A DNA stretch of 64,000 nt from Lineus longissimus. Lineage: Eukaryota; Nemertea; Pilidiophora; Heteronemertea; Lineidae. The stretch is from NCBI RefSeq assembly GCF_910592395.1, contig NC_088315.1:20318219-20382218 (forward strand), written 5' to 3'. Below, in pieces: positions 1 to 64,000 of the stretch. Made by a program: the position numbers and the translations under genes. The first letter of the stretch is position 1. Every line of letters begins with the position of its first letter. The notes under the pieces were generated by a model, which saw nothing but the letters and a program-made list of their open reading frames with translations, was not told the DNA's origin and searched no databases.

Positions 1-505
1 ATGTTGATCAGACTACTATAACAAGACTTGGAAGAGAGTTTTTTCAGTATTTGAATTTGTTTTACTTTATAGGACACCATGTCAACCGTCAGATTGAGCT
101 ATATAATGTCAGATATAAGTCAGATTGAGGTGTGTCTATTTAGGCGATGCATGATCGTACAAGTTTGAACAACTTGACGTGAAACAGGTTTACGCACGTA
201 GGCGTTTGCTCTGTGTTGTTGTTTTTTTTGCATACATGTACACCTCGGTCAAAAGTAAACGAACACTTGAAATTTCCACATAATATCTCCTTAAACATGG
301 ACTACCCTCAAAAAGTTTGGGAACACCTACGCCACATTTTCTGTTCCCTATACAAGTATGGATCGGTTGAGTATCACAGTTCGGTATGGGGTTTACAATC
401 GACCTTTACAAACACCTCATCTAAATATCCATTTCAAGAAAAGTCTTGTCGATTAGCACGTATGATAATTACCCCTAACAAACACAAATTCCACACCTCT
501 TGAAT
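1..505. other. No gene recognised
   Basis: AT-rich sequence with no frame that resembles a known protein. The one short open frame here (213-503, +) has no recognisable motif and no supporting signals, so I do not call it. The stretch lies just beyond the 3' end of the LINE remnant on the minus strand. Confidence 0.5.
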
Positions 506-556
506 GTAAGTCAGTAAGTAAGTAAGTAAGTTAGTAAGTAAGTAAGTGAGTAAAAT
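506..556. repeat. (GTAA)n tetranucleotide microsatellite, likely LINE 3' tail
   Basis: About eleven near-perfect GTAA units with two single-base variants. Read on the minus strand this is a (TTAC)n tract lying 3' of the LINE coding remnant at 692-1306. Several non-LTR clades end in short tandem repeats rather than poly(A), so I infer that this tract is the 3' tail of that element. A (TTTA)n run follows at 573-595. Confidence 0.6.
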
Positions 557-691
557 TTTATTGCTCGATCTTACAATTTATTTATTTATTTATTAAACCT
601 CCATATACATGAAGAACACATAGTACATCAAATTACGGTAATAAATAGGATGCCTGAACACATACATAAAATCACAGTATCATATACACAG

Positions 692-1306
692 TTAATGCCT
701 AAGCATTAATTTGACCAAGCGATGGGAGGGGGAGTCCCTGACCCCGTAGCCCTCGTTCCGCAGGAGACAGCGCAGACTGTCAACGGCACCATCCTCCGCG
801 CGGCGAGGGGCCAAAGGGTGAGGGACAGCCTCTCCCATCATCAGCTTTAATGGGTTAAAACCACATGAAAGAGTTTTTGATAAAAGTGTGCCCTTTACGG
901 AATCCATACCTTCCGATAAAAACTTAGCAAATAAAATTACATTCAAATCCCTTGCGGGGGAGTCAGTTTTAAAAATGTTTCTATATAATTTGGCACAATT
1001 TCTATCAACTAATGGTTTAACTTTTGAAACATCCAGAGCTTCTAAAAGTCTAGTGTGGTGTGATCTTTTGGAGATACCACAAAAGTCCTTAACAAGGGTA
1101 CCCTGAGCACTCTCTAACTTAGTCACTGAATTGTCCAGGGTACTGCATTCGAGAGCAGAAGTTAAGGTAGGTTGGCACACAGATCTCCAAAGAAAGGTCT
1201 TAGTTTCAATTGATAGGCCTGGATAACACAAGCCGCTCGAAGAAAGGCCAAACGCTGCTCGTCTACATGCTAAAATTCTACTATTCACGTGATCAACTCC
1301 AGTAAG
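692..1306 (-). pseudogene. 3' remnant of a non-LTR retrotransposon (LINE) ORF2
   Basis: The minus-strand translation keeps the pattern of the region just after the reverse transcriptase palm in invertebrate LINEs. There is an 'RILACRRAAFGL' helix, then 'FLWRSVCQPTL', 'LESAQGTLVKDF' and 'KRSHHTRLLEAL'. The upstream palm and endonuclease domains are absent, so the copy is 5'-truncated, as is usual for target-primed insertion. The open frame runs on to 1444 but the extra residues look like flank, and its first codon is TTG rather than ATG. The (GTAA)n tract at 506-556 fits the 3' end. It is not expected to encode an active enzyme. The clade (CR1/L2/Jockey-like or RTE-like) cannot be fixed from this tail. 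Confidence 0.75.
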
Positions 1307-1877
1307 GCAATAAGACAATGCAATATAAAAAATACACATACACAGCACAGGACAATACATATATAAAACTGGTGAAATTGGAAATGGGTTAGGACGATAA
1401 TAAACAGAGTAGGCTTCTGGTCTGATGATATGATTATATGACAATGATAATGATTAATGGAAGTCAGCTGAGAATCGATTTGTCCTAGTATTGGTATTAG
1501 TGTGTTTTTTTATTGAGACATGTTGTAATAAAGTTGATAACATATTTACATATTTCAGTATCACCTTGGTTGTATGACATAAGGAAAGATACCTTTTGTT
1601 CACTATCAAGAGCCTGGAAGGGCGTGAAAGAATCTAGGGTCGAAAACAAATCAATTCTCTCCTGATTATACAAAGTGTAGAAAAACACTGAATGACTATT
1701 GCATAATTACTAGTAATAAATACCCATCTTTGTGTGCTATATTGAGCAGGCCTCATTACCCGGCACAATGACACCTGCTGACAGTGGATTTGAGTATTCT
1801 ATAGCCACCCAAACTGCAGCGCCTATTCACTAAGATCTCTATGTCAAAGTAGACAATATAAATTTCATTAGTAAAAT

Positions 1878-1965
1878 ATTTTGATTCGCGAAAATATTCT
1901 GCCGCGAATATATCCATCTTTCGGCATTCGCGAAAATTTTATGCCGCGAAAATTTTCCGTTCTAC
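1878..1965. repeat. TTCGCGAAAA / GCCGCGAA-rich dispersed repeat fragment
   Basis: Contains alternating motifs such as ATTCGCGAAAAT and GCCGCGAAAAT in both relative orientations. Similar words recur at 52420-52475 and more loosely at 38030-38190. This points to a family of small non-autonomous elements with GCG-rich palindromic cores. I see no coding potential. Confidence 0.5.
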
Positions 1966-3084
1966 AGTAATCAACTACCCGAGGGGAACTCGAGACTGCT
2001 AACATTTATCAATGGAAGCTTATTTCAGCCTTAGGTTTCCACCAGGCCGTTCAAAACTCCCAGTTAAAAACCGCGCTCACAGGAAATTGGATAAAAGAAT
2101 AATGAATGGTCTCCACTTATCAACGGTATGTTCCGCTGAAATCAAGGCGGAACCATACCGTTTTTTCTAGTAAGCCCATCAAAGAATGCCTGTAAGCATG
2201 TGAGATACAAACGAAGATGCCGAGATTGCTGAAGTCGACTGGGAGGGAAAAGAAACAATTGATGAGCGACTGCAACAACCTGAGCATTTCTGTGTGTCTT
2301 CTCAGTGTAGAAAAACACTGTTGTTGCTCGAATTTTACTTCGGAGTTCCGTACCGTTTTTCTTCCCGACCTGCCCTCCCAGGCCCAGCTCCTATGGACCT
2401 GGTATACGAAGCGATATAGCATTGGCATTGAGGCGTCAGGTATATACGCCCATCATGTAAATGATATGAAGAGGCTTCGGGACGTGTTTATTAATTTTTT
2501 CATTGTAAAATCCATCATTCCTAAGGTTCTTCATTCGATTGGTTGCTGTTAAAACAGTATCATATATTTGATTCAGACACACTCGACTGTAACGTAGCAT
2601 TGATTTATATGTATTATATAATACCAAACATTGAATGTTTAACAAGCTATTGGTGAGATAGCACTCAGTTCTAATTTTGAATATAGGGGGCTTTTGTTAT
2701 TTGATTAGCCTTGATTCTTTCGAGGTTGAACTTATCTCACTGCTTCTGCGTGAATTAGTTCATCAAGACAGCGTTTTACAAAAGATTTGGCACTGGGCCT
2801 CATCGAGGTTCTTATCTTGCTCTGTGCGACATAAAGATCTCGCGGCGCGTTTGCAGGTCAGCTTGTAATCGCCCGGTGAAGCACTGGTCCAATCAAGTGA
2901 TAAAAGTCGCATGTGCTTGTTGATATAGTGCTATGGTAGATTGGTACTATCTCCTAGCAGGTGTCAAATATTATGTCATTTCAATTCTCTGCATATGAAG
3001 ATGCTTCAACTCTGCATTTTCCGAGAATGGACTGCATTATATTGTTTAAATGTTTTGATTTCCAGCTCCTGAGATCTGTCCAGA
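1966..3084 (+). other. 5' flank of the ankyrin-Mab-21 gene
   Basis: Holds no recognised gene. A pyrimidine-rich stretch ending in AG at 3065, and a second AG at 3083, could be splice acceptors for a non-coding first exon. A TGA at 3070-3072 lies in frame with the large gene, so the coding frame cannot extend further upstream without splicing at 3083. No convincing TATA box is seen. Confidence 0.35.
2123..2166 (+). other. Imperfect 14-bp hairpin followed by a T run
   Basis: ACGGTATG-TTCCGC (2123-2136) pairs with GCGGAACCATACCGT (2147-2161) apart from one bulged base, across a 10-nt loop, and six T residues follow at once. In bacteria this would be a terminator. In animal DNA it could be a Pol III terminator, the end of a small RNA or a chance palindrome. 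No upstream RNA gene is recognised. Confidence 0.35.
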
Positions 3085-6000
3085 ATGCCAGCCACATGGC
3101 CCCAACTTGCTCTGATCGATGCAGCAGCATTCGGTTATTATTGGATAGTCAGATTCCTTCTCTGGACTGGAGTAGACGTGAATTGCAAAGATGATCAAGA
3201 GAACATGTTAACTCCAATCATCATCGCCTCGATTAATGAACACCAAGAGGTGGTGGATCTGTTGATTAAAGCGGGGGCGAATATAGAACAAGTCAACGAT
3301 CAGGGAAGAACTCCGTTAGGGTGTGTTTCGATAGAAGGACACCAAGAGGTGGTGAATCTGTTGATTAAAGCGGGGGCGAATATAGAATGTAAAGCCAATA
3401 ACGGGAATACTCCAATCATCAGCGCCTCGATTAATGGACACCGAGAGGTGGTGGATCTGTTGATTAAAGCGGGGGCGAATATAGAATGTAAAGACAATGA
3501 CGGGTATACTCCAATTATCATCGCCTCGATTAATGGACACCAAGAGGTGGTGGATCTGTTGATTAAAGCGGGGGCGAATATAGAACAAGTCAACGATCAG
3601 GGAAGAACTCCGTTAGGGTGTGTTTCGATAGAAGGACACCAAGAGGTGGTGAATCTGTTGATTAAAGCGGGGGCGAATATAGAATGTAAAGCCAATAACG
3701 GGAATACTCCAATCATCAGCGCCTCGATTAAAGGACACCAAGAGGTGGTGGATCTGTTGATTAAAGCGGGGGCGAATATAGAATGTAAAGCCAATAACGG
3801 GAATACTCCAATCATCAGCGCCTCGATTAAAGGACACCGAGAGGTGGTGGATCTGTTGATTAAAGCGGGGGCGAATATAGAATGTAAAGCCAATAACGGG
3901 AATACTCCAATTATCATCGCCTCGATTAAAGGACACCAAGAGGTAGTGGATCTGTTGATTAAAGCGGGGGCGAATATAGAATGTAAAGACAATGACGGGG
4001 ATACTCCAATTATCATCGCCTCGATTGAAGGACACCAAGAGGTGGTGGATCTGTTGATTAAAGCGGGGGCGAATATAGAACAAGTCAACGATCAGGGAAG
4101 AACTCCGTTAGGGTGTGTTTCGATAGAAGGACACCAAGAGGTGGTGAATCTGTTGATTAAAGCGGGGGCGAATATAGAATGTAAAGCCAATAACGGGAAT
4201 ACTCCAATCATCAGCGCCTCGATTAATGGACACCGAGAGGTGGTGGATCTGTTGATTAAAGCGGGGGCGAATATAGAATGTAAAGACAATGACGGGTATA
4301 CTCCAATTATCATCGCCTCGATTAATGGACACCAAGAGGTGGTGGATCTGTTGATTAAAGCGGGGGCGAATATAGAACAAGTCAACGATCAGGGAAGAAC
4401 TCCGTTAGGGTGTGTTTCGATAGAAGGACAGCAAGAGGTGGTGGATCTGTTGATTAAAGCGGGGGCGAATATAGAATGTAAAGCCAATAACGGGTATACT
4501 CCAATCATCAGCGCCTCGATTAATGGACACCGAGAGGTGGTGGATCTGTTGATTAAAGCGGGGGCGAATATAGAATGTAAAGCCAATAACGGGAATACTC
4601 CAATTATCATCGCCTCGATTAAAGGACACCAAGAGGTAGTGGATCTGTTGATTAAAGCGGGGGCGAATATAGAATGTAAAGACAATGACGGGGATACTCC
4701 AATTATCATCGCCTCGATTGAAGGACACCAAGAGGTGGTGGATCTGTTGATTAAAGCGGGGGCGAATATAGAATGTAAAGCCAATAACGGGAACACTCCA
4801 ATCATCTTCGCCTCGAATAATGGACACCAAGAGGTGGTGGATCTGTTGATTAAAGCGGGGGCGAATATAGAATGTAAAGACAATGGCGGGAATACTCCAA
4901 TCTTCTTCGCCTCGATTAAAGGACACCAAGAGGTGGTGGATCTGTTGATTAAAGCGGGGGCGGATATAGAACAAGTCAACGATCAGGGAAGAACTCCGTT
5001 AGGGTGTGTTTCGATAGAAGGACACCAAGAGGTGGTGGATCTGTTGATTAAAGCGGGGGCGAATATAGAATGTAAAGACAATGGCGGGAATACTCCAATC
5101 ATCATCGCCTCGATTAATGGACACCAAGAGGTGGTGGATCTATTGATTAAAGCGGGGGCGAATATAGAATGTAAAGACAATGACGGGTATACTCCAATCA
5201 TCATCGCCTCGATTAAAGGACACCAAGAGGTGGTGGATCTGTTGATTAAAGCGGGGGCGAATATAGAATGTAAAAACAATAACGGAAATACTCCAATCAT
5301 CAGCGCCTCGATTAAAGGACACCAAGAGGTGGTGGATCTGTTGATTAAAGCGGGGGCGAATATAGAATGTAAAGACAATATCGGGAATACTCCAATTATC
5401 ATCGCCTCGATTAAAGGACACCAAGAGGTAGTGGATCTGTTGATTAAAGCGGGGGCGAATATAGAACAAGTCAACGATCAGGGAAGAACTCCGTTAGGGT
5501 GTGTTTCGATAGAAGGACACCGAGAGGTGGTGGATCTGTTGATTAAAGCGGGGGCGAATATAGAAAGTAAAAACAATAACGGAAATACTCCAATCATCAG
5601 CGCCTCGTATAAAGGACACCAAGAGGTGGTGGATCTGTTGATTAAAGCGGGGGCGAATATAGAATGTAAAGACAATAGCGGGAATACTCCAATCATCATC
5701 GCCTCGATTAAAGGACACCAAGAGGTGGTGAATCTATTGATTAAAGCGGGGGCGAATATAGAACAAGTCAAAGATCAGGAAAGAACTCCGTTAGGGTGTG
5801 TTTCGATAGAAGGACACCGAGAGGTGGTGGATCTGTTGATTAAAGCGGGGGCGAATATAGAATGTAAAGACAATAACGGGTATACTCCAATCATCATCGC
5901 CTCGATTAATGGACACCAAGAGGTGGTGGATCTGTTGATTAAAGCGGGGGCGAATATAGAATGTAAAGCCAATAACGGGAATACTCCAATCATCATCGCC

Positions 6001-9000
6001 TCGATTAAAGGACACCAAGAGGTGGTGGATCTGTTGATTAAAGCGGGGGCGAATATAGAATGTAAAGACAATAGCGGGAATACTCCAATCATCATCGCCT
6101 CGATTGAAGGACACCTAGAGGTGGTGGATCTGTTGATTAAAGCGGGGGCGAATATAGAATGTAAAGACAATAACGGGTATACTCCAATCATCATCGCCTC
6201 GATTAAAGGACAACAAGAGGTGGTAGATCTGTTGATTAAAGCGGGGGCGAATATAGAATGTAAAGACAATAGCGGGAATACTCCAATCATCATCGCCTCG
6301 ACTAATGGACATCAAGAGGTGGTGGATCTGTTGATTAAAGCGGGGGCGAATATAGAATGTAAAGACAATAGCGGGAATACTCCAATCATCATCGCCTCGA
6401 CTAATGGACATCAAGAGGTGGTGAATCTGTTGATTAAAGCGGGGGCGAATATAGAATGTAAAGACAATAACGGGTATACTCCAATCATCATCGCCTCGAT
6501 TAAAGGACAACAAGAGGTGGTAGATCTGTTGATTAAAGCGGGGGCGAATATAGAATGTAAAGACAATAGCGGGAATACTCCAATCATCATCGCCTCTAGT
6601 ATTGGACACCAAGAGGTGGTGGATCTGTTGATTAAAGCGGGGGCGAATATAGAATGTAAAAACAATGCCGGGAATACTCCAATCATCATCGCCTCGATTA
6701 AAGGACACCAAGAGGTGGTGAATCTATTGATTAAAGCGGGGGCGAATATAGAATGTAAAGACAATGGCAGGAATACTCCAATCATCATCGCCTCGACTAA
6801 TGGACACCAAGAGGTGGTGGATCTGTTGATTAAAGCGGGGGCGAATATAGAATGTAAAATCAATAACGGGTATACTCCAATCATCATCGCCTCGATTAAA
6901 GGACACCAAGAGGTGGTGAATCTATTGATTAAAGCGGGGGCGAATATAGAATGTAAAGACAATGGCAGGAATACTCCAATCATCATCGCCTCGAATAATG
7001 GACACCAAGAGGTGGTGAATCTGTTGATTAAAGCGGGGGCGAATATAGAATGTAAAGACAATGACGGGAATACTCCAATCATCTTCGCCTCGATTGAAGG
7101 ACACCAAGAGGTGGTGAATCTGTTGATTAAAGCGGGGGCGAATATAGAACAAGTCAACGATCAGGGAAGAACTCCGTTAGGGTGTGTTTCGATAGAAGGA
7201 CACCAAGAGGTGGTGGATCTGTTGATTAAAGCGGGGGCGAATATAGAATGTAAAGCCAATAACGGGAATACTCCAATCATCATCGCCTCGATTAAAGGAC
7301 ACCAAGAGGTGGTGGATCTGTTGATTAAAGCGGGGGCGAATATAGAATGTAAAGACAATGGCGGGAATACTCCAATCATCTTCGCCTTGATTAAAGGACA
7401 CCAAGAGGTGGTGGATCTGTTGATTAAAGCGGGGGCGAATATAGAATGTAAAGACAATAAGGGGAATACTCCAATCATCATCGCCTCGACTAATGGACAC
7501 CAAGAGGTGGTGGATCTGTTGATTAAAGCGGGGGCGAATATAGAATGTAAAGACAATATCGGGAATACTCCAATTATCATCGCCTCGACTGAAGGACATA
7601 AGGATGTGGTGGATCTTTTAATTAAAGGGGGTGCTATCATTGAACACAGTAACCATCAAAACGACACTGCAATAGTTTGCGCAGCTAAATCGAGTAATGT
7701 TGAAATTGTAGACCTTTTGTTGGAAAAAGGTGCTTGTTCCAAAAGTGCTAGTTATGGATCGATATTAAATATCGGTGCGACATTTGGAAGACGACGGATC
7801 GTTGAATATCTTCTGAGACGCGAGATGTCCTCAGAAAGCCGTGACTCGAAAGGAAATACCCCATTGCAAAATGCAATCGTAAACGGTCATCTCTCAGTGG
7901 TCCAACTCCTAATAAATAGTGGAGCAAATACATCCATATTGAACTTTACTTCAGAGAATATTATGTATTCTGCTGCTTCGTGTGGCCATGCCGATATCGT
8001 GAAATACTTGGGAAGCAGAGATACACGGAAGTTATTGGATTTGCACAATGCCAGTGGGTGGTCTCCTATTGCCAAGGCAGTTTCAGGTGGTCATTTTCGG
8101 ACAGTTAGACAACTTCATCAGCTTGGAGCTGACATCAACTGCAGTGTAGATGGAAAAGGACTACTTCAACTAGCAGCTGAGTCCGGTTGCCTAGATATCT
8201 ATCAATATCTCATCATCGCTGGGCTTGACTGCAAACGACCCAACATCCATGGGCTGAGGGCTTACGAATGCTTCCCCTTTCAATCAAAAGTTGATTATCA
8301 AGCATGCAATCGATTAGGACATTCCTCCGAACAAGGTCTCTCTTACGTCATGTCGGGATTAAATGGCCAGGATGCTACACTCCAGTATAAACACAAACTA
8401 TCAGAACTATCAGGTATACCGGGACTAGGCAGAGTGAATATTATCGAGGGTGGTGTTTCAGAAACTGTCATGAAGTTTGTAAAAGAGGAGGAGGTTGTTA
8501 AGGGTTTAGAGTTATGCGGAAGTTCGGCTGAGGGCACGAAGGTTCAGCTGCCTGACGAAATGGATTTCCTTAGATTACCATTTTCCGATCATCTCTCTCG
8601 AAACGAAGTGGTTGACACCTTACATGGGTATAAGTATATACAAGCTAGAAACTTTAAGAACAGGTTTTTATCAAGTAAAGCAATCCATGAGATTGTAAGC
8701 GAAAGCGTAGAATCCAGAGCAAAAGCCAAAGAGTCTAAAAAAAGAGGAGAAATCCTTTCGCAGGCAGTTGCTGGAGGAGGCGGTGCCAGTGTTCCTGTGA
8801 CTATCAGATGGCCCGATAATAAACCTTCAAAACGCATTGTCTCAGAGCATATAATAACAACCTTACCTGTAGATGATTGGCTCGATGATTGGCAAGATGA
8901 TTGGTCCGATGATGCACTACAGAAAAAAGAATCTGAAAGTGAGGTAACGGCGGACGTTTGTATTTATCAACGGACTGGAGACATCTTTTCTCAAGCTGAT

Positions 9001-10407
9001 GCTAGAAGAGGATGGGCCAGTGTTCCTGTGACTATCAGATGGCCCGATGATAAACCTTCAAAACGCATTGTCTCGGAGCATATAGTAACAAACTTACCTG
9101 TAGATGATTGGCCCGATGATTGGCAAGATGGTTGGACCGATGATGCACTACAGAAAAAAGAATCTGAAAGTGAGGTAAAAACGGTGGACGTTTGTGTTTA
9201 TCAACGGAATGGAGAGATCTTTTCTCAAGCTGATGCTAGAAGAGGATGGGCCAGTGTTCCTGTGACTATCAGAAGGTTTGAAAATGTATCATCCAGTCTC
9301 CTTATCTCTGTGGATATAGTACCGATATTTCATGTTGATGATTGGCCAGACGATGCTATCAAGAAGACATGGAAGATGGACGAGGACACCTTGAGGAAGA
9401 GTGACGAAATGGACTTCCTTAGATTAACATCTTCCGCTCATCTCTCTCGAAACGAAATGGTTGACACCTCACATGGGTATAAGTATTTACAAACTGAAAC
9501 AATTAAGAAGAGGTTTTTATCAAGTAAAGCAATCCATGAGGATGAAAGCAAAATCGTAGAATCCAGAGCAAAAGCCAAAGAGTCTAAAAAAAGTGGAGAA
9601 ATCCTTCCGCAAACAGTTGCTGGAGGAGGCAGTGCCAGTATTCCTGTGACTATCAGATGGCCCGATGATAAACCTTCAAAAATAAAATTTGGAAATATAT
9701 CATCCAGTCTCCTTGTCTCTGTGGACATAGTACCGATATTTCATGTTGATGATTGGCCAGACGATGCTATCAAGAAGACCTGGCGAATGGACGAGGACAC
9801 CTTGAAGAAGAGTGGGTATAGGCTGGTCCTGAAATCGCCACACAAGGACAGTGAGTACGGACGGTTGCTACCTGAAGAAGACAGAGAAAGAATGTACCGG
9901 ATCTCCTTCTCTCATCTAGAACCTGCTACAATCAAACCTTTGGCTCCAAGAATCAAAGACGCATACATCACAGCAAAGTGTCTGAGGTCGCCTATGGCAT
10001 GTGGCGTTGTGATTAAAGACAAGGACGGTGTCATACATTTCGTCAGTCACTTCCTAACAAGCTACCTCCTGAAGACAGTCTTCCTCCACAACATAAACGA
10101 CTTCCTTGAGACGAACAGGAGCCTGCCAGAGATGGTCTACATAATCTACAGCCAACTTGAGGATTACCTCGGCAAGGGCAACCTACCGTTCTACTGGCAG
10201 CCCAGCGTCAACCTGCTGGAAGGCTTGAAACTCAACATAGCCAAGTCTCATCAAGTCGCCAAGCTGATGACGGCAACCGTTGGTAGGATGTCCCGCCTGG
10301 AGAGTGGTGGAGAGAACCATGGTGATGACGCGAGGGAAGATGGGCCAGGGATGGAAGCTACTGATGACGAGCCTGACATAGGTTGTTACATCGTCAGATT
10401 AGAATAG
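3085..10407 (+). CDS. Giant ankyrin-repeat / Mab-21 (cGAS-like receptor) fusion protein
   Basis: An intact 2,440-residue frame with no stop. Residues ~9-42 form a degenerate first ankyrin repeat, 43-1527 are 45 repeats of exactly 33 residues, and ~1528-1725 are about six diverged repeats. The C-terminal third matches the Mab-21/cGAS-like nucleotidyltransferase family. G1812-S1813 begins the Gly-Ser motif, followed by 'EGTKVQLPDEMDFL' with candidate metal ligands E1825 and D1827. The third acidic ligand is D2077 or D2214, each in an 'SVDIVP' strand. The end (2244-2400) has Mab-21 C-lobe signatures: 'YRISFSHLE', 'FLTSYLLKTVFLH', 'PFYWQPSVNLLEGL'. No cGAS-type His/Cys zinc thumb is visible. Family knowledge: active members make cyclic or linear oligonucleotides on sensing nucleic acid; others are inactive. 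The function here is inferred: a cytosolic innate sensor whose ankyrin array may bind ligand or partner. The start is the first ATG after an in-frame TGA, with A at -3. An ATTAAA at 10773 could be the poly(A) signal. There may be an upstream non-coding exon. Confidence 0.9.
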   Translation: MPATWPQLALIDAAAFGYYWIVRFLLWTGVDVNCKDDQENMLTPIIIASINEHQEVVDLLIKAGANIEQVNDQGRTPLGCVSIEGHQEVVNLLIKAGANIECKANNGNTPIISASINGHREVVDLLIKAGANIECKDNDGYTPIIIASINGHQEVVDLLIKAGANIEQVNDQGRTPLGCVSIEGHQEVVNLLIKAGANIECKANNGNTPIISASIKGHQEVVDLLIKAGANIECKANNGNTPIISASIKGHREVVDLLIKAGANIECKANNGNTPIIIASIKGHQEVVDLLIKAGANIECKDNDGDTPIIIASIEGHQEVVDLLIKAGANIEQVNDQGRTPLGCVSIEGHQEVVNLLIKAGANIECKANNGNTPIISASINGHREVVDLLIKAGANIECKDNDGYTPIIIASINGHQEVVDLLIKAGANIEQVNDQGRTPLGCVSIEGQQEVVDLLIKAGANIECKANNGYTPIISASINGHREVVDLLIKAGANIECKANNGNTPIIIASIKGHQEVVDLLIKAGANIECKDNDGDTPIIIASIEGHQEVVDLLIKAGANIECKANNGNTPIIFASNNGHQEVVDLLIKAGANIECKDNGGNTPIFFASIKGHQEVVDLLIKAGADIEQVNDQGRTPLGCVSIEGHQEVVDLLIKAGANIECKDNGGNTPIIIASINGHQEVVDLLIKAGANIECKDNDGYTPIIIASIKGHQEVVDLLIKAGANIECKNNNGNTPIISASIKGHQEVVDLLIKAGANIECKDNIGNTPIIIASIKGHQEVVDLLIKAGANIEQVNDQGRTPLGCVSIEGHREVVDLLIKAGANIESKNNNGNTPIISASYKGHQEVVDLLIKAGANIECKDNSGNTPIIIASIKGHQEVVNLLIKAGANIEQVKDQERTPLGCVSIEGHREVVDLLIKAGANIECKDNNGYTPIIIASINGHQEVVDLLIKAGANIECKANNGNTPIIIASIKGHQEVVDLLIKAGANIECKDNSGNTPIIIASIEGHLEVVDLLIKAGANIECKDNNGYTPIIIASIKGQQEVVDLLIKAGANIECKDNSGNTPIIIASTNGHQEVVDLLIKAGANIECKDNSGNTPIIIASTNGHQEVVNLLIKAGANIECKDNNGYTPIIIASIKGQQEVVDLLIKAGANIECKDNSGNTPIIIASSIGHQEVVDLLIKAGANIECKNNAGNTPIIIASIKGHQEVVNLLIKAGANIECKDNGRNTPIIIASTNGHQEVVDLLIKAGANIECKINNGYTPIIIASIKGHQEVVNLLIKAGANIECKDNGRNTPIIIASNNGHQEVVNLLIKAGANIECKDNDGNTPIIFASIEGHQEVVNLLIKAGANIEQVNDQGRTPLGCVSIEGHQEVVDLLIKAGANIECKANNGNTPIIIASIKGHQEVVDLLIKAGANIECKDNGGNTPIIFALIKGHQEVVDLLIKAGANIECKDNKGNTPIIIASTNGHQEVVDLLIKAGANIECKDNIGNTPIIIASTEGHKDVVDLLIKGGAIIEHSNHQNDTAIVCAAKSSNVEIVDLLLEKGACSKSASYGSILNIGATFGRRRIVEYLLRREMSSESRDSKGNTPLQNAIVNGHLSVVQLLINSGANTSILNFTSENIMYSAASCGHADIVKYLGSRDTRKLLDLHNASGWSPIAKAVSGGHFRTVRQLHQLGADINCSVDGKGLLQLAAESGCLDIYQYLIIAGLDCKRPNIHGLRAYECFPFQSKVDYQACNRLGHSSEQGLSYVMSGLNGQDATLQYKHKLSELSGIPGLGRVNIIEGGVSETVMKFVKEEEVVKGLELCGSSAEGTKVQLPDEMDFLRLPFSDHLSRNEVVDTLHGYKYIQARNFKNRFLSSKAIHEIVSESVESRAKAKESKKRGEILSQAVAGGGGASVPVTIRWPDNKPSKRIVSEHIITTLPVDDWLDDWQDDWSDDALQKKESESEVTADVCIYQRTGDIFSQADARRGWASVPVTIRWPDDKPSKRIVSEHIVTNLPVDDWPDDWQDGWTDDALQKKESESEVKTVDVCVYQRNGEIFSQADARRGWASVPVTIRRFENVSSSLLISVDIVPIFHVDDWPDDAIKKTWKMDEDTLRKSDEMDFLRLTSSAHLSRNEMVDTSHGYKYLQTETIKKRFLSSKAIHEDESKIVESRAKAKESKKSGEILPQTVAGGGSASIPVTIRWPDDKPSKIKFGNISSSLLVSVDIVPIFHVDDWPDDAIKKTWRMDEDTLKKSGYRLVLKSPHKDSEYGRLLPEEDRERMYRISFSHLEPATIKPLAPRIKDAYITAKCLRSPMACGVVIKDKDGVIHFVSHFLTSYLLKTVFLHNINDFLETNRSLPEMVYIIYSQLEDYLGKGNLPFYWQPSVNLLEGLKLNIAKSHQVAKLMTATVGRMSRLESGGENHGDDAREDGPGMEATDDEPDIGCYIVRLE
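3211..7665 (+). repeat. 45 x 99-bp ankyrin-repeat minisatellite, in register
   Basis: Unit n starts at 3211+99(n-1). The first 44 units contain no indel and the 45th is diverged. Consensus parts are TPIIIASIKGHQEVVDLL, then IKAGANIECKDNNGN. Residues T1, P2, E13-V15, L17-L18 and I25-E26 are essentially invariant, while positions 5, 8, 9, 29, 31 and 33 vary. Eight units start 'TPLGCVSIEG' (units 2, 5, 10, 13, 19, 24, 27, 41), and each follows a unit ending 'IEQVNDQGR' or a close variant. Thirty-five units carry Cys at position 27. Units 2-4 and 10-12 are effectively identical, so a block of eight units (792 bp) was duplicated. The array is likely to vary in length between alleles and is at risk of assembly collapse. 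Confidence 0.95.
8554..9820 (+). repeat. Internal duplications within the nucleotidyltransferase region
   Basis: The 'DEMDFLRL' block at 8554 is repeated at 9403, an offset of 849 bp. Both copies lead through 'FLSSKAIHE' and 'ESRAKAKESKK' to a '(S)VPVTIR' strand. That strand itself occurs four times, with its Ala-Ser codons at 8785, 9016, 9250 and 9634. Copies 1, 2 and 3 are spaced 231 and 234 bp apart, so they are in-frame tandem duplications. The downstream strand reads 'SEHI' in copies 1 and 2 but 'SVDI' in copies 3 and 4. The copies have diverged by substitution, so this is unlikely to be a recent assembly artefact. Confidence 0.85.
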
Positions 10408-12135
10408 CGAGCAAGGTAACTCTCTGGGTCAATCATAATGAAGATAATTAGCTTCAAACATAATAATTCACTCATCTTCTCGTACATTGTATGCTGCGAG
10501 TTGTCGTATATTATAGCAGGAAAGAGATTATCCTGATGATGGATCCTCTAGAATTCATTACAAGTTATAATCTAATATTTTGTTGACCTTGAATTTAATG
10601 TCATGCTTGAACTTTATCATAGTCTCGTTATGAGAGTTCCATTGCGTTAGTTACGCTAACTACAGCAAGTACGTATACATGTGAAGACCATATATGTACA
10701 ATACTTGATTGCAGCACGGCGTAGAAAGAATTCTTTTACTGGTCTGTTATTACAGTGAACAACCCCCAATTAATTAAAAAAAATGTATACCCATTGTTTC
10801 GATAAGAATGTTTGTGGCGTACAATCCACCTAGTAATAGAATGTTTCCACGGCCAGTCATTTTGGAGGGAGGAAGAATGATTTGACTTGCCTGACTTAGC
10901 TGAATCAAATACTGTCACATGGTCCTTGGGCTTGCTTTCTGTTGTCTGTCCCTCCAGCATGCAAGAAATATACAACCTGCCTGCATTGAGTAATCGCTTT
11001 CAAAAGTACAATGTGCCTGATATCAATACATTGATTTCCAGTACTTCCATATTCATCCCGAAGAACACCTGGTATGCAAGACGGATGCCCCGGTGTAACC
11101 ACATCTATGGTTATTTCCCGGCCTCACCCAGCCCGGCCAGTTTAAACCACGACAGTGCATGTGTACGAGTTGGGCCGACGCGACAGGCGCAGCGGTCGGA
11201 AGCGGTCTCTGGCGGGATATCTTGGACTTTGGTTCGACCACGAAAGCCTCAAGTTCGTCAGGACCTTCAAAGCCTAGTGGTAGGGAGTTCGTTCTTGAGA
11301 TGACACGGGGATGAAAATAGCAGCTATATTGACTTCAAGAGAGAGAATGGTGAGGGGTCGTGTAGTGTACAAAGGAAAATAAGCATTGTAAAATTTTAGA
11401 AAACTTCTGATATTTTTCAGGCCCCCCGCGATCCTCTCACACTTCCCCGATATTCAGATATGCAATTGCAGAATTGCAGATTTTCCCAGTTTGGGAACAC
11501 ACATCGGTGATGATGTCCAAAAGTTCACCACTTCTGAAAAAAAGACATTTTTGATTTTGGTAAGAATGGATCCTTCCCCTAATTTAAGATGATTTCTGAA
11601 ATTTTACAGTCCATTTTGTGCACCTACAATTCCTAGGAAGAACGAGATTTGGGAGTTTCTCGTTTGTTTTTTGGGTCGTGGTAGGGTGAGAGGAAGTTGA
11701 TACAAATCAAATGTTGATAATTTCCTGCAGACTTATCATGTCACGTAGTGTTTAAAATACTGGCAACAACTTTGATATTCAATCGATTTTGATATCTTTA
11801 ATTCAGTCAACATTTGCATTGACACTTTTCCTTTGACCCGATCTCGATCCCAGATTGCCGACAAGGCAGCCCCATTCTGTAAAATATTTAGGAGAGCGTG
11901 GATAAGTTCTGGACGCCACGCACGCTTTACAATTAATTGTGATGGAGGACTTTTGATTCCTGTCCTACCAGTAGGCAGAAGACATTTTGACATTTTGAAA
12001 TTTTAAGAGACATTTTGACATTTTACATGTAAGTGATATTTTGACATACTTTAGACTCACCGTTCTAAGACTGGCCAGTTTATTAATTTGAGGCAGGATA
12101 TGGGTATCCAATCAAAGAAAAAATTATTCTATTCG
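10408..12135. other. 3' flank of the ankyrin-Mab-21 gene; no further gene seen
   Basis: Probable 3' UTR followed by intergenic sequence. There is no AATAAA within about 1.5 kb of the stop; ATTAAA at 10773-10778 is the nearest plausible signal. Short open frames at 10887-11303 have no family resemblance. Around 11985-12055 'GACATTTTGACATTTT' words recur as simple sequence. Confidence 0.4.
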
Positions 12136-12304
12136 TACACAGTTTCGCTGATGCCGAACTAATCATGGTGATGACTTTTGCAGTTGTTTAGGCAGACAGC
12201 AGTGGTAACAGCGTATTATGTGATCACCCGCCACCCCTTCCATTTGCCAGATCAACTGCGAATTCAACAACCAAAATTAGTTATGCATGAGCGATATCGC
12301 GTAC
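12136..12304. mobile_element. MITE-like element, copy 1 of a GTAC-ended family
   Basis: Shares a 96-bp core (from GTAACAGCGTATTATG to GCGATATCGC) with 50247-50422, with a single mismatch. Ends are inverted: ATTAGTTATGCATGAGCG on the right mirrors a diverged CGCTGATGCCGAACTAAT on the left, and both termini read GTAC. At ~170 bp without coding capacity this fits a non-autonomous DNA transposon. Confidence 0.7.
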
Positions 12305-12679
12305 AAATGAAATAATTTTGTCTTAATTTTGGTTTATGACCGCCCCCAGTATAATATGATTAAGCAGGCCAAGGTCCCTTCATCCTGATTGGCTCAAACA
12401 TGTCCGTCTTCAGGTTATGGTTGGTCGATTGACAGTGTGTGGTTGGCTTTTGGAATGAACTAATCACTTGCGACCTAACCACTATATACTTCGATCAGTG
12501 GTTTTAAATGGTCAATCGATTTCCCTGTCTTTTAGCCTATGTCTATTGGCAACGAATCTTCAATGAACGAAATCGTATTGATGTTAAAGTACAATCCTTA
12601 TGGGCCTACCATTCTCAACTCTTAACTATGGTATTGATGAAAAGGCGACACATAGGTATTGTTTACCCCGATTGAACAT

Positions 12680-12810
12680 TAGGGAGTTTACGAAAATCCC
12701 CCAAAACACCCACGTGAATGTCTATTTCATGGTTCGACCTCCTTTTACTAACTCGAACAATGGGATAGGCGTTCACGTTGACGTTTCGGGGCGTTTGCGA
12801 AAACTCCCTA
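12680..12810. mobile_element. 131-bp MITE-like element with ~41-bp terminal inverted repeats
   Basis: The left end TAGGGAGTTTACGAAAATCC and the reverse complement of the right end TAGGGAGTTTTCGCAAACGC match at 32 of 41 positions, including an ACGTGAA block. Almost the whole element is therefore a foldback. A second pair of TAGGGAGTTT termini lies 100 bp downstream. Confidence 0.65.
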
Positions 12811-12908
12811 CTGTTAAATGGCATCGAACGACGAAGCGCATAATATCAATGGCGGCTTGGCTTACATATTCAGAAACGGTCTTATATCGGTGAATCTTGA
12901 GTATGTGA

Positions 12909-13036
12909 TAGGGAGTTTGATATCTGGGCCTTATCACGGATACTTGTACGTAGACGGATGGACATGTACACAAAATCAGGCCTGTTTCTTCAGAGTTTTA
13001 TTAATATACGTAAAGAAGCTGTTCTCAAACTCCCTA
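12909..13036. mobile_element. 128-bp relative of the TAGGGAGTTT-ended element
   Basis: Bounded by a perfect 12-bp inverted repeat, TAGGGAGTTTGA at 12909-12920 and TCAAACTCCCTA at 13025-13036. The interior differs from the neighbouring element at 12680-12810. Two members side by side, both immediately before the 61-bp satellite, suggest a nested or local duplication history. Confidence 0.5.
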
Positions 13037-13076
13037 ACAAAATAGGAAGTTGGATGTTGCAATCAATCACTTTCAT

Positions 13077-13812
13077 TATATGTGTGGGTTATACCCTTTA
13101 ATAAATGTTCACTACCTGAGTGAACACTGGTGTTATATTATATGTGTGGGTTATACCTTTTAATAATGTTCACTACCTGAGTGAACACTGCTGTTATATT
13201 ATATATGTGGGTTATACCCTTTAATAATGTTCACTACCTGAGTGAACACTGGTGTTATATTATATGTGTGGGTTATACCCTTTAATAATGTTAACTACCT
13301 GAGTGAACACTGGTGTTATATTATATGTGTGGGTTATACCCTTTAATAATGTTCACTACCTGAGTGAACACTGGTGTTATATTATATGTGTGGGTTATAC
13401 CCTTTAATGATGTTCACTACCTGAGTGAACACTGGTGTTATATTATATGTGTGGGTTATACCCTTTAATAATGTTCACTACCTGAGTGAACACTGGTGTT
13501 ATATTATATGTGTGGGTTATACCCTTTAATGATGTTCACTACCTGAGTGAACACTGGTGTTATATTATATGTGTGGGTTATACCCTTTAATGATGTTCAC
13601 TACCTGAGTGAACACTGGTGTTATATTATATGTGTGGGTTATACCCTTAAATAATGTTCACTACCTGAGTGAACACTGGTGTTATATTATATGTGTGGGT
13701 CATACCCTTTGATAATGTTCACTGCCTGAGTGAACACTGGTGTTATATTATATGTGTGGGTTATACCCTTTGATGATGTTCACTACCTGAGTGAACACTG
13801 GTGTTATATTGA
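13077..13812. repeat. 61-bp satellite, 12 units, each with a perfect hairpin
   Basis: TGTGTGGGTTATACCCTTTA recurs at 13081, 13143, 13204, 13265, 13326, 13387, 13448, 13509, 13570, 13631, 13692 and 13753 with at most small changes, giving a period of 61 bp (62 once). Most units contain GTTCACT-ACCTG-AGTGAAC, a 7-bp perfect inverted repeat around a 5-nt loop. Non-coding. The high identity indicates recent expansion or homogenisation. Confidence 0.95.
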
Positions 13813-16172
13813 CTTGTATTCACATCAACATGTATTAACTATATGTATAACTTGACTCGTTTGTGTATTGTTATGAATGTATATTGTATTGACATGTATT
13901 AACTTCTGTATTAGGTATAAGGTACTCGTTACAGCTTTGGGTGTGTCCAAATATTCTGTGGTAGAAGGCAGAAGGCCTAGAGACTGCAAGTTGTTTGAAG
14001 CCAGTCTATTATATCATACTGTTGTATTACAATAGAGTCAAATTCATTATTATTTATGTTTCGTGTAGAAACATTTAAGGTGAGAGTGTAGCCAGATAGG
14101 CCCTGTCACATGGATGTGACAAGTTCTTAGTGTCCAGGTGATTACGGTTTTGTGTACTTTTGTGATTGCTTCATTGCAGATTTTCTGCAAACTTGTGGAA
14201 ACTGATGGAAATAGATGAATTGTACTCGTTAAGGTGAAACTACAGTATTTCCAGTTTGCCAATCTAAGAAATATAAGAACTTATCCACAATCCACAAAAT
14301 GGTAAAAGTGTTACTGGTAGGATACAGTCTGCATTGCTTCAGAACAATAGGTATTGTGAACAAAGGCTAGCAAATGCTTTCAGTTCAATTTTGAAGTGAA
14401 AGGCTTTGTGTAAATGTTCATAGAGTTTTAGATAAAACGTTTGCTAGTCTTGTTCATATCACCCAACGTCTTGTCTAGTTTTTGAGTTTGAAAGAGTTTT
14501 GCTGGCATTTTACATGTATATAGAGTTGGACTATAGTTTCACCATCCAGCTTCAGCTACACCGTTTTTTAACAATCGTTTTGGTGTCTTTTTAGATTTCA
14601 AACTATTATGAGTTTCTCTCTAACGTTGTTGTTTATATTGAATCCGCCTCTAACGACTGATCATAAAATTCTGTTTCATTTAAGCGATATATATCTAGCA
14701 ATATAATGTACTGTTACGATATTTGCTGAAGTGCCGGGCTATTACCTTAGATTATGATTACGTGAATTTGGGAGCGCATGCGCATCAAGTTTTGGACTTT
14801 TCGATCAAATTTTAGTCGTTTTACTCAAAGACTTTACTGAAATACATAATGCACTAAAGTATTCAAACATGTTAAAGTTACCTGACTGTTCGAAGTGTGA
14901 CGGTACTGTATTTTATCCCTACGATAGAAATATCAATTACCCGGCATTGCAGTTGTTAATCTGAAACTGATTAATCAGTGAACAGTCTGTCGAGGGAGTA
15001 TCAATAGATCACCTTGTCATTTAGTATCATGTCTTCCAAAGGCAAAGGTTTAAGGTAAAGGCTGGGTAATGTGTGGCCGTGAGACCGGTTATAGATCTGG
15101 TGCGTTCCGGTAGCAAAGGTGCTCAACAGTGGCAAGAGTGGTTGTAACAGGGCCGACCAAAGATAGGTGTGGATTATTATTAAATTTACCTTAGCAATAT
15201 TTCAGTTCGAGACAAGACCACCATTGAATATTAATAGTTTGGAAGATCCCGACCTATGTTTTAACAGTCAAGTCCACATTTGCAGAGGTATTCAAGAGAT
15301 ACTTGCTTTAAGTGAGGAAATTATCTTTTGAAAAACAATGTTTTTATAATATTTGCTAATTTTGTAAGAGGGGGCGTTTAAGTTTTCTGCAAGTTGGCCG
15401 AAACGGCCGGGTTCAGTATAAACCGACTATAAATCTTGTCCGATTATCTGAAAAATCCCGTGGACAACGACCACTTTAAATTTCAATAGTTACTCGCCAG
15501 ACTGTCCGGGAGTCATATCCAAGTTAATGATTCAAAACCGCACGCACTTATTGATGCGACGCGGTCAAACTTTGGAAAATGAACTGATGAAAGTCTTTAA
15601 CAAATCAATGGTGGTTTTGCCTCGTTGGACGAACACGTCCTTCAGTTCTGACCCCTATTCTAGGTGGCGCTGTCTACCCGTCTCAAAACATGCGACAGGC
15701 GACATTACAAAAACGAAAGTCCTCATTTTACTGTATGTTTCTGAACGGAAGTCAGTTGCGGTAATATTTTATAGTTCGGCTAATTAAAGCCATTATATGT
15801 GTACATGTAATCATGTACAATTTCGCAACTCATTTTGATTACAGTTCGGAAATGCACAGATGGGGGGAGATTTTGCTTGTAAATGGTATGTCAATAAGAC
15901 TCTAAATGTGGTCTGTCGTTTTATGTCCTTTGGTATAGAGTCATCCTAACCGGTGTAGAAGTAGAAAATGTCCGAGCGAAAAACTGTCCACTTTATTGTA
16001 TTTTGTCAGATTACGGTATTATGGTTCTTTAGATGACATTACCGTCAATAAGTAAGGGATTAAAGTGCATAATAGAATCCCTTGTTTCCCCGGACATTCT
16101 GTCCTGGGACATTTCAAACTTCTACACCGACTCATTGTCAACACTCGCGTCTCGATATGAGGGCGGTTCGGG
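13813..16172. other. Intergenic or intronic, no gene recognised
   Basis: AT-rich unique-looking sequence. The immediate 3' flank of the satellite (13813-13910) has loose TGTATTGACATGTATTAAC repetition. Short frames such as 15527-15787 carry no recognisable motif. I see no RNA gene. Confidence 0.4.
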
Positions 16173-16173
16173 C

Positions 16174-16190
16174 GGGGGGGGGGGGGGGGG
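16174..16190. repeat. G17 homopolymer
   Basis: Seventeen consecutive G. Similar runs occur at 35519-35534 (G16) and 48609-48626 (G18), and a C-rich counterpart at 16782-16833. Such tracts can form quadruplexes and are frequent sequencing-length errors. Confidence 0.9.
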
Positions 16191-16781
16191 TCTCAGAAGT
16201 TACTATCTATTTGATACTCTCTGTAGTCGATGTGAGCCATAGAGGCTGTAGCACCTGCTTAGATATCATTCGTGTTTATTGTTGCTTTTGTGCTGTTTTG
16301 CGGTAATTTAAGATTAATTAATTATCATGCTGTATGTATACGTGATTGGCAGGATTTGCAACACTTACCAACTGTACGAAGTAAACAATATGAAAGTTGT
16401 ATTTTATCGACGGCGACTTTGAGGAGTTTGCTGAGTCCTTGTACTAACTAAGTGTGAAAGCCCATTTACGAGTGTCCCGTAAATGGATTCGCCCTGGACT
16501 TGATACCGCTACGTAGAGACCTTCGTATCTTGTATTTTGTTGCTCATAAAGATTGCGAAACCTCCCTATTATTTCAATAATTAGATTATAGCCTGAGGCA
16601 AGAAAATGACAAATATTGTTGTCCGAGTTCGATATATATGTAGAGCTATAGTAATATTAACAGAGACTGCGGGACACTGTAACTGAGGACGAAGCCTTTG
16701 AATGGACGATTGATGCTCATGTCTCGAAGTAAGGACTGGACAAGTGAGGCAAGGATATCCGTTTTGGAAATTGCACCAGAT

Positions 16782-16833
16782 CCCCCCCCGCCCCCCCCCC
16801 CCCCCCCCCCCCACAAACCCACCCCCCCCCCCC
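16782..16833. repeat. Compound C tract
   Basis: C-rich for about 50 bases, interrupted by one G at 16790 and a short ACAAACCCA spacer. On the minus strand it is a potential G-quadruplex with several runs. The glycine/proline-rich open frames across it are artefacts of low complexity. Confidence 0.9.
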
Positions 16834-18395
16834 AAAACGCCTCGATTCGAATATGCAGGAGATACCACGGCGTAGCTGAATCACTTCGTCCGTCCACTGT
16901 TGACGGAGCGAATTAGGAAATCACCATTGAAACTAACAAGAACATGAGCAGATGCAAGGACCCCAGATGAGGTAGACACGATTGACGTCGTCGAATCGGT
17001 TGGTGTAATGGGGAAAATAGCTCAGTCGGGCTACAAGTCGCCCTTTGCTTTGGGTATCTTTGCTTGACTGCGGACAGATATCCGGCTGATGTGATCTGGT
17101 TTGAACGGACCACTATCAGATGTCTCTTTGACGAGGAGTTGGTCTTTATAGTGTGGACCTCGTCCTTCTTATGAAACCTAGTGGTTGTCGTTGGCTGTGA
17201 CCTGGGACAACTCCAAGGTTGTGACAATGTCATCCTGTCCCGGGCAATGCCCGTGTCTAAGATCTAAGGGTTGATTTAACACTTCTATACAGTTCTATAG
17301 AACCTGCTAGCGCAGAGCTAGCGAAAATTCCGACCACATCGGAATCCCCCTTCCCGTGCCACTTGGATGGGCGATAAAAATAACATAACGAAATTTGAGA
17401 CAGTTCAGATGCAACGAGCTGTCCCGGTACGAGTGTCCGTCTGAGAAAGCCTCTTCCAGACCCTGGCTCATCCCTACATTGCTTGATATCAGAAAACACT
17501 CACTGTTCGGGAGAAAAAAAATATGGTCATGTGTAGACGCCGTACAAAATACAACATGAATTCCTTTGTTGTTTTGTTTTATCGTATTAGCCAAAACAGG
17601 ACCGGATGCCCTGTCAGCAAAATGTCCGTCACTTCCTGGTGTAATGATGACCCTACCGGATGTGTCAGCCAGCATCTCAAAGCGAGGTGAAGGGCTCATT
17701 GCCTCTCTATTCAACAACAGACCATTGTATATTTCAGTCATTTCCTGACAACGCTTTCTTGTCATCTGAAGAAAGCAGCGTAGCTTTGTAGGGATTTCTT
17801 CTGCGGAAATAATGTAACCTTAATATCCCGTGTTGTATTTTGCTCGTCAGTAGAGTGAATGGAGTTGCCAGTATGACAGTAATCTTGACCAATGTGTTTT
17901 GTAAAAGGATCTTGGAGAGCAGGAGAGCAAGCTATTATGCGATAAGGGAAGAAGCAATATCATTGTTGGATTACACGGATGGCTATTGGCCTTTGGAGAA
18001 GACTTGCACTTTCATCTGTTCAAAGTTTACTCCACCGTTCAAAAAAAATTTGAAAATGAGACTGAATTTGAAAGTTCACAATTATGATTATATTCAAATA
18101 TGTACTGAACATAGATGTGACATTGCCGTTGTCCAGATGATAACTGACCTGTGGCAATATCTATATCTATTTAGCTGAGCGATGATATGACACGATGAAC
18201 TCGAACCTATGGAAATGTTAGTACTATGTCTTCAGAACAAAGGGTTGAATCCATTGAGAAAGAAGTTATGTATACAATGTCAAAATGCACTGGTGATTTC
18301 GCGGCCGTGACGGTGGCCCGTAACGACGATAACCGGCGTGACGTATCCGGCGGTCACCACCTGTGGTACACGTACTACCAGCCTCGCCCCAATCC
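16834..18395. other. No supported gene
   Basis: A minus-strand open frame at 17307-17765 (152 codons) is the longest here. It has no recognisable domain or signal sequence and overlaps an equally unconvincing plus-strand frame. It may be an ancient pseudogene or chance. Confidence 0.35.
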
Positions 18396-18515
18396 CCCTC
18401 CGCTTATTCCTGACACAATGTTGGATTGTAGCTGCGTTTCCCGGATCGATCGACCACCAAAATATCAAGAGATATCGCAGGGAGGCGCCTGGACTTGCCA
18501 GGCTGATGTACTATG
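18396..18515 (+). repeat. Dispersed repeat, copy shared with 53105-53228
   Basis: Shares TTGGATTGTAGCT, CGATCGACCACC and a CAGGGAGGCGC segment, in the same order and spacing, with the reverse strand of 53105-53228. Apparent protein similarity between the overlapping frames ('DRPPKY-EISQGGAW') follows from this nucleotide repeat and is frameshifted upstream, so I treat it as a non-coding dispersed element. Confidence 0.55.
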
Positions 18516-18692
18516 TCTAAAGCCTTGATCTAATCAAAGCTGTGGGCGGTCGCCTCATTCTAATTGCTCGCCTGGTTTCCTCTACCTTTGATAACTCCGA
18601 TTGGATTCATGTCACCCATCAGTACACGAACTACTCCTTCAGCCGATTCCACCTCGGCGCGCAAGATGTTGCCGAGAGAATGGTAATTTTGG

Positions 18693-18946
18693 TGACTGAT
18701 AAAACCCAGAACGAGATCATCGAAACAAAACGAAATGGTACAATGAAATCTAACACGTGAGAGACCCACCAGAAGAAAAGAAGACCCTTCAAAGCAGCAA
18801 GGCCTTCAGCCTTATCAACTATACCCACTTCCCACTTTTATGTAGGAATTCGGTGAAATTTGGAGAGGTAAATTTTCATTTCGATGATTTGGATAATTTC
18901 ATTCATTTCGACGTTTCGTTTCGTTTCAATACGTTAGTCATCAGTA
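18693..18946. mobile_element. MITE-like repeat, copy 1 (GAAACAAAACGA family)
   Basis: Similar over ~250 bp to 20150-20365: CATCGAAACAAAACGA near the left, TTTTCATTT-GATGATTT in the middle and CGTTTCG-TTCGTTTCAAT near the right. The ends are inverted with respect to each other (GAAACGAAACGAAA), which supports a foldback DNA element. Confidence 0.55.
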
Positions 18947-19133
18947 CCGGTGGGGTTCATCAGTGCGCATGAATGCCTGCTTTTGTTTCTGCGTCTGTTC
19001 TGCAGAATATGATAAAGAGAAGCTTTTGCCTATGACAGAAAACAGCCATCCGGTCATTGACAAACTGAATATTAACCAGGCGTTCCCAATATCCAATCTG
19101 ATTGTTCTCAATCTAGCTTATTGATGCTTCGAA

Positions 19134-19240
19134 AGTGTTTTTCATGTCGTTCTGGCAAAATGCACTCAGTTGACTTCAGGAATGTGACCAGATCACATTA
19201 ACCTAAAGATAGTGGTTGCCCAACACTAGATTATCCTGAG
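19134..19240 (-). mobile_element. Truncated copy of the TCTGGCCAAAGGTAC MITE family
   Basis: Matches the right half of the element seen at 51434-51700, in reverse orientation: TTCTGGC, GGAATGTGACCAGATCACAT, then CAACACTAGATTATCCTGAG. The other end is missing. Confidence 0.55.
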
Positions 19241-20149
19241 GTCAGCAGCCAATGAAAACTGCTTCACCATCATTTCCCCGACCAATGAGAAAGCTGCTCG
19301 CTTCTGGTTTTTCGTATGGTTGAGTTGATTGGGGCGATCTTTCGTCACGATTATTGCGCAATCCATGATCGATTGACCAAACGGACAGTTGATAAACCGC
19401 ACCCGCCGTGACATTTTAAAAAGGCTATTTTAAATGATTACATACATGTACATTCGTTTCCTTCCGATTTTCTGTATTAAGTGTTATGTCACGGCTGAGG
19501 GTATTTAAGCCGATTTAGTTCACAAAGTTTAGACTCTGAATTTTCTTAGAGCAGAGAAAAAGTTTAGTTCGGGTGTTGTTAAATTCACATGACCTTTACA
19601 CAGATTCTCCGAAAACTGCCACTTGTGACCAGGAATTTTCTTACGCCGAGATGAACGTTAGTGCGGGTGCAAATACATTTATCCGGATCTTTATGCGGAT
19701 TCTTCGAAAACTTCTATTTGTCAACTTTATGACCAGGACTATTCTCATGGTGGGCCATAGGAACAACCATTTAGGCTAGAACTTAAAAGCCTAAAGCAAT
19801 TAGTGCCGCTGGCCATCAAAATTAAGTATCTTTCGAAGTGGAGATTTTGAAATTGCCCGAAATTCTAATTGCTAACCATAGCTATTCAGTAGTTGCTTTG
19901 AGCGACCATTCGCAAAGCAATGTCTACCATTTACCATTCAAACAGCTCCAACCGCGTGAGATAAATGTTAAGTGTACCTAGGAATTGATAAATCTCACTT
20001 CGATAAGGCCACAGAGGAAATTATATGAGACTGGTTGCAAGTGATGAGATAGAAGAGATGAGATAGTCTGAAAGTGATGGGTGAATGTGCGGGCGGGTGA
20101 TTACTGCGCATGTTCAGCAGGTTAGTTCAATTTCTCAGAATAACTTCAC

Positions 20150-20365
20150 GGTCATCGAAACAAAACGAGATCAACGGCACGCTAAATCATGCGTCCACCT
20201 GAAATGAAGTTAGACGCGTCGAAACAACAAGACCTTTATGTGCAGAGCCGTACCATTGTCAACTACCAACTTTCATTGGAACATGGAAATTCGGGTCAAT
20301 TTTCATTTTGATGATTTCAATCATCTTGGCGTTTCGCTTCGTTTCAATCCGAGTGTCATCAGATA
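20150..20365. mobile_element. MITE-like repeat, copy 2 (GAAACAAAACGA family)
   Basis: Second copy of the element at 18693-18946, with CATCGAAACAAAACGAGATC at the left and GCGTTTCGCTTCGTTTCAAT at the right. The interior is more diverged and shorter. Confidence 0.55.
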
Positions 20366-23300
20366 ACGATGATTTTTATCTGTATGCATGAGTATCTGCT
20401 AAATATTTTGTAATTGCATTCGTTGAACTCGATTGGCAATTTTCAAATTCAATTACACAAATTCCAAATCATTACTGAATTGTGTAGGCCTTAACTGCAC
20501 ACCGAGATCAACTTTTCCCTTACGCGGATCAAAATATAGATGAAGAACCTGCCCGATCCGTCGATCGCGCTTCCAGTGCGGGGCGAGAAGATTCAGCGCG
20601 CCGATATGGCGAGTTGAATGCACGTATACATGCGTTCATGTACAGTTTACACACACGTATCGATGAAGCGACCAGCGTGGTGAGTAGGATGATTCGACTC
20701 AACGGTTTTAAGTGTTTTCCCGCTCTGTGTCTGAAGATTGGACAGTTTCATAGGATTACCTCGGGATAGCTATGCAAGGAAAGAACTCTGGACTATCATC
20801 ATGAGCGGAACTACAGGCACGTCACGGATTATCATCGCAATGATTTTGACAATTTTACCAAGAAAAGGTAGGGGTGCATTTAATCTTTTCAATTCCATTT
20901 TTTTCCCTGAACAAATTTGAATGGGTTAAAAACAAAAACAAAATCAGAACAAATCGGTATTGAAGGAGCAATAGTTCGTGATTGCCGGTGTAGTAGTAGA
21001 AAGTGTCCCACTGGAAAAGATGTCGGACCCTATTCCACGAGGCCTATTTGGCGTCTGCGGTGCTCCTTATGTACTAAATAGAGTAACCAGCTGTGGAACT
21101 ATAACGTACCTGGATTATTTCACTCGCAGGCTGCCCATGAAGCACTTCAAAGGCCGGTGAATATAGAATGCGTGAAGTAACTCCAGTTATTTGTAGTTGC
21201 TATATCGATGAAATAGGAAGAGGACGAGCCTTTGGTATTACACTCTTACACTTGGGATGCACTTGGGATGCACTTGGGATGCACTTGGGATGCATAAACC
21301 ATGTTGTAAAGTCAGGTATATGGTGTGTACTGTAATGTAAGTGGACTGTAAGTAGCCACAACCATCGATTCATACTCACTCTGGGGATAAAATTACAAAG
21401 ATTTATGTCTGCAGAGTGATATTGTATTGGCTCGACACCCCTAACCACACTAGTTGGGAGGCTGAACAAGTACCTCTTTTCAAAGGTTGATGTTCCCGTG
21501 ACTGTAGGAGGTTATGGATAATTTTACACATGTATGTGGGTGAAATAGAAGTGTTACCTAACGTCAGTAGCCATCTCATGTTAAAATGAACTTAATTGTG
21601 GGTACCAAAACTGTCTGTACGATTTATAGTCACTAAGACTTCGTCCAGACGTATAACGCTGGCATAACCAAACTATCAGGATTCACAACGTCTGGCGTTT
21701 CACGTTAAAGTCTAAACTCGTTTAATGGACGATTTCCTCTTCTTCAAATGGCTTTAAATTGAGCTAAAGACGAGCACCCGAACGACATCTAATCTTTTCC
21801 AGTCACGTTGGCGGAGACGGCCATAGATTTTGTCCGATCTCGGAATCGATACGGTCACGACTCAGGCCAACTCATCTCCGCTCTTGGTGATTTTTGCAAC
21901 GTTGCCAACCTTCTTCTGCGTTTCACCTCGTTCAAAACAAGTTATGCCACTTACGCGGCGTTAACTTGAACTTAACGCCGCGGTGTTAGCAGACTTGTTT
22001 GGAACAACTACTCCTTCGTAGTCGACAGTTGCTAGATGAGAGGTCGATCAGTCCGAGGAAAACGATATACTGTGAATCGCAAAATCTCTGCGGGCCTTTT
22101 ACTTTCGCTTATTTCCCGAACAACCTCGATTCGCGAAAACAGAGGACTTTCAATTCACTCGAACAAACCTACATGTATATCAAGGAACTCTTATAAAAAT
22201 GCGGAGTTTCGAAAGGCCTTTACCCACTGGTATTATGAAATATTATCAATTTCTGATAAACTAAAGATGAAAACAAGGACTTAAATTTGTATAGCTTCTG
22301 ACAAAGACGGTTGAAATTTTAATTCAACGGATCTTGCTATACGTCTAGACCTGTCATTCCGAAAACCTGCACGTCTGACTTGATATAGTTGTTATAAGTA
22401 TATAATTAGGTGTTTAATCAATTTCTCCGCTAAACGCCACATATGATGAATTTCTGTTAACTACAGCATGGGATAACTATCATTAATCGCCGTCTTTTAA
22501 ATTTCGAGCAATCGGGTCAACTGTCATGACGAAAGAACATCCATCCACACTATCTATGATGCCTTTCGAATCATTTCCAAACTTTGGCTGTTTTATTCCT
22601 ATGAACAGTAAAAACGGCCAGGTTTTGTTTCACAATTGAACTCGTATTGCATTTTCATTGTACCAGTACTTGTTTGTCCAGTCTCAATCAAGTACTGGTG
22701 GTTTCGCGGTTGACGAGATTTTCCCATTTGTTTCATCAAACTAAACTTGCACATAAGGATTTGGACGTATGCGGGAACACACCACCCGACTTAACGCTGG
22801 AAAGTGATTGAATACTCATGCAAAGCTGGCGACGATTCATGTTGTACAGGGTACAGGTTTCAACTGAACGCGATTACGCATATACTGTTCATCTAAGAGC
22901 GCATGCGATTTTATTTTGCTTTGGTGCACTGCCTACGCCATGTCGCAATCGCATTCAGTGCCCGCCAGTGAAAGCCCAGGTCATCCGTTTCTTAAAACTC
23001 GGGCGCTGTTTTTTATGACGTTTTCCGCCACATTAAACGATTGCACCAATTCGGAATTGGGGAAGTTGCGCGACCACTGACCAGCGTCTCCCCAGTGTCT
23101 CATCCGTTTATCCATTGATTCATGGGTGTCGTGATTTATAGTTTCGAATTGGATGGTGGGATTACGAGAAGTTAGCCAGGGTTATGTTATCATTGCTGTT
23201 TGCGATACCAGAGGGGGTGAGATGGCCCGTATTGCTATGTCACCTTTTACCATGCCAAATCGGCCTAGCCCTGGTGACCGTAATCATAGCTACCTTATAT

Positions 23301-23707
23301 TTCACTACAGATCTCTCCTCTCCGAGTTAGAAGCATAAATGCGTGAAAAATGTCCGTGGTTGAATGCAAAGTTGTCATGTCGTGGACATCCGGGTATATT
23401 CACAGCCATGGTTGCGGCTTTTATTGTGATCGTTATCGGAAGCAAGTCTAATGAATCTTCCACCGCACCAGTAAAACACACTCCGCGTCCAATAAGGTAT
23501 GGCTTCATCTGTGATCTAATCGAAGTATTTGCACGAACGTTTTAAATCAGGCCTGATGTTCAGCGGTAATGGTGCATATATCGCCGATCCATTGTTTGTT
23601 TTCGAAACGAAGTGCATAGACATGCTAGATTTATAGGAGCTGGACAGACATGCTGTCTGAACCGCATTTGGTACAGAACTTAAATTGTCAATCGGGTCAT
23701 AGAGATC
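20366..23707. other. No supported gene; one small tandem repeat
   Basis: Unique-looking AT-rich sequence. At 21249-21292 there are four perfect 11-bp units of CACTTGGGATG. At 21957-21985 an 8-bp perfect inverted repeat GGCGTTAA / TTAACGCC is seen. The open frames here are short and unrecognised. Confidence 0.4.
21249..21292. repeat. 11-bp x 4 tandem repeat
   Basis: Four exact copies of CACTTGGGATG. Low-complexity, non-coding. Confidence 0.9.
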
Positions 23708-23792
23708 AAGTGCAGTTGGTCGTCTTTACCTCCTTTGTCAAGCGTTTTTTTTATTTTCTGACCTGGCCGCAGAGGTTTTATGCACGTCAGCT
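23708..23792 (+). repeat. Dispersed repeat, 'TTATGCATGTCAGCTT' family, copy 1
   Basis: AAGTGCAGTTGGTCGT at the left and TTTTATGCACGTCAGCTT at the right match the order found at 56500-56602 and, inverted, at 55813-55912. This copy is the most diverged. Confidence 0.5.
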
Positions 23793-24105
23793 TCATTGAA
23801 ATGTTTTGACGCCGAGCCAGCCCTATGAATCAAATAGGGCGGATCCTTCCAGACCATTTATCCCCAGGTTATCGGTAAATAGACGCGGCCAAGTCTCTTG
23901 GGGAGCATATGATGGGATTTATCCATCGCTCATCGTATAAATATAACATTAGGCGCGTGGAAGCTAATTGATATAGTTTTCTTGATGGGCTCTGGGATGC
24001 GGGAGCAGATTATTCTACGCGCTCCAAGCTTAATGGTACTCGTGTAAAGTAGAGTCAGAGGCTTGCTTGCTTGGTCCTCTTTCTGCCTAGAGGGCACACA
24101 AGGCT

Positions 24106-24462
24106 TCAATCTTCATTCTCACCCTGTCCGGTCGGTAGCCTGTCTGTGGATGTTACCCAGGTCATACCAAACTTCCTCATGTCGTTCTCTACTGAAGGGC
24201 GCCAGGTCTCCTTTGGACGGCCTCGATTCCTTTTCCCGTCGGCTGTCCAATGGAGTGCCGTCCTTAGGAGTCTGACAGGTGGCATTCTGCACACATGTCC
24301 AAGCCAACTCCAGCGATGTCTTCGAACCATTTTGGCGATTGGTGTGCATCCTGTTCTTTGCAGTAGATCTAAATTGCTGATCAAGATGAGCCAAAAGATC
24401 CTGCGGAATCTTCGAAGAAATTTGTCTTGAAAGATGTCGAGGCGTTGTGAGAGGCGGCTGGT
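24106..24462 (-). pseudogene. 3' remnant of a second non-LTR retrotransposon ORF2
   Basis: The minus-strand frame contains the hallmark tail of many invertebrate LINE polyproteins: 'FQDKFLRRFRRIFW', then 'RHRWSWLGHVCRMPP', 'ALHWTADGKRNRGRPKETW' and 'DMRKFGMTW'. The final 'CALR-EED'-like end appears only in another frame below ~24126, which indicates a frameshift. The upstream reverse transcriptase core is missing and the open frame up to 24723 starts with flank. It differs in sequence from the remnant at 692-1306, so a different LINE family is represented. Confidence 0.75.
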
Positions 24463-24810
24463 CACTACCATAAAGGAGTGTACTCCATACATGTACATTG
24501 CCCCTGTGCAGCTGTATTTCGGTTCTTGTACTGAGTCAGGGGAGGTTGTGCCATATAACAGCAGCGTTGTTGGAGAACATTGGGTCATGTCGATCTGGTG
24601 TTGGATGTAGTCATCTGTAGCAACCCATTCGCCCAGCCAGACCCTCACGCGACTCCACGCGATCAGCGGCGCGTCGTCTATAAAAATGACTGCTTCTCTG
24701 CTGGTGTACCCAAACAGGTCCATTAACTTTCGCTGGACTAATGGCAGGAGCTAGGCGGTCAAGGTGGTCGTCTTCAGGTAGTGACTTATTTGCACCGTTG
24801 TTGGGGTCTC

Positions 24811-24925
24811 AATCTTAGAAACCGTTGGGGGTTTTCGTTTTAACTTAAAAACCCCTATATCGTGTTGGCCGAAAAACATCGAGAAAGCTTTTTCCAAAGC
24901 TCATAAACCTTCGTTTCTGAGAAAG
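24811..24925. mobile_element. Diverged copy of the GGCCGAAAAACC family
   Basis: Contains TTGGCCGAAAAAC in the centre, TCTTAGAAAC at the left and AAACCTTCGTTTCTGAGAAA at the right, which correspond to the terminal inverted repeats of the better copy at 26025-26235. Confidence 0.45.
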
Positions 24926-26024
24926 TGCACATTAAAGTTCGACGATGGTGTATCTAGCGCAGCATAGGCATAAAATATTCCAGAGAAATTATCATGGATA
25001 AATTTCAAGCGAGTCAATTTCGTGACTGTCTGTTTTCGAGATTATATGATTAGATGTATGGTCGTGAAGGAAGTAATTTGCACTTTAACATAGAATAAAA
25101 ATCAACCGATATTTGAAAGTTCCTGCCCGTCATAATCAAGAAATGACATTGTACTCTATCAGAGTGATTGATTACGCAGGCTTCTTTCGTCCCGTGGTTT
25201 ATGAGCCGCTCATTCATAATCATTTAAGTTGAGCTAATATGATTAGCTTTTGTAAATCATCCACAAAATTGCTATTTTCGAAATCCGGGAAAAGTCAACT
25301 CCGGCGAAGATTTTGCGGTTGCCGGTACGACGTAATGTTTGCTGGTCAATGATCTGGTACAGCGCATCTCAAGTAGGTTCTTCTGATTAACTGCGTCGGC
25401 GTCTTAAGCACAGTTTAGAGGCGCCTAACCTAAAAGACCAACGTTTCTATAAAGTCATAGAATCTGTGATGGCCCGTCATATAATCTTTGATGGGAGATC
25501 CGAAGGTAAAAATCGGCGACAAATGTGATACTGCTACCGAACTTGGAAGCCAGTGATGATTACAATTCAAATAGGTGTAGCGTATCTGCTCAACAAAATA
25601 GCGGGCTAGATCACTTTACCTGTGTAACGGAATCTGAAATCGATGTCCGACTTGGTTTACGTTCAATCATTGCCTCTAAGACTTTCTTTAGCATCGATCG
25701 AGTGAGTTTCCAGGTTCATGGACAACTTCTTTGAAATACATATCATACCGTTTTGTTATTTTGGGATGTAATGTACGGCGCTCAGACTCGCTCAGGAGCA
25801 GGAGTGATATCTTTGAAGTTTGATCTCTCTTGTTTCGTCACTAGCAAGACAAATAACCATTTTTTCTTTGCTGTTTTACAAGTTAGGTTCAGTCATCAGA
25901 CAGAAACACGAGGTAGCATTTCATCTCAAGTCCGACAGTGTCCTTGGCACCAATAACTAAATATCTCCACGATACAAACAGTGTTTTTCAGTCGTCAAAA
26001 TCCCGATAGGATTCTTAGCCATCT

Positions 26025-26235
26025 CTCTTAGAAATAAAGGTTTTTGAGCTTCCGAAAATCCATTAAATACGCATCAAGTTGAGGTGTTTTGAAAACCCCA
26101 AATGGTTTTCGAGATGTGAAAAACAACGTCTAATGGTTTTCCACTCAGTTGAAAACCTCTTTGGGGTGCTCATTAGTGTTGGCCCAAAAACCTTTAAAGG
26201 TGTTTCTAAAGCTGAAAAACCTTTATTTCTAAGAG
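26025..26235. mobile_element. 211-bp MITE-like element with ~27-bp terminal inverted repeats
   Basis: CTCTTAGAAATAAAGGTTTT (26025-) is mirrored by AAAACCTTTATTTCTAAGAG (to 26235). Including the adjoining GAGCTT/AAGCTG, about 27 bp pair with one or two mismatches. The interior has several 'GGTTTTC / GAAAACC' inversions and TTGGCCCAAAAACCTTTAAA. Related sequence occurs at 24811-24925, 30045-30250 and 38585-38680. Confidence 0.7.
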
Positions 26236-26239
26236 TACT

Positions 26240-29200
26240 GTAATTCAGTTCCATACGCATCATGTGCACGAGTATTGAGTCGGGCTCCAAAACCAGAATC
26301 TAGTATGAATCTGAACCGAGTGTCCCTACAAGAATCCAGCAATAACCATACTGGAATCTACCAAACTTTATAAAGAAAACTTCTTTGCCCTCGCTTTGGT
26401 ATTTGAGAGAGAAGCTGATTGAAAAATGTTCTGATGCAAAATCGAGACACCGATAGATCACCGGTGATTTGTGAAGAAAGGAAGTCGGAAACGCAGTTAT
26501 CAAACTCCCTCTACATCGCCATTACAGAACAATGTCTTATAGGTTTAGCCATCTCACTAATGATTAGTGAGTTTGATCATTCAAATCTCATTAATCAGCT
26601 CTAAAGATAGGAACGCTTGATCTGCTAATTAAATGGATTGATTGTCAAATGTTTGCTGTAGTAAATGGCCGCTGTAGTAAACAAGGTGAAGGATTCTGTA
26701 TTATAGGGACAACTTGGGCGTGGGGTTAAGGTTGCTGGAAGATAATGTGCCTACTTGACACCAGGCGCCGCCACGTGCAGCGTCACACTCGTGCTGATCT
26801 TTGATAACGATAGTGTTGGGAGGCGGTTTTTAACATGCCTTGAGAATTTCAGCTTCGCCGAGTGTTAGCAAACAGGCCTACAACCTGTGTTTATCAGAGA
26901 ACTCGCGGTCCTATTGGAAGCAATTTTTACATGAAAAGCCAACATTTCTCAGGTCCCACCTGTCCCTTTAACGCTTTCCACCTTTTTGTCGCTGCGACCT
27001 GCAAGAATGTTCGCTACGATGTGCTACAAAATATCTCGCGTCTGCGAAAAAAACCCATCGTTTTGCCAAAGGGTCAGAATGATTTGAGGAATATTGCGGT
27101 ATCTTGTTCAAAGTGCAGAATGATTTGAGGAAATCGGCCATTCAGGTCGGTCGAAATAGACCATGCTAGTCAGGTGAAGCGCTCGCTTGAAGTATATGCG
27201 TATTGACTTATTTCAACACCTCTGACTTTAGTGAAGAAATTAGCACAGGTATGCCTCTGTGATTGTATCCTGAGTAAGAAAAAAGCGCGCACCTGATAAA
27301 CCATTGGTGGTAAATCTTGTATTTCCTCCGCTAGTCTGGCATCTCTGATGGTAAACACTTCACGGTAATGTTCAAAGAATTTATTTCAGGTGGCAAGTCG
27401 ACGTCTAAACTTATCAATGGGTGGATAATGTCGAGGTTGTTTTCCTCTGCCGTGTCATTATTGGTCTTATCACATAAACGTCTATATTTTGACGTTAACC
27501 AGTTGCATTGTCGGCGAAAACGCTACGAAACCTACTCGAAAAACATTCATTTTGTGATTTGGTTAGCAATGATAACGTTTGTCGAGGTAAATTTCCAATT
27601 ATCGTTTTGGACATTTGTCTTGTTTTGTCTGTTCTGTGTTTTACATGATGAAACAACGGAACTGGGATAATTGCCCGCTCTATTTCCGCAACGTGGTGAC
27701 CTAGCTGGTCATCAGTGCGATCATCTGACGCCGTCTTGTTTGTTCAGTCACCAGCCTACGCAGGTCAACAGCGTCTGGGCTAGGCCTGTTCTATCCACCC
27801 CATCCGGTGTCTCCCTCTTCTTTTGCAACCATCTCGGATCTCATCTCAGTACTGTTCTCGGAAGTCTGGTGGGTTCACATTTCCTCCACCCATGCCCGAT
27901 GGGCCTCATCTTGACCCTCAATGTATTGTCAGTGCTCAACTTCCAGACGACGCGCCGAGGCTACGGAAGCACCGCCTCATTTGTGCCTACCTTTTCTTCA
28001 TTTCGCGACCGTCTCACTCGGTTCCGGCTCAAAATATTACGGCAGCTTTACTGCGGCACGTAACCAGCATAACGGTACCCAGTTGATTGATAGCATGGAG
28101 TGAGACATCCAATCCTGGTAGCAATAAATGCCCAGGAAATTTTTGAGGCTGATGAAATTGAGGGTTAAATCAGTGTTTCGTTTTGGCTGAATTTATTTTT
28201 CGAAATCGTTCGATAAAAGTTTTGGAGGGTCGGATAGTGGCCCGTAACCGGTGTAGCAGTCTTAAATGTCCCCTCTGCATGAATAACCTGGTCATGTCTA
28301 CTCAAAAATGACGGATTAAGGTATTGTCCAATAGAGACGCATCGCCTTTTACCCCAGAGATTAAAAGCGCATATGTAGATCCTTTTGCTTCCGGACACTT
28401 GGAACTATTGCATTCGGTAGGTCACTCGATGAAGCAGTGCGCATATGCCTGATCTTCTATCTGAACTTCGACAACAGGCAAGATCGCATTTTACGATCGG
28501 AGATCTTAGAGCGACCAATATTACTCTTCAGGATTACTGTAGTGTTACTAACTACGTCGTATTTCTCCGATATCCTGCCTCAGAATACATCAAAACAGTG
28601 CTAGTGCTTCTGTTAATGGTAAATCAAATACATGTAGCAGCAATATCCGGAACACGAGCACTGGCCGCTTATCAATCTTCATAAGCGTGTAATGGCATCC
28701 TCCTATCCGATTTAGAAGATGAATAGCAACATTTATCTGCAAAAGTGAAATACCGTTAGCAATGCTGGTCATTTATGGCTGTATGGTATCCTCATGTCAA
28801 GGTTTCTTGTCCATGTGGTGTAGATGTGGACCTGGTATAGAAGCAAAAAATGTCTCCCGATAGCAATTATAGAGAGTTGTTAGTAGCTTGTAACTAATTA
28901 AAAAAATATTTGGGATAACGTTACAAAGTCCCTTTGGTGCACCATTAGAAGATAGATCTATCATGTATATAGCTTTGTCTATCTGAACCCGTTGGAACAG
29001 TTGAAGCACCAAAAGTGAGCTTTAGAAGCTTAGTCAAGGATCTTAGACAATAGGGCAGACAAAACTTGGCAAAATGGAGAAACTTGATAATGGCTTTGTA
29101 GTTCAGCTTTCTCACAAGTCACTTCCTCAGCACTATCAAAGGGGTTAGGCTGGGTTATTTTTTTCATGTTTGAATTTTTACTGTCGGCGAGGTATATGGA

Positions 29201-30044
29201 CAGCAGTGTGATACTTATGAATAATGTGTGTAGCTGTGCATTCTCCCGCAGTAAGCCTTTGTATAATCGATCCTTAAAGACACAATGTGTTGGGGTGTTT
29301 TGGTAACGATCTAGTGGCCTACTTTATGGGGGATCGAAGTTGTATGAATATTCATTGGCAAAATATGACTTCATATCAACATGATATTTTAGTTACATTG
29401 TCTCTCTCTGAGGTTTAATACGCCTTCTCGTTGCTTGAGATAGCTGACGAACGATGTTAAAACCACATGTAATTATAAACTTCTTTGTTACAAGTAAAAA
29501 CAGGTTAACTTTACGGTTCATATTGTGATATCCACTGCGAGCCTGATGAACCGATTTACTGATAGGCCTTCCTCTCACTTTGTTTGGCGAGTTGGGCCTC
29601 CAACCATCTCGCCCGTCTCTCCGGCCTTTGTGGAATACTCACTGGCAGTTTGGGTAACCTTATCACACTACTACTTGGCAGAAATACACTGGCCCCCCTT
29701 TGATGAGATACTACAATGACCATGATAACAGACGCTTAATCCCAGTGCCTTTGCTTTTAGCAAATCCTTAATTTTTTTCTACCTTCCAAAGACCAGTTTT
29801 TTCTGATCCGCGTATATGTTATCTGAATCTTGACACTCATCTCCTTAATGGACGAATGAGGATGTGTGGGTTGCAGTTTGTCATTTTCCGAGGCCGGAAA
29901 AAACATGAAGAGGTTTCTTGCGGGTGAGATACGTATGAGACATCGAACGGATGCTGCAGGGAGTCTGTTGACAAGAAACATTGGTTTAAAACTCGGCACG
30001 AACATCACGAAGCATGAATCTACATGTATTAACGCTACATTCTT
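26240..30044. other. No supported gene; GC-richer pyrimidine-biased block at 27680-28070
   Basis: At 27671-28103 all three plus frames stay open for 60-130 codons over a C/T-rich segment, unlike its AT-rich flanks. No frame shows a known motif. It could be an exon remnant, a decayed element or compositional chance. The rest holds no recognisable feature. Confidence 0.35.
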
Positions 30045-30250
30045 CGAAATAAAGGTTTTGAGCCTCTGTTCGACCAACACAAATATGCACCCCGTAAAAG
30101 TGTTTTTGCCAAAAAGAAAAAACACAAAATGTTTTTGAAAATCTGAAAGATCTCTAAGGGTTTGCCGAAAAACCCTTAAGCGCTGGCCGAAAAACCTCTA
30201 ATAGGCCTATGGGGACATATAAGTGCAGGCCGAAACACCGCTAAAGGTTG
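30045..30250. mobile_element. Copy of the GGCCGAAAAACC family
   Basis: Begins CGAAATAAAGGTTTTGAGCC, as in the left end of 26025-26235. It contains TTTGCCGAAAAACCCTTAAG and CTGGCCGAAAAACCTCTAAT as tandem variants. The right terminus is not clear. Confidence 0.5.
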
Positions 30251-32644
30251 CTTTGCCCTTCAAGTGAGTGTTCCCCAGCCGCACTGGTCGGTACGTTGGA
30301 TGGGGTTTCAATACTTGGTAGACAGGCAAACATTTCTATATAGAATCTATATACATTATAGAACATTTTCTATATAGGGTTTTTGACGAAAATATTTGCC
30401 TGTGTAGGAAAATATGATATTGGAAGCGGCAGGGATGACTTTAGGTTCTTTGACTTGTTGTACTCTCGGGCCTTTCTTACCATTTGAGAACCAACCAGGT
30501 ACTGCGTGACTCCAAGCCATTTCCATTTTGTTTCGAAATTGATATAAACGGCGACAGATTGGCTTTCTCATCTCCCCGCATAAACTCAATCAATTTATAG
30601 AATCGAATTCACCTCAAAACCGCGCTCGCATATAAAAATCTTGATTCAATATTATATAAATTGCAAATCCTAGTCCCCTGAGCCAAGGAACGTGACTTTC
30701 TCGCGTCACCTAACCCATCATCATCTCGTGAATCTTGCAACAGGCCATTGCCTTTCAACAGCTATCTTCCGTTCAATGTCGCGTCAGTGGCAACACGCCG
30801 TTAATCATTGCCGAAAGGCCATCGATTTCCGAACGCATGCTTCTTGCATGGGACAGGGTGTTAGTGGTGGCCCAACTTGATGCTCGAGAAGATCATTTTT
30901 CCCCAGAATGTGGCCGTGTATCATTTGGTCATTATGCAAGCGCGCCCCATTCGCCGGATGAGGCGTTAACTTTGTCCCCAGGTGATGGAGAAATGTTTAG
31001 TCATATTAACTGCTCTAGATATAGGGGAGTTTATGCTACCCCTGTCCAGGTGGGGAGATTTATGCTGCACCAGTTCGAGGATGCACCGGCCGGCGGTGGG
31101 GTGTTCATGTGGCCCCTGTCCAGGTGGACAGTTGTTGAGTGCCCCAGTTTCGGGTAAAGAATTTATGCTGCCCAGGCCCGGTTAGACTGGAAGAAGCTTC
31201 GCGTTGATGTTTTGGGGCCATGTGAACACTCCATACAGGAGGCTAGGCGCTGAACAGTCGTTTTTGGGTTGACCTGTTTAAGTAGCTGGGAAAGTAGCTT
31301 TTGATATACAATCCAGTAACCAACTAGGGAAACCTATATAGCTCACACTACTACAATTATTCGCCAATTTTGATACATATTGGTGATGTCAACTCACGTC
31401 AAGGATGGAATAACCCGGCTATGATAGTCCCATACATCATTGTAGCTGACTTCGGCAGTCAGATTAATTTCCATAATGGACAACCACGGAATCGTGGTGA
31501 GTTGAGTGGAGGGGGTACGATCTTTCACCACGAATTCAGACCTGAAGAGACTTTATTGCTGACAATAATTGCCGCAGTCTCTCCACACCACTTCACCATT
31601 TAATAATTCAAAGGTTACCGCGCCTGATACTGTTTCACTCTCTATATTGGCTCAAGGTCCCCTCTCTATCAGATATGATCCACATAACACAATTACAGAA
31701 GTAAAGCCAGACTCTTTGAATAGTTACAAGTGATTTAACAAAGCCATGCTCTGTGAGCGGACTAAACGTGATGTCATCTTTGTTAAGTTGAGGGTTGTGC
31801 CATAGCGGCCTCAATAGAGCACAGAATTATAACTGAGAAGTTATTCTCGCCTCAGGAGTTTGTTTCCCAGGACGCAAAAACCTCCCAACATTTATCATAC
31901 CCGTTTTTCGACATGTTTCCTTTGACCTTGATCTGATTCTGGTATTGATTTTCAAGACACTCTATTGAAAGTAAAGCCTCTTCTTTTGGATTTAAATCCG
32001 GAGTGAAATCGAAGGTTTACCGAATCACGCCGCCATCGGAAACATACGTCGTGTATCTATAGGATAAATCACGCATACAAGATGTACAATGAACAAGACT
32101 TCTATAGAAGCGCCGCGCAAACGGGTCAATTTGTCACCGCGACCGGTGATTATTTTCGCTGCTGTTTGCGGCAAAAAGATCTCTGTCTGCGAGTTAAATT
32201 GGCAATTGCTCGGCTTAGTATTGATGGCAAGTTGCTGCGACTACCGTATTCTTGTAGCATGCACTTGTGGTGTGATTTCTGTCGCATGATATCGTGGTCA
32301 CAAGTCGCAGCGACTAAAATAGCTCGTCTGCGATGCGCTTCAGAACTATCTTGCTCTAAGCTGTTCTTGTATTGAAAACCATTTACATTTTTAAATCGTC
32401 TTAGACATGTCAGATGAAACGAAAGAGGCTAGTGTATTGGCCATAATAATAAGACACTGGTCATATTTTAATCTCATTCAAGTTGTATTACATCCGTACA
32501 TTGTATCAGATGAGGAATTAAAGGACTGCTATTTCGTAAAAGAATGTGGTATCCAAACTGAATCTGGCAGTCGTCGTGTAGACTGATACACACATGATAT
32601 AAGGCCAAGTTTCAGCGAATTGGCATACGAAATACCAGCTGCTC
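30251..32644. other. No supported gene
   Basis: Near 30735-31185 a CC/GG-richer stretch repeats 'GTCCAGGTGG' and 'TTTATGCTGC' words (31044-31170). The open frames there (up to 140 codons, +) contain no motif I recognise. I see no RNA gene. Confidence 0.35.
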
Positions 32645-32801
32645 GACAGATCTGGCCCATTCTTGTCACTAAACTGTAATCATTTCAATGATCACCCTAA
32701 CAATTATCTAGGGTTGTGCAACACCATCTTTTGGTGAATGTGATCTGGTCGCATTCCTGAGTTCAGCTGAGTACCTTTGGCCAGAACGATGTGAAAACAC
32801 C
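32645..32801 (+). mobile_element. Internally deleted copy of the TCTGGCCAAAGGTAC MITE family
   Basis: Keeps both ends (CGACAGATCTGGCC at the left, CAGCTGAGTACCTTTGGCCAGA at the right) and TTGTGCAACACCATCTTTTGG. It lacks about 100 bp of the interior relative to 51434-51700. Confidence 0.65.
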
Positions 32802-33507
32802 ATAGCATTGTTTTCCTCACGAAGATGAAGTTATGTTTCACGTTTCAATCGCAAAACCCAGCTGTAAGAATGAGGTGGTTCTGTAGTTGTTTTGCGCACT
32901 TACTTCTATGATCTCGACCGGGCTTCTAAAAGCGAACACAGGAATCCTTTCACGATAATGATTCAAAACTAAATCAAGCAATTTTTCTTGGCTAGATCCA
33001 CCATTTCTTGTTTTTCTCACGTTCCCATTCCCAGGTCGCATTTTCCATTATCAGTTCCATTATAAGACAATGAGATTATATAAATGGCACCAATGAAAGA
33101 TCATAAGGCGCCCAACAGAGTGAGGATGAAATATGGCCGTCGGGAAGAGGTGAATTAAGAAGGAAGGCACGTTTGCCTTTTTTATTAACAAATTAGAAAT
33201 TTCCTTCACGTCGCTTGACTGTGGTTGGCAGTATATCATAACTGTGACGCCGGTTAATCAAACCAAATGCATCCCTGTTTACAAGAACCTCGGCGTTATA
33301 TTGAACTTGGCTTTGACAGTAGTTGGCTTAACTAGGAGTAACGCCGAGTTGAAGCAAACGGCAGGTAAATTAACAGCATTGACTCATGCGAGGTACATTG
33401 TCGCCACGTGCAGTCACTACAATCGCCGAGGTTCCAATGAAGGCGAATGTTAGCTAAAAGCTAAAGTCATTGAGTATTTCAGTCAGTACTAACTAATCTA
33501 ATTAGCC

Positions 33508-33786
33508 TCACAATGGTTCATTATTATGATCATGGATATCTTGCTCCATCGGGAAATCTGGGAGATAGCACGTCCATTTATTTCTATCAGTTGCCGCAAT
33601 GCCGATTGTGTACTCTTCACAGGCAAAAGTGTCCATGCATGGATCATTGATGGCCCATGGCCCCTGAGAGATCCACTGATGGCCCATGAAGGTTCCGTTG
33701 ATAGGAGTTCCATCAGGCCCAATGACGCTGGATCCCATAAAAATGAACAAAGTGCAAGCAGAGACCAACGTTAGAATGCACCGCAT
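33508..33786 (-). CDS. Predicted small secreted protein (92 aa), function unknown
   Basis: Starts at a true ATG with A at -3. The first ~23 residues form a canonical signal peptide: a short MRC n-region, a hydrophobic core 'ILTLVSACTLFIFMG', then 'SSVIG' as a plausible cleavage site. The mature part (~69 residues) is acidic and contains 'GTFMGHQWISQGPWAI' and three Cys, at 'DPCMD', 'FACEE' and 'WTCYL'. It ends with an Asn/His/Asp-rich tail. I recognise no family. It may be a complete single-exon gene or the first exon of a longer one. No poly(A) signal is visible close downstream and no TATA box is clear upstream. A MITE copy lies ~100 bp upstream of the start. The next-frame minus ORF (33498-33722) is a shadow. 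Confidence 0.45.
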   Translation of the reverse strand: MRCILTLVSACTLFIFMGSSVIGPDGTPINGTFMGHQWISQGPWAINDPCMDTFACEEYTIGIAATDRNKWTCYLPDFPMEQDIHDHNNEPL

Positions 33787-33889
33787 AGTTAATTTCTTGC
33801 CAGTGAACAATAAAAGGTGTTGTAGAGGGTAGGTTTAAGTGTGAAACGAGCACCATCCACAAACCAATGTAATGCTTGCGGGTAGTCAG

Positions 33890-34147
33890 AGTTGTTCTGG
33901 CCAAAGGTACTTAGTGGGAACTCGGGAATGTGACCTGATCAGATTGACCAAAATAAAGCGTTGTTGTACAACACTAGATTATCCATCGGGTAGGCCTAAC
34001 CGATGCTCTTTCACGGTGTCAACTGAAGCTGGTCAACTATGACACTGGCTGCCCAGGGCTGTGTAACATTACTATTTGTGATCACACTGTTACAGTTTAG
34101 TGACAAGAGGTCAGCTAAGTACTGTTGGCCGGATCTGTCTGACAAAC
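33890..34147 (-). mobile_element. Full-length copy of the TCTGGCCAAAGGTAC MITE family
   Basis: Reverse-oriented relative to 51434-51700. Begins GTTCTGGCCAAAGGTACTTA and ends near CCGGATCTGTCTGACAAAC. The interior 'GCCCAGGGCTGTGTAACATT' and 'ACAGTTTAGTGACAAGAGG' match the other copies. It lies just upstream of the small secreted-protein ORF. Confidence 0.75.
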
Positions 34148-34614
34148 ACTTGTCGAACCATCATCTTTGTGTGACTCCCTTCCCATGCAGCCGGTGTCAG
34201 AGCATACCAAATGTATGTGCCGTCGTTTCCTCACGCCCATGAAGGCCACCCTGAGAGCATTATCAAGTAGGCATGGATTTCGGCATCACTGCGTATGGAA
34301 ATACCAAGTTTCCTCAACCCGGTGTTTGGGATCTGGAAATGGTTGGTCTTTGAGTCGAATGTGAATATCTTTATCCTCGATATCTCCCAGGCCGCACTCC
34401 TGGACCATACTGATCAAACTACCTTCTTCACTCGGTAATCATCGGAATTAATTACTCCTCCGAGAATCCATGTGTGATATATATCTCCCGGCAGTTTCCT
34501 ATCAGAAATCGAACATGTTTTGGTTGCCGCACTGCTATTTTACGACTGCCAATCGTTACGTTATCTCATGGAGGTATCTCCATGGTTATCTTAACCCTGA
34601 CCTCGCAGGGAAAA

Positions 34615-34785
34615 GAATTCAGGCCTTGCCAAATACACGGTCTATTGTCTTTCAACAAAGCCCGCTCGCACCTAGGCCTAAATTCCCATTGTTCTACTGT
34701 TTTATCAAAGGGTTATCAGGGCTGATCGTGATAACATCGACCTCCACGAAACACCTTTCGTGGAGGTCGATAGGCCATAACGTAG
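34615..34785. repeat. Dispersed foldback repeat, copy 1, ending in a perfect hairpin
   Basis: Related over ~150 bp to 59435-59595. GAATTCAGGCCTT (34615) and TAGGCCTAAATTC (34673) are inverted. CCCGCTCGCACC and TACTGTTTTATCAAA follow in both copies. At 34736-34771 this copy has a 16-bp perfect stem, TCGACCTCCACGAAA / TTTCGTGGAGGTCGA plus a flanking A-T pair, around the 4-nt loop CACC. The second copy lacks that stem. Confidence 0.65.
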
Positions 34786-35518
34786 GTATTTAGGACAAGT
34801 TCAATTTATTAAGTTTTGAAATTAAAATTTGTGAGCTGCATGCATATGTTTTGGTATCCAACACACCAATTTTAAACTTGCGAAAGAGTTTTCATACTCC
34901 TTTCAAATGTATTACTCTGTAATAGCCCCGGTGTGATGATAAGTGTGTTATCACCCGTATTCTAATGTAAGAGCAAAGACTTATACAAGGTGCTGTATGA
35001 GTTGCGAATACACTGTAAAATATCATCGCTAGTTCAAGAGTCAGATTCAGTCAGCCAATCTATAATATCTTACCAGCAGACTGGAAATGATGATAAGAAG
35101 AAATTTACAATCTATAATATGTTTAAAATTGTGATTCCTGCTTATGGCACTGAATCGGTTAAACATTGTACAATGTTCTTGAAGGGTTTACGTAGGGGCG
35201 GGATAGGAATCCATAGACCATGTTCATGTAACCGAAAGGCGAGAAACTTCCGAATTTCACCACATCACAAATGCCCCCAGTGAATAATGCACTAAACAAT
35301 GTACAGGGGTAATGTACAATGTACATATTTTGTGAAGTGATGAAGATTCTGAAGAATGTTACATTTTTGGCCCTTGACGGGACCTCATCTGTAGATCCCT
35401 TTCATCCTAGGTAAACCCTTCAGGAGTGTTTTAGAATGTTTGGACTCCTTACTGAGCGATGGTTCAGTGGCAGTGGTTTAGGGTATACACTTGTGGCTGT
35501 GTGTGCATGCGTGTGTGT

Positions 35519-35534
35519 GGGGGGGGGGGGGGGG
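35519..35534. repeat. G16 homopolymer after a GTGTG run
   Basis: Preceded by GTGTGTGCATGCGTGTGTGT. A simple-sequence tract and possible quadruplex; its length is uncertain in any assembly. Confidence 0.85.
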
Positions 35535-35886
35535 CATTGGCACTGACCCGTCCCTCATTCTTCTTTGGTCTCACGGCCTCTTTAAACTCCAAACGAATTT
35601 GCAGTTCACAGCCAAACTACTCGATTCCTATCTAAATTTACGACAACCTGTCATATGATTCTCATCTTCACGCTTCTAGATAATTGAAACGACCTGGCAT
35701 TCTGGTCTTCAGACGGATTGCCGACAGCTGACAGAGAATTTTCAATCCCTGTGGATTTTTTGTCATATCACAAAGCTTCGAGACGCGATATGATTAATTC
35801 GCGCCTAAAACTTCATCAGGGAGTTGATTAAAGCAAGCCACCAGGTCTTGGCATGCTAGTCAATTCAATATAATAGGAAGTGACTA

Positions 35887-36111
35887 CTTGGCAAGCCCGG
35901 CTTACCAAACAGCGACTTTTTCTTGTCCTGAATGGAGAGCCGAACTAATTAATATTAAGGTAAAGTCTCCAGCTCGCCAAACAGGGTAGATTTTTTACCT
36001 GTTTGGCAAGCCCGGCTTGCCGAACAGTGTGGCTTTTTAGTGCTGTTTGGCAAGCGGCTCTCCAAACGGGACAAAAAAAGATGCCTGTTCGGCGAGCGGC
36101 TTGCCAAATAG
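35887..36111. repeat. Cluster of four ~25-bp palindromes (TTGGCAAGC family)
   Basis: Four tightly closed hairpins occur in 225 bp: 35887-35909, 35998-36027, 36043-36069 and 36085-36111. Each pairs a CTGTTTGGCAAGC-like arm with a GCTTGCCAAACAG-like arm across 1-3 nt. A fifth lone arm, GCTCGCCAAACAGG at 35972-35985, can pair with the left arm of the second palindrome. No coding frame is supported. Confidence 0.8.
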
Positions 36112-37386
36112 ACCCGGCCAATATCATAATGGGTTAGCATTTTTGGTGTCATCTCGGCCTTCTAGCGCTGCGGCTTTGTCCCGATGAGACCGATTAGGAA
36201 TTGATCGAAACCTGTAGCGAAACTTTATAAAAGTGGGAAGTTTTGAACGGCCCCAGTAAAATCCTAAGGCGGGAAGAGGTTCTCATTCATGAATCGGAGC
36301 AGATTCGAGGACACCAAACGGTGGCAGAGTCCTCTTATTTTAATCATATGAATAGCACCCCGATTTGTTTGCATGTATTGTATCTAACAATCTCAATTAG
36401 ATAATCAACAAAGATTCCATTCCATTGTATTCATTCATTCATAGCGGTGGTGAGTGTTCCGTTGCCTGCCTCGTGGCAGGACATGTGATCGAAATTATGC
36501 TAATTGAGTCCTTCCAACATTATAAAAATCACAAACGGGAGTGGTCGTTAGGTTCCAATAGACGCTATTTAGCCGGTTGACGGACGCCAGTACATGCCTC
36601 TATGAAACAGACGCACCTAAACTGACTAAATAGCGTCTTCGTCTTCGAGGGAACCAAAAGAAGGGTGTATGATTTCCTCAACATTTCTTGATAGTATTTG
36701 TCATACCGAAGACCATTTAAACAATGTTCTATTGTGTGACCTCGTAAATTCAACCGCCGATTCAAACCATCCTCAAGCGATAGTTGATCCCAGCGCCACT
36801 TAGGGGCCTATTCCATAGAGCTATACCCTATACTATACTACACGCGAACAATGGCTTGTGCCTTAGGGGTCGGCAGGGAACCAGGGCTACCTTCATGCTG
36901 CTGACAATACATCCCTTCATCGGTGTCGTACACATATGATTGGTGCTGAGCCGGAGCTTCGTCTCAAGGGAGCTATTTGCTCCTATCCCTGGCTCAATCA
37001 CCATATTAGCCTAAGTGCCCAACTCGTTAAGTTCCCCCGTTCGAGCAAGTGGCAAATTGTCAACATGGCCTCCTGGTCACCTCTCACCAGCTGATCCTGA
37101 CTTCGATTGGCACTCAAATACACTTTTGATTAAAATTATCAGGGATTACTGCAACAAACCATAGGAACGCACAATGACCCCTGAGAATTAGGCCCGGCCA
37201 GGGCGTGAATATAGTGACGTATTGTCCTGGAGTGAACTAACCCGACATTGTTCACTCCACTGCTGACCAATCGAAGTTGCCCAAACCAGAGGCTTTCAAA
37301 TAAAGACTCTGCCCAAACGTAACAACTGCATATATAATCACAGTGTTGATTATTTACCAATCTTTTGGAAACTAAAAGTGCATTTC

Positions 37387-37640
37387 AGATAGATCTGGCC
37401 AAAGAAACGTGGCTAACCTCTTTGTCACTTAACGTACATGTTGGCATGATCACAAATAGTAGGCCTGTGTTACACAGCCCTGAGCAACCCGTGGTGTAGT
37501 TGACCAGCTTTCGTTGACACCGTGAAAGAGCATTGGTTGAGCTTCACCATGGGAAAATCTGTTGTTTTGCAATATGATCTAGTCACATTCCTCAGTCCAA
37601 CTAAAGGTACCTTTGGCCAGAACAATACGAAAAACACTTT
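37387..37640 (+). mobile_element. Copy of the TCTGGCCAAAGGTAC MITE family
   Basis: AGATCTGGCCAAAG at the left, GATCACAAATAGTA, TGTTACACAGCCCTGAG and a right end of AAGGTACCTTTGGCCAGAAC, in the same order as 51434-51700 and with more substitutions. Confidence 0.75.
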
Positions 37641-38584
37641 CTTGACAGGCATTTGCCATAGTTGATTCTTCTTCTGAGCACTTCAGCAATGAACCTCAAA
37701 CATCAATATATCACGAGGGTGGGAAAACCTCATCGCATCACATTTGTGTACCACGCATGTTTATTCAAATGCTACCGATATGACGTCACCCAACATGGCC
37801 GATGTTTAGATTGAAGACTAATCAATGCATATTTGTAGAGGAAATTGGCTTTACCCGTAGTGTTTACGAAGCGTTAGGGGAAGTTGACAATGAACAATCC
37901 AACTAAATGAGTTTTCATTTGGCCATGGAACAGAGCAATATCACAGCAAGATGGCAGTGGCAGCAGTTACCACCAATGTTGTTACCGTGAGAGTGGGGAC
38001 GAAAAATGTCTGTAAACCGACTTCGCCTCTTCATTTTTGCGATCGCAATTTTTATTTGGCGAATTAAAAAACTTCTTTTAGTTCTCAAAAAAAACCCAAC
38101 AATTCCGCGATTGTTGTTTTCGTTTTTTTTTATATTTCCCGAATTTAGTTTATTCGAAAATTCCGCCAAAATTAAACACCCGCGAAAATCTTATGGTTAC
38201 AAGATTAGTAAGTGGTGCATTGAGCAATAATTCCCTGAAATAACATGGACTTTCTCAAGCAAAATATCCCGGTATAGTATCACCATTGATTGTCATTTGG
38301 TTTCCGACAACTAGCTGATAGGGAGTCAGCATCCCGAGGAATATTAGCCTGACATGTGTTGAGGGGTCACGAGACAATCACCGCATAATTCTCGCGGGCC
38401 ACGAGATAATCACAAAACTTGCAGATCGCCAGGAAATTTGGGTTTGGTTGGGTGTCAACTGTACCAGATCAGAGTTGACCTTCATGGCATTGTCGTGGGG
38501 TCACATTGGGGTACAAAATTCATGGGTTTGATTTGATTGCTATTGATCTTTTCATCTTGTGTCACGTGGCTCTATAAGTTGCTT

Positions 38585-38680
38585 TCATTTGGCCGAAACA
38601 CCTCTAGGCCTGCATGTGTGTGTTTGCCGAAAAACCCTTAAAAGTTCTTCAAAAGCGAAAAAACCTTAATTTTTACGAGT
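38585..38680. mobile_element. Partial copy of the GGCCGAAAAACC family
   Basis: TTTGGCCGAAACACCTCTAG, then TTTGCCGAAAAACCCTTAAA and GCGAAAAAACCTTAATTTTT. The last corresponds to the right terminal repeat of 26025-26235. Confidence 0.5.
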
Positions 38681-41600
38681 GTGTAAGAGATGTTTTCTGA
38701 TGAGATATCTGATACAGGAAAAAAAATCGAATTTCCCTTCGACTACAAACTGTGATCCGAGCTGAGCAAATCACTCATCGCTAAATAGATCCCTGATGGG
38801 GTCTAGACACTGCTGATAACCATCATTTTGTTTGCCTCGTTAGTCTTCGTGAATGGGTCTTTGTGAGGTTGGGGTTGTCGCGCAAGATCCCTTCGCTTGA
38901 GCAAGCAGGGAGACGTGATCAAGAGGTTGTGAACCATTTTATAACTCCGACTCCCACATCAACTTTGAGGCGGGTTTCAGTCATACCGTGCCATGTTCAG
39001 TTTAACAGAATGTACCTCTACACACGTATAGAGTATAACTAGGCCAGCCTCTGTATGCTGAGGTCTAGTTGATTTTTTGTCACAAGTTTTTCCCGTGCCG
39101 GGAAGTACTGACGTTGCACTGATGGTGGTGCATCTGGTGTGTACCACATCACTAGGGAGATCTTGGAACGAACACAGAACTAGAGATGAGGTGATTTCCT
39201 GACAACAATAATGACGCCCTGGTGTCGGATCGTCGACGTAAAAAAAAACAACTTTTTTGGCGTCGACCATTCCACTATCAGTCGTTTTTTCTAATTGTTT
39301 AACAAGAAAAGACAGGTGATAACCTGGACACCTCTAATACTTACCTATTCAATGCAATGACACTGTCTTTAAATATTAGCAAAGCCTCCCGCGGGTACCT
39401 TTCCTCGTCACGAACCGATCGCGATACGTTGTAATTGCGAACCCACCTCTTTGCCTCCGGTCTACGATAGCATGGCCTTTCACTGCCTGCAGGCTTAACA
39501 AGAGACGTCGTAAACCCCAAGAGAGTTTGATTATATTAGTCCGATCATAGAGCATCGCCTTACTAAGTAAATAGCCAGTGGCTATGTCTATATACGTCTA
39601 GAATTACCTCCGTAGATGTGTTAGAAGATCATACTTGATAGTAGAAGCTTTGAGTCAGGTAAGGATCGACTGTAACCTTACGATAACAGAGACTGCTGCC
39701 GCAAGAAGGAGTCGACTGTCGTGTGTTTTGTGAAAATTGAGCTGATGCCATATTGGACATCTACATTGGCTTCTTCATGTCTGGTTGGGAAACAAAATAG
39801 TTGCCAATAAGCTACTGTGAAGCATTGAAGTTAGCTGTCCTGATGCGTTTCCTGTTAGCCTCGTCGTGGCTTTCCTCCCAACTTCTCAAAATGAAAATGA
39901 AAACAAAATGGCACTGGATAAGTTTTGCCCACTAAGTTATATTCTAATAGCTTTTTGTGAAGTATATGAGTTACCACTTGTGGTTCGGACTGAGGGGTGG
40001 AAAGTAGAGAGAGATATTAGATCTATCACGAGCTGTGTTGGTCATTCTAGGAACTAAATGACACATGAATGTCAGTTTACCCTTGCATGTGTAAATAGTT
40101 GTAAATCACCATTCCTATTAGCTAAGTATCAACAAGTGAAACTGTCTGATTGATTATGTATGAACTGTTTCTATTGACATAAGGCTTAAGGCAAATCATG
40201 AAAGTTGGTCATTAGACAAGCACTTGGAAGACATGAGTCTTGTAATCACATGAGAGAATTAATTGGGTTGGTGAGAGGATATCTGTTCTTTGCATCAGCT
40301 TTTTCTGACAAGAAGTCATTTTTTGATCCCGACTGAGGCGCGGGAAGGAGTGTGTAGTGAGTATGTCACATTCCCTTTAACCACATCATGTGGCCGGGAG
40401 CACCGCGTGATTTTCAATCGCCAAATCATTTCTAATCCCTCCCTAAGTATCTTTTTGTAACTATACGATCTTCCCCGAGGCTTCAATTATTATTTGAAAG
40501 TGAAATCTTCGCCGTGTTGTTGAAGTTAATTTATAATTTCACCGTGATCGATATCGCTAAGGATGTCTGCATGTCTGAGACTAATTTAATTACTGATCGA
40601 ATGCATCAGTGTAATCAGTATATGGAGGAAAGTTTTAAAAAGTCATGGCTGTATATAGCTGGTAAGGGGGGGGGGTCTCCATCTCAGAAAAGCTTTTCAT
40701 GCAATGTTTGGACGGAAACTCGGTGTTCTGCTCACTTCCCCGGGGCTTGTGGTATGTTGCGACGACCCAATGACGCCACCATTCGTTGACAGTCGTGCTA
40801 TTTTCACAGCGGGTTGCTAGGTTCGGGAATGTCACGCTCTATGCAAATGTTGCAGTTGGTTCCTTACTGCTTTGATGTCAGAAGATCACTGAAGTGATGA
40901 TATCTCACAGAGCTAACAACTTGTCGCGGTGTGACGGGCTAACTAGCCTCGTAGCTGGATGTCTTAATTCCATGAGTTCTCGGCTCGTTGGTACACAGGT
41001 CTTCACAATTAGCCTTACCAACATCAAAGTGATATCAAGAGACATTGGCTATTTGGTCCTGGGTTTCGATGTGGTGGTCAAAATTGATCTTGTCAACTTA
41101 GCATTAATGAAAGGGCTACTCATATAGGCTGCAAGATATGTATCGAAACTTCCACAGCACCATTAGCGACGACGAGGTTGTAGTAACAGTCAGTACTACG
41201 GAATGCTGCATTCACCTTCCATTTACTGGCGTAATAGAGGGCTGACGTCGAGGATTGCAACATAACTACATTACTTGTGACGTGTAATGGAATCCCATTT
41301 TCCACAAGACATCTCAAGCAACGGAGCTTTTTTGAGTTCCTGACACCAGTGCTAAACTGGACAAACATTGGTGATGGCTTCACTTGCACGATGTCATACT
41401 GCCATGAGGTGTCGTGTTATTTTCAAACTATCGACCTTCAACCAAGCTTTGGTCCAACTGTCACAGGACGCTCCGCCTAACGGCTTGCTCCCTAGTACGT
41501 ACTGTACCAAAAAAAGTCGATGCCAGTACAGTCTCTACGGCAATACTTAAAGGTTCGACATCCGATTCCCGTACCGTACCGAAACACCAATAAATCTTTG

Positions 41601-42777
41601 TCCAATAATCGGAAAATCAAGCGGAAGGATCTCATAACCGGCAAGAAGTCATGTGATTAATGACAAAACGATGCGCTCGGCCAAAAAAAGTTGTCAGGAA
41701 AAATCTGAGAAACATTGACAACCGCATTTTTGGAAATCGATGTCGTAATTTAGCCGATGATGAAAGTTTCCTTGTCACTGGTACGACAAAAACTAACTGC
41801 AGACCCGAATTGGTAAAAATTGTGACAGGAAGTAGCCGTTGAAAATGCACTGATTGAACATTTACTGATATTATGATAACGATAATAAATGACACATTTA
41901 TTGAGCGCACTTTTCAACCTCCTGGCAGTAAGTCGTTCAATTACGCTTTGACATATCGGCCTGCATATTCCTGGTTTAAGCTCAACTCCGGGCGGGGAGT
42001 ATCACATGTCCGAGCTGTACTGTTTCTGCATTCAGGTGGAGCATTCTCATTCGCCATCTCTGACAGCCTGGTACCCGTGTATTCTGGAGTAAAGTGAGGC
42101 AAGTAGGGTTAAGTCCCTCGACAAAGGACATAAGACGAAATGTCTTCCTTCGTCAACAGAGAATATTAGTTGTCTATGATCAATCGTCATAGAAATGATT
42201 TTGAGGAAATCAAGACCTACGACAATTGGTGCTGTTTCCGTTGAAAATAATCAAAAAGGGAAAACAATAATGCTTTCAGCCTAATGAATGCCCTCCATTC
42301 ACTGATGAATGCCTTCCATTCACTGGATAATTCCGTCTATGATTTGGTTGGGCTTTCTGGTTTTTGATGGTATCACTTGCGAGATGAAAGGCTAATAGAC
42401 TTCCCTTGGGTGATCAAGACAAGGATGAGTGTAATGAGTGTGAATAGGTTGATGTATCGTCCGAGTCGTTTCAAAACCCTAATTTCATCAGTTTACATGC
42501 TGTTGATTGATGAGCCGGATTGTGCTATGATAACATTATTTGTGAGATGGAATGCTGATGTTCAAGCTATGGGTGGTGAGGGGATGACTACTGCTGGCCT
42601 CTTGCGGTAAAAAAAAGAGTTAAAGCGGCACCCCAAGGGTACCGCTAGATTTAGTAGCAGTCACTAAAAGATAGCGGTTGCTAAGCTATTCAAGTTCGAG
42701 CAACCGGGTCCTGGTCTGCGCCTGGTTGGATGAACATCCTTTGGTGGTTGAAGTCCATTGTAGACGAAACGTGAAGC
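38681..42777. other. No supported gene
   Basis: About 4 kb of mostly unique sequence. The open frames are below 100 codons and show no motif. At 42284-42325 a ~20-bp unit with GAATGCC-TCCATTCACTG is present twice. An imperfect TACC-rich block lies at 41480-41600. I see no RNA gene. Confidence 0.35.
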
Positions 42778-44475
42778 GAATTCAGTCAGCGTATGGAAGG
42801 ATTCAGTCAGCGTAGAGAAGGTTTCAGTCAGCGTAGAGAAGGATTCAGTCAGCGCAGAGAAGGTTTCAGTCAGCGTAGAGAAGGATTCAGTCAGCGGAGA
42901 GAAGGATTCAGTCAGCGTAGAGAAGGATTCAGTTAGCGTAGAGAAGGATTCAGTCAGCGTAGAGAAGGATTCAGTCAGCGTAGAGAAGGTTTCAGTCAGC
43001 GTAGAGAAGGATTCAGTCAGCGTAGAGACGGATACAGTCAGCGCAGAGAAGGATTCAGTCAGCGTAGAGACGGATACAGTCAGCGTAGAGAAGGTTTCAG
43101 TCAGCGTAGAGAAGGATTCAGTCAGCGTAGAGACGGATACAGTCAGCGTAGAGAAGGTTTCAGTCAGCGTAGAGAAGAATTCAGTCAGCGTAGAGAAGGA
43201 TTCAGTCAGCGTAGAGAAGGATTCAGTCAGCGTAGAGAAGGATTCAGTCAGCGTAGAGAAGGATTCAGTCAGCGTAGAGAAGGATTCAGTCAGCGTAGAG
43301 ACGGATACAGTCAGCGTAGAGAAGGTTTCAGTCAGCGTAGAGAAGGATTCAGTCAGCGTAGAGAAGGTTTCAGTCAGCGTAGAGAAGGATTCAGTCAGCG
43401 TAGAGAAGGATTCAGTCAGCGTTGAGAAGGATTTAGTCAGCGTAGAGAAGGATTCAGTCAGCGTAGAGAAGGATTCAGTCAGCGTAGAGAAGGATTCAGT
43501 CAGCGTAGAGAAGGATTCAGTCAGCGTAGAGAAGGTTTCAGTCAGCGTAGAGAAGGATTCAGTCAGCGTAGAGAAGGATTCAGTCAGCGTAGAGAAGGAT
43601 TCAGTCAGCGTAGAGAAGGATTCAGTCAGCGTAGAGAAGGATTCAGTCAGCGTAGAGAAGGATTCAGTCAGCGTAGAGAAGGATTCAGTCAGCGTAGAGA
43701 AGGATTCAGTCAGCGTAGAGAAGGATTCAGTCAGCGTAGAGAAGGAGTCAGTCAGCGTAGAGAAGGTTTCAGTCAGCGTAGAGAAGGATTCAGTCAGCGT
43801 AGAGAAGGATTCAGTCAACGTAGAGAAGGTTTCAGTCAGCGTAGAGAGGGTTTCAGTCAGCGTAGAGAAGGTTTCAGTCAGCGGAGAAAAGGATTCAGTC
43901 ACTGGAGAGAAGGATTCAGTCAGCGTAGAGAAGGTTTCAGTCAGCGTAGAGAAGGATTCAGTCAGCGTAGAGACGGATACAGTCAGCGTAGAGAAGGTTT
44001 CAGTCAGCGTAGAGAAGGATTCAGTCAGCGTAGAGAAGGTTTCAGTCAGCGTAGAGAAGGATTCAGTCAGCGTAGAGAAGGATTCAGTAAGCGTAGAGAA
44101 GGATTCAGTCAGCGTAGAGAGGGTTTCAGTCAGCGTACAGAAGGATTCAGTCAGCGTAGAGAAGGATTCAGTCAGCGTAGAGAGGGTTTCAGTCAGCGTA
44201 CAGAAGGATTCAGTCAGCGTAGAGAAGGATTCGGTCAGCGTACAGAAGGATTCGGTCAGCGTAGAGAAGGATTCGGTCAGCGTAGAGAAGGATTCAGTCA
44301 GCGTAGAGAAGGTTTCAGTCAGCGGAGAGAAGGATTCAGTCAGCGTAGAGAAGGATTCAGTCAGCGTAGAGAAGGATTCAGTCAGCGTAGAGGAGGATTC
44401 AGTCAGCGTAGAGAAGGTTTCAGTCAGCGGAGAGAAGGATTCAGTCAGCGTAGAGAAGGATTCAGTCAGCGTACA
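42778..44475. repeat. 21-bp minisatellite, ~81 units, no net indel
   Basis: The unit is GGATTCAGTCAGCGTAGAGA plus A. TTCAGTCAGC occurs at 42781 and at 44461, exactly 80 periods apart, so reading frame is kept across the array. Units differ by recurrent substitutions (GGTTTC, GACGGATAC, TACAGAAGG, GGATTCGG). On the minus strand each unit reads as the heptad S-F-S-T-L-T-E and stays open from 44475 to a stop at 42664, ending in a ~40-residue unique tail. There is no ATG in that frame; the only near-cognate start is a GTG at 43902. The plus frame (GFSQRRE) is broken by stops near 42933 and 43420. I annotate a minisatellite and treat the coding reading as unproven. Confidence 0.9.
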
Positions 44476-46892
44476 ATTTTACTTTCATACAACCAGTGAT
44501 GCGCTTTATTGCGTTCCAGTTTCGGTTATGTAATAACACGGAGCACAGGCAGATCCACAACCGAGTCCATCAGTTCATCAGGTGATTGCTCTCACCTGTC
44601 TGATCCATGAAGTTCATCCATGAGAACTTCTATGGTACCTCTGATGAAATAAAGATTCAGAAAAGCATTACGGATGATAAAATATTCAGAGCCGTTTTGA
44701 TGGAACGTGATAGTGTTACTGATTGAAATTAACTGTTAAACTGTCAGTAGGGAAATTATAAGCAGGTTTTGACGATTCGTGGCTATTTTGTGTTTTTCTA
44801 CCACGGAATGAAAAAAGCTTTATGGATTCCCGATAAACCCCACATCATTTTACAACAGCCTGGCAGTTCAGAGATTACTGGTTATCAATTGAGTGAAATT
44901 ATGCGTTTTTAGAATTTCGTATGACATTTTCTCTGTAAAGTTTAGTCAATTGAGGAACATGTCTCCAAGTTAAGGAAATGGTGAATTTAGCTGTTATTCG
45001 AGCAATACTGGTGGTAACGAGAGAGGAATGTGTAATTCGTGGTATAGAGTAAGCAAAATGCCATTATTGTAACTAAGTGGTTGTTGGCAGCATGAGCAAA
45101 TTCGTTATTTGGTGGAAGGAATTGCATTTCAAATGTCAAGGCAGTTTGTTACATGAACTTAAAAGTAGATATTACTTAAAAACGAGTACGAAATTGTGGT
45201 GATGGCCACATATTAAACACGCCAAGTACATTCAGCCTGATGAATTGGCATAAAAGCGTGCTTAACCACTCGACAATTTCCATTCAATCTACCCAGTCAC
45301 TTGATGATAGTGATATCTACCATACCCAGGATACTCGTATTGCCTTTCGCATGTGACATGCAAGATTCGGAGACTTTCCAAACTAATCAAACTAGCTATC
45401 ATACTTGATTGGTTCCAGACAGTTTCGGTTATAATATGTCTGTCAATTACCCAATAGCTCATCTACTTAGACGAGGGTCATATCCTTTACAGGCATCGTT
45501 GCGGGTATCTCCTTTCGCCAAGTTCGACTTGGTCATTCACCTTGATTTTAGGCGAGGATGGCAATTCCATGCAAGCAGTGTTGAACGCGTTGGCGATTCG
45601 AACACATAATTATTTTCTTGTACCGTGAGGGAAATCGTCTATGCGTAACTTATCGCTCTTGTCGCATTCGCAGTTTATCCGCGTAATGGAGGGCTGATCG
45701 ACAGGTAAAAACTTAATCAGCAGTCAAGCCTTCTATGTCCTTGAACAACTACAAAATTAGTCAACGCGATTAGTTATGTTGTCTCCATTGGTTAAGCCCA
45801 TTCTGTTTAACTAAGTAATGTCAGATATCCATGGATATCTGGTAAGGTTAATGTCAAGTTTTTGACGAACTTCTTTTGGGAAACCGGGCCAAGGTTATGA
45901 AACAGCTTCTATCTACCTCTGCGCTTTGAGCTGCACGATGCCTCGTCAATGCATGATCTACAAGCATGGCAGCATGTGTCAGCTTTACCATCAAGGAACG
46001 AGTCCTGAAATCTAATGCCAAAATCGAATTTCAAACCAATCTGAATCTGCCTGGGGTTACGCACGTGGGTGTCGAAATGTATTAAACCAGCAATGTGTGG
46101 CAGTGCTGATTAAACCTTGATTTGTCAACTCATATCTATGGTAAAAGAGCGCATATTGGAGTTTGCCAAATGACTTCAATGCTGCGATGGTGCATGTGGC
46201 TGATTTCTGCTGTTATGAATCATTACAACAACAATATATGTACTTCCTTTGAAAATGTTCGTAACTGACGTCGAAACCTGACGTGGACTTTGAAAAAAGG
46301 TCATGACATTTATGGTTAAAACTTACTACCAAAGTCTAATATGATTAGATTAATTCCTATGACAAATTAGCTGCACACCTTCCTATTTTTTCTGTATCAC
46401 AAATTGGTGTTAGCTGATACCCCTAGTTTCGCGATTGTAACCCTGAAAATGGATACACGAATAGAGTGTACCTGATTAGCGTGATTTGTGTAATGCGATG
46501 CATCCACAGACTGATTGTACTTGTGTGGCTGCACCTATAAAAATATGACATTTGCCAAACACGGGGTTCATTTTCCGCTATGCGTCTGATATCAGTGTAA
46601 TCAACCCAAAGGGTGAAAGAACGGTAGAGTTGTGCTTCAGGCGAAACAGGCATCTTTCTCGGAGTCGCAGTTTTTGTGTCTTTTCATAATCGTCGATTCT
46701 ATTCGCCTATAATTAGGCTCTGATGAATAGCTTAGGCCAACCCAATAAAAAGGAGTCACTCCATGTCATTGAGAACGGTCTGGTCATTCATTCCACCAGT
46801 GTATTTGGGGCAAACATCGTGCTGCCTTTATAACTGACGACTCTCATTTAATCATTTCATTGTTTAGGCATTACACTACTGGGGCAAGCAAT
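44476..46892. other. No supported gene
   Basis: AT-rich sequence without recognisable coding frames, RNA genes or repeats beyond simple words. The flank shows no second copy of the 21-bp unit. Confidence 0.4.
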
Positions 46893-47448
46893 AACTTATG
46901 GCAGCTACCCGCCTCAAGCAGGGAGATGTTATACAATTGTTTCGATGCAAGACATCTTCCCGCCTCTAGTAAAAGGGTGAAGGTCCCGTCATCGCAGATT
47001 TAGCGGAGATTATCGAATAACTGTACCGGAGTGTGTCAACGAAGGAATCTTGGCGCTTGACATACACGATATGGTAGACTTATGGCAGCTACCCGCCTCA
47101 AGCAGGGAGATGTTATACAATTGTTTCGATGAATGACATCTTCCCGCCTCTAGTAAAAGGGTGAAGGTCCCGTCATCGCAGATTTAGCGGAGATTATCGA
47201 ATAACTGTACCGGAGTGTGTCAACGAAGGAATCTTGGCGCTTGACATATACACGATATGGTAGACTTATGGCAGCTACCCGCCTCAAGCAGGGAGATGTT
47301 ATACAATTGTTTCGATGCAAGACATCTTCCCGCCTCTAGTAAAAGGGTGAAGGTCCCGTCATCGCAGATTTAGCGGAGATTATCGAATAACTGTACCGGA
47401 GTGTGTCAACGAAGGAATCTTGGCGCTTGACATACACGATATGGTAGA
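46893..47448. repeat. 185-bp unit in three near-identical tandem copies
   Basis: Copies run 46893-47077, 47078-47263 and 47264-47448. They differ at only a few sites: GATGAATGAC versus GATGCAAGAC, and one inserted TA. Each unit carries an imperfect inverted repeat (AAGCAGGGAGATGT against ACATCTTCCCGCCTC) about 20 nt apart. No coding frame spans the array. Confidence 0.95.
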
Positions 47449-50246
47449 CTACTACGTGTCTTTCTTGGTGGATAGTGAACATGGTGAACATATGCACTTG
47501 CTTGTTGTGATTTAGAGGTATTGTAACAGGGTATGAGTATCGAAGAAGCACGTACGGAGGTTTTAATTATCGTACTATACTGCGAAATGAACTGGCCTTG
47601 TTTGATCGTAAGAAAGGAAACGCATGGTACAGCATATCCAAGCATACATTCGTTCTTTGACGCACTCAAACACATTCATTCGTTAATCTCCACTGAAACC
47701 TGCGTTGACACAAGAACTCAAATCGTTTTACTTGATGCGGATAGCTTTGTAATGCCTCAGCGGTGAAACAATTGAATATCCGGCTTTTGATATCTTAGCG
47801 ATATTTCCAAAATTGATTTAAGACCTCCGAAAGCATTTTGATATCAAAGACTCATCTGATCAAACATCAAGACAATCTGGCAAACATTAATCTGCTTTGC
47901 TTTCATCATTGGTAAACTCGGTTTATAACCTGGACGCATAATCTTGCTGGAGATGACAAAATGTTGTCAAGCCTTGAGCTAGACGTCTGGCTTGCTCTTG
48001 TGGATTATGTGCGTGGTGCGTTGATAACGATTTCATATAAAACTGTTCCAGGAGGCTGAATGCGATCATATTCTGAAATGGGACAACCAACTTGCTTGCA
48101 CGGATGCTGGAACAGGAGCTGTTTGCCTTTACCGGGTCTGCTTCCGGCGAATCTCGTAGCCACCAAGAGACAACTAACCCGACAAAGTGTACTGTTGCAC
48201 ACTCAGCATCAAGGCGTATGATCTCTAGTCTACCGTACAATATTGTGCACTTTAAGCTTGTCGAGGTCGTCAAGGGTATATTGCTCAGCCAGCAAGTTAT
48301 ATAGTGTTAGATTGTCCATTATCCGAACCAAAACACTGACATGGTATGGTAGTAACACCCAGCGACAACGCTTGTGCTGATTTATTTCCGAAATCTTCGG
48401 AGGCTTTCAGCGTCCTTCAAGCATCGTCAAGCATTTATTGCTGAATCGGCAGTCCCCCATTACCTTTATTGAACATGATGAAGTGATGTACTCAAGAGCT
48501 CATAAAGTGCAATTAGAAGATAAGAAAGTGCTTCGGTTTACTTAAGGATCTCGGAGAGTGCTGGTTTTGTAAAGTTTCGTCTGGAGTGACGACGGCACCT
48601 ACGGTTACGGGGGGGGGGGGGGGGGGAGTAGTGTGAAAACCACCCTCATCATTCCTCACATCGGAAAAGAAGCTCAAAGATATAACGCGACGCCCCAAGA
48701 ACTGCCTATTTTGCATGCGCCGAAAACCACTTTAATGAGAGCATTACACAAAGAGTATGGAAATCCCTGTCCATTGGGCTTCTGTCTCAATCAATCTGAT
48801 CATTGCCAACCCAACGATACGTCGAGTGCTGCAATATGACGCTCAAAAGCAAGGACGGAGGGCCATAGCATTAGCCTACTACTTCAAATTAACACAATTG
48901 CTGTTTCGTATGGTCAGTCGGTTTGTAATCCTTACACGGTGTTCATCGATCTTTGCGACCAGTCCACTTCAGGTTGTGGTACATTTAAGACCACCACTTC
49001 ATTACGTACCGTGCTGGGCAGACACGGTGGATATCATAAGCGGCTTAAGGCACTGACCATGGTCATTAGGCACAAGAGAGCATCATCACCGCGCAGCCGT
49101 GAGGGTATAGACGCGTTTGATGATGTGACAATCTATGAATAATCTTCCACCTTCCCAATAGAAGAACTCCGCTATGCGAATCGGCCGAGTTTTTCACATG
49201 AAGATTCTTCTCGTTTTACCTGAGGTGACTGCCCCACACCTTAAGCCGTTATCGAGTAATTGAGTATGACACTTTTCCTCGGGCGCACTTCAGCCACACC
49301 GGTTACAAAACTTTGATCATTCCACGGAAAAAATGCTCAGGATATTATCGTGTCTTTACCGAAAATGAGCACATAAGAAAACGAATTCCTCCCTAGGGAT
49401 AGATTGTGTAAATATTGTGGTTGATGTGCATGGCCAATAATGATGCAATCAGTATCTTTTTGCCACGGGGACCTCGTCAGGAATGGCTGGAGATAGTTAC
49501 TGAAGTTTTGCTGTCGACGCCATAAGGACAGCCATCATCCATGTTTACAAACATGGGTCGATATGACGTTGAAAGGTTATTCATGCAGTGATACTTGCTA
49601 AATAAAGCGAGCATACCTACGGATCATGGCTGCAATCATGTGCCATAACAATAAACAACTTGGAATTTAGTCCGAGCCTCAACTCGAACCCGCCCTATGT
49701 CACTCCATTTTAAAGCACTCGTGCATTCTTACGAACAGTTTAAAAAAATACATTGCCAAAAATTATTTGATCAATCTTGAATTTATTTCGTAGAAAACAT
49801 TGATGCAATCCAATGATACTGGTCACGAAGCACGCATTTGACCGTTCCCGAGCAATAAAATCCAGTGGGGAAAAGACTCTCCGTCGTTGTGTCTCATGCT
49901 TTGGCTTACTGTGATGCAGCACGATGTTGACATTTCCAAGGCGTGACAGTCCTTCGCACGGCAGCAAAAAACCCATGATTGGATTTGAAAAAAAATCGAG
50001 TTAGGAGAAACGGAAAGACATTTGTATTCGTCGTTTGGAACAACCGGATGAAGAATCGGTTGTAGGCGGTCCGGGATTGCGTCGGAGGGAAGTTATTGCC
50101 AATCAATTTTTTTGGATTAGAGCAAATTTTGCCAGTGTGGGTTCTTTGTTTCATGTTCAGAAATCATCCGTTAAAATGTCGGTCAAATCTAAGCTGATTT
50201 CTGCTGATATTACTACACAGTCTCAAATCAGAGACTTTCTTTATTA
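47449..50246. other. No supported gene; G18 tract inside
   Basis: An ATG-initiated 77-codon frame at 47533-47766 (+) begins inside the flank of the tandem repeat and has no recognisable motif. A G18 run lies at 48609-48626. Several 60-100-codon frames overlap on both strands, which argues against any being real. Confidence 0.35.
48609..48626. repeat. G18 homopolymer
   Basis: Eighteen consecutive G between AAC-free flanks (CGGTTAC before, AGTAGTG after). Simple sequence. Confidence 0.9.
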
Positions 50247-50422
50247 GTACGTGATTTCGCTCCTGCATAACTAATCGTGGTGATTACTTTTGCACTTGTT
50301 CAGGCAAGGCAATAGGCGGGGTAACAGCGTATTATGTGATCACCCGCCACCCCTTCCATTTGCCAGATTAACTGCGAATTCAACAACCAAAATTAGTTAT
50401 GCATGAGCGATATCGCTTGTAC
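50247..50422. mobile_element. MITE-like element, copy 2 of the GTAC-ended family
   Basis: Terminal repeats GTACGTGATTTCGCTCCTGC and (reverse complement of the right end) GTACAAGCGATATCGCTCAT continue into GCATAACTAAT on both sides. The 96-bp core is shared with 12136-12304 with one mismatch, so both copies moved recently. Confidence 0.8.
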
Positions 50423-51433
50423 TAGTACTCAATTATGACTACATTCTAGACGATCGAGTTCAGTCTACCAATTTGCTTCACCAATTACGTATCAGACAAC
50501 TAATTTCGGACTTGTATATGCTCATAACCGAGGATGTGAACCTGTGATGACAAATAAGCCTTTCAGCAAATACAAAACGTTTTCGAAAATATTAGTTTAT
50601 GCTTGATGGATTTAAAAGATGGTTGACGGCCTTTAAATATGGCGTCGAAAATGATAAATGAAAACCGACAGGCAACGAGTGATGTTCCTAAATTGACCGG
50701 TCCATTTCTGATGGCCTGGGGTAGTATGGTCATCAGCGGCTGCAATAATAAAAGGGCGCGGAGATCACAAATGGAATATTCTGCCCGAGGTGAAACCGGA
50801 TAAATATGCGAATTCAGGCAAATTGTCTTCACTCGTTACTGCAATGTACGAGCCCATTAACCAGTTGACAATAATGGGGATAGTTCAGTCGCGGGTTTCG
50901 TAAAAAAGTTTGTTAACAGGCATGACACCTTGCACTACTTTCAACTTATGAGACTGCATCTGTATTTTCAATCTAGGTGTCTGCCATGTGGAATTCCCCG
51001 AAGGTTTTTTCTGCCATTTCAGTATGTTGACAACGCTGCCCTAGTCTTTTCCCCACCATCACGATGTCACCGCGATAAATGTAATAACATTCACATCAAC
51101 AGTCCCAGATCAAATTATTGGCTGTATAATTCGGCCATTTTTGACAGTAAGTGTAGCAGTATCATTGCCATAAATATCAATATATAGTTTGGGTTGACGT
51201 GCTGAGGTTACGGTATGTATTGGGACAAGGAATCGGCTCTGCAGTGCGTTTCAGAAAGGCAGGTTTTTCATTTGGTGTCGGAAGGCGAAACGCTCTACAT
51301 AATTAAGTGACAGAAGTAAGTCTCGTCTCGATAGATGAATATAAAGTATCGGGGTCTCCGGTCGCGTTGTGATTTTGTCTCCTTTCATTTCTTAGAAAGA
51401 TGCGGACCCACCCCTGATTTTTAACAGGTAAGA

Positions 51434-51700
51434 GTTTGTCAGACAGATCTGGCCAAAGGTACTTGGCTGACCTCTTGTCACTAAACTGTAACAGTGTGAT
51501 CACAAATAGTAATGTTACACAGCCCTGGGCAGCCGGTGTCATAGTTGACTGGCTCTAGTTGATTCCATGAACTAGCATTAGTTAGGCCTACTCTGAGGAT
51601 AATCTAGTGTTGTGCAACACCACTATCTTTTGGTAAATGTGATATGGTCACATTCCTGAGTTCAGCTGAGTACCTTTGGCCAGAATGAGTGGAACACACT
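51434..51700 (+). mobile_element. Best-preserved copy of the TCTGGCCAAAGGTAC MITE family
   Basis: Inverted repeats at 51448-51470 and 51662-51684 match at 21 of 23 positions. Homology to the other copies extends ~14 bp beyond each, so these are subterminal. The interior has a GTGATCACAAATAGTAATG segment and no coding capacity. Related copies: 19134, 32645, 33890 and 37387. Confidence 0.8.
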
Positions 51701-53104
51701 ATAAACAGATGCGGCAACGGTAGATGTTAGAGAGCAATAACATGAGGAGGAGATAATTAGAATGCTTGAAAAAAGCTTTTGCTGGAGATAATGATGTTGC
51801 CGAAATCGTCTGTAGTCTGCTAATGACTTCGCCACGCGACATATCGTGTCTTACTCCTTAACACGCTTACAAAAGAAACTGATATACACAATGTGATTAA
51901 TACCTGGCCAATTTGTAGACAGATATTAGACGCCACAGAATCATCGCAATTATAACCTGGGGATAAATAGATGGCCATTTCATCGAACGGAATAAGGCAA
52001 GTGGCCAATTTGACATGAAAGCTTACAAGATATGATCGTCTACAAACATTTCGTTGCTCAGTAAGTCAAAAGAAGTATCAGTGTTTCGTCTTTTGAAATA
52101 GTAAGCTGACCTAAATGATCAGATACCATGAAAGGAATTGGCCATACCAGGTGTGTGCTTGGTGAAGAAGCAGACATTTCGCCTTTACGTGATCTTTCGT
52201 GGATTTCGTGTCACAAAGTTGCTTTTGGTATGATGAGGGATTCGTGTGTGTTACGACCATCAATGACCCATCCTTAAAAACGTGTCTCATCAAGCAGTTG
52301 TTTCAGAAGTCACAAACAAGATAAATATTTATTATGGAATATAAAAACAACACCTTTTTCATGGTCGGTAATCATATCTAAGTATAATAGTTATGTAAAC
52401 CACCAAATGTTCGCATCTCTCTTTATTTTCGCGAATGCGAAAATAAAACGCCGCGAAAATTTCATTGAGTATGAATTCATCGACGAGATGAACGAAGCTA
52501 GTTTCTCGTGTTCATTCTCTTTGACATAAACATGTTACTTTTCTTTTAGAGTATCTGGTGCCGCTTTCCAATAATTGGTTCATGATTAGTCCATGTCCAT
52601 CTCAGAGAGCTGACACGGACGTGCGAGTGTAATCGTCGGAAATATTCGTAAAAAAACAGTAATCAAAATCCTTTGCTATATCACGTTCAAATGTCTTTTT
52701 GACATTTCTTCTGGCTCTCACACAACACGACGGACATGATCCCTCAGCCCGTGAGTGAGTGTGCATTGAAGTCGTTAGATTGAGTCATCCAGCATTATTA
52801 CGGTGGTTCTCGGGATTTGAGCCTGTTAACATGTGACGAATAGTATATTTCTTATAAAAACTCCTTCAATTTCTTTACTCGAGAATTCTTGAAAAAAAGA
52901 AGCGTTGAAATCGATGTGTCGCACTTCTATCAAGACGATCCAAGGTCACATCTAGATGTGATCAATTCATCAATCAGTCCTGGAATACCTCGTTCGATTG
53001 GCCTGTGACACTTCGGTGACTCGACTGACATTATCAAGATCAACGAATCGACGTCGATCGAATACATGAAATACAAATGTAAAACACGTGAACCATTGAT
53101 AGTG
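51701..53104. other. No supported gene
   Basis: AT-rich sequence with only short unrecognised frames. It contains the GCG-rich fragment at 52420-52475. Confidence 0.4.
52420..52475. repeat. TTTTCGCG / GCCGCGAAAA repeat fragment
   Basis: TATTTTCGCGAATGCGAAAA followed by CGCCGCGAAAATTTC resembles 1878-1965. A short internal palindrome is formed by TTTTCGC-GAAT-GCGAAAA. Confidence 0.5.
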
Positions 53105-53228
53105 ATGTCAGCCGGGTTAAACCACGCGCCTCCCTGGGAGATCTCGTGATATTTGGGTGGTCGATCGCTCTGGTAAAACATCGTAGCTACAATCCAACTT
53201 TGCCTCAGGAATTGACGGAGGCGCGCAA
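53105..53228 (-). repeat. Dispersed repeat, copy shared with 18396-18515
   Basis: The reverse complement carries TTGGATTGTAGCTACGATG, GCGATCGACCACCCAAATAT and CTCCCAGGGAGGCGCG in the same order as the first copy. A 120-codon open frame (52930-53292, -) runs through it, but only the repeat part is shared and the other copy is frameshifted. I do not call a gene. Confidence 0.5.
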
Positions 53229-55812
53229 TGTCTTGGAACGAGACTGTAGTGATGTCATCGTCTAGTTTGACGACCAGGAAGCTCACCAACACTCTGCACG
53301 AAGGTGTTATGACTGAGTTACTTTTTTCTTGTCAACTACCGAACAGTTCCCAAAGTCAACAATTCAGATTGATTATGTTCGTATGATATTCGCTGTGGCT
53401 ATTCTTACACGAGTGTAAGCTGTTTCTTGCAGGGTATTCTTGGGTGAGAGCCATTTGTAAATGCGCAGATACGGAAATGTGACTTGCCAATTTTGTTAAA
53501 TGAAGAATATTCTGACATAATTTACTTCGCGATCAACTCAGCTGATGCAAACTTCATCGAGACGGAAATTTCCACGATGAGCAGGCGCTAACAAAAGTGG
53601 CGTAGAAATAGCCTGTCGTGACGGAATGTCTGTACGTTTCCTGTAGCAGGGTAGGCCTATATGCTATGGAGATGATGGAAACAACACCTCGAGTCCACTA
53701 GGGAACAGTCGATAGATACGCAGCCTTTCACGAGCATGATGCATAGCGTATGCGTAGTCATTGGACGAGTGGAATAATGACGGGAAATGGGTGATCAACG
53801 GCGGAAATCGAGAGGAAATCTCTCCTTGAATTGAGATCGTTCCGGGAGTCTGTAGCACATCGATCATGTCATTGATCAGAGTACTATGAAGCTCAACTCG
53901 CACGGACAAGCTCTTTTTACCCGAAAAGAGGTGGGGTCAAACCCCTCCTTTGGCTTCCCTCGGTCTGAAAGTCGGCCGAAATCTGCATGATAAACACCAT
54001 TTTGCCCAAAATTATTCAAAGCGAGCCTTTATATTTTTGCTACGGCCAGATCTGATACTTTTTGAGAATGTGCCATTTTAAATCACAAGAACTTGGCTCC
54101 GATTGATTAGTTCCGAGCGTCAACAGAACCCGATATACGCTGTCACACTGGACTTGAAATCGCTAGCATCATACTCTAGATTTTAGACATGGTGCAAAAA
54201 CGTGGCAGATCTATCACTCTTGGTGGGGAATTGATGATCACTGCCTGACTGCCGACGGAAATCCAATTGGCATTTGCCGGAGGCAAGGCGATTATCGACA
54301 TTTTTTTGTAACTGGCACTGTTATAACTCAAACACAGAACGGTTGGAGATAAAACTAGATAGACTAATCTGGCACGTACTGACACCGTGTTTGATTGAGA
54401 ATCCGATTGAAAACAACATCCCAGCCTGCCCTGTTGGAGTCCTAGACTTGATACATGTATCACAGACCAAGAATAACATGCCAAATTATGTTTCACTTGT
54501 GTTGATGAATGTTGCTATTTATCATCTTAAATGAAATAGGAGGCTATTGCGGCTATTACACGCTTATGAAGATTGATAAACGGCAAGTGGTCGTGTTCCG
54601 GATATTGCTGGTATTTGATTCACCATTAGCAGAAGCACTAGCACAGTTGTGATGTATTCTGAGACAGGATACTTGAGGATAAGGCATCGTTACTGGAGAG
54701 TAATATTGATATAGTCGTAAAGCAATGTTGTGTTTAGTAACTGCATTATAAAGTCACGTTACGTTTGTTTTTGGTTTATCTGACTGGACATAATGGTTAC
54801 GTGCGACAACTGAATTTGATCGTGAATATCCTTCTTCCTCGGCTTTCAACCTGGCTAAACTAAATGCCAATTTCAGGGGTGAGAGTCAGTTCTTTGTTCT
54901 CAAGGGAACAGTCACCCACCCTTGCAATCGGCATCACCTCATTTGGAAGGAGGTCTATTTGCTTTAGGATTTGAAGTTCTAGCTAAAATGGTGCATGGTG
55001 CTTATGATCACCATCTCACACTCGTCGAACACTGTCCGACCGATAACTTTGGTAGGCGTGGCGGGTGTCATCTGTCTTATGTTTTATATACCTATTCAAA
55101 TGAACTGAACAGTGCTTCGACGAGTCCATGTCAGATTACCGGTAGGCCACCATGTACACGTGGGTCCAGTATGGCTATATACACAGTGTACTGTCCATGT
55201 ATCATGTCTGTACAATACGTCCAAGTCAATTGGGTAATAATCTATTGAATCGTTTCTATTTACAGTTGTGAATAGGTCGACCCCGGACCACTTCGCCGTG
55301 GTATAATGCACCATTGTTCCGATTTTGGATACAGACTGTGATCGAGACGAGCAAGGGCATTGAAATGGAGCTCGGTGCTAATAAAAGCATGTAAACATTT
55401 GAAAACTGTTCCTGTTTTGTGGTTCAGTGGCGGGTGATGGTGCTTGTCTCATGATGAGGGACTTCAAATATGATCTTGATATAGTTCAGGAGTCTGTGCT
55501 TGTGACACTAGGATAGCCACCGCACGCCACATCTATCCCATCCGAAAATAAAATGGAAAGGCAATTGGTCGTATGCGACCTACTCGAGAGCAGAGTCTGT
55601 CACCATAGTCGAGTTGATCATGTCTCGGAACATGATTAGCTAATGGGACGACAAACTATTATTTTTAGTTGCTGCATGCTCGCTCAAGCTATTTTCATCA
55701 AAAGACAATCTGACGCGCGATGTCTTCGTGGTTAAATGATAGCGACTCAAACCTTTCTATAAAGCGAACACAGACTGACAAATGATGCAGGTCGATCGTC
55801 GGTCTTACTTTA
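53229..55812. other. No supported gene
   Basis: Short frames on both strands overlap (for example 54176-54534 and 54922-55314) with no motif I recognise. I see no RNA gene or strong repeat. Confidence 0.4.
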
Positions 55813-55912
55813 CAAGCTGACATGCATGCATAAAAACCCTAACGGCCAAGTTAGAAAACACGAACGCCCGTCCGCCATGTTTTGAACGACCGGTCAGCCA
55901 TGTTTCAAACGC
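55813..55912 (-). repeat. Dispersed repeat, 'TTATGCATGTCAGCTT' family, copy 2
   Basis: AAGCTGACATGCATGCATAA, then CGGCCAAGTTAGAAAACACG. Its reverse complement matches 56545-56602 over about 57 bp with about five mismatches. Internally GCCATGTTTTGAACG and GCCATGTTTCAAACG form a short direct repeat. Confidence 0.65.
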
Positions 55913-56339
55913 CCTCAGATATGATAGACCACCAGCAGGCACCAACAGAGCACTGGATGTGGAGCACAGATATGAGCATCAGTTAATATTATCTTACTAT
56001 GGGTGGCCATTGCGACCTCGCGCGATCATTGTTTGAAATCGAATGCTACCTCATCAGACAGTTCCTCATTACGCACATGGTTTTAATACTTGCAAAGCGG
56101 ACAATTGTTTTGCATCTTTAAAACTCAATAAATAGCTGCGTGCTCCTATAATCATCACAGGGTGTCATGTTCATCTCCTGATTATGTATCTTATGAATTC
56201 ACTTTGCCAATATTGTAAAAGGGCAAAATTAAAGGCCACTTTGAAACTGAAAATGGTACAGATGGCACAAAAGACGCCGTTCTGTCAAGTATGTATATGT
56301 GAAATTAAAAACTGAACAGTAGGTTTATTGACAACAACG

Positions 56340-56420
56340 GCTTCATGGCATAGTTGGTAAGACGGCAAGCATCAAGTGGCGAAGGTTACGAGTTCGAAAC
56401 CGCTCGGGGAATATTTTTTA
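56340..56420 (+). ncRNA. tRNA-like sequence, probably a degenerate tRNA or SINE head
   Basis: TGGCATAGTTGG (56346-56357) fits the Pol III box A and GAGTTCGAAAC (56390-56400) fits box B, with tRNA-like spacing. T-rich runs (TTTTTT) follow and could terminate Pol III. The T stem and anticodon stem do not pair well, so it is not a functional tRNA. A dispersed repeat of the TTATGCATGTCAGCTT family begins ~80 bp downstream and might belong to the same element. Confidence 0.45.
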
Positions 56421-56499
56421 TTTTTTCCTTACACGAGAGCGTCTCTGTGACCCGTCTCGTCAATGAACTTGTTGTCTGTGCAGTCAAGTGAGACCAGTC

Positions 56500-56602
56500 G
56501 CTGGGTGTCTACCATGTTTCAAGTGCAGTTGGTCGTTTGGTGGTGGGGCGTTTGTGTTTTCTAACTTGGCCGATAGGGTTTTTGTGCATGCATGTCAGCT
56601 TT
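56500..56602 (+). repeat. Dispersed repeat, 'TTATGCATGTCAGCTT' family, copy 3
   Basis: AAGTGCAGTTGGTCGTTTGG at the left is shared with 23708, and GCATGCATGTCAGCTT at the right is shared with both other copies. It is inverted relative to 55813-55912, about 600 bp away. Confidence 0.65.
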
Positions 56603-57564
56603 AAGAACCTCAACACACATCATGTGGTTCCCAAAGGTGAAATAATGACTCTGTTGAACTAGGCAACGCGAAAATGACATAATCCTCTGCTTGTGGATGT
56701 GACTTATCCAATGAATACCGTAATGACGCTGACACCAAATTTAATACTTCACGTGGAGACTAGGATTACATGAGAATTGCGTATGCGGTTGACATTCACA
56801 GCATACATGTCACCAACTTTGAAACTTTCACCATTGGTTATTGTTCCTCGAAAACTTTTATGTTATGAGTACTATACTTTTCGAATGCAAAGAGTCTTAA
56901 GTCGAAAGAGAAGTGACGTCACACTCTGATGAAGACTCTTGATAGAGTTGAAAGCTTAGGTGAGCTTAAACGCTTTTATTCAGTAACAATGGTCTAATCT
57001 TCGGTTCATTTAGTCTTAATGTACTTTTAAGTGAAAGGCAGAAGTGATAATGCACTTCCGATATTGATCAGGTAAAAGCTCAATGGTTCGATATGAAGAC
57101 GAGTCTTTTTAACCAGGATTGACGCGGGTATTGATTTCATAAAACGGATATCTACAAAATAAAGCCTCATCTCTTCTGGGCTTAGTGTAGTGAAAGCTTA
57201 GTGTACCGAAGCCATCGTCGAATAGAACCAGATACCACTTGCTGACGAGAAAACTAATCGCTATTGATTTAAAATCCTAAGCTACGTGTATGTTTGTAAA
57301 ATCATTTTCGGTCAAAGCTTTGATGCTTTTGTAGTTTAATTTCAAGGAAGCTAGATGTCTAGCTGGGTTGGGGCACGATATCCCTTTAGAAATATGTAAA
57401 ATTGAAGTCGTATTTCCAACTCTCCAATGACATTCGGGGCGAACACGGCAAAATTGTGATTGTTTGAGTCGACACGTGTTTCCGTGATTCACGTTTAACC
57501 TTCATACTAGCAACATTTTCGTTTCATCCTATCCGATCCCAAATTGAGGTTCCATGATGAGCAA

Positions 57565-57841
57565 TGACGTCGGCGGAATCCCAGGCACAACAATAAACAA
57601 CAGTGGCCACGTGAGGTGTATGAATTTGTCCACACAAGTGACTAAAATCGCTGTTTATATGCCGATTTCGACCCTTATGAATAGTTAATTCAAGTATTTT
57701 TCACCCCCCAACAACAATCGCAAATCACAATCAACAATCTGACCTTGCGATGTTCACGTGTTCTTGTTTCTCGGAATATCTAACGAGTCGTGCCTGTCGA
57801 ATGACGTCAGTAGTTTGTTTTTCCAAATTTCTGGCCACGTG
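57565..57841. promoter_or_regulatory. CRE / E-box cluster
   Basis: Within 277 bp there is TGACGTCG (57565), a perfect CRE TGACGTCA (57802-57809) and three CACGTG E-boxes (57608, 57755, 57836). Two of the E-boxes sit in a GGCCACGTGA context. These words match binding sites of CREB/ATF and bHLH factors in animals. No adjacent gene is recognised, so the role is a guess. Confidence 0.3.
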
Positions 57842-59434
57842 ACTGCCGGAATGCAAACAATAGCTTATCAACCTGTAATATCAGATATTTTTTATACTTA
57901 CACGTCTTCACAATGCATGCATGCTAGATAACTCGGGTATGACCAGATCACTATTCACATGATATAAGATATTGGTTTTAGGTAGGCATACATCATGTAT
58001 ATGGAATAACTGCAGTAGCATTGACAGTGTGAAATAATTCTACTGTTCGTCGACCAATCCCGAAAAATCGTTAACCAAATGCTGATAGTATACCGTTTTG
58101 TTGTCATTTGAATACAATCAGACTTCGCCGTGATTTGGTTCATTCAACCTAAACCGTGATTGTACTATTAATCCTGCTTTTATGTGATTCGGCAATCACA
58201 TTTTTGTGTGAATTAACAAAATCATGTTTTTATGTGATATAAGCAATCAGGATAAAGCGGGACAAAGGAACAATCACGTTTTTCATGTTGGCCCCGACTG
58301 AATTTATCAGAAATTGTGCTGGTTACCGAAAGGCAAAAATCTTCGGCGAACGCCATTTTAGCTACAAGTATAACCCAGTGAACCACATCAGCAGCAGGTT
58401 GTACTGATTCCGGGGAGATTTGCCTGACATTCAGATAAGTAGACTGGTCTCCTTGATACGTGTCAAGTCAGGTCTAATGATGTGGCCCGGGGCTTCCTTT
58501 GATGTGGCACCCGTTGACATGATCGAGAGATGTCTCAGTATGAAGGGGCTGTAACATAGCTTAACCCTAACTGTAAAGTAATGTCGCTTGTTTTGTGTAC
58601 CAGAACCCGAGATTATGGTCTCGTAGTCGTAAATCCCTGATCAATCACTGACAAAGATGGTAAGGAAAGCTTCCCGGGGTTGGGTTGGGCGGTTGATTTA
58701 CCCTGATTATTCTCTGAAAAGATTGGGAAAGACAACTGCGGGGGGGGGGAGCTGTGTTTACTAAACGTTTTTAGGTATGGTACAAGGCAAATGTCCTCCC
58801 ATCTTGTTTGTACACATCGACATTCTGCGATAGTGAATATAAAAAAGGAGTAATGATAGGGTCATATGTACTTGCCGTACATCTTCAATTAATTTGCCTT
58901 TGAAATAATTGACTTACATTATAATCGCTTTCATCAGAAGTATTTAGTACATCGTATCGACGCAGCTCCGACTCGACTCCTTTGACATTGACAAATACAC
59001 TCCGCACTTAAATTATGCCATCGAATGTCATCTTTTGTAATCCAACTTCAAACATTTTCGGTGGTTGAGAGATGGAGTATTTCCGAAAAAAATGTTCGTA
59101 TCAAGTTGATTAGTCTAGACTGCCTGTAGCGGAGACTTATCGGCACCGAGATTATAGCTTGTCTAAAGCTGGTGCTGAAGTACACTATGTTTTTTCCCTT
59201 ACCTCGAAGGGGATTTGTAGTCAGGCGAGTGCACTTCAGACAAGCCAAAGAAGAAAAAAACCAAATCATGACTTTTTATTGTGATAAACCATGCTAAACC
59301 GTTGAATATGGATTTACCTTGACAACAGGTCGATATGGATGCATGCAACAGGGTCCAATTTGAGCGACACCCTCTAATTCTTAAACGTCCCTTTTAAGAG
59401 CAGGAAGTTGTATGACTCCATATCCCCTTTGAAT
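57842..59434. other. No supported gene
   Basis: Contains 'TTATGTGAT-AGCAATCA' words repeated at 58178-58260 and a short G tract at 58740-58749. No coding frame is recognised. Confidence 0.4.
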
Positions 59435-59595
59435 GAATTCAGGCCTGGTCCAATATATGATAAATTGTCTTTAGACAGAGCCCGCTCGCACCCAGGCCTG
59501 AATTCTTATTGTCCTACTGTTTTATCAAAAGGTTATCAGAGCAAATCTTGAGAACGTCTACCCCCACTCAGCAGCTTCCACGGGCATCGATAGGC
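59435..59595. repeat. Dispersed foldback repeat, copy 2
   Basis: A perfect 14-bp inverted repeat, GAATTCAGGCCTGG (59435-59448) and CCAGGCCTGAATTC (59492-59505), is followed by TACTGTTTTATCAAAAGG as in 34615-34785. The terminal hairpin of copy 1 is degraded here. Confidence 0.65.
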
Positions 59596-62500
59596 CGAAA
59601 ATGGGCAGGGGAAATAAATGTGATTTTAGTGTAATCTGTACAACATTCAAAACAATAATTTCGACTGGACTAAGACAATACATTAATACCCCTGTTGAAA
59701 AGGTCATGGGTGTCATTCCCTTTGATAGATCGTAGGCCAAATCTCAGCAATTACTTAAAGGATTTGCAATATATTAACATCAACGGTATCGAGCTCACTC
59801 CGCATCAAAATAGTGCTTAGGAGCTGTACATGCTTTGTCGTAATCCTACCAAAAAGTTCATCTGTCATCAGCGAAATGAGGACTTGGTATAAGCATACTG
59901 GATAATTAGATCCTTCTTTGCCAGATAGAAGACAGCTCATATTAATTATCGGGGCTTTGATGGCACTCCTTGCGTGCTGACATCCGCAATTAGCCGAATT
60001 CATTCTCTGAATCGGATCACAGGAACTCCCACGGTTCGGACTTCATTTATGAGCTGATAAAGTCAAGCCTATTTCTTTGTTTCGCCAGGTACGTCGTTGC
60101 TGTTCTTGAATATGTATAGTTCTCAGAAAAACCTTCAGCTATTTTATGGATATCTTCTAACAGTAGCAAAGACACACTTATTCGTCTGAAACAGGATATG
60201 TCGCATGCTCACGTTACTTGCAACGTCTGTGCAATTGTCATCTGGCTCATTTCAACCGATGAAGTGTTTTTTCAAAAGTCCCAATTATTCACTCACGTGG
60301 TATTGGTTCTTTGACGTATCAAATACAACATCAGGCTGTGTACACCTTCTTGGAAGTAGAGTTCAGAATATTTATTAGAAATTCATTTGTTTTGGTTTGA
60401 AGAGGCAATGACTGTGTGCTGCTTCAGTAAGTGTAGGGATATGTATATCAACCTTGATGGATCCATCCAATATGGTTACATTATGCAGCCAATGATTTCA
60501 GCAGCGTCTGCTTATGTGCAAGTTATCTTCTTATATACATGGGGTTATTAAACTGTGACGGTATGAGATAAATCGTTGAGGCTATATACCAATATCAACA
60601 CAGTACCGGGTGCAGAGCAGACGTGACAATTTTAGTAAATCTAAGTGTTCCGGAAGCAAGGCCGTATGTTATAGTTAATTTGACAGCGTTGCTCCATTGG
60701 AAGTGATTTTATGGCAGTGCGATGTGTTTAGTTGATTTAACAGCCATATAATTCAACTGCCTCTGTCTTAAGCAGAAGGGGAACAAACGACGGGTGTAGT
60801 GAATAAGCAAAAACTAGCAATGCCATCAACTGGTGCGTTATTGATGAGACGTTCTTAATGCTCAGACGCAGTTTGCATGGCATCAGTAACAGGAAGTTGT
60901 TTGGCACCCGAGAACGAAGTGATTCCCTTTTCGTGCGTGACGTCATCAGTTTTAGTGGTATTTCCCATTTCAAGTCACCAAAACGGGCGGGGAAGCGACT
61001 CTAGTTTCTTCAAGTCGTAACGCTTTTCGACTTCAATTCAAAGACCTCACGGGCACTTCACGCTTTGTAAATTTCTTAACTGTAAAGGTACATCACGCAT
61101 TTGGGGCCAACTCCCTGTTCACATCGTTCCCGGGAGTCGAGTCAATGGTTCGAATTCCCACTGCAAGAACAGTAGACCCCGCCCTGGTGAAAAAATATGG
61201 ATCATCCTTGGTAGTAGACGCCTGACTTTAAATTGACACCCGACTTTAAACTTTAATTGACGCATGATTATAATGCGTAGATGATGATACTAAATATATC
61301 AGCCACAATCCAACAAAAACACGTAACATCAATACTCCAGTCGTTTTCTTGGCTGTGCTAAGTGCCAGTTGATTGCAGTAACGAGTGTGAGCAAGTCGCC
61401 TGATATTGTGTATCATGTTTACCGCTAACATGACCAGGAGCAGAATATTCCATTTGCGAACTCCGCGCCCTGTTATCACTGCAGTCGGTGATAGCTGATG
61501 ACCACATTGCCGCTGGTCATTAGTAAATGCGTGGTCAGTAAAGGGAACATCGTCATTTACTGGTAATTCTTTAAAAATCTCTGATGCCTCTTGCAAGAAG
61601 AATTTTTCAATTTTGCAGTTTGCTACTCTTATTGAATTACCAGTCGTTACGATACAGAACGCCCTTGGCATCATTCATCTGCTCGGGCTTTGCCTCGACT
61701 TCATTGAACAGTGAATGCCGAACCACTCCTAATGTGATTACAAACGACAAATACAAATCTTCATTTCTTACCGTTTCTCCTAACTGGATTTGTTCAAATC
61801 CAATCACCATGGATTCTTGCTGCCGAGAAGGACACGCACGTATTGGCATCATGATGCAAACACTCGGCTCCTCTCCCACCGGGTAGAAAAACCGATCAGA
61901 AAATGTTAGGAAATACAAGAGAACCTCTGGAGGATACCCTTAGGACTGATAAATGCTGTCTGAGAGGTGTCCCTATAACAGAGGTCCAATGCAGTGGAAA
62001 AGACCAGTTTGGGACCAAATGCAATGTCCTTATTAGAGAGGGAGATTCCACTGTATCACACCACAGCATTTTGAGAAGTTGCCTATATTTACATATTGAA
62101 ACTGAATGCACCATGATTTTCAAAAAAGTGTTAGTAGTTTTTCCGTTTCTTAAATGAACGTTTCAAATTCAACTGACTTAACGCAATCCACTAATAAACT
62201 CCATGGAGTACTTACCCGGAACAGTTAAGCGGAATTCGACTAATAAATAATCCCCCTTGGATAACATTTAATCTCTAAACTGTCAGTATGACGTAATGAA
62301 GTATGTTTTTGTGCGAGGCAATTTACAAGCGGCAGCAGCAGGAGAAATGAAATAAAACTACAAGTAATAGACATGTCTTAGCAACTGTAGATTAGAGGCA
62401 ATTCATTTGCTTATTCCTAACACATTTCACCAATGTCACCCAGAGTAAATTAGCTTTTCGTCTTGCAAGCTTTATCATCAAAAACTCCAATCAACTGAAA

Positions 62501-62714
62501 TGACTTAGTTTGAATTATCAGCCCATCTGGTCTATAGTCACTTTCCAACATCAACCATATCACGCAAGGCTGGTCTATATTTCAGCATTACGTTAATTTG
62601 GGCCTAAATCATTTGATAAAAACCGTGTCCCTCAACTCTTCTATTGTGTTCAAACAAAGAACATATATGCGTGGGCCGAATCCGCTGGCCAAATGGCTCT
62701 GCAAGACAATAGCT
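59596..62714. other. No supported gene
   Basis: A minus-strand frame at 61246-61674 has two hydrophobic stretches joined by a basic loop, but no family signature I can defend. A perfect CRE (TGACGTCA) occurs at 60938-60945. GGTTCGAATTCC at 61148 resembles a Pol III box B but has no box A. Confidence 0.35.
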
Positions 62715-62891
62715 GCGCTTACACCACGAAATATTGGTGGACCAATTGCACTTACACCACCACATTGCCGCGACAAATTGGTTCGGCAATCCATTGCCGA
62801 TACAAATTGCCGAGCGAATTTGTCCCACCAAGCTTGATGGTCCAAATTCGCCCGGCTTGTTAAAAGTTCGGCTTTGTCGTGGTGTAAGCGC
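62715..62891. mobile_element. 177-bp foldback element with perfect 15-bp inverted ends
   Basis: GCGCTTACACCACGA (62715-62729) and TCGTGGTGTAAGCGC (62877-62891) are exact reverse complements. The interior repeats CACCAC, AAATTGCC and GGTCC words in both orientations. Further GGTGTAAGCGC and GGTGTAAGTGC words at ~63030 and ~63108 suggest more ends of the same family. All open frames here are repeat-derived. Confidence 0.65.
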
Positions 62892-63598
62892 AAATGGATC
62901 GGCAATTAGCTAGTTAGATGGTTCGGCTCCAGGCGGCGCTTTCGAAATGGCGCTTTCTGCCAAGGCTTTCCGCGTTCTGCTTATTGTTTGCGCGCCATCT
63001 GTAGCCGGATTTTATAACTAGCTGCAGCGCTGGTGTAAGCGCTTGGTGGATTTTCGATGGTGCGGCATTGGTTCCCGAACCAAGATTGGTGGTCCATTTT
63101 CAGGTGGTGTAAGTGCGGCTAATGACTTCAGAGCAGTAACGGGGTTCTAACATGCTAAAATAAAGACCGTTCATACATCAGCCAATGGATTACATTCGTA
63201 TGTATTTCATGTGGTAATATTTCAGCACATCCATTGGTCAGTTGTGATTTATCTGGCGAGTGTTTCACAGGTAAACTCTTACACGAAAGACTCTAAATGA
63301 GATCTACTGTCTCAGATGCATGTCTGAGAACGAATGTGGCAATTTACAAACCAGAACTCAACAACCTGTTTTCAAATGTCGTCTGCTAGCAGTCGGATGT
63401 CGAATGTGCTGATTCTGCGGACAGTCGTATCTGCCATTCGTCGATGGCCCCAAGCCGCGTGGCTGTTAGCCCTTCATACTACGACAGGTTGTCAGCCCCG
63501 GAGACATCACGAGAGAGATGTTCTGGCATCATAGTGGTCCGGGCACCAGCGGTGATAGCGACTGATCTGATACAACGAGCAGGCTTTGAAGCCGTGTC

Positions 63599-63724
63599 AT
63601 CCAGGAAGTTACAGCCAATGAGATTTAGGTAGTTCACGCTGAAGCTGTACATGTTTGTGTATCCAGGAAGTTACAGCCAAGGAGATCTAGGCAGTTCACG
63701 CTGAAGCTGTACATGTTTGTGTAG
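63599..63724. repeat. 62-bp tandem duplication
   Basis: ATCCAGGAAGTTACAGCCAA begins at 63599 and 63661, and the two units end GAAGCTGTACATGTTTGTGT. They differ at a few bases (ATGAGATTTAGGTAG versus AGGAGATCTAGGCAG). Non-coding. Confidence 0.9.
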
Positions 63725-64000
63725 AAATCTGTAGCGATGCAGTGCATATACTTACATTGATTACGTCAAGTTGTCATGCATTGCTATAGCATAGGCGATT
63801 ATTTGGAAACTATATCCTATAGTCGAACTTTAAAATAATTTAAGTTCGAATCAGTGACTTGTCTGTTTAAGCTGAGCATTTGAGGTCATATCTGGTAGGT
63901 TATCGGAATCAAGTGATCATTCCATTCAGTCACGAATTATATGTACACGTGTATATACTGTTTGGTGCTGATAAGGTTTCGTGAAATAACATCTTCATGC

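Follow-up and report, generated by a model that had tools for sequence, protein, structure and literature searches.

A window of 64,000 nucleotides from the nemertean (ribbon worm) Lineus longissimus (by window we mean the whole stretch analysed) contains one frame in which an ankyrin array is followed by a cGAS-like nucleotidyltransferase (NTase) with Gly-Ser, Glu-x-Asp and third-Asp residues, and the encoded protein belongs to a family of such fusions. Judged from its sequence, the protein most likely works in the manner of a cGAS-like receptor (cGLR), with the ankyrin part as its recognition or scaffold module. We give a probability of roughly 55% to the reading that it is an ankyrin-repeat cGAS-like receptor in which the array senses, the split NTase makes a second messenger and the insert loops out. 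Ankyrin-fused cGLRs were already reported in 2023 (Li et al., PMC9980059); what is new is a catalytic domain enlarged through inner tandem duplication.

Open frame, repeats and relatives

The frame, its repeats and its candidate transcript signals are as follows:

3064..3065, plus strand: 3' splice acceptor candidate TTTGATTTCCAG, read from the sequence, that would end a 5'UTR intron
3085..10407, plus strand: one open frame of 2,440 codons from an ATG, encoding an ankyrin array and then a cGAS-like (Mab-21) NTase
3106..3210, plus strand: degenerate N-terminal ankyrin unit (residues about 8-42, by eye)
3211..7665, plus strand: 45 near-identical 33-residue ankyrin units (residues 43-1527)
7666..8265, plus strand: a run of about six degenerate units of ankyrin type (by eye, from residue 1528 to about 1727), with a similar region in the relatives P0003-P0005
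10773..10778, plus strand: putative ATTAAA polyadenylation signal, a consensus match lying 366 bases downstream of the stop codon

The sequence-only reading had described an intact frame of 2,440 codons with about 52 ankyrin repeats, motifs at residues 1812-1829 and SVDIVP strands, and all of these were confirmed: the frame begins with ATG at 3085, GSSAEG starts at residue 1812 and DEMDF at 1824, and SVDIVP occurs twice (residues 2075 and 2212). The total of about 52 is made up of 45 units in register plus about seven degenerate ones, one N-terminal and six C-terminal, counted by eye. Tandem 33-residue repeats place the protein among ankyrin-repeat proteins, with exact 33-residue spacing throughout residues 43-1527. 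The frame is not a chance one, because its length alone rules chance out; the second-longest of the five ORFs of at least 200 aa listed in the window has 412 aa. Nine of the 15 bases upstream of the candidate acceptor are pyrimidines, and an in-frame TGA (3070-3072) separates it from the ATG. Since this stop follows an acceptor ending at 3065, the coding sequence seems to occupy one exon, preceded by a 5'UTR intron; an upstream coding exon in the same frame is unsupported.

Comparison with the Mab-21 and ankyrin Pfam families, the check proposed alongside the sequence-only reading, gave 34.4 bits for the Mab-21 NTase (PF03281) and 31.0 bits for Mab-21_C (PF20266), both above the cut-off of 24.1, and 47 stretches of PF00023 (limit E-value 1). 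Three protein searches returned 16 distinct relatives: eight from L. longissimus, seven JGI metagenome proteins and one from Mytilus coruscus. The searches needed shared words and a length of 0.55-1.75 times that of the query, and one scored its best 7,990 candidates only, limits by which short stand-alone cGLRs and distant relatives may have been missed. Ankyrin is present in 16/16 relatives; among the 17 rows that include the window protein, Mab-21_C was found in 14 and Mab-21 in 12 (threshold 0.001). All 16, as predicted proteins, carry ankyrin and NTase on one chain, for which reason we reject neighbouring genes fused by chance; this and the single frame support the physical fusion that had been claimed.

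A tree built on the NTase core places the window protein with P0003, P0004 and P0005 (ultrafast bootstrap 89, SH-aLRT 100), on a branch that is not starred. These L. longissimus proteins (uncharacterized or 'ankyrin repeat domain-containing protein 50-like') have the domain order of the window protein, a near-identical ankyrin unit, 84-86% identity in the C-terminal region and, in the alignment, an identical insert junction. Their deposited models have fewer ankyrin units (P0003 starts inside the array), and each contains one DEMDF and one SVDIVP where the window protein has two of each. Their catalytic residues are the same, whereas their spacing from Glu-x-Asp to the third Asp is 169 residues against 384.

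Catalytic motifs, fold and published criteria

In the structural model, the NTase comprises two segments separated by an insert:

8386..8811, plus strand: NTase first segment (residues 1768-1909), from the AlphaFold model and alignment to cGAS, with edges chosen from the model
8518..8523, plus strand: Gly-Ser activation-loop motif (G1812, S1813)
8554..8565, plus strand: first D-E-M-D motif (residues 1824-1827; catalytic candidates E1825 and D1827)
8746..9273, plus strand: 231-bp tandem repeat, 2.3 copies, 91% matches
8818..9699, plus strand: insert within the NTase (residues 1912-2205; pI 5.08, charge -11.7; model pLDDT under 50)
9307..9324, plus strand: first SVDIVP strand (residues 2075-2080), an extra third-Asp strand copy
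9403..9417, plus strand: second DEMDF motif (residues 2107-2111), an extra copy with no Gly-Ser motif ahead
9700..10296, plus strand: second segment of the NTase together with the C-lobe (residues 2206-2404), carrying the third-Asp strand SVDIVP (D2214) and Mab-21_C

Structure prediction, also proposed earlier as a comparison with cGAS, agreed with the proposed fold: the AlphaFold model of the NTase closes the cGAS fold despite the insert, at a mean pLDDT of 56 and with low Foldseek TM-scores (target-normalised 0.32-0.41 among the 50 matches listed). In this model the first segment holds the N-terminal helix, the Gly-Ser motif, the Glu-x-Asp strand and the spine helix. A model begun at the second Glu-x-Asp likewise adopts the cGAS arrangement, and the Pfam NTase match covers residues 2128-2280, which is the second copy and not the model's first segment; either Glu-x-Asp copy could therefore serve. 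A single-sequence search against the PDB was weak (cGLR1 0.019), and a profile search using alignment A2 was swamped by ankyrin and was rerun on an NTase-only alignment of five relatives. The Glu and Asp of the DEMDF at residue 1824 are invariant in 17/17 aligned rows, an invariance that is partly selection because the rows were gathered through word matches to the query.

In their survey, Li et al. required 50-90 residues between Glu-x-Asp and the third Asp, plus manual curation (PMC9980059). The window protein has the Gly-Ser motif followed, within the published 8-20 residues, by [DE]h[DE]h (GS 1812-1813, 11 residues, E-M-D-F), homology over both NTase core and C-terminal helix bundle (PF03281 and PF20266 above cut-off) and, in the model, predicted structural homology to cGLR/cGAS. 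It departs from the survey at two points. The residues directly ahead of Gly-Ser are not h[QT] (L-C-G-S, with Cys in place of Gln or Thr), and 384 residues separate Glu-x-Asp from the C-terminal SVDIVP (387 when counted from Asp to Asp), with alternatives of 247 to the inner SVDIVP and 101 from the second DEMDF. None of the 17 sequences matches the full strict pattern, and the looser G[S/G] wording given in the Methods of PMC9980059 does fit the window protein. Measured at the SVDxVP strand, only P0010 (86) falls within 50-90; the other 16 sequences lie outside, 11 of them slightly (93-114). A looser spacing pattern allowing any acidic residue does not discriminate, because it matches 17/17. 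A filter of 50-90 may thus under-count a branch of ankyrin-fused enzymes.

Because these two points fail and the others tested hold, we call the window protein a putative cGLR-like enzyme and see in it a variant of those cGLRs with fused ankyrin that Li et al. described (PMC9980059). The earlier proposal of a cGAS-like signalling enzyme is largely right in its main reading, being supported in fold, motif residues and fusion. That the catalytic domain could be taken as ordinary did not stand: a repeated insert of about 295 residues divides it. Given this split and the failed spacing, catalytic activity is not to be assumed.

With the animal cGLRs described in PMC9980059, the protein shares the cGAS fold, Gly-Ser, Glu-x-Asp, the third Asp and the existence of ankyrin-fused members; it differs in its spacing beyond the published range, its inner duplications and its about 52 ankyrin units. 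The multi-cGLR fusions that Li et al. liken to OAS2/OAS3 also have more than one copy of NTase elements per chain, whereas the copies in the window protein are partial and nested in one domain. Nucleic-acid-sensing cGLRs are described there as having a pI above 8.5, which the NTase core alone fits (pI 8.86, charge +5.7; 8.72 and +4.7 with alternative edges) and the whole protein (5.35) does not. Among the 16 relatives, core pI lies between 5.23 and 8.95. Unlike human cGAS, the window protein has an ankyrin array ahead of the NTase and no zinc-thumb pattern, which we take to be H-X5-CC-X6-C and which is absent from all 17 sequences. Neither nemertea nor Lineus occurs in the main text of PMC9980059, and the passages of PMC6321704 and PMC9334734 consulted name no ankyrin-Mab-21 fusion. 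Searches mostly of literature outside subscription journals found no paper on the L. longissimus genome and ankyrin, and none joining nemertea with STING and cGAS.

Inner duplications and rival explanations

The second DEMDF (residue 2107) and the tandem duplications of the NTase region, of 231 bp and larger, had been overlooked in the sequence-only reading. In the 231-bp repeat, the copies of the third-Asp strand read SEH rather than SVD (the likeness to the SVD strand was judged by eye). The same two NTase motifs flank an insert in four further L. longissimus proteins (P0002-P0005); that of P0002 (residues about 787-1118) is a different repeat-built insert with a period of about 43 residues. 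By eye, the ESESEV..DVC[IV]YQR of the window insert (8929-8973 and 9160-9207) resembles the C-terminal tails of P0012 (EVTVYQR) and P0011 (VVIIYQR), and the insert looks as if it held a copied tail.

Some Mab-21 proteins are catalytically silent, and it is possible, if doubtful, that the insert and duplications broke catalysis here and left a pseudoenzyme, now serving as a large scaffold or decoy of ankyrin repeats that ends in an NTase-like part. This is favoured by the spacing (384, where the published range is 50-90) and by active-site strands having been duplicated in part, as well as by the two Glu-x-Asp copies, whose differences are not biased towards synonymous sites (pN/pS 1.99, Fisher p 0.22), a pattern that fits relaxed constraint. 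However, Gly-Ser, Glu-x-Asp and the third Asp are all retained, the model still forms the cGAS fold, and three L. longissimus relatives carry the same residues at a spacing of 169. The two SVDIVP strand copies differ mostly synonymously relative to opportunity (pN/pS 0.36), though by only 4.5 and 6.5 differences.

We regard it as improbable that paralogues or haplotypes were joined within the NTase by an assembly or copy-number error, the real gene being the shorter L. longissimus form. Assemblies mishandle repeat-rich regions, the NTase region is one, and its three longest inner repeats are 91-93% alike; yet all copies lie in one frame across 2,440 codons, the inner copies have diverged from one another, and P0002-P0005 also have an insert between these two motifs of the NTase, Glu-x-Asp and the third Asp. 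Splicing that removes or varies the insert, giving a canonical enzyme from some transcripts, is very unlikely: donor-like and acceptor-like sites do lie within the repeated segments, but none of the five site pairs more than 60 bases apart keeps the frame, the L. longissimus protein models keep the insert, and simple consensus (a weak test) found no in-frame cryptic intron removing it among two donor-like and four acceptor-like sites in 8501-9830.

Repeat variation, proposed working and surroundings

DNA identity among the 45 ankyrin units is 59-100% (mean 86%), and 8/990 pairs are identical. Overall pN/pS across the array is 0.88, and purifying selection over the array as a whole is not supported. 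At six contact positions of the 33, which we take from DARPin numbering, pN is 0.274 and pS 0.135 (ratio 2.03), compared with a ratio of 0.64 at the other 27. Mean pN at the contacts exceeded that of random position sets (p 0.0115; p 0.0031 without eight TPLGC units) and ranked top of 33 circular shifts, in statistics where the units, having been copied from one another, are not independent. Non-contact positions 4, 5, 27, 28 and 29 are equally variable (pN 0.32-0.35), and contact position 21 is almost invariant (pN 0.022). Six of the 17 sequences entered a protein-level version of the test, which gave p 0.0022 for the window protein (44/45 units caught), 0.0037 for P0004 (14 units), 0.0092 for P0005 (13 units) and 0.0037 for P0002 (5 units); P0008 and P0010 had too few units. 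This variation is consistent with a variable binding face and is no proof of positive selection. The suggestion that the array acts as sensor or scaffold thus gains modest support from where the repeats vary, and is otherwise conjecture.

In the working that we favour, the variable face of the ankyrin solenoid would bind a protein ligand or partner, and binding would cluster or free the C-terminal NTase. The model suggests that the NTase folds from residues about 1768-1909 and 2206-2404 with the insert looped out; it would link nucleotides to form a second messenger, to be sensed by STING or a receptor of that kind. Tandem duplication of the NTase's own pieces would have enlarged the insert, which may tune or restrain the enzyme. 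If the protein is active, the split domain would show how much insertion the cGAS fold tolerates, and the array would test protein sensing by cGLRs.

A more elaborate version, which we consider unlikely, makes the protein a fast-evolving germline receptor that copies its own pieces, with an array of dozens of interchangeable units that diversify at their ligand contacts and an acidic, repeat-grown insert serving as a built-in nucleic-acid mimic, which would restrain the enzyme as long as no pathogen protein is bound by the array. Such a cGLR would sense proteins, not nucleic acids. The ankyrin units have a pI of 5.11, and the whole stretch between the two NTase motifs a charge of -6.4. Near-neutral stretches in P0003-P0005 (-1.9, 0.2 and -0.9) speak against an acidic insert as a general rule of restraint.

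Gene context around the frame is uninformative. A tblastn search of the window for further copies of the gene, with the window C-terminus, P0002, P0004, P0006 and P0010 gave 45 matches, none outside 2900-10500, and neither Rfam (at gathering scores) nor ARAGORN found a match in the window. Of the 149 stop-to-stop ORFs of at least 75 aa, 20 were compared with Pfam and one matched, to coiled-coil kinds; it lies in a 21-bp tandem array (42664-44533, about 81 copies, 93% matches) that can be read through on either strand (stop-to-stop frames of 589 and 604 codons) and is probably a minisatellite. On the minus strand, a 253-codon stop-to-stop ORF with no Pfam match (692-1453) is a candidate exon. 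Two further tandem arrays have periods of 61 bp (13075-13810, 12 copies, 96% matches) and 184 bp (46894-47450, 3 copies, 97% matches).
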